Below, piece by piece: positions 1 to 64,000 of a stretch of DNA of 64,000 nucleotides. Source of the stretch: Allolobophora icterica (Eukaryota; Annelida; Clitellata; Crassiclitellata; Lumbricidae); NCBI GenBank assembly GCA_963556255.1, contig OY744605.1:3254187-3318186 (forward strand), read 5' to 3'. Both the position numbers and the translations under genes were made by a program. How positions within the stretch are numbered: position 1 is the stretch's first letter; each line of letters begins with the position of its first letter. A model generated the notes under the pieces. The model ran no database searches. It was not told the DNA's origin and saw only the letters and a list, made by a program, of their open reading frames with translations.

Positions 1-340
1 CGCGCGTTGCGCTGGGCCATTAAAGCAACACGCTGGACGCTGGTACAGATAGGGCCTACTGAACAAGACGCTGGACAGATATATACAGAGACTGGCGCTC
101 CTCTGAAGCCTCGGTCGTCTGCGCTGCAGATACACGAAGACATCCCCTCGCCGCCTCCCTCCCAAATCTGGCGTCAAAGCGACCATCACTCGACCACATG
201 TGAGGCGCAGGCCACGAGAGGCAGCAGCACCTCCTACTCCAGACAACTGTTCCGGCCACAGACATACGCGCGTTGCGCTGGGCCATTAAAGGAACACGCT
301 GGTACAGAAAGGGCCTACTGAACAAGACGCGGGACAAGGA
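1..340. repeat. Direct repeat, about 267-bp period, cut by window edge
   Basis: The start of the window (GCGCGTTGCGCTGGGCCATT near base 2) recurs near base 268 with the same following text, including the phrase AGGGCCTACTGAACAAGACG. This is two partial units of a longer tandem or segmental repeat that continues to the left. No coding sequence was recognised; the small frames over it use no recognisable protein. Confidence 0.6.
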
Positions 341-368
341 TTAGATTATACTAACTCTATTTACGAGG

Positions 369-536
369 GGATTAGGGATTATTAATTAAGGAACATTGAA
401 TAGGGATTAGGATCGATTTTACATAAAGAAGGGGTGACACTATTAGAGATTACTGAATAGGGATTAGGATCGACTTTACAGAAAGAAGGGGATGACAATA
501 TATATTATTGATTAGGGATTCTTGAGTAGCAATTCG
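369..536. repeat. Short tandem repeat, about 57-bp unit
   Basis: The phrase GAATAGGGATTAGGATCGA occurs at 398 and 455, each followed by a TTTACA(T/G)AAAGAAGGGG block, giving a period of 57 bp with degenerate flanks. From 540 to about 790 nothing else is recognisable. Confidence 0.55.
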
Positions 537-792
537 ACTTGAATGACTATCTATGGAAAAGAGATGTGACGGGTCCTGTCGAGGTCGCTATTGGACGTTA
601 GGTGGTATTAGGCCACGCCCACAGAGACCCGTCTGTATGCTAGATGCTGGACACTGACATGACCACATGGCATTCGGTGTAGAGGCCATCGTGTGAATAG
701 TACATTAGCTTTACCATCCTGTGCTTAATACATATTAGATCTTGTACAACTAGCTATAGTAATAAAGTAATAGTAAAGTACATAGCATGATC

Positions 793-1017
793 TTACAGCT
801 CCCAGCGCGAGACCCGAAGAGAAAATGGAAGTTTAAAGAAAGGTAAAAGAGGAAGAGACGTTACCTGAGGAACGAACGAACGGAGGAAGCTCATTCCAAA
901 GAGAAGGGCCAATGGAGGCAAAACACCTAGATTGAGCCAGTGAAGTCCTGACACGGGGAACAAGGAGGTCCAGACGTTCAAAAGAACGAAGAGGACCAGC
1001 AGAGTGAGGGCGATGAA
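793..1017 (-). pseudogene. LINE ORF2 C-terminal fragment, 3' half (split by piggyBac)
   Basis: On the minus strand this encodes the end of a CR1/L2-type reverse-transcriptase protein, with the typical closing block containing FASIGPSLWNELPPFVRSS. Its 5' continuation is at 3716-3984; a piggyBac element has inserted between the two pieces. Only the extreme C-terminus is present, so this is a dead 5'-truncated copy. Clade assignment beyond CR1/L2/Jockey-like is not possible by eye. Confidence 0.7.
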
Positions 1018-1021
1018 TTAA
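1018..1021. other. TTAA target-site duplication, left
   Basis: TTAA directly precedes the CCTTCGCCA terminus of the piggyBac element; the partner TTAA is at 3712-3715. TTAA is the strict piggyBac target. Confidence 0.9.
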
Positions 1022-3711
1022 CCTTCGCCATACGCGAACAAAAAAACTACGTCTTCTATGCTTGGGGGTCCAAATGACCCCCAAGGTATACCTGTTCCTG
1101 GGCATGGAATTTGATAATTTTTGTTTCGTTTCTAATGTTTTATGGGTCAGGGAATTCATTGCAGCTACTGCCAAATGCGTGACCTTCACGGATGACCTTG
1201 AAATTCAAGGTCACATGATTTTTCAGGTGTATCTCTGCTTCTTCGCATGCTATCTTGAATATTTGTTTTCAGAAATTCAAGGCCACGTGATTATGCACGT
1301 GACCTTACCTATCTCAACTGGAACAGCCATTTTTGTTTGTTTATATGTTGTAAGTCTACAAAATTTCGAAAAATAACACAGACAAAGCAGTTTCAGTCTT
1401 ATATTCGTGAATAGACAATGGCTAAAAGAATAACAGGTGCAGCTGCCAAAGAAATCATTGGAGCCTGGATAGCGAATGACTATTTCGATGAAGAAGCTGT
1501 CGACGACTTCCACGATGAATCGGAAGAGGACGAAGTGGATAACGTCGAGGTAGAGGAAAGCACGGATGAAGACGAACAGGACGTGGAGGACATTGCTCCA
1601 GCAACAGACGATATTATGTTGTCGAAAGACGGATTGACACGTTGGTCGAAAAAAGTTCCTGCTAAGCAAGGTAGATGAGCTGCTGCTGATATTGTTAGAA
1701 ATGTACCCGGCCCTGCTACAAATGTTATCCTTGAGAAGGCTTCAGATGCTTTTGCGCTATTCTTTGAAGATGCTGTTCTTGAAAAAATTCTGGAATGGAC
1801 AAATCAGGAAGCGGTGAGGGTGTGTGCTGAGAGGGGTTATAAGAAAACTTTCAAACTATTCACTCTCTCAGAATTGAAAGCATTCTTGGGATTGTTATTT
1901 GTTATCAGTGTTACCAAAGGCAGGAATGAATCTATAAACCAACTGTGGGGTGAGGAGTGGGGACGACCGTTTCTCCGAGCAACTATGTCAAAGAGCAGAT
2001 TTGAAGGCTTTCTTCAATTCATTCGTTTTGACGATAAGGAAAGCAGAGCTGAAAGACGTGTGACAGATAAATTGGCTGCAATAAGAGAAGTAACTGACGT
2101 GTTCTCAAACAGATGTAAAGAGAAATACATTCCCTCGGAACAAGTTACCGTTGACGAAATGCTGTCGGCCTATCGTGGCAAGTGCCCATTCAGGGTTTAT
2201 ATCCCGTCGAAACCCGCTAAATACGGAATAAAAATTTGGATTATTGCCGATGTACCCACAGGATATTGCACGTATTTTCAAGTTTACACAGGGAAGATAA
2301 ACAATGTTCCTGAAAAAGGGCAAGGTGTGAGAGTTGTAAAAGATTTGTGCACCCATTTGTATGGCTCAGGACGGAATGTGACAACGGACAACTTCTTCAT
2401 CGATGTTACTCTAGCTCAACATCTGTTAGATAATTCTCTGACCCTAGTCGGAACATTGAGAAAGTCGAAAGGATGCATACCTAGAGAAATGCTACCAAAT
2501 GCTAAACGAGAATTGTTGTCATCAGTGTTTGGATTTTCCGATAAGATGACAATAGTGTCATACGTGCCAAAGAAAAATAAGGCTGTCACCTTATTGTCAA
2601 CTGCTCATCACGACAATGTGATCTCGTCCGAATGTCACAAGAAACCAGAGGTCATCCTTACCTACAATAGCACTAAAGGTGCAGTTGACACTTTGGACAA
2701 AATGTGCAGACAATATACAGTGAAACGTTCTACCAGACGATGGCCATTGACACTTTTCTTCACCCTTCTGGATATAGCTGCACATAACGCATCCGTGATT
2801 TGGTTTCATCAACATCCTGAATGGGTGGATTCTGCAAACACTAATCAGAAGGACAGAAGGAGAGCATTCATATTGGAAATGGGGAAAAGTATGTGTCTTC
2901 CATGGATCGACAGCAGAAGAAGCACGCCCTGCGTAAGCGGCAGAACATCGATAAAGCGGGCTTTGGAATACGTGAATCTGCCTGTTCCTACGACAACACA
3001 GAACGACACAGTCATCACTCCTCAGAGAGGACGATGTCACATGTGCGATCGAAAGAATGACACCAAGACGAAGCACAGATGCAGCACGTGTGGTCAATTT
3101 GTTTGTGGTAACCATTCCACACAATTATTTACCTGTACCGAATGTAGTTAGATACACTGGCAACAAGTCATAAACAAATTATGAGAAGTGAAACGATGTA
3201 ACATAAGATGTAACATAACATATTCCAGTTGTGTTTTGTTTATATTTTGTTGAGTTCCTTGTACCAAATAACCATAGAAACCAAAAAACTTCGTTGTTCT
3301 AACAGGTATAGTAGCAGAGATAGGTATGGTTATGTAAAAAATCATGTGACCTTGAATTTCAAGGTCTTCCGTCAAGGTCAGGCATTTGTCAGTAGCTGGA
3401 GTGAATTCCCTGACCCCTAAAACATTGGAAACAAAAAAATAATCTTCAAGATACCTTTCGTAGAAGCAGAGATACACCTCATTGTATGGACACTAATGAT
3501 ATGGACATGAATTTCACTCTAAGATCTCACCAAAATGACGTCACAGCGTCAGAACTAAGCGTCAACGTATGACGTCACTCATACCATTTTGACAAGGAGG
3601 AATTTTTAGGAAAAGTCACCAAAGGAAACTTTTTGGTGCCCACATTTTAGAAAGTTACAGATGAAAATATACCCCTGGGGGTCTATTTGACCCCCAAACG
3701 TGTGGCGAAGG
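1022..3711 (+). mobile_element. piggyBac DNA transposon, complete ends
   Basis: The 2690-bp element is bounded by TTAA on both sides. Its terminal inverted repeats begin CCTTCGCCATACG on the left and, read inward, CCTTCGCCACACG on the right. Nineteen-bp palindromes of the form GGGGGTC..GACCCCC lie at 1064-1082 and 3677-3695, at unequal distances from the two ends as in other piggyBac elements. Longer subterminal blocks (about 1119-1290 and 3310-3480) are inverted copies of each other but with their sub-blocks in a different order. The interior holds one transposase frame with a single stop. The element landed in a LINE fragment and is the younger of the two. Confidence 0.93.
1418..3151 (+). 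pseudogene. piggyBac transposase with one in-frame stop
   Basis: The frame from ATG 1418 to TAG 3149-3151 is 577 codons, broken only by a TGA at 1676-1678 (codon 87). The N-terminus is very acidic (about residues 24-65), as in many piggyBac proteins. The catalytic aspartates are visible at residues 246 (VTVDEM), 324 (TTDNFF) and 424/427 (GAVDTLDK). These spacings of 78, 100 and 3 almost equal those of the classical enzyme (268, 346, 447, 450). The C-terminal cysteine-rich domain (about 540-577, starting CHMCDRK) that binds the inverted repeats is intact. TGA follows AGA and is consistent with a CGA-to-TGA transition. A product could start at the downstream Met at 1814 but would lack the N-terminal part. 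Recently inactivated transposase is the likeliest reading; a domesticated use is not suggested by anything seen. Confidence 0.92.
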
Positions 3712-3715
3712 TTAA
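3712..3715. other. TTAA target-site duplication, right
   Basis: Partner of the TTAA at 1018-1021, directly after the right terminal inverted repeat. Confidence 0.9.
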
Positions 3716-3984
3716 ATCACAAATGTTTCGGAGCGAAACCAAGTTGAGCCTTAGAGACAAGGATGAGGACCTTGAATTGGATGCAGGCAGAAAGTGGGAG
3801 CCAGTGGAGTTCTTCTGCCATAAGGGTGGTAATATGAGAGAATCGAGAGACGGGCAATTAGTCTAGCAGTTGCATTGAGAACGGACTGAAGAGGAGCAAG
3901 ACGGACCTTGGGAAGACCAAAGAGGAGAGGATTACTGTAACAGTAGTCAAGTCTATAGTTCAGTAAAGGTGAGAGAATTGTCAA
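3716..3984 (-). pseudogene. LINE ORF2 C-terminal fragment, 5' half
   Basis: The minus strand encodes a CR1/L2-like reverse-transcriptase thumb and connection segment, with RLDYCYSNPLLFGLPK followed by LAPLQSVLNATARLIARL. This motif set occurs in several other LINE remnants in this window (45870, 62190). It continues at 793-1017 on the other side of the piggyBac insertion. It is truncated at its 5' end near 3985. Confidence 0.75.
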
Positions 3985-3989
3985 GGGTC

Positions 3990-6139
3990 ACTCCATACAT
4001 AATATTACATAATATACATATAGAAGTTCATGCATGACACTGTGTTAGCGGCTTTCAACTGTTTCTTTAGCCAGGGTGCATGACGGCCAATGCAAATATT
4101 CTTCCTTTTGATCTTACCGACAGTATACAGCTGACTCAACTCACTTTATAGCAGAGTTTGTTAAGAGCACAAGTGGGTCACAAATCGAGAAATGTTTGGA
4201 CTTGAAACCTCAACGTCAGGTTTAACAGCCCAGCATGCTAACCACTTTGACTCTTGTGCACCCAACTTATAAACCAATAGGAAGCTGGCATCCTGGGTAG
4301 CCTAACTGGCATGGAACCCAACTTTGTAACAGTGGATGATTTACAAATCTCAGACGAACAAAATTTGTTTTCGCAGGCTGCATGAGTTTCATATGCATTA
4401 CACCCATTGCTATCTTGAATGATTTCATCATGCAATAAGTTACTGGATAGATTTCTGACAGTCCAAAGTAGGATTATTCAGACCACAACAATGCTTTCAA
4501 AACTTGATTTCAAAGAATCTTGCAAAATTTTATTAAAGCATAATTACAGGAAAACGAAATATTGTACACCATCAAATGCATTTCTCAAACAAAGCAAGCT
4601 TTGAAACTGTTCGTTAGACCTTAATGACAAGATAGATACAAGTCACTTAAAATTTGCTTTTGGCCAAACTTGGCCAGATCCTGAATGAACTGACTTGGTA
4701 ACATCTATGTGCTTAACAGACATTATTATTTTATTAAAACAAAAACATCTGTGCAGAACAAATGGTAATTCTTGAATGTTATACACTGGCACAGCAAAGT
4801 GCATTCAGTTCACATATGCACATTCCAGGAAATCAAATGCTTTAAGTGCAGTTGGTGCCCTGCGTTTAGCTTTCGAATAGCACTTTAGAAATTTGGAGTT
4901 TACAATTACGATGTGTAAGGAAGAACAATCCTGCAATCTACAAAGTGTTAAGAATGAATTAAACAGCAGCTTCAATGGTTAGCAGACTCAGTTACTATGC
5001 ATCTAAACTGAATTCATCAACTGTCAACGTTGTATGGTACTTACAAGCCAGCCTATAGATTTGTGTGCTAAACTACGGTAAACAAGTAATATAGTAATAT
5101 GTCACCCAACTCTCATGCCAAACCCCTTGAAAAAATACATCTTATACACATTCACTATGATACAGGAATTGCTACATAATATTAAGGTTCCTACATAATA
5201 TTAGGGTATATATCAAAGCATGACAAAATTCTCGAAAGGAATTCCAATTAATTTCAAAACCGTAACTGGGGAAAAGCAAGTCTATTCTAATATTCTACAA
5301 CTGCCTGCGAAATGGTCCACTAGTGTATTACTTCATATCACGCACAGCACGCATCTAACCGCTCGACCACACTGCAAATCACGTAACACATGTCTGCTTG
5401 AATTCACAGCTCCAATGATCGAAAGGCACAGACAATGGGTCAGAACCCAAAGCAAGCTATACCAGGTCAAAGGTTAAAGAGAAGGAACAGATTATTATGT
5501 AGTGGAAGGGGAAATTACACTACATTAATTGTTTCAAGATGTTCTCGTACGTGGAAAGGTTAGAGTGAAGGGACAGATTATTATGTAATGTAACAGGAAA
5601 TTACTTGGGAATTTCTTGAAGCGGAGCTGCGTAACAGCAGCATCTCACAAGATTATACTAGTCAATTGGCAATACAGTCATATATATGTCTGCATTCACG
5701 AAACATGGCATGCCAGTAACCTTATTAAGCCCAACAGGTTTTGTACAAATCACACAAATTAACTTCAAAGTACATGAACAAAAAAGTGTAAGCAATAGTA
5801 CCATTAAGATATCTGTGAAGTGATAGAGGCAACAGAAATGGCAGTGGAAAAAGATCGACGAATACGGCCAGGAACACAACAGCATGATCAGAACGAGCGA
5901 GAGAGTAGCTGCGTTCTCAGAACTAGGTCCTTGGATGAACAACGTCAACCTATCACACGACCCACTGCAGCACACATTTTTCCGTGAAAGATCTACCGGG
6001 GATCAAAACCTGGATTCAAAGAACAGAATTGTAAATTTACATAGCCCCATTTCAAGAGAAGCAAATCGGAAGTGTTCCGGACCCGACAAAATAAAACCAC
6101 GATCGAACAGAATGGGTTTCAAGTGCTTATGGAAATGAG
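3990..6139. other. Gene-poor stretch with one LINE tail
   Basis: No coding exon, RNA gene or tandem array was recognised. A LINE 3' tail shared with 36815 and 50525 lies at about 4852-4915 (GGTGCCCTGCG..TTTAGC, then ACAATTACGATG). The small frames at 5220, 5658 and 5884 have no recognisable similarity. Confidence 0.5.
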
Positions 6140-6147
6140 GCTAAGAA

Positions 6148-6410
6148 CAGTGGCGTCACGAGGGGGGTGCGGACCGCACCGGGTGACACCCTCAGAGGGG
6201 GGTGACACCCAACATGAGCAAATGATGAAATTTTTGCAACAAGATGAGGAATTCCTAAACAAATGTCATCAAATTTTTTGGCAGACGAATTCCTAGAAAA
6301 AGGTCATCACTTGTTTTGGGAGACGAATTCCTAAAAAAAGGTCATGACATTTTTTAGGGTGACACCATGACTTACCGCACCGGGTGACACCAGCCCTAGT
6401 GACGCCACTG
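6148..6410. mobile_element. hAT-type MITE, 8-bp duplication GCTAAGAA
   Basis: The 263-bp element starts CAGTGGCGTCACGAGG and ends in its inverse, GTGACGCCACTG. The 8-bp GCTAAGAA is present on both sides (6140-6147 and 6411-6418). Subterminal copies of CACCGGGTGACACC also face each other. The inner part is three degenerate repeats of a block with GACGAATTCCTA and AAGGTCAT. There is no coding content. An 8-bp duplication with CAGTGGCG ends is the hAT signature. Confidence 0.9.
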
Positions 6411-6697
6411 GCTAAGAAGCCAAGACACTCAAGTTGCAGATGGCAAGGTAGCCTGGTCCAAAAAGATAGGCCAGCAACAGCAAAAGTTCTCTGCTGGGCC
6501 ACAGAAGTTCGAGTCGGATGACAACTAAATCTCCGTAATCACATCAAAAGAGCAGAATTGGGTTTCGAAATTTACTCGTCCCCTCAACGAGTACAGAAAG
6601 GTATTCGACGAAAAACGTGGGTCCGTGCATCGTCGAATGAATTGGATCAAAGGTCAAAGTTTGTACAGTTTGGTTTAATATAGGTCATTTGCGTGTG

Positions 6698-12358
<5,661 letters not shown>

Positions 12359-12484
12359 CAGGGACGTTTATCCGTTCTGTAGCAAAAAAACACAAACAAT
12401 CCTTGAGAATTGTGTATTCGCCTTAGCCGAGAAATTTTGCAGCAAGTATTGTTAGGATTGTGCATGATAGTTATTTTGACTGTT

Positions 12485-12605
12485 CGCAAAGTGATTGGGG
12501 GTTCCAATCCCTGTAGGGCAGAAACACGTTCCAAAGTGATTGGGGGTTCCAATCTCTGTAGGGCAGAAACACGTTTCAAAGTTTCTGCTCCATTTGCACC
12601 CTTAA
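12485..12605 (+). repeat. Tandemly doubled SINE head fragment
   Basis: A 50-bp block with GTGATTGGGGGTTCCAATC and CTGTAGGGCAGAAACACGTT occurs twice in a row, followed by the SINE body start TTTCTGCTCCATTTGCACCC. This looks like an internal duplication of a decayed SINE. Confidence 0.65.
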
Positions 12606-12727
12606 TGGACTTGTGGCAAACATCTACTATCAGGGTGCCTAACCCTAAATTTTATGGACTAGGCTGTAAAATCCAACTTCCACTCGCAGGTATAGCTTTT
12701 TAGTCTAAAAAATACATAAGGTACGCT

Positions 12728-12918
12728 CATAGGCATAATTTGTGCGGTACGCGGGGTACCGTACCCCTACTTTTTGGACTGGGGTACCGTACCCCACTTT
12801 TTAAACAATGCCAATCAATATTTTATTACTGAGCCTTCCCAGAGATTGCAGTCTCTGCCTTGCTTCGTGTATGTAAGAAATTGGTACCCCCACTTTTTAG
12901 ACCAAACTTACGCCCCTG
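12728..12918. mobile_element. hAT-type MITE, decayed
   Basis: The 191-bp element starts CATAGGCATAATTTG and ends CAAACTTACGCCCCTG, an imperfect inverted repeat. Flanks GGTACGCT (12720-12727) and GCTACACT (12919-12926) match at six of eight positions. GGGGTACCGTACCCC palindromes lie inside. Confidence 0.65.
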
Positions 12919-12926
12919 GCTACACT

Positions 12927-13935
12927 GACCTTAACCAATAACCGACTCTGCTGTTAAACTTCTTTCTGTCAATGCAGAATTTAATAGTAATCAGAACGTC
13001 ATGTGACACATCCCAAAACGCAGTTACCACTAAAAATGGAACGGTTTTTAATATGTTGAGACGATCCGGACATCACCGTCATAGGGCATTTTAAGTTAAC
13101 ATGCAAAACTAGTACGTCTATTAAAGATACAGTAACATGACTGCGGTTACGGCGCTAAATGATTTTGCAAACTATCGAGCTTGAACTCAATGTAAAACCA
13201 ACAGCGAAAAATGAAGAGCTAAATTCTGGTTAAGATATACTTTTTCCGTTTAAAAATCGACTGACACCAAACGAAATTTCTTTTGCGGAACACTTTGTAA
13301 AAACAAAATACTGCCCAAGATGTCACGGGATCTTTACTCAATCAATACAGGGAACTCGTCAAACAACTTACGGAAATTTAGTAACATAGAAATTTATCCG
13401 CGTGTGGCGTCCTATAAATAGAATTACAGCCCTAGGTCGTACTCTATGGTTAATCCATTTGAGGAAAGGTCCGCATAACAGAGTTCAATTTAATATTTCT
13501 AATTATGAATTTTATAGTAATATTTAAGCTAAAATTGAAAAAAGTCTAAGAAATAGAACAGTCCTAACGCAGGCAACAGCACTAACCTCAAGGTACAGCG
13601 CAAAAAGGATCAATTATTATAGGCCTCAAATATTGTAGTGCTCACTAATATTTACACACTATCGTAAAAATCTTTACATTGAAACATTTCTGCTCATAAT
13701 AGTAAATTATGTCGTTAAATTAGTCGGAAAATAGTGTCAGAATCACACATAAATAAATAAAGTGTGGACTGGGACTACCATTTAAATATTAGTCCCAGGT
13801 GTGGGTCAAAGACTTTTCGCGCGATTCTGTCGTTTTGCTTTAAATTACAATAGGGCCTAATTATGTGGCGTAGGCATAATTATAATTTCTAGAGATTTCT
13901 GCCGCACTTACAGAAAGCTAGGTCATGGCATGGGA
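12927..13935. other. Shared upstream region of RagC/D and zinc-finger gene
   Basis: About 1 kb without tandem repeats or recognisable transposon ends, unusual for this window. It lies between two divergent genes and probably holds their promoters. No specific element could be assigned except the TATA box at 13942. Confidence 0.45.
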
Positions 13936-13941
13936 ACAGCG

Positions 13942-13950
13942 TATATAAAG
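13942..13950 (+). promoter_or_regulatory. TATA box, candidate promoter of zinc-finger gene
   Basis: TATATAAAG followed by GGAGCGG, in a GC-rich patch with a plausible start about 30 bp on (near 13972). A splice-donor-like CAGTAAGAA follows at 13982, which would make a very short 5' noncoding exon joining the coding exon at 14.9 kb. Position and orientation fit the gene at 14913. This is inference from motifs only. Confidence 0.5.
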
Positions 13951-13989
13951 GAGCGGTACCGGCCCGCGAAGCAAAGGAGCACAGTAAGA

Positions 13990-14912
13990 ACATGTAGTCA
14001 TTAGGCGGGCAACGACTATCCAGTGCTAAGCAGAATCAAGTGCCCATCCGATATGGTCCAAAGCGTTGAGGAATGAGGAACATAAAACTGAAATCATACG
14101 CTATACTACATAATTAAATATACCGTCAATTTTGTGAGTATTTATGGATATATCCAGCTTATAAATCGTAGTCACCGTGCGTGGCTTTCACAAATCCAGG
14201 CGTATAGGTATCTAAATATAAATAATGTAAATTTTAAAATTAGTAGTCTTATCTAAAATGAACAAAAAATAATTTATATTACTCTGCGTTGTATTTCATT
14301 CTTTAAGTTAGGGTAATCCGCTGTCTTTTAGCGGGTTTCTTGTGGTGTATTATGGTGACCGATTTGTCTCAGATGGTTGAATTTTTAGCGAAATAAATCA
14401 AATTAAGTAAATAAAGGGAGATTCAAGGTTTGACAACAAGCAAATCGCGTGACATGGTGTTAGTATGACTGCTGAAATGCTAAGCCGCTAGCCGTTGCTA
14501 TTAAGAGAAACCAGTTTTGAGATTGCTATTATGTAACTAAGGAATCTGACAACTTTTGTAGCGCCGCTCCGTATTACTAAGGTTTTCAAACGAACCGGTT
14601 AAAAATCAGTCTGAATTCTACCGTAATTTCTTCGATCACATCTGAATGAACCCTAATCTAAATGGGAACTTATGTAGTGCCGTCAAAGTTACATGTAAAA
14701 CCGTTTTTTGTAATAGCAATTGTTTTAACAAAACTTATTAGCATCACTTGCGCAATCAGGTCCAACTTATCAGATTCATGTTTCACCGATGTGCATATAA
14801 TGAGTGCAATGAATTATATAAAATAAACGATAAATTAATTTTAAAAAGGAATATTAAACATAATTTCTGAAAGAACTCATGAAACTACATTGTGTTATTT
14901 TAAAGACAAAGG
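13990..14912. other. AT-rich stretch before the zinc-finger gene
   Basis: No repeats or exons recognised. If the TATA box at 13942 is used, this is a 5' intron. Confidence 0.4.
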
Positions 14913-17033
14913 ATGATAGACAAATTGCAGCAAGTCCAACTGAAGAAGCTGCTTTCCGAAGCAGTGCTTCTTCTCTGTCGAAACGGTCTCCCGATCGACG
15001 CTCAGTTTTCGATCGAAGCCATGATCGGGATCACGCTGAGCGAAGACGAAGTCTTCCTCATAAGCTTCCGTGAAACTGTCGCCCCCACTAATACAGACAA
15101 ATCCTGCGAGCTACTCCTGAAAGAACACACCGACAAAATTGCAAAATATTCACACTCGGATCGTAACAACCGGGAAAATAAAAGCGGCAGCTGGGCAGGC
15201 AGCTCAGCGGACTTCTGTAAACCTGCTCAGCAGCTGGAGAATATGCAGGACACTGATAATCCGGATAAGGAGATGGACGAAGGTTTCTCCTACGACTCAG
15301 GACTCAGAAGTTTTGGACATGGTGTCGTTGTTAAAAGCGAGGTGGACCGCTACGTGACAGAATTTTCGTCCGATTTCAGTGAGCAAAATACCGATGAGGT
15401 CTGTAAGAATGGAGAGTTTGAAAGCGAAGTTAAATCAGAATCAGACGGTTATGGATTTGAGAGTTTTGAAAGATCTGCTCATGATACCGATTCGTCACAG
15501 CCAGTTGTTGACACAACAAGTGTTGTCTCCTTATACAGGAAGCCTGTGTCATCCCAATCCTCTTACTGGCTACCCCTCAACCACAAGGTTCGAACAAGAA
15601 AACAGACCCTGCAAAGGTCAACGGGGTCGCGGTACAGCGCGTCATCTGATCAGAGACAGAAGGGTCCAGTCTACCTGGTATTGGCTCGTTTTGAACTTTT
15701 ACTTTTGGGACCTGACCTCATTAGTGAAGTTTTTATGTCAGGTCAAAAGGTTTGGATGCTCTGCTGTGGGGTTGATATTTGACCGGTTGGATGTCTGTTT
15801 GTGCCTAGTGGCTGGATGGGTGCATCAAGGAGTGGGGTGGTGGGTGGGTAGGGAATGGATAGATGTATGGGTGAGTGTGTGTGTGGGAGGATGGATGGAT
15901 GGATGGATGGATGGTTGGGTGGATTGGAGGGTAGATGGGTTGGTGGATGGATTGATGGATATATTGGTGGATGGATTGATGGATTGGTGGATGGATGGTT
16001 AGATGAATTGATGGGTAGGTGGGTTGGTGGATGGATAGATGGATTGATTGATTGATTGATTGATGGATAGATGGGTTGATTGATGGATGGATAGATAGAT
16101 GGATTGATTGATTGATGGATAGATGGATTGATTGATGGATGGATTGATTGGTGGATGGATAGATGGATTGATTGGTGGATGGATAGATGGATTGATTGGT
16201 GGATGGATAGATGGATTGATTGGTGGATGGATAGATGGATTGATTGGTGGATGGATAGATGGATTGATTGGTGGATGGATAGATGGATTGATTGGTGGAT
16301 GGATAGATGGATTGATTGGTGGATGGATAGATGGATTGATTGGTGGATGGATAGATGGATTGATTGATGGATGGATAGATGGATTGATGGATGGATTGAT
16401 GGGTAGTTGGGTTGGTGGATAGATTGATTGATGTATGAATGGATGCTAAATTCATAGTTCATAACTTGCCTAAACTCCTCCTTTTCTTCCTTCTCTTCCT
16501 CCTCTCCTTCTCTTTCTCCTCCTCTTCCTCATCTCCTCCTCCTCCTCCTCCTCCTCCTCCTCCTCCTCCTCCTCTTCCTCCTGCTCCCCTATTTCTTCTC
16601 CTTTTCCTCCTCCTCTTCCTCTTCCTCCTCCATCTCAGGCTCTTTCTATAATTGTACGATTTCAATGTATCTCTATAACTCCTTTAATATCAAACTGGAT
16701 TACATATTACAATAGGAGTCCGCAGAGAGCCTGTCGTCCGTTGAGAAGATCCTGAGCGCCATCTATCCTCCGACGGACAACCAGTCGTTACGTTGCCACG
16801 TCTGCGGTGCAGCGCTCAAGTGCCGACGAACGTTGATGGAGCACATCCGGGGGACCCACCTGTCGATCCACAGCTACCACTGCCCCGACTGTGGCCTAGG
16901 GTTCAAGTGGAGGTCCTCCCTCAAGCACCACAGGGCTCGCAACTGCACCCTGCCCTCGGTCCTGGCTGCAGCCTATGACTGTCGGCCCCCTGTGGGTGGA
17001 CGACACCCCGTACAATGGACTGACAATTACTAA
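14913..17033 (+). CDS. Zinc-finger protein, C2H2 plus C2HC fingers
   Basis: Two exons are supported. Exon 1 starts at ATG 14913 (in-frame TAA upstream at 14898-14900) and probably ends at 15587 (AAG then GTTCGA, phase 0); GTATTG at 15678 is an alternative donor. Exon 2 starts at 16716 after AATAG, also phase 0, and stops at 17033. The protein is about 330 aa. The N-terminus (residues 1-55) looks like a folded domain, with [19 protein letters not shown] and [15 protein letters not shown], but I do not recognise the family. The middle is acidic and serine-rich. Exon 2 carries [16 protein letters not shown] (C2H2) and [17 protein letters not shown] (C2HC, last ligand Cys). The intron is filled by GATG and TCC repeats. 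A nucleic-acid-binding regulator is the natural inference; the target is unknown. Confidence 0.75.
15885..16436. repeat. (GATG/GATT)n array with 24-bp higher-order unit
   Basis: Tetranucleotide tract in the zinc-finger gene's intron. Between 16126 and 16370 it has homogenised into about ten copies of a 24-bp unit, GGATAGATGGATTGATTGGT plus GGAT. The long Trp/Asp or Ser/Ile/His frames are artefacts. Confidence 0.97.
16475..16640. repeat. Polypyrimidine (TCC/TTC)n tract
   Basis: An almost pure pyrimidine strand with a (TCC)n core, ending about 75 bp before the acceptor of the last zinc-finger exon. Confidence 0.95.
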
Positions 17034-17189
17034 AGAAACTGTAACAGACTCCAAACATTATCTTATGCTTTGTGACCGCACCCAACCTAAGTCAAACTAT
17101 TTGAAAAGCATTGGTTAAAACTGAAAAGTTACTTTTAAATATTTGAATGCTGTAGAAAAGCCCTTCCAAGAGCCACGTTTCTTATACTG

Positions 17190-17475
17190 AGATAGCTGTT
17201 GAACCCACATAGCTGTTTGGACCACATAGCTGTTTGGACCACATAGGTGTTGGACCCACATAGGTGTTGGACCCACATAGCTGTTGGACCCACATAGCTG
17301 TTTGGACCACATAGCTGTTTGGACCACATAGGTGTTGGACCCACATAGCTGTTGGGCCCACATAGCTGTTTGGACCACATAATTGTTTGGACCACATAGC
17401 TGTTTGGACCACATAGGTGTTGGACCCACATAGCTATTTGGACCACATAGCTGTTGGACCCACATAGCTTTCCAC
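17190..17475. repeat. 17-bp minisatellite
   Basis: About sixteen copies of CACATAGCTGTTTGGAC with variants (GGTGTTGGACC), beginning about 160 bp after the zinc-finger gene's stop codon and possibly in its 3' untranslated region. Confidence 0.95.
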
Positions 17476-17887
17476 CAATGCATTTCCACCATTGACACAA
17501 TTCAGTGTAACCCAACGTAGCATGTATAAGAACATTATATAACGCATTTTATTACTTTATATAGAACCTTTAAATCTTTGTATAGCACCTTTTTTACTTT
17601 ATATAGCACTTTTTAATATCCTGCAGAAGTGCTACACACATGACCACCTGACACAACTGGATTTGAAAAGAGGTGGCAAATGGGTGTAAACTGCAGGCAT
17701 ATCTGGACAGGAAAATAACTTATTATTGTTTGCTATGAATATATTATCTACCTTAAGCACGTGACTTGTTTATGTTAATGATGGCTAAAACTACAGTTCT
17801 ATTCTAATTCCTCATTTGGTTACCTAAGTTACATGTTAAAGTTATGACGAAATATATATAGCAAAACATATTCCCAGTATGTCCTAC

Positions 17888-18209
17888 CAGGAGCTTAGCC
17901 AGACTTAAATTCAAGAGGAGGAAAAAACCTTGAAAAAAAATTTGATGACCTTTTTTTGAAGATTGCTGCCCAAAGAAATTGATGACCTTTTTAGGAGATT
18001 TCTCTTTGACCTTTTTTGGAGATTGCTGCCCAAAAAATTTGATCGCCTTTTTTGGGATTTCTTCTTAAATTTCTTCTCTTGGGCCAGGATTCACCGTTCT
18101 AGAGGAGGCAAAATCCAGGTGCAAGGCTATAACCCAAGGAAAATTTTTAAATTTATAAAGCCAAGAGGAGGCAACTGCCAAGTCTTGCCTCAATGTAGCT
18201 ACGCCTATG
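17888..18209. mobile_element. hAT-type MITE, 8-bp duplication TGTCCTAC
   Basis: The 322-bp element starts CAGGAGCTTAGCCAGA and ends TGTAGCTACGCCTATG, a degenerate inverted repeat. An exact TGTCCTAC lies on both sides (17880-17887, 18210-18217). The inside has repeats of GATGACCTTTTT and AGATTGCTGCCCAAA and AAGAGGAGG blocks. No transposase. Confidence 0.85.
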
Positions 18210-18459
18210 TGTCCTACATATATGGCTCAGATGTGAGACTGAGAAGGGTAGGAATAAATAATGATCTCCATTGTCCTAGGTCATTTGTCCATTAAACACT
18301 CGTAGAGCACTTTCATTCAAGATATATGTGTGTGGGTTTGCGTGCTTGCGTGCGTGTGTGTGTACAGCAGGCCGTATGGGACATGAACCAGTAAAGGTGT
18401 CATTTGGCAGTTGTATGTCACCTGGCAGCGCTGGAGGTCACCGGGGGTCAGAGAACTCC

Positions 18460-18475
18460 TAGCGCCCCCTGGTGT
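18460..18475 (-). promoter_or_regulatory. CTCF-like site
   Basis: The plus strand reads TAGCGCCCCCTGGTGT, whose complement ACACCAGGGGGCGCTA agrees with the known bilaterian CTCF core at 15 of 16 positions. It lies in a GC-rich patch (18410-18560) between the zinc-finger gene and the repeat-rich region to its right. Binding is inferred from the motif alone. Confidence 0.5.
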
Positions 18476-18755
18476 TCAGCCGCTTCCCACTGACACGCTG
18501 CCGCCCACACCGCCTCTCGGAGACACCAACGGAGGGAATTCTGGGATGCGACATTGGACAGACAGTGGAAGAGATGAGCGAGCGATCGGTCTGCCATCAT
18601 ATATGTCTGTGGAGAGACGAGAGACGGAAGGAGACAGAGGTCATGGGTGATTGAGCTAAAGAAATCTATACGTGGCCGACCGTCGAAAGATGATCTGGGT
18701 TTTGTGGGGGACACCACGCTCTAAGTACAATGCTCTGCTGTCGAAGCTGAGACAT

Positions 18756-18982
18756 TATTATTCCCGGATATTTCTATAGCGCCTCTCGAAGTCAACTACT
18801 ACTCAGAGGCGCTCCCGACTACATCATTTGATACTGTGCCGGAATTTTCACGCCGAAGCGCCACGAGCAGTTGCGAGTGAAGGACTTGCCCAAGGTCCGT
18901 ACGCAGCGGCTAGAGTGGGATTCGAACCTGCAACCCTGCGGTCACAAGGCGCCGAACTTACCACTGGGCCACCACGCCCCAC
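18756..18982 (-). mobile_element. tRNA-derived SINE, family A, minus
   Basis: On the minus strand this has a tRNA-like head with box B GGTTCGAATCCCACTC, the body CCTTGGGCAAGTCCTTCACT, and a tail GAGGCGCTATAGAAATATCC. GAGACAT flanks it at 18749-18755 and 18983-18989, giving a 7-bp target duplication. It is about 97% identical to the copy at 26915, so the family was active recently. Confidence 0.88.
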
Positions 18983-19008
18983 GAGACATGGGCTAACCAG
19001 GGCGCTTT

Positions 19009-19315
19009 GATGATGATGATGATGATGATGATGAGTTTGTTATTGATGATGATGATGATAATGATGATAACGATCAGTTTGTTGTTATTGATGACGACGA
19101 TGATGATGATATTGTTATTTATGATGATGATGATGATAATAATTATGAGTTTGTTGTTGATGATGATGATGATGATGATGATGGTGATGATAACGATCAG
19201 TTTGTTGTTTTTTGATGACGATGATGATGATGATGTTGTTATTTATGACGATGATGATGACGATGATGATGATGATGATGATGATGATAACTATGAGTTT
19301 GTTGATGATGATGTC
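19009..19315. repeat. (GAT)n-rich array with duplicated 120-bp blocks
   Basis: GAT triplets are interrupted by GAGTTTGTTGTT and AACGATCAGTTTGTT phrases that recur in order, so larger blocks as well as triplets were duplicated. GAT-rich text continues more sparsely to about 19520. Confidence 0.93.
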
Positions 19316-19722
19316 TTTTGGCATCATAAATGAGTTTGTTGTCGTTGGTGATGTCGACTTCGACGATGACAACAACAAAATGATAACGATGTGAAGATGC
19401 GGATGATGATTAGGCCTATACTGAATGGTGATGCCTATGTTGTTGCTGCTGATGATGATGATTGTGACAACGACAAGGTGATAAGGATGTGATGACGATG
19501 ATGACGACGACGATTAACGACGTTTATGATCTAAATAAATGTGATCTGCTGATTTCTGTAGCACCGCTATTCGTAGCCTAATACACAGAGCAATCAACGT
19601 TTGTTTCAAGCGAAATCATGCAAAGAATGTATGCGTACAATCACTGCACTGTAGGTGTTCATATTCAAACGTCGACTCTTGAAAACGGGTGTCCAGTAAA
19701 CCTACCAACTTCTGTGGGCTGC

Positions 19723-19887
19723 CAGGGGCGTCTCCACCATAGAAACCTTGGAGTAAATGCTCCATCCGAAAAATAGGGGGGGGATCTGTCAGTGTGTGCC
19801 ACCATTTTAGCGGGGGGAGGGGGAGGAAGGGGAACGGGAAGAAGAGGGGAGAAATTGGAAGTTGCTCCAATGACTTAGACGCCCATG
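19723..19887 (-). mobile_element. hAT-type MITE, family CAGGGGCGTCT, copy 1
   Basis: The ends CAGGGGCGTCTCC and TTAGACGCCCATG are inverted. The inside (AACCTTGGAGTAAATGCTCC, ATCTGTCAGTGTGTGCCACC) is the inverse of the copies at 28125 and 54993. No clear 8-bp duplication at this copy. Confidence 0.75.
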
Positions 19888-19889
19888 GG

Positions 19890-20412
19890 CCTGACAGTCT
19901 GTAGATCTAGATCTGTGTAGGCCTGACAACTTCTGTAGGCCTAACGTACTTTTGTGGGCTTAAAGTACTTCTGTGGACAACTTTTTCTTCTGTAGGTCTA
20001 ACTTTTTTGTGCACTTGTCCTTTCTTACGCAGGCCTAAATTTCTTCTGTTTTATTCTTTGTTCTTTAAGTCGAACTTTTCCAGTATGACTAACTATCTGA
20101 AGTCGGACTAACTATCTGAAGCATGACTGTCTGACTATCTGAAGTAGGACTAACTATCTGAAGTAGGCCGGGCTGTCTTACGAAGGTCTAGCTATCTTCA
20201 GTCAGTAGAGAGTCTTCTTTTATAGGTCTAACTTGTCTAGTAGGCCTACCTGCCCTCTGTGGGCCTAACTTTCTTATGGAGGCCTAACTTTCTTATGCAG
20301 GTCTCACTTTCTTATGTAGGCTTGACTTCCTTATGTAGGCCTAACTTTATTGTGTAGGCCTAACTTTCTGGCCTGGCGTCCTTATGTATGCCTAACTTTC
20401 TTATACAGGCTT
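19890..20412. repeat. Irregular TAGGCCTAACTT repeats
   Basis: About 20 degenerate units containing TAGGCCTAACTTTCTTATG with variable spacers. Related phrases recur at 22170-22210 and around 54940-55300, so this may be the decayed 3' region of a dispersed repeat. Confidence 0.7.
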
Positions 20413-20477
20413 CTTCCGACCTCTAACTTCACATTGACCCTTGACCATCTCAGCGTGAACTCTGACCCCATATACAG

Positions 20478-20720
20478 ACACACACACACAGACACACACG
20501 CACAGACACACACACAGACACACACACACACACACACACACAGACACACGCACACAGACACACACACACAGACACACACATACAGACACACACACACAGA
20601 CACACAGACACACACAGACACACACATACAGACACACACACAGACACACACACAGACACACGCACAGACACACACACAGGCACACACACACACACAAAAC
20701 ACACACACACGCACATATAT
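20478..20720. repeat. (CA)n / CACAGA microsatellite
   Basis: A CA tract with regular CAGACACA interruptions. The Cys/Val and Thr/His frames over it are artefacts. Confidence 0.98.
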
Positions 20721-20765
20721 GTATTAGAGATATATCAATCGATATACGTGTATATTTACATAATG

Positions 20766-20770
20766 TATAT

Positions 20771-20829
<59 letters not shown>

Positions 20830-20855
20830 TAATGGATATATATATATATATACTA
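20766..20855. repeat. (TA)n microsatellite
   Basis: About 30 TA dinucleotides followed by a second short TA run, able to form cruciforms. Confidence 0.97.
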
Positions 20856-21264
20856 TGTATAATATATAATAAGCAAATGGAAAAACATATATATTATATA
20901 ATTAATACAGATATGTAATTTATCCATATATGATATTATTTTTGATTGATGTTCAATTGATTGACTGACGGATTGATGGGGTGCCGGACGACAGCATACA
21001 CGCCCAAGCGAACATATAAGAGATATGGATGGAAGGTGGAAAGGAAGTGGGAAGCGTGGAGAGGGAGTGGGAGGAAGCGGGAAGGAAGGCGGAAGTGGGG
21101 CGAGGAAACACGAACTCATGAGGGATGGAAGAAATAACGGTTAGAATAGGGGATGGATGGAAGAAAGGAAAAGATGAGTGCATATATGGATGAATGGATA
21201 GATGGATGGAAGGACGGTTGAGTGGATGAATGGATGAATGGATGGTTTCATTGATGCACACAAA

Positions 21265-21335
21265 TGCCAAGGCTAAGAAAAATGAAGTCGCTAACACCAA
21301 TGTTGCATCTCAGGCTAGCATAAGTGACAGCTCTT
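21265..21335 (+). repeat. SINE 3' end fragment
   Basis: Contains GCCAAGGCTAAGAAAAATGA and AGTCGCTAACACC, the 3' block of the family-B SINE found in full at 55918. Confidence 0.65.
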
Positions 21336-21411
21336 CTTACATTCATTCTTATTTGCTTCTGATTTCTTGAAGCTACTTATGCAGTCTTCCAGTCATCAAT
21401 CCATCCACCCA

Positions 21412-21915
21412 ATAGATCGATCGATCGATCGATCGATCCGTCAATCCATTCCTTCCTTCCTTCCTTCCTTCCTTCCTTCCTTCCTTCCTTCCTTCCTTCC
21501 TTCCTTCCTTCCTTCCTCCCTCCCTCCCTCCCTCCCTCCCTCCCTCCCTCCCTCCCTCCCTCCCTTCCTTCCTTCCTTCCTTCCTTCCTTCCTTCCTTCC
21601 TTCCTTCCTTCCTTCCTTCCTTCCTTCCTTCCTTCCTTCCTTCCTTCCTTCCTTCCTTCCTTCCTTCCTTCCTTTCAACCATACTTCTTACCTTACTTCC
21701 ATCCATTCTTCCATCCATCCATTCTTTCATCCATCCATCCGTCCATCCATCCATCCATCCATCCATCCATCCATCCATCCATCCATCCATCCATCCATCC
21801 ATCCATCCATCCATCCATCCATCCATCCATCCATCCATCCATCCATCCATCCATCCATTCTTCCATCCATCCTTCCATCCTTCCTTCTTTCCATCCATCC
21901 ATCCTTCCTTCTTTC
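21412..21915. repeat. Compound tetranucleotide array (CCTT)n(CCTC)n(CATC)n
   Basis: Successive tracts: GATC (21416-21436), CCTT, CCTC, CCTT, then CATC to about 21860, with CTTT/CATC ends. All long frames here are simple-repeat artefacts. Confidence 0.98.
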
Positions 21916-21939
21916 CACCCATTTCCTCCTTCCGTCATT

Positions 21940-22495
21940 CGTTCATTGTCTTTTTCCTGCGGTCGACGATCCGAATTAGCGGCGCCTCCGTGTCTCGGAG
22001 AAGTGTCGGCGCCGTGACCCCCGATCGTGACCCCGCGCCGCAGAGCCCCGTTCAAGACCCCAGCCGAGGTCGCGCGCGGGTCGGGAAACATTTTGATAAG
22101 GGCTTGATTGAGGTTTATCAGCTGTTGCAAGTCGAGGAGGGCCGCCTTCTCAGGCCAGCTGGTTGTTTCCTCCGTAGGCCTAACTCTTCAGGCCTAACCC
22201 TTTAGGCCTTAGCCTTAAGCGATCGGGCCTTCGGAGCCCTATAGGCCAGCGATCGCAGCCAATCGGGGCCCTAGTTTTTTGGTAGTACGCAGGCAATAAT
22301 GAGGTTTTCGATTACATCGATTCATCCGTATGGTTGAGTTATTGGGTGCTGTGTGAAGTGTTGTAGTACTACTGAGCCGTGTTTTACCAAGTAGGCGTTT
22401 TGGAATCTGAAGAAGTAAGTGTCGAAAATGCGTCACCTCGTAAACTACTAACTGTGCTACTAAACCGGTTGATAAGTTTAGTTTAGAGAAGAAGA
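21940..22495. other. No recognisable feature
   Basis: A GC-rich patch (21960-22090) without a convincing frame, then TAGGCCTAAC phrases, then plain sequence. Nothing supported. Confidence 0.4.
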
Positions 22496-22529
22496 ACAAG
22501 AGAAGAGCAGTCCCGGAAGCTATCCCTGG

Positions 22530-22645
22530 GTAGCCATGGCTATGAAGTGCTAGCGACTTCATTTTCTTAGCCTCGGCTTATGAGGGCGGCTGGCCAGTCC
22601 TCTCCATCGCCGTCTTATCTTCCCACCGATAGTGTATGGTCAGTG
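22530..22645 (-). repeat. SINE family B, 3' part (minus)
   Basis: CCATGGCTATGAAGTGCTAG, ACTTCATTTTCTTAGCCTC and the following CCAGTCCTCTCCATCGCCGT match the inverse of the 55918 SINE. The element stops at TATGGTCAGTGTAAAC, without its head. Confidence 0.8.
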
Positions 22646-22710
22646 TAAACACCTTTTCTAAAACTTTAATGGTCCTATAAACACCAGCTAAAAAGAAGAG
22701 CAATCCTTTT
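22646..22710. repeat. Start of dispersed ~65-bp tail repeat, left of LINE insertion
   Basis: Two partial units of the family described at 24857-27320 (ACACCTTTTCTAAAAC, then AATGGTCCTATAAACACC). The array is interrupted here by the LINE at 22711 and resumes at 24857. Confidence 0.75.
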
Positions 22711-24856
22711 AAACTCACTTAGATAAACTCTCTTGTATCCAAACTGAGGCACTTAGATTATGTTGTGGAGCCCCTAAGGGTACTGCAGCTTCAGCACTTC
22801 AAAATGAATGTGGAGAGTTGCCTCTTCATTTAAGACGACTCCAAAATTCAATAAAATGTGGGACTAAAATTTTGGGTAATAAATTTCACATAAATACAGC
22901 AACAATGGAGAACCACTGGACAAATGTTTTTAGGACATCTGAGAGTAAGGAGCATTCCATTTATACTCGTACTTCTGAATTCTTTTCTTCACTTAATACA
23001 TCTTTTATTGGCCCTTCTTTCCCTTCTGAACCGCCTTGGTGTAACAAACAAGTAGAGGTTGACTTAACTTTGAATAAATTAATAAATAAGAAAACTGATC
23101 ATCCAGAATATTTAAAGCAATCTGCTTTGGAATTAGTTTCTAAGTACAGCTCTTACATACATATCTATACTGATGGGTCAAAGGTAGATCAATTTGTCTC
23201 TGCTGCCTTTACAGTACCAAGTTTAAATATAGATAAAAAATTTAGATTATGTAATAACTCCAGTATTTATGCAGCAGAGTTGACTGCAATTATAGAAACT
23301 GTAAAATGGATTTCAAACTCCGAATGTTATAAGAATTGTCAATTTGCATTGTTTTCTGATTCATTGAGTGTTCTTACGTCAATTAAGGAGTCTTGTTCTC
23401 AGTCTAGACCTACTTTATTGAATGATTTATTGTATCTGATTAACAGACTAAATTCCAATCAAATAAGATTTATTTGGATCCCAAGTCACATTGGCCTGAC
23501 AGGTAATGATCGAGCAGATACTTTGGCTAAAGAAGCCCTGAGTATTGATCATGTTAATTCTACTAATTATCTTGAACTTTCAGAAATTTTTACTTTAATG
23601 AAACTGTATATAGTAAATAAATGGCAATCAGAATATACTAATGATAAAAGAGGTCATTTCTATAAATCTATTTCTCCAATTGTAAGTACAGATATTAAAT
23701 ATTTAGAAACTTATAGGCATAAAGAAGTCCAAATTTCTAGGTTACGTCTGGGAGTCGCGAATACTAATCAAAGGCTGTTTATTATAAAACGACATTCAAG
23801 TGGTTTATGTGATACCTGTCAGGTCAAGGAGACTATTCATCACCTACTACTTGAGTGTAAAAAAGAAGATATATCGAAGTTGTTGGGAGATAAATGTCAA
23901 TTGTATAAAAGGGACATTTCTATTTCAACCCTTTTAACAGTAAATATATTACAAAACGAAGTGTATAGGGTACTTAAACTAATTACTAAAGGTCAAATTC
24001 TGTAAAGAGATATGCTAAGTTTGCTACTGTAAATAGTTGGGTTTTTTTTTTAATCTGTAATTTTAATTAGTCTTTTCCTTGTGCATTTTATTTTATTGCA
24101 TTAATTATTACATTATTATAATGCAATCTTGAATGCATTAATATCAAACTTGAAACAATTGCAATTATTATGCTCATATAATTTTATGCTTTGTTGGTTG
24201 ATGAGATTTGTACTTGAGTGTGTTTAGTACCTGAGCAGTTTCTTTGAGGAAAGGTACTTGGTATAACCATACGTTTAATTTAATATGCATGATGTATGTG
24301 AGATTGGTACTATTTCATACATGATATGATTGTAGTGGTACATATTGCTATAAGATCTCATTGAACTGAGGAATAAGAAATGATCAATTAAACATTTTAA
24401 TAATAGAATGGGAATATAATGTCATAATTATAATCATATGTGCTGTGCATTTGTCTGAAGTTGTTTAAATATTTCTAGCGAGTGACAATAGTTGCGAAGT
24501 ACTGTTTGGTTTGCGTCGGAACATTTTATAGCTATGTGTATTATAAATAACATTAGATATGTTGCTTTGGGTGATGTGACATTACTGACATTGTAAGCTT
24601 ATGTTTGACACCTTTACATGGTGTTATACGGACACTATAAGTTTATCGTTTTCAACGAAATGTGTATTATAAATAACATTATATATGTTGCTTTGGGTGA
24701 CATGACATTACTGACATTGTAAGCTTATGTTTGACACCTTTACATGGTGTTATACGGACACTATAAGTTTATCGTTTTCTGGAAATTGTATTTGTGAATT
24801 GTCGTCAACGGCCATTGTTGCCAAAGGACGACGTTAAACTTTGGAATAAATAAATA
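22711..24856 (+). mobile_element. 5'-truncated LINE with RNase H, 12-bp duplication
   Basis: AGCAATCCTTTT lies immediately left (22699-22710) and right (24857-24868), an exact 12-bp target duplication. The element starts inside ORF2, contains a 3' untranslated region with two tandem ~126-bp units (from 24535 and 24661), and ends in GGAATAAATAAATA. Its 3' tail (GAATTGTCGTCAACGGCC, then GACGACGTTAAACTTT) recurs in inverse at about 41195, 60425 and 63780, so several copies of the family are in the window. Confidence 0.92.
22713..24005 (+). pseudogene. LINE ORF2 C-terminus: RNase H and zinc knuckle
   Basis: The frame is open from the truncation point to the TAA at 24003-24005 (430 codons; first Met at 22818). 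An RNase H domain is complete in its acidic residues: IYTDGSK, YAAELTAI, LFSDS and TGNDRADTLAKEA. A Cys/His cluster CDTCQVKETIHHLLLEC follows. The upstream reverse transcriptase and endonuclease are missing, so it cannot retrotranspose itself. RNase H at this place points to the I-superclade of LINEs. No internal stops, so the copy is young. Confidence 0.9.
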
Positions 24857-25064
24857 AGCAATCCTTTTCTAAGGTTCTTAATGGTACTATAAATAGCAGT
24901 TCTTTACATACCTTTTCTAAGGCTTTTAATGGTTCTATAAATAATAGTAGCAGAAAAACCGGAACAGTATTTGGGCTCTTTACTCTGTCTAAGCCAAGTA
25001 ATGGTCTGCAAAAAATAGAAGTGCAGTCCCTAAAGCTAACGTGAATGAAAAGCAGCTATTTGCT

Positions 25065-25265
25065 TGAAATGTTAGCGACTTCATTTTCTTAGCCTCGGCT
25101 TATGAGGGCTGTGGCCAGTCCTCTCCATCACTGTCTCAACTTGGAAACTGAAAGTGTGCGGTCAGTGTACTCATTATATTTGAGTCGGCTAGGGGGCGCA
25201 GGTGGAGCAGAAATCTCGAACCAAACTTCTGCTCTGGCGGGGATTTGAACAGTCCAGCACTCTAA
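25065..25265 (-). mobile_element. SINE family B, minus
   Basis: The 3' block (GACTTCATTTTCTTAGCCTC) through to the start of the tRNA-like head (GGGGATTTGAACAG, box B inverse). The head is cut off in front of the AT array. Confidence 0.8.
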
Positions 25266-25994
25266 TAGATACTAATATTAACAATTATTGCTTAATGAAG
25301 ATGATATTAATAATTTTGACCTAATAAAAATAATATTAATAATAATGGGCTATCAAAATAATAGTAATAATTATGGCCTAAGAAATATAATATAAATAAT
25401 TGTGACGCACTAAAAATAAAATTAATAATTACGGTCTAATAAAAGTAACAATTATGATGGCTTAATGAAATTAATACTGATAATTATGGCCTAATAAAAA
25501 TAACATTAATAAATATGTCCTAGTAAAAAGATCTGAGAACTGTCCGCTTTTAATAGATCAGCTCTGTTTTTAATGAACTGAAACATTTATCTCAGTTGAA
25601 CCTGCGCAGGGAGAGGTTTTTTGAGGTACAAGAAAAGGCGCTATAGTAAGTCTAGTATAATGTATTCTATCGAAATCATGGCTATTGTGGGTATCCTGTT
25701 AATGACATAATTTTTAAATTTCTAGAAGAGCAGTGCCTTACACACCTTTACTTAGGGTTTCAAGGTACTATAAATGACCATAAACGACAACGAACGCGCT
25801 TTTAATTGTACTATACAAAAACGGAGCAGACCAGTTCCTTACACACCTTTTCTAATGCTATTCATGTTCTTATAAATAAATGTAGAAAACGCAAAAACTA
25901 ACTCTTGTTTACCAAGACCTGAGAAGTGTAATGGTCTTTAAAAGTAGAAGGAGGAGCTAAGTTCCCTAAATTAACCTGAAAGACAGTCATTGGC

Positions 25995-26205
25995 TTGAAG
26001 TGTTTGCGGCTTCATTTGCTTAGACTCGGCATATGATAAGGACGGGTGGCCAGTGCTCTCCATCGCCGTCTCATCTTCCCACCGACAGTGTACGTCAGTG
26101 TAGTCATTATAGCTGAGTTGGCTAGGGAGCACAGGTGGAGCAGAAATCTCGAACCAAACTTCTGCTCTGACGGGAATTTGAACAGTCCAGCAAGCTAATA
26201 GATAC
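25995..26205 (-). mobile_element. SINE family B, minus, second unit
   Basis: Same arrangement and same truncation of the head as the copy at 25065, so both arose by duplication of the surrounding block rather than by separate insertions. Confidence 0.8.
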
Positions 26206-26914
26206 TACTAATATTAATGATTATGGCCTACTAATAATGGTATTAATAATTGTGACCTAATAAAATAATATTAATAATTATGGCCATATAAAAATAACAG
26301 TAATAATCATGGTCTAAAGAAAAAATAACATAGATAATTGTGACGTACTATATAAAATAATATTAATAATTATGGCTAAATAAAAATAATATTAATAATT
26401 ACGGCCTAATAAAAATAACATGAATAATTACGGCCTAATAAAAATCTTAGAACTGTCCGCTTTTATTAGATTAGCTCTGTTTTTAAATGACTGTTACATT
26501 ATTCATTTGGACCTGCGCAGGAATAGTGCTTATGAGCTACAAAAAAGGCGCTTTAGTAAGTCTAATCTATTGACTTCTATCCAAATCATGACTATTGTGG
26601 GTATTCTGTTGACGACTTGAGTTTTAAATGCTTAGAAGAAGAGCGAGCGATCCCTTACACACCTTTTCTAAGCATTTAAATGGTGCTATAAATAACAGTG
26701 AAGACGAAGAAGAGCAGTGCTTCACACACCTTTTCTAAGAGCTTGAAGGTTTTATAAGTAATAGTAAAAGACCAAGAGCATTGATATCATTTGGATATGC
26801 ATAGCTTTTGTGATGTACAAAAAAAGGCGCTATAGTAAGTCTAATCTAACGACTTATATCGAAATCATGAATACTGTGGGTATCCTGTAAGTTGATGACT
26901 TGAGTTTTTAGATG

Positions 26915-27150
26915 TGGGGCGTGGTGGCTCTGTGGTAAGTTCGGCGCCTTGTGACCGGAGGGTTGCAGGTTCGAATCCCACTCTAGCCGCTGCGTACGGA
27001 CCTTGGGCAAGTCCTTCACTCGCAATTGCTCGTGGCGCTTCGGCGTGAAAACTCCGGCACAGTATCAAATGCTGTAGTCGGGAGCGCCTCTGAGTAGTAG
27101 TAGACTTCGAGAGGCGCTATAGAAATATCCGGAATAAATAAATAAATAAA
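26915..27150 (+). mobile_element. tRNA-derived SINE, family A, plus
   Basis: Head with box A TGGCTCTGTGG and box B GGTTCGAATCCCACTC, body CCTTGGGCAAGTCCTTCACT, tail GAGGCGCTATAGAAATATCC and (AATA)n. About 97% identical to the minus-strand copy at 18756. Its last ~45 bp resemble the 3' end of the LINE at 62190-62790, the likely source of its retrotransposition machinery. Confidence 0.9.
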
Positions 27151-27374
27151 GTTTAGAAGAGCGGTCCCTTACACACCTTTTCTAAGTCTTTTCATTGTCC
27201 TATACCAGTTAACAACAAAGAAGAACAGTCCTTTACACACCTTTTATAAGGGTTTCCTGGTTTTATAAATAAGAGTAGAAGTCGAAGAATAACAGTATGT
27301 TTACGCTCTTCTATGAGCCCTGTAACGGTCTTTAAAAGTTGAACAAAGCTAATCTGAAAGACAGCCATTGGCGG

Positions 27375-27608
27375 GTTGAAGTGTTAGCGGCTTCATTTAC
27401 TTAGCCTTGGCATATTATGAGGGCGGGTGGCAAGTCCTCTCCGTCGCCGTATCATCTTCCCACCGACAGTGTGCGGTCAGTGTACTCAATATAGCTGAGT
27501 TGGCTAGGGATGCAGATAGAGCAGAAATCTCGAACCAAATGTCTGTCTTGACGGGAAGTTAAACCCCCGACCCCTCGATTGTCAGTCCAGCACGCTAACC
27601 ACTACACT
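27375..27608 (-). mobile_element. SINE family B, minus, with full head
   Basis: Complete from the 3' block to the tRNA-like head, ending GCTAACCACTACACTAC (inverse box A). The anticodon-loop equivalent is GACTGTCAAT inverse, as in the 55918 copy. Confidence 0.85.
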
Positions 27609-27837
27609 ACATATATTTATGAATGTTTAATATAACTCAATTTTCGTACAATAGTACTATCGATAAAAGTTTAATGTAACTGTTTGGTTAAATGTAAATG
27701 TAAACGTAGACGTTTTTTCTAAAGAGACCATATGGCTTTGGCTCTGCTTGTTTTCAATGAATTTGTCAGCTGAGGTATGTCTACAGCAGTGAGCTATGAC
27801 TCGTGGATGACTTGTGTCAAAATATTGGTTACAGTAA

Positions 27838-28040
27838 CTTGTGCATTACATTGGTTAGAGCGCTCGTCTTGTAACCCAGAGAGTACGGGATCGAGCCTCT
27901 GCTCAGCTGGTTACTGTGTAGGGACCTTGAGCAAGTCCTTCACTCACAATTGCTCAGCGCCATTGATGTTTTAACTCCCCTTCCACGTCTGAACTGTGGA
28001 AGGGGAGCAATATCGATGACAGTTGTATTGTATTGTGTTG
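27838..28040 (+). mobile_element. tRNA-derived SINE, family C
   Basis: Head TGGTTAGAGCGCTCGTCTTG with box B GATCGAGCC, body TTGAGCAAGTCCTTCACTCA and CAATTGCTCAGCGCCAT, and a tail ending CAGTTGTATTGTATTG. The tail phrase is the seed of the minisatellite at 51855. Confidence 0.8.
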
Positions 28041-28124
28041 ACTTCCGAAGGATAAGTCAGAAAAGTGTTAAGTGTTGTAGAGCTACTTACTATCTGATCA
28101 TACATAGCTCGCTGTAGCCATTCC

Positions 28125-28298
28125 CAGGGGCGTCTATCCCCCCTAAGTCATTGGAGCAACGTCCCTTTCCCCCTTCTTTCCCCTCCCTGTTCATCCCCCC
28201 CTAAAATGGTGGCACACACACTGACAGATCTTCCCCCCTATTTCTTGGAAGCTGCATTTGCTCCAAGGTTTCTATGGTGTAGACTGTAGACGCCCCTG
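28125..28298 (+). mobile_element. hAT-type MITE, family CAGGGGCGTCT, copy 2
   Basis: 174 bp, ends CAGGGGCGTCTA and TAGACGCCCCTG. Flanks GCCATTCC and GCCAGTCC differ at one base, an 8-bp duplication. Inside are ATTGGAGCAACGTCCC and CACACACTGACAGATCTTCC, as in copy 3. Confidence 0.88.
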
Positions 28299-28539
28299 GC
28301 CAGTCCTTCACGATTGCTTGGTCTTGCTTCTGATCTGCGATTCACTCAGGCAAAGATGGAGCTTATGGTGACATCTCGCGTTTGAAAACTGAAGCTAAAA
28401 GACCTATGGGCAAGAAAGGAATGTATGGGATATCCAGGGCCAGCCCTGGTCCAAATGGCGCCCCAGTCAGAGCATACATTTGGCGCCCTCTGACCCCCAC
28501 TCTACGGTCCACCACATGTAATTGAAAAAATGACTAAAA

Positions 28540-29128
<589 letters not shown>

Positions 29129-29134
29129 TTTCAC

Positions 29135-29171
<37 letters not shown>

Positions 29172-29340
29172 GCCTATCTACATCTGTCTAATTCTCTCCA
29201 GCTCGACCAACGGGTCTCTTCCTCCTCCCTCCTCCTCTACCTCCTCCTTCTCTTCCCTTTTCATTCTCCTCTCCTCTCATCCTCTTCTTCCTCTTCCTCT
29301 TCTCCTCCTCCTCTTTCTCCTCCTTCTCCCCCTTCTCCAT
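29129..29340. repeat. (CTGT)n and polypyrimidine tract
   Basis: CTGT repeats, then a CTC/TTC pyrimidine strand to about 29338. The following 29340-29400 resembles a decayed tRNA-type SINE head in inverse. Confidence 0.85.
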
Positions 29341-29499
29341 AGACAGGATTTGAACCCAATACACTTCGTCCTACGCATAGTTAGGCTACTCGATCGCTTT
29401 ACAACTCTGTGCCATTATTTATGCTAATCAGTCCATATTGACATTCTTACAATGTTTGCTATAGTTTTGTCTGCACTAGGCGCCACACTAGTGTAAGCC

Positions 29500-29740
29500 T
29501 ACATGTATGTATCTAAGTATATATGTGTGTAAGTATGTTTGGGTATAATTATGCATGTATATATGTATGTATGCATGTGTTTATGTATGTATATATGCAT
29601 GTATGTATATATGTATGTATGTATGTACGTATCACTGTGTGAATGTTCTTGTGTATGTATGTTAGCATAATTATATATTGTGTGTATGATTGTATATATG
29701 GGTGCAAGTAAGTACAGTTTAATGACTTTATGCATTTGTA
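29500..29740. repeat. (GTAT)n/(ATGT)n low-complexity tract
   Basis: Imperfect GTATGTATATAT repeats with no coding potential. Confidence 0.85.
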
Positions 29741-29929
29741 TTATACTTAAATGTTTTTCAATGTTTGCATTTCATCAACATTTTCTGATGACTTATTTTA
29801 GCCGAGAACCCAGTTCAAAGTAATAGGCGGTAGGATCTGAACCAAGAAATCTACAATTTCAATTTACAATCATTATTATTGCAATCACAATTACAATTAC
29901 AAGATTGGGAAAAGTCTCCGTCCCTCTTC

Positions 29930-29934
29930 CATTC
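29930..29934. other. CATTC target duplication, left
   Basis: Matches CATTC at 36468-36472; a 5-bp duplication as made by Ty3/gypsy integrases. Confidence 0.9.
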
Positions 29935-30366
29935 TGTCGTGGCCTACGCGGGTGCATGCATCAAGGGAAGAAAACCGACGCGTCAACAAGCTTGTTTACA
30001 ACGCACGGAAAATTCTGCAGCAAGCTGTCAACATTAGTTCGGTGCATGCAACAAGGATATACGTGTTCAGTAGGACTTTCCAGGGAAAAGTACAGTGACG
30101 TCACAGAACGTTCTGGAATCCGGGAGAACTCTATATAAGATAGACCTGATGTACATTGGGGGCCTTTTGACGAAGATTTGTAAACGTTGAAACATTGATC
30201 GTATGACGTTCAATCGAGACCAGCCAACCTGTGTGCTGTCTACGATTGTGATATTTGATAGACGAGTTGACTTACTTTACACTTAATCGACTTTATTTTT
30301 AATTAAAGATCTTTTAATAGTTCCTTCGTTGGTTCGTCGTTGCGATCGAAGGAGTCGACCGCGACA
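29935..30366 (+). repeat. 5' LTR
   Basis: Starts TGTCGTGG and ends CCGCGACA (TG..CA). Differs from the 3' LTR at C/T near 29943 and at two further C/T positions near 30144-30154. Contains a promoter cluster (30073-30138) and an ATTAAA poly(A)-type signal at about 30302. Confidence 0.95.
30073..30138 (+). promoter_or_regulatory. LTR promoter: kB-like, CRE, heat-shock element, TATA
   Basis: In order: GGACTTTCC (30073-30081, kB-like); TGACGTCA (30096-30103, palindromic CRE); GAA-TTC-GAA triplets with 2-bp gaps at 30106-30118, a perfect three-unit heat-shock element; and TATATAA (30132-30138). Spacing to the TATA box is short and typical of an inducible promoter. The motifs are seen; response to stress or cAMP is inferred. 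The same cluster is in the 3' LTR about 6.1 kb on. Confidence 0.65.
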
Positions 30367-30890
30367 TTATTGGTGGCAGCGGCGGGATCATCGGTGTTGG
30401 ATCCGGTGAAGAAGACGCGAGCCGGCGGAGGAAGGAGTCAACCCGGAGGATCAAGAGACGGTCTGTTCCAGACAGCGAGCGGATCGAGACGCCTTTCTAC
30501 CGTGGGAGACGGGTGAATCGGCATACGACAGTCGGACGGACGAAGTGCGTCGTTCGGCTGAGACAGCAGAAGACAGCAGTCAACATACGGGTAAGATCCT
30601 AGGTGTTGTCGTGGCTGAGAAGGAGAAAAGAGAGTGGAGTTGCAGCCGAGTGGGAGGCAGCCATTGTTTCTCTTTCAATATCTGCTGATTATTTCTTTGA
30701 AATTTGATCCATTGTTGTGATCGAGGCCAGACTTGCGTGAGCTTGTATAGTTTTTGCGTACTTGGCGAGTGTACTTCTTTGGATACTGCATAGTTGCACT
30801 TTGGGTTGTGGAATTTTCCTTTTGTGTGGCGGGTTTGCCGCGTGGTGTCTGTTTTTTTTGTTGATTGTTGTTGACTGACTGTTTGTTAAA
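30367..30890 (+). other. Primer-binding region and 5' leader of the retrotransposon
   Basis: TTAT then TGGTGGCAGCGGCGGGAT follows the LTR directly. TGG close to the LTR end is the usual start of a tRNA primer-binding site (complement of CCA). I could not name the tRNA. The rest is an untranslated leader of about 500 bases. Confidence 0.7.
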
Positions 30891-33800
30891 ATGGAAGCGT
30901 TGACAACAGAGATGCAAGCGAATATTCGCAAAATGTCGTCTGAGCGCCTTAGGGTGTATCTTGTGAAGGCAGGAAGGGACGAAGATGATGTTATGTCATG
31001 GGATCGAAATCAATTAATGGAAGAATGGGCCATGGAGATTGGAAAAGAGGAAGAGGAATTTAAGGGTAGTCCAATATCTCCAACAGGAGTGGATTACGAG
31101 CTGCAGAAGCGCCGTCTGGAGTTCGAAATCCGTAAATATGAAGAACAAAGGGAGGAACGGAAGGAGAAGGAAGAAAGGGAGGAAAAGAGGAGAGAAGAAC
31201 AAAAGAAAGAACAAAGGGAGAAGGAAGAAAGAGAAAGGGAGGAACGGAAGGAGAAGGAAGAAAGAGAAAGGGAGGAACGGAAGGAGAAGGAAGAAAGAGA
31301 AAGGGAGGAACGGAAGGAGAAGGAAGAAAGAGAAAGGGAGGAACGGAAGGAGAAGGAAGAAAGAGAAAGGGAGGAACGGAAGGAGAAGGAAGAAAGAGAG
31401 AGGGAGGAACGGAAGGAGAAGGAAGAAAGGGAGGAAAAGAGGAGAGAGGAAGAAAAGAAGGAACGGAAAGAGAAAGAAGAAAGGGAAAAGAAGGAACGGA
31501 AAGAGAAAGAAGAAAGGGAGAGGAAGGAAAAGCAGGAAGAACGAAATGTTAGAGATTCTTTAGCAAGTCGTACTAAGCGTTATAGTGATGCCCTCAAGAA
31601 TATTCTTTGGAAATTTCCTTCCGACCCTATAGAAATTCCAGGTTTCTTTGATCACTTGGATGGTTTGTTTAATGTGTATGAGGTGGATGAAGATGTTAGA
31701 GCAAAATTATTGCTAGCCATTTTAAGTGAAAGAGCTAAGGCATTAACCATGCGCCTTACTGAGGCACAGCTCCATGACTACAAATTCCTGAAGGAGTTTT
31801 TGCTAAGGGAGTTTAAGATAAGCCCTTCAAATCTTAGAGCCCGATTTTGGTCGTTGCACAAAGCATCGGACGAATCATTTACGATCTATTCATCCAAATT
31901 GCGTGTGGCTCTTATGTATTATTTGAAAAGTAGAAAGATAACTGATGAGTTTGATAAACTTGTAAGTTTATTGGTTGCGGATCGGCTTAAGGAGTCCTTG
32001 TCGAAGGCTTGTTTAGATTATATCTTGGCCCAAGAAAAAGAGGAGTGGTTGAGCTGTGAAGACATAGCTAATGCGGCTGACATTTATGTAGCGTCGCATG
32101 ATGGTGGGAATGACTTAGTATGCCGTAGTCATCCGACACCGAAGTATAACAATTGGACGAGAGGTCAACCACATGTTCAAGTCAATAACCAGACAGCTCA
32201 ACCCAAGTCTCCCAAACCGGAAATAAGGGGTGAAGCCAAGATAGGTGCGAGGGTGTCTCAGGAGGAGGCCAAGGTAAAGGGTCTCTGTTTCCTATGTCAT
32301 CAGAAGGGTCATATGGCAAGGGAGTGCCAGACCAAACCAAGTTCTAAAAAGGTGAGTACTTGTATATCTGGGAACCCAACTGAAGAAGTGACCGACTTAT
32401 TTGTTGAGAAGGTCAACGTGTTGCATGAGATACCTGAACAGGTAAAGCAAGGGAATTTATTGGATAATTCTAAACCAATAGGGTTGGAAACTGTTGTAAG
32501 GGTATACGAGAATAGTATTGATGGATTACACGAGAGGTCGTATATCAATGTACAGATTGAAGATCTCCCTTCTCAGCCAGCATTATCTGATTCAGGAGCA
32601 GAAATTTGTTGTATTGATAAGAAATTAATTGAGTCACTAAACTTACCCGTGATTAAACGGATTAATATAATTGGTTTTCAGGGAGAAGGATGTAAGGCAG
32701 ATGTAGTATACCTACAAATGAAATTAGCTAATTCAATGGAAGGAACGACAAACATTGCGCCATCTTTGTGCGTCATGTTCGCTGCAGTCCCTGAACTAAA
32801 TGAACGGGTTATTTTGACACCCCATGTTGTGGACCTATTAAGGGATAGTTCGCAATATGTAGTGATGGTAGCTGGCGTAGATCGATGTGTACAAATAAAT
32901 AAAGGGGCAGAAGAAGATAACTTAGAAGTTAATATCGAGAAAAGTAACAGCAACGAATCCTTGCCGTCAGAAGTGAATGAATATTCTCAGGAGCAACTAG
33001 TTGATGATTCAGATAATTTTCTTGATGTTGAGTCAACAGAGTTCAAGTCTGATGAGGGAGTAGCGAATAATGATACTTTATTGCGTGAGCAACAGAATTG
33101 TCACAATCTTATATCTTGCTGGCAACAAGCGAGACAGAATAAAAATAATTTCTTTATAGATAATAACCTCCTGTACCACAAAGGGGAAATTATGGGACAT
33201 AAGGTTAATCAATTATGTTTACCGGAAGATAGAATCGAGGTTGTCTTGCGAGTAGCACACGATGCCCCATGTGCTGGGCACATGGCTTTTAAGGCAACGA
33301 GAGCCAGGATCAAATTAAACTTTTGGTTTCCAAGAATGGATGAGAGGATTCGCGAATATTGTGCGTCTTGTCAAATTTGTCAACTAAGAACTCCAGTTAA
33401 AGTGGCAGATCGAGTCCCGATCACTCCTATTCCGAGGGCGGATGAACTCTGTTTTAACCATCTAAATATGGATTGTATTGGCCCTATGGTAGTGACTGGA
33501 GAATCCAACAAATCGAAACCCCAGTACAATTATGCTTTGGTTCTGGTGGACAAATTTTCTCGTTGGCCGATGGCGTATCCTCTTAGATCGCTGAATGCAA
33601 AGGGAGTTTGTGAAGCGCTGTTGCAAGTTTTTACAACTTTTTCTATTCCAAGGATCATCAGTTCTGATTGTGGTACCAACTTTACCAGTCGTTTGACGAA
33701 AGAATTCTTGCGGCGAATGGGTTGTAGTCCCAGATTTAATACCCCTGGACATCCTGAGGCAGCTGGATTGGTTGAAAGATGCAACCAAAGCTTGAAAACC

Positions 33801-35840
33801 ATGATCTTTAAGCTTGCTCAATCTGATCCTCGTGGATGGCACCAATTGTTACCGTTTGTTCTGTGGAGCCTTAGAGAAAAACCTTCAGGCACGACTCATA
33901 TTTCGCCATTCACTATGGTTTATGGAACTCTTCCTCGGGGTCCACTTAGTGTGTTGAAGGAATCGTGGGCTGGCGAACGAAAAGTACCTCTTAACTTAGG
34001 TAAATCACCCGAAGAGTATCTCCAATCACTGAAGGAAAACCTCGAATTCGCGAAAGTTTATGCAGATTACTATAGTGATATAGAAACCAAGCGGTATGCA
34101 GATTATTATAACTTGCGTAGTACTGACAGAAAATACGAAGTTGGAGATAAAGTAGCAGTATTAGCACCAGATTTTGGTAGTTCTAAATTTTATAGTCGAT
34201 GGCAAGGACCTGCTACCGTAGTCAAGGTTAAATCCCCATATTCTTATATAGTAGAAATAGAGGGAAAACAAAGACATTTACACGCAAATAAGATCAAGCG
34301 ATACCATGAACGACTCGAACAAGCGATGATCAATAGCTGTTCAGTAATTGTTGATCAAGATGAAGAATTTGGTATAGTAGAGGTTGTAGATCAGGAAGAA
34401 CGTGAACAAATAAGCCCGAGTAAGCGAATTGATCCTCTGATTATAGCGCATCTTTCGCAAGAGGAACAGAAGCAACTTTTTGAAGTTTTGGATCGGCACA
34501 CGGCAGTATTTGTGGATAAACCTGGGTATTGTCCAGTATTAGAACATGAAATTAAGATAACTCATGATTTCACTCCTAAGCGTTTAAGGGCATATAAAGT
34601 ACCTGAGCTACTTAAACCTGAAGTACAACGCCAGATAGAAGAAATGTTGGCATTAGACATCATTCGACCATCGAAAAGTGAAATGGCCAGTCCGGTAGTT
34701 TGCGTTTTAAAGGGACCCAAAGGTCAAAATGGCGTTCGATTGGCAATTGATTATCGCCATGTTAACAAATATTCTCTAGGTGATTGTTACCCGACCCCAG
34801 ACATTGCTGACGTCTTACAAAAGGTGGGACGGGCAAAGTTTATTAGTGTTTTCGACGCGAAATCGGGGTATTGGCAAATTCCAGTTCGGAAAGAACATCG
34901 ATGGCTTACGGCATTCGTATGTGATGCAGGACTTTTTGAGTTCACAAGGATGCCGTTTGGACTCAAGTCCGCTAGCAATACCTTTATTCGTGCTATGACC
35001 CAAGTTTTACATCCAGTGCGAAGTTTTACCGAACCATTCGTCGATGATATGGCAGTGGTTTCAATGAATTGGAATGACCATTTAGAACATCTAGAGAAAT
35101 TCTTGCAAACTATTGAGGAAGCAGGACTCACTTTGAATTTAAGAAAATGTAATTTTGCACAAAACAAAATAAAGTTTGTTGGCCATATAGTAGGGTCAGG
35201 TTGTATTGAACCTGATCCAGGTAAGATCGCTACGATCAATGATATCCATCCTCCAACAACAAAGAAAGACGTTAGAAAGGTTATGGGTTTTTTCAGTTAC
35301 TTTCGAAATTTTATACCTGCTTTAGCTGAAAAAGCACGGGTAATAACTGATTTGACACGAGATAACATACCTACGAAGGTGCCTTGGGAGCAAAAGCATC
35401 AAGAAGCACTAGATAAGTTAAAGGATGATCTCAGTAAAGCTACACAGTTGCATACCATTGATTTCACTAAGGAATTTGGTTTAAGTGTTGACGCAAGTGC
35501 CACCGCGGTCGGGTGTTGCTTGTTTCAGTGGACCGAAGAAGGTCAAGAAAAACCAATTGCTTTTGCTAGTCTTAAACTTACAGATACACAGATGCATTGG
35601 TCTACAATTGAGAGAGAGGCTTTCGCAGTAATTTGGGCACTTAAACGATTCAAGTCATGGATATTCTTATCAAAGATAATCATTTATTCAGATCATAATC
35701 CTTTGTCTTATCTCACAGATGCAAGCCCTAAGAGTGCGAAACTGACTCGTTGGGCGTTAGCATTGCAAGAGTTTGACGTGGACTTTCGATATCGTCCTGG
35801 ACGTCAGAACACGGTGGCTGATTTCCTCTCTCGGTTGTGA
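30891..35840 (+). CDS. Gag-Pol polyprotein (gag-PR-INT-RT-RH)
   Basis: A single 1649-aa frame without stops. Gag: residues about 68-215 form a Glu/Arg/Lys-rich coiled coil, including six copies of an 11-residue KEKEEREREER unit (33-bp coding minisatellite); a capsid-like helical part follows (about 220-400); a CCHC knuckle CFLCHQKGHMAREC lies near 465. Protease: DSGAE near 566. Integrase: His/Cys zinc region ending CASCQICQ (about 785-830), then the DD35E triad (MDCIG near 860, SSDCG near 924, GLVERCN near 960) and a C-terminal SH3-like part near 1085-1140. Reverse transcriptase: LAIDYRHVNKYS near 1285, FVDD near 1383. RNase H: LSVDASATAVG near 1531, REAFAV, YSDHNPL, ending in ADFLSRL at the stop. 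Integrase before RT is the striking point. It is probably processed by its own protease; how gag excess is achieved without a frameshift is not visible. Confidence 0.95.
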   Translation: MEALTTEMQANIRKMSSERLRVYLVKAGRDEDDVMSWDRNQLMEEWAMEIGKEEEEFKGSPISPTGVDYELQKRRLEFEIRKYEEQREERKEKEEREEKRREEQKKEQREKEEREREERKEKEEREREERKEKEEREREERKEKEEREREERKEKEEREREERKEKEEREREERKEKEEREEKRREEEKKERKEKEEREKKERKEKEERERKEKQEERNVRDSLASRTKRYSDALKNILWKFPSDPIEIPGFFDHLDGLFNVYEVDEDVRAKLLLAILSERAKALTMRLTEAQLHDYKFLKEFLLREFKISPSNLRARFWSLHKASDESFTIYSSKLRVALMYYLKSRKITDEFDKLVSLLVADRLKESLSKACLDYILAQEKEEWLSCEDIANAADIYVASHDGGNDLVCRSHPTPKYNNWTRGQPHVQVNNQTAQPKSPKPEIRGEAKIGARVSQEEAKVKGLCFLCHQKGHMARECQTKPSSKKVSTCISGNPTEEVTDLFVEKVNVLHEIPEQVKQGNLLDNSKPIGLETVVRVYENSIDGLHERSYINVQIEDLPSQPALSDSGAEICCIDKKLIESLNLPVIKRINIIGFQGEGCKADVVYLQMKLANSMEGTTNIAPSLCVMFAAVPELNERVILTPHVVDLLRDSSQYVVMVAGVDRCVQINKGAEEDNLEVNIEKSNSNESLPSEVNEYSQEQLVDDSDNFLDVESTEFKSDEGVANNDTLLREQQNCHNLISCWQQARQNKNNFFIDNNLLYHKGEIMGHKVNQLCLPEDRIEVVLRVAHDAPCAGHMAFKATRARIKLNFWFPRMDERIREYCASCQICQLRTPVKVADRVPITPIPRADELCFNHLNMDCIGPMVVTGESNKSKPQYNYALVLVDKFSRWPMAYPLRSLNAKGVCEALLQVFTTFSIPRIISSDCGTNFTSRLTKEFLRRMGCSPRFNTPGHPEAAGLVERCNQSLKTMIFKLAQSDPRGWHQLLPFVLWSLREKPSGTTHISPFTMVYGTLPRGPLSVLKESWAGERKVPLNLGKSPEEYLQSLKENLEFAKVYADYYSDIETKRYADYYNLRSTDRKYEVGDKVAVLAPDFGSSKFYSRWQGPATVVKVKSPYSYIVEIEGKQRHLHANKIKRYHERLEQAMINSCSVIVDQDEEFGIVEVVDQEEREQISPSKRIDPLIIAHLSQEEQKQLFEVLDRHTAVFVDKPGYCPVLEHEIKITHDFTPKRLRAYKVPELLKPEVQRQIEEMLALDIIRPSKSEMASPVVCVLKGPKGQNGVRLAIDYRHVNKYSLGDCYPTPDIADVLQKVGRAKFISVFDAKSGYWQIPVRKEHRWLTAFVCDAGLFEFTRMPFGLKSASNTFIRAMTQVLHPVRSFTEPFVDDMAVVSMNWNDHLEHLEKFLQTIEEAGLTLNLRKCNFAQNKIKFVGHIVGSGCIEPDPGKIATINDIHPPTTKKDVRKVMGFFSYFRNFIPALAEKARVITDLTRDNIPTKVPWEQKHQEALDKLKDDLSKATQLHTIDFTKEFGLSVDASATAVGCCLFQWTEEGQEKPIAFASLKLTDTQMHWSTIEREAFAVIWALKRFKSWIFLSKIIIYSDHNPLSYLTDASPKSAKLTRWALALQEFDVDFRYRPGRQNTVADFLSRL
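31217..31420 (+). repeat. 33-bp coding minisatellite in gag
   Basis: Six in-frame copies of a purine-only unit (GAGAAGGAAGAAAGAGAAAG then GGAGGAACGGAAG) encoding an 11-residue coiled-coil repeat. Purine-only sense strand extends over about 430 bases. Confidence 0.9.
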
Positions 35841-35846
35841 CTCGGA

Positions 35847-36035
35847 TGGTGAAGGGGGGAAATGGCCCGACACACAAGGATCGAGCCCGCAAATTGTGTG
35901 GATAAGTTGACTAACTGATGTGTTTTGTTTTGGTTGTATATGCTGTATCGAGATGGAGTCTGGAGGCCCGGCTTGATCGTGATGACCCGTTCGGGATGGT
36001 GCTGAAGACGTGTCATCATCTGAGGGCGGAGGGAA
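35847..36035 (+). other. Polypurine tracts before 3' LTR
   Basis: GAGGGCGGAGGGAA at 36022-36035 abuts the 3' LTR and is the likely plus-strand primer. A second purine run, GGTGAAGGGGGGAAATGG, lies just after the pol stop (about 35847-35864) and may be an extra priming site or chance. Confidence 0.7.
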
Positions 36036-36467
36036 TGTCGTGGTCTACGCGGGTGCATGCATCAAGGGAAGAAAACCGACGCGTCAACAAGCTTGTTTAC
36101 AACGCACGGAAAATTCTGCAGCAAGCTGTCAACATTAGTTCGGTGCATGCAACAAGGATATACGTGTTCAGTAGGACTTTCCAGGGAAAAGTACAGTGAC
36201 GTCACAGAACGTTCTGGAATCCGGGAGAACTCTATATAAGATAGATCTGATGTATATTGGGGGCCTTTTGACGAAGATTTGTAAACGTTGAAACATTGAT
36301 CGTATGACGTTCAATCGAGACCAGCCAACCTGTGTGCTGTCTACGATTGTGATATTTGATAGACGAGTTGACTTACTTTACACTTAATCGACTTTATTTT
36401 TAATTAAAGATCTTTTAATAGTTCCTTCGTTGGTTCGTCGTTGCGATCGAAGGAGTCGACCGCGACA
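36036..36467 (+). repeat. 3' LTR
   Basis: 432 bp, TGTCGTGG to CCGCGACA; same promoter cluster as the 5' LTR (CRE and heat-shock element about 36197-36219, TATATAA about 36233). It could drive transcription into the flanking DNA. CATTC follows at 36468-36472. Confidence 0.95.
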
Positions 36468-36599
36468 CATTCCATTTTCCTTTCTTCTTTCGGATATTGA
36501 CCTGATGAGGGCTTATGCTAATTCCGCAGTTTCTCACTTCCTCCATCATCATTGCAACCTGTCCTCCATCCTCCTCCTCCTCATGTTCCTCTATCTATC

Positions 36600-36895
36600 A
36601 CCTCCGGGCTTTCCACTCAAACTGAAGTCTCACCTTTTCAAGTACGCGTACCCTGGCTCATCTCATCCTCCGCCTTCCAATTCTCGCCCTAAGCGACACT
36701 CGCCTTAACAGCTGCTCTGCCCCCTCTCTTGACCTGCCCCATGGAAACCGGACACGGATTTCCTCTGGACTACTCTTTGGAAACCCCCTCTGATTTGACG
36801 TAGCGCTCGTGAAGAGGCTGGTGCCCTGCGCTTGGCCTTCGACTGGCGCTTTAGAAGTTTGGAGATTACGATTACGATTTTGTAGTACCATCGGT
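36600..36895 (+). pseudogene. LINE 3' remnant with ATTACGATTACGA tail
   Basis: A degenerate C-terminus of a reverse-transcriptase protein (KLKSHLFKYAYP) is followed by the tail GGTGCCCTGCGCTTGGCC, GGCGCTTTAGAAGTTTGGAG and GATTACGATTACGA. The same end is at 50225-50605 and in part at 4852 and 51395 (inverse). Confidence 0.7.
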
Positions 36896-36935
36896 TGATG
36901 CGTTGTTCCCTAGACACCGGCGAGTTAGAAGTTGC

Positions 36936-37516
36936 CAGTGTTGGGTATGAGTTAACTCATATGAGTTTAAACTCACGAGTTAACTCACTTGCTGTGATTT
37001 ATGAGTTTGAGTTAACTCACCTTAAAGAGTGTGAGTTATGAGTTTGAGTTAACTCATATTTTCTGTGAGTTTGAGTTTTAACTGTCAATTATTTTAAACT
37101 CAACTCACTCTTCGGCACTCGGCACATATTATGTTGAAACAAGCCTTTTTTATATCGTCGGCTTTCCATACTGGTGAGTGGTGACGGCAGGGAGGGTCGT
37201 AAACACTGCTAGCGGACAGTATTTAAGCACTGCATATTTTGTATATTGTGAACAGTTAAGAACAACATGGCTGAAGTACCGTGTATTCTTGATGGAAAAT
37301 ATTTTTCTGTTACAAGTAGGCGTGATGGAAAAATTGTTGCTTGATTAGAACGTGCTAGTATGAAACTTGTGAGTTTATGAGTTAACTCATTTAACAACTG
37401 AGTTTGAGTTAACTCATTTCACTTAGGATGAGTTGAGTTTGAGTTTAAACTCATTTTGAGGTGCGTGAGTTGAGTTTTGATTTAACTCATTTCTTGTGTG
37501 AGTTTACCCAACACTG
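36936..37516. mobile_element. hAT-type non-autonomous element, duplication GAAGTTGC
   Basis: 581 bp, ends CAGTGTTGGGTA and TACCCAACACTG (12-bp perfect inverted repeat), exact 8-bp GAAGTTGC on both sides (36928-36935, 37517-37524). About a dozen GAGTTAACTCA-type palindromes crowd both subterminal regions. A short frame at 37267 (MAEVPCILDGKYFSV, stop after 24 codons) could be a transposase N-terminus remnant. Confidence 0.92.
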
Positions 37517-37524
37517 GAAGTTGC

Positions 37525-38060
37525 AATAAATTGCAACTATTAATTACAATTCCTGGGCCTAAATAGATTTAATTATAAACTATTCGATAGATTTCTGCGC
37601 TGAAACCGACGACCAGTATTCATCAGAGGATGCGCCTCATGAAGGGGTGGGGTGGGGTTTGGGGTGAAAGACTGAAGGGTGTCGTGTGTTTGCCCTGCTG
37701 GGGGCGTTCTTGTGGACATTGGGTCGGTTCGACCTGGGTGTTGCTGTGGCCCGGTATTCTTGAGGATAGTTCGTCGATGAAGGAGTTTGGTGTAAACAAA
37801 CGATGGGGCTAGTGGACGCGTTTATTGGGAGCGCCGTGTACTTCCAGGCTGGCCATTGTTTTTCTTTTGGACCAAGGGCAAGGGTCAAGAGAGGTTGAAT
37901 GGGGCTGCTGAACTGTTCATGTGACCAGGGTATAGGCTGTGGGTTCGTAAATAAGCAAACTTCTGTAGCGCTGGAGTCCGTCGAATATTTGAAATGGACT
38001 AGAGTTTATACTGGGAACTATGTGGATCAAAGACTGAGTTTTATTACGTGTTAAGAGGTA
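37525..38060. other. No recognisable feature
   Basis: Plain sequence with short frames only; none shows a domain or a splice-supported exon. Confidence 0.4.
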
Positions 38061-38064
38061 GAAA

Positions 38065-38510
38065 GGCAAGCAGACAAACAGACAGACAGACAAAATGACA
38101 GACGGACAGGCGAAAAGGCTAGACAGACGGATGGATGGAGGAGGAGGAGAGAAGTATAGGGAGCGAGACAGACAGATGGATGGACGGACAGACGTACAGT
38201 CAGAGAAAGGGACAGATACTGCCGCAACGGAGGGAGAGAGACACACACTAAGGGACGGCAGGTGCATAGATAAGTATACATACAAACATACATATATGCA
38301 TGTACACATACATGCATACAAACATACATACAAACAGATACATACTATATATATATATATACGTTTCACATGCATACATACATACAGACATACATAAATA
38401 CATATATATGCATGCATAGCCAGACAGACACACAGAGGCAGAGACTGACAAAGAGGCAGAGACATCAATATCAAAGCAGACAGATACACGTAGAAAGAGA
38501 CCGGTATCGT
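38065..38510. repeat. Mixed (CAGA)n / (CATA)n microsatellite tract
   Basis: CAGACAGA-rich first part, then CATACATA and TATATATA, then CAGACAGA again. The strings of Cys/Val/Ser or His/Thr/Tyr are artefacts. Confidence 0.9.
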
Positions 38511-38514
38511 CACT

Positions 38515-39885
38515 GTTACGCCTCTTGTGACGACTCTATTCGTTACTGCCGCCATTTCACTCATCAACTCCCTCGCTCCACGTTTAGCTAATCCACACAT
38601 AACACACATTTCTTCCATCAATTAAAAACGATTGTTCCCAAATTGCATAATTTCGTTTGCCTCATTCGATAACATCAAAATCTTTATTAATTATTCAAAT
38701 ACTTAAATTGTTCTTAATCCGACTTCAAGAGTAATTATTTGCTCCGATTAATTACCGTTGGCGATACCTTAACGGGTCTTCCCGGCATTTCGTAGTTTAA
38801 CCATACGATTCAGGACTTTGAAGCCTGATTAGTGGGGCACTGATAACATATCTTGTCGACCCAGTTCGCGGCGATATCGTTTTCGGCTATCATCTTGATA
38901 TGGTAACGTTAGTCAAACACAGGCGCTGGGGTGACTGGCCGACTCTTATCGGACTCGATAGCAGATCCTCAACACTGAATAGCAGTTGTTGAACGGATCC
39001 AATAACGAGGTCCCTGTATCTATAGTTATGCACGTTTGCTAATTACAGCAGTTAACAATCCGGGAAAAGACCCAGGCCTATGTCAGAGGGCGAGGGGTAC
39101 CGACAAGTATTCGGATGTCATCTTAGTTATGAGCGATTCCTGTAACTTCGATTCAATTTTGGAGGTATATACTCGGATCTTCGTCCATGTACAAGCCAAG
39201 GAAGTTCGGCGAAAAGTCTAATCCAGCTGGTAGGATTTTGTTTTCAAAATATTTGTCGTTAATGTGTTAATTTTATTTTATTTGATGCACTATAGTAGCT
39301 GTTGTTACCACAAAACAACTTGAAGATTATCGGCGAAGAGTATGACGGAAATTGTAAGGGTAATAAAGAAAATGTAAATACTTTAAATAGATGGTTAGCG
39401 ATATCTTTGCGAATTATTTTGGCGATGTTTCCAAATTGCAAGAACGTCTATGATCTCGAATTTCTAAATTCTCCGAAAAACTGATCACTTGCAGTTTTTA
39501 AATTTTCTAGATTCATCCGGAAAAACTGTCACTTTTAGATTTTACATTTTCTAAATTCATGAAAAAAGTTGTACCTTGCATTTTGGGCATTTTTAAATAT
39601 TCCGAAAATCTGTTCAATGATGATATAATGAACTTATGTATCTTGCAAAAATGGATCGTTTGGCAATATCCAAAATTCTAGCCACCAACAACACATTCTG
39701 ATTTTCCAATCCACAAAATTTAACCATTCATTTGATTATTGTTTGGTTTTGGTTCGCTATCGGTTGACGCCCTGTAGGCCTACATTAGACACTGTAGACT
39801 ATGTAGAGTGTAGACGTATGGACGCTCTGATTAGTAATAAACCATCCATGGTGTATACATCAATTGTTCAAAGCGGTCAGCTATT
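38515..39885. other. Repeat-free intergenic stretch
   Basis: About 1.4 kb with no tandem repeats or transposon ends. It contains several homeodomain-type TTAATTA/TAATTA cores (38690-38760). No exon was recognised. It is a candidate for conserved regulatory DNA but nothing specific is supported. Confidence 0.4.
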
Positions 39886-39894
39886 GTCAATTTT

Positions 39895-40620
39895 CAGACG
39901 ATAACTGTATATCACATACCGACGATCACTGTATATATCATACCGACGATAACTGTATATCATACTGACGATAACTCTATATCATACTGACGATAACTGT
40001 ATATCATACTGACGATAACTCTATATCATACCGACACTAACATACTGACGATAACTGTATATCATACTTACGATAAATGTATATCATACTGACGATAACT
40101 CTATATCATACTGACGATAACTCTATATCATACTGACGATAACTCTATATCATACTGACGATAACTCTATATCATACCGACACTAACATACTGACGATAA
40201 CTGTATATCATACTTACGATAAATGTATATCATACTGACGATAACTATATCATATACCGACGATAACCGTATATCATACTGACGATAACTCTATATCATA
40301 CTGACGATAACTCTATATCATACCGACACTAACATACTGACGATAACTCTATATCATACTTACGATAAATGTATATCATACTGACGATAACTATATCATA
40401 TACCGACGATAACCGTATATCATACTGACGATAACTCTATATCATACTGACGATAACTCTATATCATACCGACACTAACATACTGACGATAACTGTATAT
40501 CATACTTACGATAAATGTATATCATACTGACGATAACTATATCATATACCGACGATAACCGTATATCATACTGACGATAACTGCATATCATACCGACGAT
40601 AACTCTACAGTATATCTCAC
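39895..40620. repeat. 21-bp satellite with exact 146-bp higher-order period
   Basis: Monomers of CATACTGACGATAACTCTATAT type. The variant CCGACACTAACATACTGACG recurs at 40031, 40177, 40323 and 40469, i.e. exactly every 146 bp, so groups of about seven monomers were amplified together. Confidence 0.95.
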
Positions 40621-40804
40621 CGTCGAAATATTTCGACCATAAACTGTCCGTATTATTGTGTATGCTGCTTCTATAAACGCCTTGTTTGACGACGTTAATA
40701 ATAGTAAATGTTGTTAGATAAAATCGTTTAGGGTGTAGTGGTGAAGTTAGCCATCATCGGTGCCAACCAACATTTAGGCATAATTATGCATCTATCTAGA
40801 CATT

Positions 40805-41065
40805 TAAGGGGTGTGCTCGATAGTGTAGTGGTTAACATGCTGGACTGTCAATCGAGAAGTCGGGGGTTCAACTCCCCGCTAGGGCAGAAATTTGGTTGGA
40901 AGTTTCTGCGCCCCTAGCCAACTCAACTATAATGGGTACACTGACCGTACGCTGTCGGTGGGAAGATGAGACGGCGAGGGAGAGGACTGGCCACCCGTCC
41001 TCATAGCCGAAGCTTAGACAATGAACGTAGCAACACTTCGTAACCGTGACTGCTTTTCTATACTC
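40805..41065 (+). mobile_element. tRNA-derived SINE, family B, plus
   Basis: Head GTGCTCGATAGTGTAGTGGT (box A) and GGGGGTTCAACTCCCC (box B), body GCAGAAATTTGGTTGG, ACACTGACCGTACGCTGTCG and GAGAGGACTGGCCACCCGTC. The 3' block has diverged. The ~65-bp units follow directly in the expected order. Confidence 0.88.
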
Positions 41066-41189
41066 ATAAGGACATTGGAAGGCTTAGAACATCATTTTAG
41101 AGTCAGAAGCTACTATTCTTCGTCTTCTACTATTATTTATAGGGCCATTGAAAGCCTTAGAAAAGGTGTGTAATGGACCGCTCTTCTGT

Positions 41190-41295
41190 TTTATTCTTAA
41201 GTTTAACGTTGTGCATATGACATCACAGGCCGCTGACGACAATTCAAAATTATGTACGATACAGGAAAAACAAAGAATTTATAGCGTCCAAAAGA
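41190..41295 (-). repeat. LINE 3' tail (RNase H LINE family), minus
   Basis: Contains AAGTTTAACGTTGTGCATAT and CGCTGACGACAATTCAAAAT, the inverse of the 3' end of the LINE at 22711-24856. Confidence 0.75.
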
Positions 41296-41954
41296 CCCTA
41301 TGTAAAGGTGTTAAAACAATATTTTACAGTGTCACTAATATTCACTGTTTATCAGCATAAAATAATGCATCTAACAATGTCTGTGGTATACTTTTCTTGC
41401 GAGAAGATGAACTTTGACGCAAATGAAACACTATTTATAATATCAGTATACTTCGATCATTGACTACTCTTCTTCTTTTACTGATATTTATTCCTCGATT
41501 GAGAACCATGCACTGCCCTGGTGCGTGTTCTACGTTTACGTATAGGGCCATTGAAACTTAGAAGGGGTATCTAAAGTACTGCTATTCTTCGTCTTTAACT
41601 CCCTTTTATAGGGCCATAAACACCATATTAAAGGTGTGTAAAGGACAGCACATTGCGTCTTTCACTGCTATTTATATGGCTATTCAATTCCTTAGAAAAG
41701 GTGTGTACCCGACTGCTCTTCCTCTCCTATAGACATTTCAGACTGATTTCGACCTCGATTCTGCTTATCCATTGGATTATAATTTCGATTCAGATTTCAC
41801 TTGAGGCAGCCATCGACAGATGTCTTGGACATTATTACAATGGCCCTATATAAATCATTAGATTCGATTAGACTTACTATATAGCGCCTTTTGTTTACCT
41901 CACAAAAGCGTCTGCCTGCGCATGTCTAAAAGATGTTAAAGTCATCAAGAACAG

Positions 41955-42245
41955 AGCTAATCTATAATAAGAGGACAGATGGGAGCAGGTCGTGAGTATA
42001 GCAGAACATAAATTGGCCTGCTTGGTAATCAATCCTTAGCATGTGGAATTTTGAGAACAGGTATTCTGTATGGTGTCCATACGGAACCCTAGCCACAAAT
42101 CGTATGGCACGTTTTTGCAGGATGCCTAAGCTATGAAGACGGGATTTATAGGTTGAGGCCCATAAAATATTGCAGTAGGAAAGGGGTATATGAGAGAAAA
42201 GTAAACTGCTTTACGTACATAGGGAGGAAGTATATATATATAGGA
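41955..42245 (-). pseudogene. LINE reverse-transcriptase C-terminal fragment
   Basis: The minus strand reads through a block with YKSRLHSLGILQKRAIRFVA and FSKFHMLRIDYQAGQFMFCY, typical of the end of a LINE ORF2. Downstream (lower coordinates) follows the same LINE tail as at 25540 and 26455 (AAAGGCGCTATATAGTAAGT type). Confidence 0.75.
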
Positions 42246-42633
42246 TATCCGTGATAAAATTCCAATGTTTCTAGAGACTTTCAAATATTTCAGGTTAGAT
42301 TAAGGGACTGCTCTTCTTCTCGTTAAGAAAATTGTAAGGTTTAGGAAGCTGCTGATAAAACTACGGTTCGTGATGGCGAACTGCTCTTCTGCCGTGGCTA
42401 CTTGTATTTATAGGGCCATTGCAAACCATATGAAAGGTGTGTAAGGTATTGCTCTTCTAGTAGTAGTAATATAAGTTGCAGTTTAACGATGCTGTGTGAT
42501 AACAAAGATCATTATCGCCGCCCTCCTCTTTCATCAAGGCTTGAGACTGGCACTGCCAGATTACTAGTCTGCTTCGTCTTCTAGTGTTATTTATATATGG
42601 TCATTGTAAGTCTTAGAAAAGGTGTGTACGGGA

Positions 42634-42969
42634 CTTTCTTCTTCTTCTTCTTCTTCTTCTTCTTCTTCTTCTTCTTCTTCTTCTTCTTCTTCTTCTTCTT
42701 CTTCTTCTTCTTCTTCTTCTTCTTCTTCTTCTTCTTCTTCTTCTTCTTCTTCTTCTTCTTCTTCTTCTTCTTCTTCTTCTTCTTCTTCTTCTTCTTCTTC
42801 TTCTTCTTCTTCTTCTTCTTCTTCTTCTTCTTCTTCTTCTTCTTCTTCTTCTTCTTCTTCTTCTTCTTCTTCTTCTTCTTCTTCTTCTTCTTCTTCTTCT
42901 TCTTCTTCTTCTTCTTCTTCTTCTTCTTCTTCTTCTTCTTCCCCTTCCTCTTCCTCTTCCTCTTCCTCT

Positions 42970-43001
<32 letters not shown>

Positions 43002-43330
43002 TTCTTCTTCTTCTTCTTCTTCTTCTTCTTCTTCTTCTTCTTCTTCTTCTTCTTCTTCTTCTTCTTCTTCTTCTTCTTCTTCTTCTTCTTCTTCTTCTTC
43101 TTCTTCTTCTTCTTCTTCTTCTTCTTCTTCTTCTTCTTCTTCTTCTTCTTCTTCTTCTTCTTCTTCTTCTTCTTCTTCTTCTTCTTCTTCTTCTTCTTCT
43201 TCTTCTTCTTCTTCTTCTTCTTCTTCTTCTTCTTCTTCTTCTTCTTCTTCTTCTTCTTCTTCTTCTTCTTCTTCTTCTTCTTCTTCTTCTTCTTCTTCTT
43301 CTTCTTCTTCTTCTTCTTCTTCTTCTTCTT

Positions 43331-43360
<30 letters not shown>
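42634..43360. repeat. (TTC)n expansion, about 240 triplets
   Basis: A pyrimidine strand of about 727 bases: about 102 TTC, then a (CCTCTT)n patch at 42940-42999, then about 120 more TTC. It directly continues the CTTC end of a ~65-bp repeat unit. Poly-Phe and poly-Ser frames are artefacts. Confidence 0.98.
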
Positions 43361-43361
<1 letters not shown>

Positions 43362-43870
43362 TAATAATAATAACAATAATGACTATTAATAATAACTAAT
43401 TATAATTAATACGACGTCCAATAATAAATCGTGAACCGTGGAAATTGGAAATATTCGAGTATATTCCCTTGATTTTGCGCTACATAAACGTCCTAACTTA
43501 AGCTACAGACATGTCTACAGATGTAATTAATTAAACTAATTAATTAATTAGGACTAGTTCAGTATATATGATCAGAAAAGGCACATGATATCTGCTCAAC
43601 TGTCGCCGACAGACTTTGTCTCACGCGCAAACGGGACGTCTTTATAATAGCATCTGAACTGAATATGGGACACTTGATCTTTCTCGTTTCTCACTGCGCT
43701 TCCTCTCTTTTCTCTTTATCTCCTCTCTTTCTCCTCTCTTGTTCTTCTCTCCTCTCTTTTTCTCTTCTCGCCCCTCTCTCCTCTCTCTTTTCTATTCTCA
43801 CCACCGGCCAAATTAATATACACGGACTCTGATATAACACCTTATATATTTATGCTCTCTACGGTGAACA
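43361..43870. other. AT-rich then CT-rich, no gene
   Basis: AATAATAAT and TTAATTAATTAA text, then CTCTCTTT-rich pyrimidine tract at 43690-43800. Nothing coding. Confidence 0.5.
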
Positions 43871-43879
43871 ATGGACTTG

Positions 43880-44235
43880 AAAAATGACCGAGGGACACTA
43901 GTGATAATTTATTCGTAACCATCGCCGCCAAATGGCTGGCGTCAGCAGTGGCGGCGCCACGATTTGAAAAGTAGTACGGCAAATTAGAGGGTCTGGGTAA
44001 AAGTGTATGGAAAAATTATGTTTTTGCCGTAAAACCTTACAAAGTGGTACGGCAAAAGCCGTACAACAAACATAGGCGGCGCCGCCAGTGGGCGTCAGGA
44101 ACTGATGATGATGATGATGATGATTTAATGCCTATCTTGGACTAACACTAGGGGGAGCAATGACCGAGGACAATGGAGATCATTTATTCGTACCCATCGC
44201 CGCCAACTGGCTGGCGTCAGGAACTGACGATGATA
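43880..44235. repeat. Tandem duplication, first copy hit by a MITE
   Basis: GACCGAGGGACACTAGTGAT / TTATTCGTAACCATCGCCGC (43883-43945) recurs at 44161-44220 with GACCGAGGACAATGGAGATC and TTCGTACCCATCGCCGCC. Only the first copy carries the MITE at 43946. Confidence 0.85.
43946..44090. mobile_element. hAT-type MITE, duplication GGCGTCAG
   Basis: 145 bp, ends CAGTGGCGGCGCCACG and GGCGGCGCCGCCAGTG, with exact GGCGTCAG on both sides (43938-43945, 44091-44098). The uninterrupted second copy of the host block shows the empty site. Confidence 0.92.
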
Positions 44236-44369
44236 TCTATGCGGACCGTAGATCATTGGTCGATATCCATTGTTCGTACTCCGTCTTTGTCACTTCTGAT
44301 CACGTGTTTATTTACAGAAGTCCATGTTATGTCATGTGCAACTGAAGCGCTTAATAACCTTCACGAGAC

Positions 44370-45546
44370 CAGCGGCGTACGGAGCTGAAATGCCGCCCGA
44401 GGCGAGGGCCCAAAATGCCGCCCTTGGCCATTTAAGTTTCTGCAAGCTTATGCTATTTTCTCTAAGAAATTGCATAACGATCATATATTATATATTCAAT
44501 TTTATTTTGTAGCCTTTCTGGATTTTTCACTGAATTTAGGCCCCTATTTTGTAATTATCCGTTTTAGCTCTACATTTTCAACTTACTTAAATTTATTTTA
44601 TCAGACAATTAAAAACATTTTATTGCATGACTTGCGACTGTCGCTGAGTCACTGTGGTGTGTACAGTGCAGTGCATACAACATAAATAATACATATCATA
44701 TTGCATGTATGTTATAACTGCCATAATTTCATGAAAGTATACGCGTAATGATTGTGTCCGCTATGAAAAAGGCAAAACACAGATTATTATACAGTAACGG
44801 TGTAAACACGGCTTTCGGTGCGTGGTAGAAATTTAGGCCTTAAGTTTTAATAACAATCAAATTAAACAATGTATTTTGTTTACTGGATAATATAATATTC
44901 TCATATTTTAGTAAAGATTGCCAAACAACTGCAGTCTGCAGCATTAATGCAAAAACGCCAGAGGAAAAATTAAGAACGAGTAACCGAGATTCGAAAAATA
45001 ACTGAATACAATTACTAAACTCTGTTGAAAGAAAAAGTGGTCATTTCAAATGACAAAATAGTGCAGTCAATTTCTGTTAAAACCAGAAAAATTTTAATAT
45101 TAATTTTAAAAAGAGGTGTAAACTAAGTGGTGAAATGCTGTGGTGATGGCGATATTGATAGTTTGTGATTAAATTCTATTATAAGTCATTAATTCGTGAC
45201 GCATATACATATTATGATTATGAAGGGCGGCATAACAAAGATATGCTTTAAAGTATGCTGTATGTAGTCTATTTGTCAGTCTGTTTACTAGATAATGCGA
45301 TTCCAATTCCTTTACGGCAATTCTGTTTAGTGTTTAATGTAGACATCTGAGAGTGATGCCGTCCCTAACGATCAACTAAAGTGACGGTTTCTTTCTTTCT
45401 TTCTTTCTTTTACTTTCTTTCTTTATCTCTTACTTTTTTAAAATCCAAAATTCACTCTTTTACTTTTTCTTTTACCATATTTTTCCGCCCCTGGAAAAGT
45501 GCCGCCCGGGCGACTCGCCCCCTCTGCCCCCTTCGGTACGCCACTG
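44370..45546. mobile_element. hAT-type non-autonomous element, duplication CACGAGAC
   Basis: 1177 bp, ends CAGCGGCGTACGGAG and CGGTACGCCACTG, exact CACGAGAC on both sides (44362-44369, 45547-45554). Subterminal GCCGCCCGAGGCGAG and GCCGCCCGGGCGACTCG blocks mirror each other. The inside is AT-rich with no transposase and a CTTT tract near 45395. Confidence 0.93.
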
Positions 45547-45689
45547 CACGAGACAAACTAATGCACCCTTCGTTTCTTTACCCTACATATCGTTGACGCG
45601 AGTCTAGGAAAGGTGCTATAAAACGTCGTTAAAATAAATAAATACTGGATACTAGAGCGCCATATTTCGTAGACAGTCGATAAGATCGA

Positions 45690-45802
45690 AGCAACGATTC
45701 AGAAGCACTTGGGTCTCTACGCAGTGGCTTGAGATGGATTCGAAACTGCGACCCTCCGGTTACAAGGCAACGACCTACACCACTACACCACCGCGTCCCC
45801 CG
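45690..45802 (-). repeat. tRNA-type SINE head, minus
   Basis: Inverse box B (GGATTCGAAACTGCGACC) and inverse box A (CACTACACCACCGCG) with CTTGGGTCTCTACGCAG body remains; similar in layout to family A. Confidence 0.65.
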
Positions 45803-45869
45803 TTACACTACACACGTGTAGGACGCGAGTACCAATTTATATAGCGCATCGATTTAACAGCACACTATA

Positions 45870-46575
<706 letters not shown>

Positions 46576-46714
46576 TGAATGAAAGAATGTTTACAGTGAC
46601 TTCCTTGGACCCGTTCACAAACACGTAAGGAGTGCAGTAATAACTGTAATAACGAAATTTCTATAGCGCCGTATTAAAGAAACCCAGAGCCGCTGTCGAC
46701 CTGACAAGAGGTTG

Positions 46715-46945
46715 TGAAACGGTAGCCGATTGGTTAAAGCGCTGGTCTTCATATGGAGAATTTATATAGCGCTTCTTCAAGGCTATCTACTCAGAAGCAG
46801 CTATCTACTCAGAAGCAGTAACGTGGAGAGTACGGGTTCGAGTCTCCTCCCTTTAGACGGTGACTGTGTAGGGTCCTTTAACAAGTCCTTCACTCACAAT
46901 TACTCAGCGCCATCTATTGATGCTTGGTCATTAGATAGTGACGCT
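46715..46945 (+). mobile_element. SINE family C interrupted by a LINE tail
   Basis: The head (GATTGGTTAAAGCGCTGGTC) breaks at the anticodon position, where about 65 bp containing ATTTATATAGCGCTTCTTCA and a doubled GCTATCTACTCAGAAGCA are inserted. It resumes with GAGAGTACGGGTTCGAGTC and the body TCCTTCACTCACAATTACTC. Confidence 0.75.
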
Positions 46946-46956
46946 TGATAAATGCG

Positions 46957-47042
46957 CAATTATAATAATAATGATAGTAATGATGATAATAATAGTAGTG
47001 ATAATGATAGTAATGATAATATTAACAAAAATGAAAATAATT

Positions 47043-47102
<60 letters not shown>

Positions 47103-47140
47103 TAGTAATGATAAATAATAATAAAAATAATAGTAGTACC
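46957..47140. repeat. (AAT)n-rich tract
   Basis: AATAATAAT with GATAATAGT interruptions; Asn-rich frames are artefacts. Confidence 0.95.
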
Positions 47141-47149
47141 ATCAGTATG

Positions 47150-47765
47150 TCGCTACTGACTGACAGTCGAGTCTACTCTTACAGAGATGCTAAGTAGGAA
47201 GTAGTGTTCCCTGCAGAAGCTACTTGCACTGAGATCAGCTGACCATCGTAAAGCTACATAAATAGTCGTATTACACAACGTTACACTTTCGAAGGATAGC
47301 ATATTGCCTGATTGCCTGGTAAATTTATGGGGCGCCAGCACCTGATGACAATGAGTACACAGCCTGGCTTCTGTCTCAACCACCTCTCTATTGAGTCCTT
47401 GCACAAAACTGGTCTGGTTAATGCTTGTCAAAGCTCTCGGTCAACTCTGAAAAATAGCGCAGATAAGCCCGGAGCAGACGAGTACAGACGAGTACAGAAC
47501 CCGCTTCCTCTCACGTGCTGATCCTTCCGTCGCTCCATCCATCACCGAAGCGGTGGGCGGTGCTAATGAATATTCATCAGGGCATGACTGACACATTCGT
47601 TTATCAAGCATCACTCATATAACACCCATTTGTAACGTCAGTGTTTAACGACATCTTATGGCTGTCTGTACCGTTCACGTCACCCTCCTCCTTTCTTCAG
47701 GCTTCGGACTGGCACTACCAGAGTACGGCAGTGGCGGAGTTAAAGCTTCGCTGCGTAGCTGTTGA
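47150..47765. other. No recognisable feature
   Basis: Plain sequence. A phrase at 47690-47730 (GGCTTCGGACTGGCACTACC) resembles text at 12018 and 42545 and may be an old SINE piece. Confidence 0.4.
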
Positions 47766-47769
47766 AGCT

Positions 47770-48040
47770 ACGCATATATATACTGTATATATCTATAATA
47801 CATATAATGCATATATATATATATCTATAATATATATACAGTATATATATATGCATATATATATATATCTATAATATATATATACAGTATATATATGCAT
47901 ATATATCTATAATATATATATATACAGTATATATACTGTATATATTATATATATATGCATATACATATATACATATATATATATATGCATATACATATAT
48001 ATGCATATATATATGCATATATATATACATATATATTCAT
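47770..48040. repeat. Palindromic AT satellite
   Basis: TATATATGCATATATAT, ATCTATAATATATATA and ACAGTATATATACTGT phrases repeat in both directions; strong cruciform potential. Confidence 0.93.
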
Positions 48041-48049
48041 CACTTTGAT

Positions 48050-48900
48050 GTTTGATGCGAACCGGCTTTAATAAACGTTCGCCTGAACGCTAAGCTTCGT
48101 AGTTTTTCCTAATTCGATCTTAGCCAGACGTTAGCCGGATAATTGACGGGGCCACTGGAAAGAAAACGACCAGATTTCCTCTCAAATTGATCTAATAGTC
48201 TCCCATTTAACTCCGAGGGTCTGTTGCCAGTCCGAACGCCCGCTTTTATCGCCCTGAATTATCGCTCCTTCGGACCCTGGTGTTTTCCATCGGGGCGGAA
48301 AGTCCAATCACCGCATATTGTTGAAATCCGAATCTATTTAATTAGTTAATGGCCCGTTAATTGCATTCCGCATAAATATGTCACAGTGTTGGTCGAATGC
48401 AAATCCTATGACGAAGCGAAATGTTGCAGAGTAAATAGGATTCGCCATTTTCACGTCGTTCCCGGTTCTGCTCGTTAGGGGGCGACAGCGTAGACCGCGG
48501 AGTATCGTTCGGAAGAGGTTGTCATTGGCCGCCGCGGACTTCAATCGGGGTGCAACGCTCCTGTGGTGAATTCTAAGTTACCCCTGCGTTGTCAGTTGAA
48601 CGAGGGTTCGGGTTTCATCCGGTGACGCTAATAACCTCCAGGGGTAGAATCGTGCGGGGCGCGTGAGCGTTCTGGGTGCTTGTGTTTGACACTGAAGGCT
48701 TGGGAAGACCGCTGTTCAGAGCGGCATGTGACGCGTGCATGGGTTTACCTAGCATCAAATGGGGCATCGCGACCCTAATTGGTTGGGTTGTTTGGCCGCT
48801 CCCTCGGCGTGCAGTATTTAAATGGGGTAGATAGATCGAGACACGGGCTGCAATTGTTGTGTTGGGTACAAAGTTGATGCGTGGACTAAGCCCTGCGTGG
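48050..48900. promoter_or_regulatory. Repeat-free candidate regulatory region of the GATA gene
   Basis: About 850 bp of balanced composition with no tandem repeats, rare in this window. It has TTTAATTAGTTAATGGCC (homeodomain cores, about 48337), an ATGCAAAT octamer (about 48400), and TATTTAAATGGGG (48815-48827) that could be a promoter TATA box about 3.3 kb before the first coding exon. No coding exon recognised. Function is inferred from composition and position. Confidence 0.4.
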
Positions 48901-48941
48901 TTCTAGGAGAGGCTAAACGAGCGCTAGAAAAAACGAAACCG

Positions 48942-49011
48942 TGATAAGATAATTGTTGGCCTATATTATGTCAGTCGCAATGTTTGCTCGATAGGGTTAG
49001 ATAAGATAAGA
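48942..49011 (+). promoter_or_regulatory. Paired double GATA sites
   Basis: TGATAAGATAA at 48942-48952 and AGATAAGATAAGA at 48999-49011, i.e. four WGATAR-type sites in 70 bp, in two tandem pairs. They lie upstream of the GATA gene on the same side, suggesting autoregulation. The motif is common by chance singly; the double pairing is the point. Confidence 0.5.
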
Positions 49012-49484
49012 GCGGGCGCACTTGGCCCTCGCCCGATCAGGTCAGGCTTCGTTTTTTTTATGAAATTGATTATCATCTGAGAATTAATGGTTATCACATG
49101 AACCCGTGCACACATTACAGGCCTATATATATTTATGACCCTTCAGTCTATATGTCCAATATTATATATAATATGTCCAACAAATATATGTACAATTAAC
49201 TCTGTATGATTAATGTTGCATATACATATATATGCGTATATTGTGCAAACAGTGTGGATGTGTATAATGTACTTTTATTTGATTAATTTACTATATCGTG
49301 TCAACAGCGTGAATGTATATATCCAGTGTGTATACGTTGACTAATGTGTACATATTACATGTATGTGCGATTCCGTATACTGACTGAAGTGCATTGCGGA
49401 TGGAAAATGTAGTGAAATGAGAGATCATGTGTGAATCAATGTAGGATGAACGATCAAGTGAACGGTGAGTTATTGCCTTTGACT

Positions 49485-49690
49485 GTGGTGAATGGATGAT
49501 TTACAGCTGAATGTATGATTTACAGCTGAATGTATGATTTACAGCTGAATGTATCATTTACAGCTGAATGTATGATTTACAGCTGAATGTCTGATTTACA
49601 GCTGAATGTAGGATTTACAGCTGAATGTAGGATTTACAGCTGGATGGATGACTTAGGGTTTAATGGATGATTTACAGCTGAACAGATGAT
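49485..49690. repeat. 19-bp minisatellite
   Basis: About ten copies of GATTTACAGCTGAATGTAT with point variants. Confidence 0.95.
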
Positions 49691-49729
49691 TAAAGCTTAA
49701 TTTACTGCTGAATGACACATTGTAATTGT

Positions 49730-50605
49730 TACTAGTAACTTCTATTGTGCCGGTGTCTAATGAACAAAGCATCCCATCCTTCTATCTTACTCTCTTTCGT
49801 CGCTATACTCACCTGATAATATTTTCTCCAACCGATTCATATTCAAAATTATGTGTTATGCCAAAATATTTGTGCCGATGTCAATAGCCTTTGTTGCCGT
49901 AAGATGTAGTTAAACTCAGGATTCTCCTCTAGTAAAACACCTTTATAACAGATTTATCTGAAGCTATATATACTTCAGTGGCTTCAACGAATGATTGAAT
50001 AAGCTGTATGACATAAATCGTATTATGCCGAAACAACGGCTTATAAGATTGTCGTTAAACTCTGGATCCTCCACTAGTAATGGCTGATGTTAAACACCTT
50101 TATAACAGATTTACCTGAAGTCATATATGCTTCAATAGCTTCAACGAATGATTAAATAGATGTTCTCTGCTGTATTATGCAAAACAACGGCTTTTATTGC
50201 CATAAGATGTCGTTAAACTGTGGCTCCATCCATGTTCCACACTGCAATTCCACTCTGGAACGACCTTCCGTCAGAATTCTGCAAAGTGTTAGTTCCACGC
50301 CAACATCGTCGCCCAACCTCCATTCTCTGCCTCAGGCTTCTCTGCTTATCACCCCAAAGGGATTTCAACTACAAATTGACGTCTCATATCTTCAAGAATT
50401 CCTGCCTTGTATAATCCATCCTATCCTCCGCCTTCGAACTTTTATCGTGCCACCTCTCTTTGGCAACAGGACTCGAATCACAAATGGATATCTCCGGACA
50501 ACCCCTCTGACTCGACTCAGCGCTCTTGAATAGTTTGGTGCTCTGCGCTTAGCTTTAGAGTTGCGCTTTAGAAATTTTGGGTTTATGATTACGATTACGA
50601 AGCAT
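49730..50605 (+). repeat. LINE 3' remnants and tails
   Basis: Several tail phrases (GTGCCGGTGTCTAATGAAC at 49750; CCGTAAGATGTAGTTAAACTC at about 49898; two more ATGTCGTTAAACT-type at about 50050 and 50205). Then a degenerate ORF2 end (MFHTAIPLWNDLPSEFCKVL, frame at 50220) and the GATTACGATTACGA tail at about 50590. Confidence 0.65.
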
Positions 50606-50609
50606 CAGC

Positions 50610-51595
50610 CGATGGCGAACCAAAACCAATTCGTAATCAGATGACGCTGTTCTGTAGTCTCAGGTATAACCAGAGAAAGACAAAAGCGACCTGGTTGGAA
50701 AACAATAAGCCCGGATTAAAATTGACCACTTATTAGTGACTTCTATTGCGCCGGTATCTATTGCACGAGGCATCAATCGATGGCACACCAAATCCAAACC
50801 GTAATCAGATCAACACCCAGAAGATCAGCACAATAAGACAGAGAGGCAGCCTATATGGTCGATAAGCAGTTGGTGAATTATGGATTTGATTAGAGCAGTC
50901 CTACATTTTCTGAGGTGGTCATTATCAAATTACTAGTGTATTTTCCCGTCATAATTATGACGTTGGTTAAAATGCTCTGAACGCCGTCGTCAAGACGACC
51001 GTCGTCAAGACGACAGTATAGTGACGTCACAAACGGTTTCACAATAGAACAGAAAGGCTTTGTGACGTAGCGTTATACCAGGACAAATTTGCATATAAGG
51101 AAACTATACGTATAGATATTTGCGTTGTATTGTATATTAATAGTTTTATTGGCTGTTTCTTCTAACCAAAAAGGAGCCATGGGTATGAAGTGTTACCACG
51201 CTTTCACTTAAGAAAACCATCTTAGCCATTTTCAATGAAGGATTAATAATATAATTAATTCGTCTCATAAAGAATTGGATAGATATTGATTGCACGATAA
51301 AAACGTGTTTATTAATTATTGCTGTAATTTTAATCGGGCTGGTAATAATTGGTGTATGAAGTTACTATTTAGCCGTAATAGTTATCTCCAAGCTTCTAAA
51401 GCGCCACTCGAAGGCCAAGCGCAGGGCACCAGCCTATTCACGATCGCTACTATTTAGGTGCTTGTAATAATTAGTTGGTTCAGTGATTATAGGGTCTAAT
51501 AGCTAATTAACTCAATTATTAATAATTTTAAAACAACCTCAGTGACTATCAGGTTAAACAGTTAATCAACTTAATAATTGATGGGTTTAAAGGCC
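50610..51595. other. Intergenic, old repeat scraps only
   Basis: Contains an inverse LINE tail at 51395-51445 (CTTCTAAAGCGCCACTCGAA) and a SINE 3' scrap at about 51175. CGTCGTCAAGACGACCGTCG palindromic text at 50990. No exon recognised. Confidence 0.5.
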
Positions 51596-51599
51596 ACTC

Positions 51600-51850
51600 C
51601 TCTCTTCGATCAGCATTTGCTGGAAAGTATGTTGTTCCTGATAGGCTGATACACGTCTTGTCTTTGGCCGGCGTTCATTCAGAGTTGCCAGTCCCACCAT
51701 CTGGAACTCTCTATCTCATGTTCGCAACTATCTTTTAACGTATTTCGCTCTAAACTGAAAACATACCTCTTCCAGTGTATACCTATAGCTCTTACTGGTT
51801 GCCAGGCTTCAATGTGAACTTCTGAACTATGAAAGGAGGGCATTATTAAA
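51600..51850 (+). pseudogene. LINE ORF2 C-terminal remnant
   Basis: One frame reads FGRRSFRVASPTIWNSLSHV, the closing block of a CR1/L2-like protein, followed by a degenerate tail GAAAGGAGGGCATTATTAAA. Heavily decayed. Confidence 0.65.
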
Positions 51851-51854
51851 TTAC

Positions 51855-52074
51855 AGCTGTATTGTATCAAATTTCAGTAGTATTGTATTGTATCAAATTA
51901 CAGTTGTATTGTATTGTATCGTATCAAAGTACAGTTGTATTGTATCAAATTACAGTAGTATTGTATTGTTTCAAATTACAGTTGTATTGTATCACATTAC
52001 AGTTGTATTGTATTGTATCAAATTACAGTTGTATTGTATCAAATTACAATTGTATTGTATTGTATCAAATTGCA
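51855..52074. repeat. SINE-tail-derived minisatellite abutting GATA exon 1
   Basis: About nine units of TATTGTATCAAATTACAGTT in 21- and 26-bp versions. The seed phrase (TATCAAATACAGTTGTATTG) is the tail of the SINE at 53120-53235 and 27838. Every unit ends in TTACAG, an acceptor-like trinucleotide, and the last variant, ATTGCAG at 52069-52075, directly precedes the GATA coding exon. Confidence 0.9.
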
Positions 52075-52110
52075 GCCTTCTTTTTGACGTCGCCTCATCG
52101 CACCACCACG

Positions 52111-52771
52111 ATGCAGGGCTACGAGTTCTCTGTCTCCGCAGCCGCCGCATCCCGGCTTCCTTACCAACCCTACCAGATCCTCGACCCATCGGAAGACTGG
52201 TCATCACGACCCTCCTACATCCACCCTGGTGCCGCCGCGGGGCGACTCTACTTCCCCTTCGTCGGTGATTACGTCCCACCACCCTTCGTCGATAGCAACG
52301 GAGGGGTTAGGGTAGTATCCAACCCCAGGGAATGCGACATAACGGATATCAGCAACAACTACGTCACACCTCACCCTCACCAAGGATACGTGCGACACCA
52401 GGGGACTCTCAGTCCACCCGTGACCCCCGCCCAGATGACGTCCTTCCACGGCCAAACCGGAAACCACTTTCCAGACTATCCGGAAGTCGCGAACGAGACG
52501 AAACTGGAGGATGTAAGCAGTACTTCCTCGCTGTCGCTAGGTGGCGCCGTCGTAACGCCAGACTCTGTAGCCGAGGCGCAGCATCAGGCAGGGCAGCAGT
52601 TCCGCGCGCAGTCGGAGAACGGTCAGTGGATGCAGAAGAGGGAGTGGCACCTGGCATCGAGTTCCGCCTTCAATCTCCATCAACATTATCAGCAGCAGCA
52701 GCAACAGATTCCATCGTACCTGACGGCGGACAGTCGCGCTAAAGAAATCATCGCATCGAATTACAACGACG
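52111..52771 (+). CDS. gata456: GATA exon 1 (N-terminal region)
   Basis: 220 codons plus one base; donor GTAGGT at 52772. The protein is rich in Tyr, Pro, Ser and Ala, with [13 protein letters not shown] and [13 protein letters not shown] near the start and a Gln run ([10 protein letters not shown]) near the end. It is the usual disordered activation region and not conserved enough to align by eye. Part of it (52346-52494) exists as an inverted copy in the following intron. Confidence 0.88.
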
Positions 52772-55700
52772 GTAGGTCTTTGGTTAGCGCTAAATAAATT
52801 TAAGATTACGTTACAATGACGTCCACTTGGCTGACCAGTGACCATCCATCAATCTGGGTTTCATTTTCTTATCTACTCTCTCCTACTTTGATTGGAATAC
52901 GGTAGCTGGATCATATAGTTGGCGACTTCCGGATAGTCGGGAAAGTGGTTTCCGGTCTGGCCGTGGAAGGACGTCATCTAGGCGGGGGTCACGGGTGGAC
53001 TTAGAGTTCCCTGGTGCCGCACGTATCCTTGGTGGGGGTGGGGTGTGACGTAGTTGTTGCTGATATAATCCATGTACATGTATATCCGCATTATAATAAC
53101 AATACTGATTAGGAATCTAGAGCAGGTACTTCACTCACAATTGCTCTGCGCCATCGATGTTCTGTCGTATGGTCGTTGTTGAACTTTTGAACTTTGGAAG
53201 TAGGGCAATATCAAATACAGTTGTATTGTATTCTTCAAATTTAATAATTTCTGAATAATATTAACAAATATATTTATTGTAATAAAACTGCTTATTAACC
53301 AATATTAAGGTTATCTGCCTTATGTTTATCATAGGCCAATTGTTATTTTGATATTAATTGAAGTGCTGCAACCATTGTCATATATCTTTGCGCCGACACT
53401 GTTATTAATTGTAAACTCTAGATTTAAAACCTGAACTGATCGATTTCTATTGCAATCTCAGTTCCTCTCTGAGGTACTTAACAGGCGCTATATCAGTCGT
53501 CTTGACCCATGTATACAAACATACAGACGACAGACAGGGACAGACAGACAGACACATATACATACATACAATCAAACATACACACACACATTCAACATAC
53601 ACACACATATACACAGTGTTGTACAGTAGCGAAGTAAAAATAATGCGTAACTGTACTTAAGTAAAAGTTTCGGTAATTTTACTTGTAAAGAAGTATCATA
53701 AAACGGAAATACTTTTACTTTCGTCGAAGTGAAATTTAATCCAGCTTTCAGTACTTTCACTTAGTTACAATTTACGTAATTTTCATTACAGTGTTCGTTA
53801 CTAAAAATTGCGCTATAACATTTCGTTAGAAAGGGCGCAGCTGAAAGAGCTAATATAAATTTGTGTACAGTATGCATGCATACAGACAAACACACATACA
53901 GATATGCATACATACATTGATTTTTGTAGCGCCTTCTATGACATTATTGAAGCCAGAAGCAAGTAGGTGTAGATCTGGAGGTATGCAGGAAGTGAGAGAG
54001 GAAGAAAAACAGATGAATAAATGTCTCGCAGCGTATAGGTCTCTTTACTTCGGGATAGCACAGAAAGTAAATTCCGGTGAGATTCCTCTCCTCTCCTCTA
54101 TTCTCCTCTCCTCTATTCTCCTCTTTCTCCTCTCCTATATTCTCCTCTATTCTCCTCTCCTCTATTTTCCTCTTAGCTCCTCTCCTCTCTCTCCTCTCGT
54201 ATACTCTCCTTCCCTAACCTGTCCTCTATATTCTCCTCTATTCTCCTCCTATATTCTCCTGTCCTCTTGTAACCTCTCCTCCTCTCCTAACCTCTCCTCT
54301 ATTCTTCTTCATTCTCCTCTCCTCTATTCTCATCTCCTCTCCTCTCTTAAGCTCTCCTCTTCTAACCTCTCCACTATTGCCCTCTCCTCCATTCTCCTCT
54401 CCTCTGTTCTCCTCTATTTTTCTCTTCTATATTCTCTCCGCTCTCCGAACATTTCCTCTATTCTCCTCTAATCTCCTGTGTTCTCCTCTCCTCTATTCTC
54501 CTCTCCTCTAACTCCCATATTGAAATCATTACCGTGGCTGCCCATCGGACAACGAAACCCAGTTTAAAATCCACCTTTCAGATAACAAGGTAATAGATTT
54601 CAACCAGGTGACCTATCTCTCTTCCTTTCTCTCCCATTACCCCGACAAAGACTGCACTCGTTCAACGGACATCTTGACTCACTCGCTCTGCTTTCCGTAC
54701 TGGAACAGCGTCGAGCGCTCGGGCGTTCTCCGTGGCTGGTCCAGAGTTTTGGACGACACTGCCCAATTCTACGCGTTCTTAATTTCTTATTCTTTGATGT
54801 TATTCATGTCTAGACTCAAGCCACTTCGTCTCTTTCAACTTGGTTTCTTATCGTAGCCTGGCTTTCATGTCTCTGATCTTTCAGATTTCGACTAATGAAG
54901 ACAAGCGCTGTTGAAAAATTTGAAACTTGAAAATAGACTATCCATATAGGCCCAACAACCTCTATAGGCTTAGCAATTTCTTTAGACCTAATCAGGGACG
55001 TCTACCCCCCCCCCCGAACTCATTGGAGCAACTTCCCCTCCCCTCCCTCCTTTCCCCTTCCCTCACCCCGTTAATAATGGCCCACACACTGACAGATCTT
55101 CCCCCTTTTCTTGGAAGGAGCATTTGCTCCAAGGTTTCCGTGGTGTAGACGCCTCTGGACCTGATAACAGTTGTATGCCTAACAACGTCTATAGCTTATT
55201 ACACTTTCTGGAGGTCTAATAACTTTTGTAGGCCTAACAACGTCTACAGATTATTACATTTTCTGTAGGCCTAATAACATTTGTAGGCTTAACAAAATCT
55301 ATAGGCTCCTAGGGCAGTGCTTCCCAAAATAGTGGTCCACGGCCCGGTGCCAGTCCGCAAATCGAGTCAAGAAACTGGACAAAAAAGACGATAGACGTTT
55401 CATGCAGTTAAATTTTTGATGTTTTCCCAACAATATCCGCTCCTTCCAATGTAACTACAATTATAATTCTTTTTACCAAATTCCAAAATTTGTTTTAAAT
55501 TCTCGTTAGTTAAATCTTATAGCTAATACATAATTTAAGGTGATAAAAAAAGAAAAATAATAACTTGGGCACCGGTCCTGCCTCAACGGGAAAATTCCTG
55601 CCGATTCGTCACACTGAAAGTAAATTCCTGCCAGTCTCACTCAAACGTTTGGGAAGCGCTGTTCTAGGGATAATTTTCAATGTAAACTTTCCTTTTTACG

Positions 55701-58700
55701 TAGCCTAAGCATAATTTTCTGCTGTAAGCTAACTTTCCCTCTGTATGCCAGCGTTTTCCGTAGGTCACAACGCTTTCAGTGGGTCGAACTGTTGTTTAAC
55801 CAATTTAATGTCGATCGATCATGCCTAAACTTCTCATTAATCCGGTTTGACTTATTACCCATTGTGACCTGACCTTTGTTTTCCTGACCTATATATCAGA
55901 TTTCGACTGGTTATCTCTGGGGTGCTCGATAGCTCAGTGGTTAGCATGTTGGACTGTCAATCGAGATGTAGAGGTTCAAATCCCACCAGGGCAGAAATTT
56001 GGTTCGAGATTTCTGCTCCACCTGAACTCCCCCCCCCCATAACCAACTCAGCTATGATGAGTACGGCGACCGTACAATATCGGTGGGCAAACCAGAGGGC
56101 GAAAAAATGACCACCCGCCCTCTAAATGCCAAGGATAAGAAAATGAAGTCGCTAACACTTCATACCCATGGCTGCCTCAGGACCAGCTTCAGGGACTGCT
56201 CTTTTTCTACGGCAGGTTCTGGGTTCTTCAGCATCTTACTTGATTGATCTCCTGTGCTTTAAGCAAAGTTGATTTAGAAGTCATATATTAGATCCTCTCG
56301 TCTTACCTTGCCTTCAGTAGTTTCCTGCTTTCTGCCTGGTATGAATTTATCTTGCGCCAGCTTTGAAGCTGGTCTCCGTGACGTGAGTTTTGTGTTGCGT
56401 TGATAAATTACCGATTCTGACGTTTACATTTACGTTCGTTTACATTTCCATCCGCAGTCACTCGTCTTAATTGCGAAAACCAAGTCGAAATGGAATTTTG
56501 CCCGAAGCTATTCATTTAATTTCTGTGGCGCCATTTAGGCCTTTAGTGCACTCACATGCGCTTGTGCCCAGGGGATATCACTGCTGAGGACATTTTGAAA
56601 AATGACATTTTTCGCGCGTAATTTTAAGTCAAAAAGCACTTAATAAGGTAAATATTTGAACCTTCAAGCAGTCAAATTATCATAATGAGCTCATTATTAA
56701 TGAGGATATCAACCTCAAGCCTCAAGGTCATAAAAAAACCATTTAATCATTTCATCATTGGTGGCGCCTGGTGGTACTAAAAAAAGGCAAAATTCACTGG
56801 TGGGGAAAAGGTAAGGACTGGAGGGGAATTTGAAAGGGCTGGTGGGGAATTTCTCCACCAGTTAACATGTTAAAAATGCCCTGCTTATGGCTGGTGGATG
56901 TAGTAAACAGGAAAATAAAGATGACAAGGAAGTGTTGAATTGGAATATAATATATTCATGTTTATTGACATGCTCACTGACAAACCGCAGTTAGTTACAT
57001 TGAAACAATCATTGAAACATGACGGTACAATTATCAAGACCATCTGAGGCTGAGTGTCCATGACCGCGTTAATCCAACAGCCTTATGAGGAAAACATACA
57101 TTACTAGGATGTTATATGGGACTGTTGCGGAAAGGTGTATACGGTTGTATACCAAAACGCGGATAGCAATTGGTTGAATAAAGAATATTCTTATCTTTGT
57201 CTAATAGAACACACGTCTTTGCAATCTGTTAGGCGCCCGCTCATTTTACAGCTACCACCCTAGGAAGTGGAAGGCTGAATCGACTTAGCGGGGGCTTACC
57301 GTACGGGGATGGAACCGCATCTTTCAAGATCTTGTGTTCTTCATGCATTGTATTACCATTCATCTATACTATTGTCTAGTATGGACAGTTGCTGTAATGC
57401 TATTAACCTATTTATCTGCCTATTACCTATTTATTTGTCTCTGTTTAGCTCTTCGCATCTTCCCTTCCATTGTTTTTTGTAGCGCCTTAATATGTGACTT
57501 TCTACGATCCTTCCATCGACACATCTGTCTCGCTCTCTCTAACTCTGTATTTTGTATTGATGCGCTGCGAATTGTGTTGCCTGTGCAACGGTTGTTTTCT
57601 ATAATCGTGTTGCCCGTGCAACGGTGTCTTTTTAAACTGTGTTGGTTGGTTGTGCAACGGTTGTCCTTTATAATTGTATTGCCTGCGTAACGGTTGTCTT
57701 TTATAACTTTTTTGTGCAACGGTTGACTTTTATAGCTTCTTAGTTGCGCAACGGTTGCTTTTGGTTGTGCAAGGGTTGTCTTTAATAACTGTGTTGGTTG
57801 TGCAAGGGTTGTCTTTTATAACGGTCGTCTTTTACAACTGTGATAATTGTGCAACGGTTGCCTTTGATAACGGTTGTCTTTAATAACAGCGTTTATTGTG
57901 CAACGGTTGTCTTTTATAACTGCGTTACAGTCAACGGTCAGCAATATCGCCCACAACTGCAGCAGCTTCAGCAACAAGAACACGATCACCATCACCATCA
58001 TCAGCAACAGTTGCTCCATCCCTACAACACGCACCAGCTTCATCAGAAGCAGCTTCAGCAGCCTCATCCCCATCACCACCACCACCTTCAGCAGCAGCAG
58101 CAACTGCATCCCAACGTCGTCCAGCATCAATGCGCCAAGTGCGGTCAGTTCCTCGGATCCGTTCCGTGGATCACAAACGAACAGGAACTGAACCATCTGC
58201 TCTGCGACCTCTGTCGATTGGAAGTGTCGTCGCTCCAGTCCTCGCTGACCGTCGCTCCTCTTCCGTCCGTTCACCTGCCCCCGCAGGGAGCTCTTCCGTC
58301 GGGGTCCCTGGCGTCGTCTCTTTCCTCGACGACCCTCTCTTCGGCTCTCAACCCTCTTCTTACACAACGACACACGTCCGCCCCAACGCCCGCCCAAAGA
58401 CCTCTCACCAGAAAGGTAAGCTGCGCTATATAATTTGTCTGTCTTTCTGTCTGTGTGTCTGTCTTTCTATCTACCTGAGTCTGTCTGTCTTCGAGTGTTT
58501 TGTTGGTCTGTGTTTTCTGTCTGAATATCTCTATCTGTCTATGTCTTGTTGTCTGTCTTGCTGTGAGTCTGTATGTCTGTATGTGAGTTTGTCGGTCTGT
58601 CTATCTATCTGTCTGTCTATGTGTCTATCTCTGAGTCTGTCTGCCTGTGAGTCTGTGTTTCTGTCTTTGTGTCTGTGAGTCTGTGTGTCTCCCTGTGTGT

Positions 58701-60046
58701 CCGTCTGTGTATCTGTCTGGAGTATGTATGTCTGCTTCAATCTGCAGTATGCCTATCTTTCTGACGTATGCCTATTTGTGTGTCTAGGGTGGAAGGAGGG
58801 CTGGTCTGATCTGTGCCAACTGCAAAACGAACTCAACGACCCTCTGGAGACGAGACTCTCACGGGGAACCAGTCTGCAACGCATGCGGCCTCTACTTCAA
58901 ACTACACAACGTACGCAACGCTTACTTACATACCTACTGAGCTAACTTACTTGCTTGCTTACTTATTTGCTTAGTTACTTACCTATTTAATTACTTACTT
59001 CATTCCTTACTTACTTGCCTACTTACTCACTTGCTTAATTACTTACTTCCTTGCTCACTTGTTTACTTTCTTACTTCCTTACTTAGTTACTTACTTGCAT
59101 TTTCCTTACTTGCTTCCTTGCTTACTTACTTACTGAGCTTACTAACTTAACTTACGTAACTTAATTTACTTAACTTTAATTACTTAGCTCAGTTACTTAG
59201 CTTATTGATTAGTTTGTTTATATATTTACTTACTTGCCTACAGAGATTGTTGAATTAGTTATTCTACGCTGGATGGGAAGCGATGAAAGGCATTAAAGGG
59301 AGGAGTTAGGAAGAGAAGGGAACGAGGAGAATGAAGGATGAGTGAATGGAAAGTAGATGAGGCAAAGGGTGAGATGGAGATGGGGTAGATTGGGTGAAAG
59401 AGGAAGAAACGCAGGGAGTGGAAAAGTAGAGGAAAGCATCCCGAGCAAAGCATTTGAGAGAAGAAGAAGGAAGTAGAGACGGGAAAGAAAGAGCTTTTAA
59501 GGGAAGGGGAGAAGGGCAGAGGGGAGGAAAGTACAGAGGAAGAAAGGGGGAAGAGGGTAATACGTTCATTCATTCATCAATTGATCCGTTCATCCATTGA
59601 TCCGCTCATTCACTTGATCCATTCATTGATCCGTTCATTCATTGATCCGTTCAATCATTGGTTCATTCATTGATCTGTTCATTCATTGATCCATTCATTG
59701 ATCCGTTCATTCGTTCATCTAATGATCCGTGCATTCATCCATTATTTTCTTTCACTCATCGTTACATTTATTCAGCGCATTTTGTGGCTTTATTTAAACT
59801 GAGGATTTTGGCGTTGAAAATGATCTTCACTCAGTAACAATCTTCGAGTGCTGTTGTACATTGCGATTACAGCTCCATAACAGTTTTCAGATGAGATTAG
59901 ATAAGACTTGGTCATAAGATTAGATAAGATTTTTGTCGTTCTCTGCCGACAGATGTCACGACCGCCGTCGATGAGAAAAGATTCGATTCAGACGAGAAAG
60001 AGAAGATCACAGCAGGGAACTCTCAAGATCCAACAGACCACAGCAG
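52111..60046 (+). CDS. gata456: GATA transcription factor, GATA4/5/6-like (3' end not found)
   Basis: Coding exons: 52111-52771, 57931-58415, 58788-58910, 59953-60046. All junctions are GT..AG and phases agree (1, 0, 0, then 1). About 454 residues are recovered. Exon 1 is a disordered activation-type region; exon 2 has His/Gln runs and a degenerate N-finger; exon 3 is a perfect C-finger ([20 protein letters not shown], then [13 protein letters not shown]); exon 4 is the basic tail ([17 protein letters not shown]). Introns before RRAGL and after KLHN are at the positions shared by animal GATA genes. The GEPVCNACG and QTRKR choices favour the 4/5/6 class, which specifies endoderm and mesoderm. 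A terminal exon must lie after 60046, probably outside or unrecognised. The start ATG has A at -3 and follows an acceptor at 52075, so a 5' untranslated exon lies upstream. Confidence 0.93.
52917..53066 (-). pseudogene. Inverted partial copy of GATA exon 1 in intron 1
   Basis: On the minus strand this matches exon 1 positions 52346-52494 over 149 bp with nine differences (94%). In the exon's frame, eight of the nine are silent third-position changes and the ninth turns a Gln codon (CAG) into TAG. Homology stops abruptly at both ends (ATATCAGC and GTCGCCAAC). The pattern implies the source was under protein-level selection for a long time before or after separation, then acquired a stop. Confidence 0.93.
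53115..53238 (+). repeat. SINE family C, 3' half
   Basis: CTTCACTCACAATTGCTCTG, CGCCATCGATGTTCTG and the tail AGGGCAATATCAAATACAGT, then TGTATTGTATTC. It lacks the tRNA-like head. In GATA intron 1. Confidence 0.8.
53240..54080. other. Intron 1 of GATA, mostly plain with CAGA/CACA tracts
   Basis: Short CAGACAGA/CATACATA tracts at 53520-53620 and 53862-53915. No exon recognised. Confidence 0.5.
54080..54515. repeat. (CTCCT)n-type pyrimidine array
   Basis: Degenerate TATTCTCCTCTCCTC repeats over about 430 bp in GATA intron 1. Confidence 0.93.
54528..54905 (+). pseudogene. LINE ORF2 C-terminal remnant
   Basis: The phrase TGGCTGCCCATCGGACAACG reads WLPIGQR, followed after a frame change by [12 protein letters not shown], the HWLP..RI.FK block of CR1/L2-like elements. 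The rest is degenerate. In GATA intron 1. Confidence 0.55.
54993..55157 (+). mobile_element. hAT-type MITE, family CAGGGGCGTCT, copy 3
   Basis: 165 bp, ends CAGGGACGTCTACC and GTGTAGACGCCTCTG; flanks GACCTAAT (54985-54992) and GACCTGAT (55158-55165) differ at one base. Same inside as copy 2 at 28125. In GATA intron 1. Confidence 0.88.
55315..55661. mobile_element. hAT-type MITE, ends CAGTGCTTCCCAAA
   Basis: 347 bp, ends CAGTGCTTCCCAAAAT and GTTTGGGAAGCGCTG. Flanks TCCTAGGG (55307-55314) and TTCTAGGG (55662-55669) differ at one base. The CAGTGCTTCCCAAA end is widespread among animal hAT elements. In GATA intron 1. Confidence 0.9.
55918..56180 (+). mobile_element. tRNA-derived SINE, family B, full length
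   Basis: Best copy of the family. Head with box A TAGCTCAGTGGTTAGCATG and box B GGTTCAAATCCCACC; body GCAGAAATTTGGTTCGAGAT and CAACTCAGCTATGATGAGTA; 3' block AAATGAAGTCGCTAACACTT and CATACCCATGGCTGCCTCAG, followed by a GGGACTGCTCTTTTTCTAC unit of the ~65-bp repeat. The stretch right after box B has no tRNA acceptor stem, so it is not a functional tRNA gene. Confidence 0.92.
56220..57555. other. Intron 1 of GATA, plain sequence
   Basis: No repeat array or exon recognised. At 56760-56880 GGTGG..GAATTTCTCCACC text forms weak inverted repeats that may be an old MITE. Confidence 0.4.
57558..57926. repeat. Minisatellite abutting GATA exon 2 acceptor
   Basis: About eleven units of TTGTGCAACGGTTGTCTTTT plus ATAACTGTG-type spacer. 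The last unit provides the pyrimidine stretch and acceptor (CTTTTATAACTGCGTTACAG, ending 57930) of exon 2. Confidence 0.93.
57931..58415 (+). CDS. gata456: GATA exon 2 (degenerate N-finger)
   Basis: Two bases completing a Val codon, then 161 codons; donor GTAAGC at 58416. It begins [15 protein letters not shown] with long His/Gln runs, then [22 protein letters not shown]. This lies where the N-terminal GATA finger belongs. The spacing is C-x2-C-x20-C-x2-C in place of x17, the Trp is kept, and CNAC has become CDLC. Zinc binding is possible; classical DNA or FOG contacts are unlikely. The exon ends RPLTRK, recalling the conserved linker RPL..K. Confidence 0.88.
58416..58787. repeat. GATA intron 2, (CTGT)n microsatellite
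   Basis: Almost wholly CTGTCTGT/CTATCT repeats between 58430 and 58720. Confidence 0.9.
58788..58910 (+). CDS. gata456: GATA exon 3 (C-terminal zinc finger)
   Basis: 41 codons, phase 0 at both ends, after TCTAG and before GTACGC. It encodes GGRRAGLI then C-x2-C-x17-C-N-A-C with the LWRR and GLYFKLHN blocks. All four Cys ligands are present. This finger binds WGATAR sites. Confidence 0.96.
58911..59755. repeat. GATA intron 3: (CTTA)n, purine tract, GATCCGTTCATTC repeats
   Basis: CTTACTTA repeats to about 59250, a GGAAGA-rich purine strand at 59270-59560, then about ten copies of a CATTGATCCGTTCATT unit to 59745. Confidence 0.9.
59893..59932 (+). promoter_or_regulatory. Paired GATA sites in intron 3
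   Basis: ATTAGATAAGA occurs at 59898-59908 and again at 59921-59931, both full AGATAAG sites about 23 bp apart and just upstream of exon 4. Possible autoregulatory intronic element or a chance duplication. Confidence 0.4.
59953..60046 (+). CDS. gata456: GATA exon 4 (basic tail)
   Basis: 31 codons plus one base, after GACAG. Starts [18 protein letters not shown], the C-terminal basic extension that contacts the minor groove. The donor GTAACG at 60047 is acceptable. If it is not used, the frame runs on to a TGA at 60172-60174 and the protein would end there. Confidence 0.88.
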
Positions 60047-60179
60047 GTAACGACGATGATCATATGATCCTAGATGGATCATGTGATCAAATGATCCTGA
60101 CAGGATCATTACTGAGAGGCCAGTCACTTGATATGACGTCATTGTTGACCCAGAATCTTTTGTATTTTGACTGAAATTT

Positions 60180-60335
60180 CTGTTTCATCTGCGCCCTTAG
60201 CCAACTCAGTAATGATGAGCACACTGGCCGTACGCTGTTGGCGGGTAGATGGCTGCCTGTTCCCACATGCCGAGGCTAAGAAAGTGATGTCGCTAACACC
60301 TCATACCCATGGCTGCCTCACATTCTAGCTTCAAG
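60180..60335 (+). repeat. SINE family B, 3' half
   Basis: TGCGCCCTTAGCCAACTCAG, CACTGGCCGTACGCTGTTGG and the 3' block GATGTCGCTAACACCTCATA and CCATGGCTGCCTCA. Head missing. Confidence 0.82.
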
Positions 60336-60419
60336 GAGTGCTTTTCTGCTACTGCAAATTATAAGACGGTACCAAGTTTTCGATTTAAGTAAGCAATTTT
60401 TTTTAATTTTTTTTTTATT

Positions 60420-60485
60420 CAAAAGTTTAATGTCATCATATGGCATCACAGGTCGTTGACGACAATTCAATAGTATGTACAATAC
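60420..60485 (-). repeat. LINE 3' tail (RNase H LINE family), minus
   Basis: AAGTTTAATGTCATCATATG and GTCGTTGACGACAATTCAAT, inverse of the tail of the LINE at 22711-24856. Confidence 0.78.
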
Positions 60486-60685
60486 AGTTAAAACAGAGAA
60501 TTGACAGCGTTTCACAGCATTTAGAAGTGTCAAAACAGCACCCTACGATGTTTCAAATACACATTTTTTAACAGTATAAATTATATACATATATATATAT
60601 ACATATATATATATATACATACATATACACACAGATATACAGTTGATAATGTCAATGATATTTGTGTTATGGTAAGACAGTCTTA

Positions 60686-61129
60686 CCAGTTCCGCAAAGG
60701 TTCACCAGTCACTCTGGTACAGAGTAAAGCAGGGAGGCGACCTGACCGACGACTCTGATGAGCGTAGACTCGGATCCGACCTGGGCTGGTGAACCAAAGT
60801 CCTCCGTGCCCACCTTCTCGTGGTGCGGACCGTTAGTACCCTTCCTAGGAAGTACTCTTCCTAGGAGGGGGAACGAACGGGCACGGCAGGCAAAACCAGG
60901 GGAAGGCAATGGCAAACCACCCCTGTTAATCATGCCAAGAAAATCGTCATGCCACACACCAAACCACGCCGATGGTCGCGGATGGAGGGACTCCCAGGCC
61001 GGAGCGCTGAGGTGGGACTCCCAGGCCAAAGCGCGACTCAAGGGCTACTGGGAGAAGTAGCAAGACGGCAACGGAGAGTGTGTGGCATGACGATCGCTAG
61101 GGCTCCTAGAGCCGACGGCACAAAGAGAG
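60686..61129 (+). mobile_element. 444-bp retroposon with 12-bp duplication, RTE-like 3' region
   Basis: AAGACAGTCTTA lies exactly at both ends (60674-60685, 61130-61141). Inside, AAGGCAATGGCAAACCACCC and TGCCAAGAAAATCGTCATG resemble, as far as I remember, the 3' region of RTE/BovB-type LINEs and their SINEs. It has no protein-coding content that I recognise, although frames of about 100 codons are open on both strands. It is probably a SINE or a short 3' piece of an RTE element. Confidence 0.75.
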
Positions 61130-61141
61130 AAGACAGTCTTA

Positions 61142-61705
61142 GTGCGTATTAAACACATATTGCATTAATTGTTATTCACAAGAATTATAAATATAAAATA
61201 AATAAATATAAAATAAATTGAATGAATGTTTGATGAATATGAGATTTTTAATATAGTTATTCAATTATAAAACAGCCTCATTATCAATTGTATGATACAT
61301 ATAATTATGACATGAATTTTTTTTAAATTCAATTTCTGAATGTTCGACATTTTTTCATTCAAAGCAATTAAACAATATTATTTAGATTCATGCAAACATT
61401 GAAAACAACAGTTCTTCATCATATGTTATAGATTAGAAAATAAATGAAACAGAATTGTAATTTGATCAGAGATTCTTAATCTATTCATTTTAATCTGTTA
61501 ATACAAGTTATTTATTATTTATTATAAATGGAATTTTGACATGAAAATCTTGTTTTAGTTATAAAGTATTACATAAATAATCAAAACATCTGTTAATACA
61601 AGCAATATTAACATAATATATACAATTGGTTAAAAAAAGAAAAAAAAGAAGAAGAAAAACTATAACATATTTATATTATGTACATATTTTTCTTAGGGTT
61701 TCTTT
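61142..61705. other. AT-rich stretch, no feature
   Basis: Very AT-rich, no repeats or exons recognised. Confidence 0.5.
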
Positions 61706-61709
61706 TATT

Positions 61710-61812
61710 TATAGGACAATTGCAAACCTTAGAAAAGGTGTGTAAGAGACTCTCTTCTTTTCTACTATTATTTTGAAGACCATTGCAAGCCTTAGAAAAG
61801 GAGTTTATTCAT
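61710..61812 (-). repeat. Two units of the ~65-bp repeat, inverse
   Basis: TTATAGGACAATTGCAAACC, CTTAGAAAAGGTGTGTAAGA and CATTGCAAGCCTTAGAAAAG. Confidence 0.8.
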
Positions 61813-61844
61813 ACAGACGCTACTGGGTATTTATGATATCCGAA

Positions 61845-61990
61845 AACCTGGCTATCTATAACGACAAAGTAGCTGGCTATCTATAATAGTAGAACAACTG
61901 GTTATCTGTGATAGTCGAATATGGCTTTCTGTGATAGCCGAATAGCTGGCTATCAAAAATAGTAGAATAGCTGGCTAGCCAATCTACGAC
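61845..61990. repeat. Short minisatellite
   Basis: Six degenerate units of AGCTGGCTATCTATAATAGT. Confidence 0.85.
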
Positions 61991-62039
61991 AGACTATAAC
62001 CGACTTATAGCTGTTGATCTGTATTAGCATATAGTTCAT

Positions 62040-62110
<71 letters not shown>

Positions 62111-62115
62111 TCATA
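62040..62115. repeat. (CAT)n(CGT)n microsatellite
   Basis: About ten CAT followed by about twelve CGT triplets, with a related CAT-GTT remnant to 62145. Confidence 0.95.
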
Positions 62116-62189
62116 GTCGTAGTTGTTGTTGATGTTGCTGCTGATATTATTATTTGTTATTTGTAGTAGTATCTATCTATATCTGTAAT

Positions 62190-62795
62190 TAACTTCTATA
62201 GCGCCCCTTCAAGAAATCTACTCAGTGGCGCTCCTGACCCAGGCCCGATCAAAAAGAAAGTAGCTGAGAGGTCCCTAGGGATGGAGCGGAGCGAAGCGAG
62301 AGAGGGAGGTCATTCCAGACGGTAGGACCCACCACGGAGAATGCCGTATACGCTGCGCCATAGCAGTGCGAGCATATAGGGACAAAAAAAATCACCCCGA
62401 GCGCAAGGCACGGCGTTCCGCCCAAGCGGAAGTTAAAGAGCTCGCAGAGGTAGGCTGGGGCCCGCCCCAGGACACAAAGCCACTCCGTGGTGGAGATCCT
62501 GTAATGAATGCGATGCTGAACAGGAAGCCAATGGAGGACGTCCGGCATAAATTCAGAGACGTGATCAAACTTGGATATGCCGCCAACCAAGCGTGCAACA
62601 GACCGTATAGAACGCTCTCTAGACAAGTAAGGCGAGTCTGAGGAAGTCCAACAAAGAGAGCGGAGCAATAATCCAAACGATTGACAATAAATGCATGCAC
62701 CAGAGTAGAAGCCGCAGAGAATGAAAGGGAGCGGGATACGACACGCAGTTGATAGTAACAAGCACGAGTCCGTTCATGAATGTGCTCAGAGAGGG
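62190..62795 (-). pseudogene. LINE ORF2 C-terminus and 3' end, frameshifted
   Basis: Minus-strand blocks in order: FIVNRLDYCSALFVGLPQTR (one frame), then SKFDHVSEFMPDVLHWLPV and FSVVGPTVWNDLPLSLRSAP (another), i.e. a CR1/L2-like end broken by at least one frameshift. The 3' end GAGCGCCACTGAGTAGATTT then GGGGCGCTATAGAAG is closely similar to the tail of SINE family A. Confidence 0.85.
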
Positions 62796-62944
62796 AAAGT
62801 AGTAATAGTAGTACTATTTGTAATTTTCTTATTTTTTTAATAATAATAATAATAAAATTTATTATTTACCACTATTATTACTAAATTGGTTACCTCTATT
62901 GCGCCGATGTCTAATGCACAAGGCATCAACCGATGCTTTAGGTA

Positions 62945-63080
62945 CAAGAAGAGCAGTGCCTTACACACCCTTTCTAAAGCTTGTAAGGGTCTTATAAATA
63001 GGAGTAGAATAGAAGAAACGCAGTCCTTACACACCTTTTCTAATATGTACCTTGGCCTTATAAATACCAGTCGCAGAAGA
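62945..63080 (+). repeat. ~65-bp repeat units, plus
   Basis: CCTTACACACCCTTTCTAAA and CCTTACACACCTTTTCTAAT units with GGTCTTATAAATAGGAGTAG between. Confidence 0.82.
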
Positions 63081-63169
63081 GAAAGTTAAAATAATAACTA
63101 TGAACCAACAGTTGTATACGTCTTATGAATAGGAGTATAGAACATCAGTCCTTTAAGCTAGTTCGAAGG

Positions 63170-63412
63170 AAAGCCATTGGTTTGAAGAGCTAGCGACTTT
63201 ATTGTCTGAGCCGTGGTATATGAGAGCAGGTAATCCAGTCTTATCCCTCGCCGTCTCATCTCCCCGACAACAGTGTATAGGTCATTAAGCTCATTACGAA
63301 TGAGTTGACTAAGGGCGCAAGTGGAAGAGAATTCTCGACACAACTTTTTGCCCTGGTGAAGTTTTGAACCGAAGTCTACCACGCTAACCACTAAACTATC
63401 GCACATCCCAAA
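63170..63412 (-). mobile_element. SINE family B, minus
   Basis: AAGCCATTGGTTTGAAGAGC, TAGCGACTTTATTGTCTGAG, through the body to the inverse head GCTAACCACTAAACTATCG. More diverged than the other copies, especially in the middle. Confidence 0.8.
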
Positions 63413-64000
63413 CATTACTTAACTCGCCTTAAAACTGAACAGTATGCTAGTAGTAGTATCGACACCGTTTAGAAGGCTAGCAATTCAGTAATTAGTGTTT
63501 AAGGACTCTGTGTCATAAAGAAGGTGATTAGCGTCATCCTCCTGCTTCATGCAAAGACATCCAAAAACAGGATTAAGCTAGCTATTGGAGTCCAAGAGTT
63601 TAACGACTTAATATGGCATCAAAGCATACTTGACTTTATTTACCCAAGAAATTGCTCTAACAATTAATGGCTCGATGGATAGAAAACTTTAACGAAATCT
63701 TGGGGCATTAAAAGCCGTGGACGTCGATCAGAAAAGACATTTAGGTGAGACAGCACCGGAAAAACGTACTTTTTTAAATCCAAAGTTTAACGTCGTCATA
63801 CGACATCAAAGGCCATTGACGACAATTCAAATTATGTTCAATACGGTGAAAAAAGAATTATAGAATCCAAAAGACATCATTTAAAGATGTTAAAAAATAC
63901 TTTACAATGTCGACAAAATTCTCTGTTTAGTAGCATAAAATAATACATCAAATAATGTCTATGATATTTATGAGGGAAATTAATTAATGTTTTGCAGCAA
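63413..64000. other. Plain sequence with one LINE tail
   Basis: 63778-63850 carries AAGTTTAACGTCGTCATACG and CCATTGACGACAATTCAAAT, the inverse tail of the RNase H LINE. No exon recognised in the rest. Confidence 0.6.

Follow-up and report, generated by a model that had tools for sequence, protein, structure and literature searches.

A short inverted copy of GATA exon 1 in the first intron of the same gene differs from the exon almost only at silent positions

How does a gene come to carry, within its own first intron, an inverted piece of its first exon that differs from that exon almost only at silent positions? The question is raised by a GATA gene of the animal type on the forward strand of the window, by which we mean the whole stretch of 64,000 nucleotides from Allolobophora icterica analysed here (C4:3254187-3318186 of assembly G000, where contig C4 has a length of 87 Mb). 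Four exons were modelled from open frames and splice signals. Exon 1 (52111..52771, +) opens with the ATG at 52111 and ends in phase 1 before a GT donor at 52772, exon 2 (57931..58415, +) encodes a degenerate first finger (CAKC...CDLC), exon 3 (58788..58910, +) encodes the canonical C-terminal GATA finger, and exon 4 (59953..60046, +) adds the basic tail that follows the finger. When the four-exon product was compared with the PDB, it matched GATA-3 with an E value of 9.9e-34 through the canonical finger of exon 3, and the GATA identity of the gene, as judged from its sequence, is real. The degenerate first finger lies at 58120-58215 and is to be set against the canonical second one; exon 2 gave no Pfam match at E 0.1 and is absent from the list returned by the genome-wide GATA profile search. 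That profile search of G000 produced 32 finger matches. Those scoring above 45 bits number 27 and fall, by our own count, into about 17 places, the present gene included, and two fingers lie close together in 10 of the 17. Examples of such GATA finger places are C1:67.26 Mb, C2:60.10 and 89.46 Mb, and C19:35.26-35.58 Mb.

The duplicated segment of exon 1 (52346..52494, +) forms the left arm of an inverted repeat, and its right arm is the inverted copy in intron 1 (52918..53066, -). In an ungapped alignment of the left arm with the reverse complement of the right arm 140 of 149 positions are identical (94%) and nine differ, which bears out the observation in the sequence-only reading that 149 bp of exon 1 recur inverted with nine differences; of the ends that it gave to the copy, 53066 stands, and the start has to be moved from 52917 to 52918. 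The spacer between the arms is 423 bp long and takes in the remainder of exon 1 together with its splice donor. In a BLAST self-comparison of the window the arm pair has an E value of 6.7e-60, and the pair is therefore far beyond chance, while a repeat finder extended the block to 156 nt at 92% identity. It is clear that we are dealing with an inverse-complement copy of nearby sequence with sharp ends, as is the mark of a local inverted duplication. Running antisense to the gene, and with a stop on its own strand, the copy is non-coding and not translatable as a piece of a GATA protein from the transcript of this gene.

The surroundings of the copy differ on its two sides. The left flank (52773..52917, +) is intron sequence with a single place in the 1.12-Gb genome, and it therefore gives no sign of a mobile carrier to the left of the copy. 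To the right there are 36 bp of other sequence, followed by the remnant of a dispersed repeat (53103..53232, +), which matches 27912-28034 at 75%, has shorter matches besides and is probably a SINE to judge from these matches. No target-site duplication was seen by eye at the edges of the copy. A mobile element as carrier of the fragment was accordingly lowered among the candidates, given the single-place left flank and the missing target-site duplication; carriage at the front of the right-hand repeat, whose remnant begins 36 bp beyond the copy, would still be conceivable. A GTT is common to one edge of the block and the other edge is without clear microhomology, both edges being judged without an empty site for comparison.

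The genome was then the place to look for a source other than the neighbouring exon, and G000 was searched in its 328 contigs (1,117,693,669 bases in total). A DNA search with the 149-bp segment found two places, the exon and the copy, and a protein search with exon 1, followed up to E 10, found exon 1 itself and the copy (residues 79-129, with one stop). Both searches scored the best candidates and covered most but not all of the genome, so that the evidence for just two places of the exon 1 segment is strong but not absolute; the pair as seen in G000 is the window's own sequence and gives no independent support for the pair. With two places found, the neighbouring sequence qualifies as the source. 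The sequence-only reading had looked to a second GATA locus with the same exon, and it had counted the lack of a second locus or haplotype with the same silent variants against its own proposal. No second locus was found by the DNA or the protein search of the genome, and as far as the locus is concerned this part of the counter-evidence is now at hand, exon and copy alone being returned.

Relatives of exon 1 outside this genome were sought as well. Among 5.8 billion proteins there were 1,179 candidates and none at E 0.001; pattern matches numbered 52 in prokaryote contigs and 25 in viral ones, and none was confirmed; and the four-exon protein led to 1,052 proteins, where the exon 1 part was unmatched at E <=1 among the 120 matches listed. 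Exon 1 is thus without an outgroup, and consequently the changes are not assignable to the exon arm or the copy arm. Codon preference was tried as a pointer to the older arm, and the codon counts of the gene, judged by eye, clearly favour neither.

Of the nine differences, read in the frame set by the ATG at 52111, eight (52371, 52377, 52395, 52404, 52410, 52455, 52473 and 52491) are synonymous third-position changes, and the ninth, at 52432, turns the CAG of exon codon 52432-52434 into a TAG, which stands in frame in the copy (52978..52980, -) and is found both in the alignment and in the genome protein search. The eight silent changes and the single stop first noted by eye are confirmed in this frame. 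Only three bases separate the difference at 52491 from the edge of the block, and it may reflect the junction itself; if it is left out, seven silent changes and one stop in 145 bp remain. Silent difference amounts to 8 in 33.7 silent sites, or 0.24 per site (0.29 when corrected), an imprecise estimate with eight changes, and non-silent difference to 0.009 per non-silent site.

For quantification of this bias we used a decay model in which a single copy is taken from this exon and left unconstrained, and in which the exon arm accepts non-silent changes at one tenth of the rate and no stops; transition bias, AT bias and CpG rate were varied in twelve settings. The model expects 48 to 65% non-silent changes, and one in nine was observed. 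Over the twelve settings, an outcome with one or no non-silent change among the nine has a probability of 0.0013 to 0.027, which becomes 0.003 to 0.046 when the edge difference at 52491 is dropped. If both sequences diverge under coding constraint, the corresponding probability is 0.31 to 0.65. The outcome of exactly one such change is favoured 16- to 183-fold under coding constraint over simple decay, a ratio that counts the TAG change merely as non-silent and leaves the step of a later stop uncharged. Since the constrained model allows no stop, the TAG must under this model arise in the copy after copying. These values support the proposal that the pattern is one of divergence under coding constraint more than of pseudogene decay; because the case was picked by eye in a long scan, we take the support for constraint as sizeable, yet not overwhelming.

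An exon-fragment pseudogene is a non-coding partial copy with a stop, in which decay should bring an excess of non-silent changes. The present copy is likewise partial, non-coding and interrupted by a stop, but it lacks that excess, and a decaying pseudogene fragment fits poorly, as the differences are not spread without regard to the code (one non-silent in nine, a small sample). The copy has 11 CpGs, as many as the exon segment (11), which suggests that it is not old as non-coding DNA.

Our tentative answer, for which we would claim somewhat less than an even chance, is a short local inverted duplication of the template-switch type that recorded a diverged allele of the same exon and is now non-coding. 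Technically, about 145-156 bp of exon 1 would have been copied inversely into intron 1 at a site approximately 420 bp further downstream. The size, distance and orientation of the block make a template switch during replication or repair the most likely mechanism, which we infer, given that the microhomology amounts to a GTT at a single edge read without an empty site. The copy appears to be young as non-coding DNA and yet a quarter of the silent sites have changed, which would mean that the source diverged while it was translated. Either the switch would have used the homologous chromosome as template, or a later recombination in the 423-bp spacer would have joined the copy to another allele of the exon; in both cases the TAG would have come last. 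The allelic reading is ranked first because it needs no missing gene, and the allelic step is kept tentative because, for alleles, a silent difference of 0.24 per site is large. In a published panel the most polymorphic species, a tunicate, has a diversity of 1.5%, and the same account mentions a congener with extremely high diversity, for which it gives no figure (PMC3623758). The silent divergence found here is far above the 1.5% of the tunicate, and this counts against the allelic reading. The duplication event itself is ordinary, and the size of the silent divergence is its one unexplained feature.

How ordinary such events may be was viewed in a sample of 303,357 bases (26 sequences) of the same genome, in which pairs of at least 60 bp, with 80% identity and no more than 1.5 kb apart, were counted. 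There were 11 close inverted pairs, the present one included, and 41 direct pairs. The sample is non-random, as 18 of the 26 sequences are from contig C4, including the window, and five adjoin the window. The ends of several inverted pairs resemble transposon terminal repeats, and the true rate of inverted duplication is therefore lower than this count.

If the allele is left out of the argument, a simpler account can be given, which we regard as somewhat unlikely. A local inverted duplication would have been taken from this very exon allele, changes in the exon would have been filtered to silent ones, changes in the copy would have been random, and the case would have been noticed as an extreme one, its silent bias being luck. 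A priori this is the commonest kind of event, the sample is only nine differences or, with the milder P values given above, eight without the edge one, and the pattern was picked out by a reader on the lookout for anything unusual. It is the decay model that stands in the way, with P values of 0.001-0.027 in all twelve settings for the full set of nine, and with about half or more of the differences expected to be non-silent where one in nine was seen.

The size of the silent divergence would be easier to understand if the source was a GATA paralogue carrying this exon, one that was later lost or is absent from the assembly, because 0.24 per silent site fits a paralogue better than an allele. 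GATA genes are numerous here, as the 32 finger matches described above attest. We nevertheless hold a paralogous source to be unlikely, as a third place with the exon appeared neither in the DNA search nor in the protein search up to E 10, and as the gene would need to have been lost at roughly the same time as the insertion occurred. The original suggestion of a translated source, be it a paralogue or a haplotype, is thus supported in part: divergence under coding constraint is likely, and the paralogue was not found by the DNA and protein searches.

The arms also invite an explanation at the level of RNA. The RNA of 52330-53080 is predicted to fold at -426.6 kcal/mol, compared with a mean of -249.8 for 20 shuffled sequences (z -20), and the predicted stem pairs exon 1 with the copy, which is long enough to qualify as the stem of a hairpin-RNA gene, as far as prediction goes. 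By this folding the unspliced RNA would form a strong hairpin with the splice donor between its arms. The copy could then have been selected as RNA, pairing with exon 1 in the unspliced transcript, which might be diced, edited or slowed in splicing, and the copy would stay put while the exon changes silently. Any inverted repeat would fold in this way, however, and the differences within the predicted stem are plain mismatches in six of nine cases and G-U pairs in three. The six plain mismatches indicate that pairing is not being kept, selection for pairing was rejected or at least lowered as a candidate for this reason, and we consider such selection very unlikely. A combined version strikes us as hardly probable. 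In it the fragment would preserve, inside the intron of a developmental regulator, an ancient allele of that gene which had diverged far at silent sites (0.24 per site) but acquired no amino-acid replacement, merely a stop, and it would also provide a hairpin for silencing or editing the living allele, allele by allele.

An inversion between the arms that made the copy the coding one was rejected by reasoning, because the spacer would flip, taking along the remainder of exon 1 and its donor, and the gene would be broken. An assembly artefact, either a chimera or the join of two haplotypes that the sequence-only reading offered as an alternative, is the least probable of all: chimeras and artificial structural variants are known in amplified long-read libraries, at least in the material described in PMC11226609, but the copy differs from the exon by 6%, it is bounded by single-place intron sequence on the left and by the repeat remnant beyond 36 bp on the right, a fold-back chimera would continue as a mirror image and never come back to other sequence, and no third copy was found in the 328 contigs.

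The preferred reading, a template-switch-like inverted duplication from a diverged allele, has relatives among described mutations. Template-switch mutations at a smaller scale are reported in great apes (PMC7954356), and template switches are also reported for RNA hairpins (PMC8794818); as presented in these two sources, a nearby stretch is inversely copied in a single event and a hairpin can result, as may be the case here. In the present case about 149 bp were copied over about 420 bp, and the copied stretch comes from a coding exon, with differences that are almost only silent. Duplications of the MMBIR type in fly lines, of which 1 in 17 was inverted (PMC11226609), resemble the present copy in being inverted and in having at most short microhomology at the edges, while the blocks given there have medians of 3.7 and 4.5 kb and the present copy, whose edges are read without an empty site, is much smaller. 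From what is set out in PMC10317233, fly hairpin-RNA genes are proposed to derive from their targets and plant miRNA genes were born by inverted duplication of targets, and both share with this locus an inverted gene piece able to pair with the RNA of the gene itself. In contrast to them, the copy lies inside the intron of its own target, and any hairpin RNA from it is a prediction. A literature search on intronic antisense exon copies brought nothing to the point.

Small inverted exon copies of this kind amount to a built-in clock, as the balance between silent and non-silent changes in either arm could tell a source in the same allele from one in another allele or in a paralogue since lost. 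Should the allelic reading be true, such fragments would be fossils of old alleles, and should the hairpin be used, the locus would be a self-targeting RNA gene still very early in its making. The present case is mainly an instructive single case.

Several other elements of the window deserve mention. A tandem array at 51858-52075, with a unit of 47 bp or 26 bp (TTGTATTGTATCAAATTACAG-like), ends 35 bp upstream of the GATA start codon and may be an expanded repeat tail, as 51815-51874 matches 53180-53242 at 81%. ARAGORN and Rfam point to a tRNA-Asp-like sequence at 40812-40887, which lies amid dispersed repeats and may be the head of a SINE. An LTR retrotransposon occupies 29935-36467 with 432-bp LTRs that are 99.3% identical, and its one open frame of 1,649 aa has the integrase domains preceding the reverse transcriptase. 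This frame has relatives in JGI metagenome contigs with 93% identity over 87% of its length; another relative, at 65%, carries the label of an archaeal MAG, which is probably contamination. A transposase frame of 445 aa at 1814-3151 (Pfam DDE_Tnp_1_7), which we take to be piggyBac-like, lies between 113-bp inverted repeats (1111-1223 and 3337-3449) that are 88% identical.
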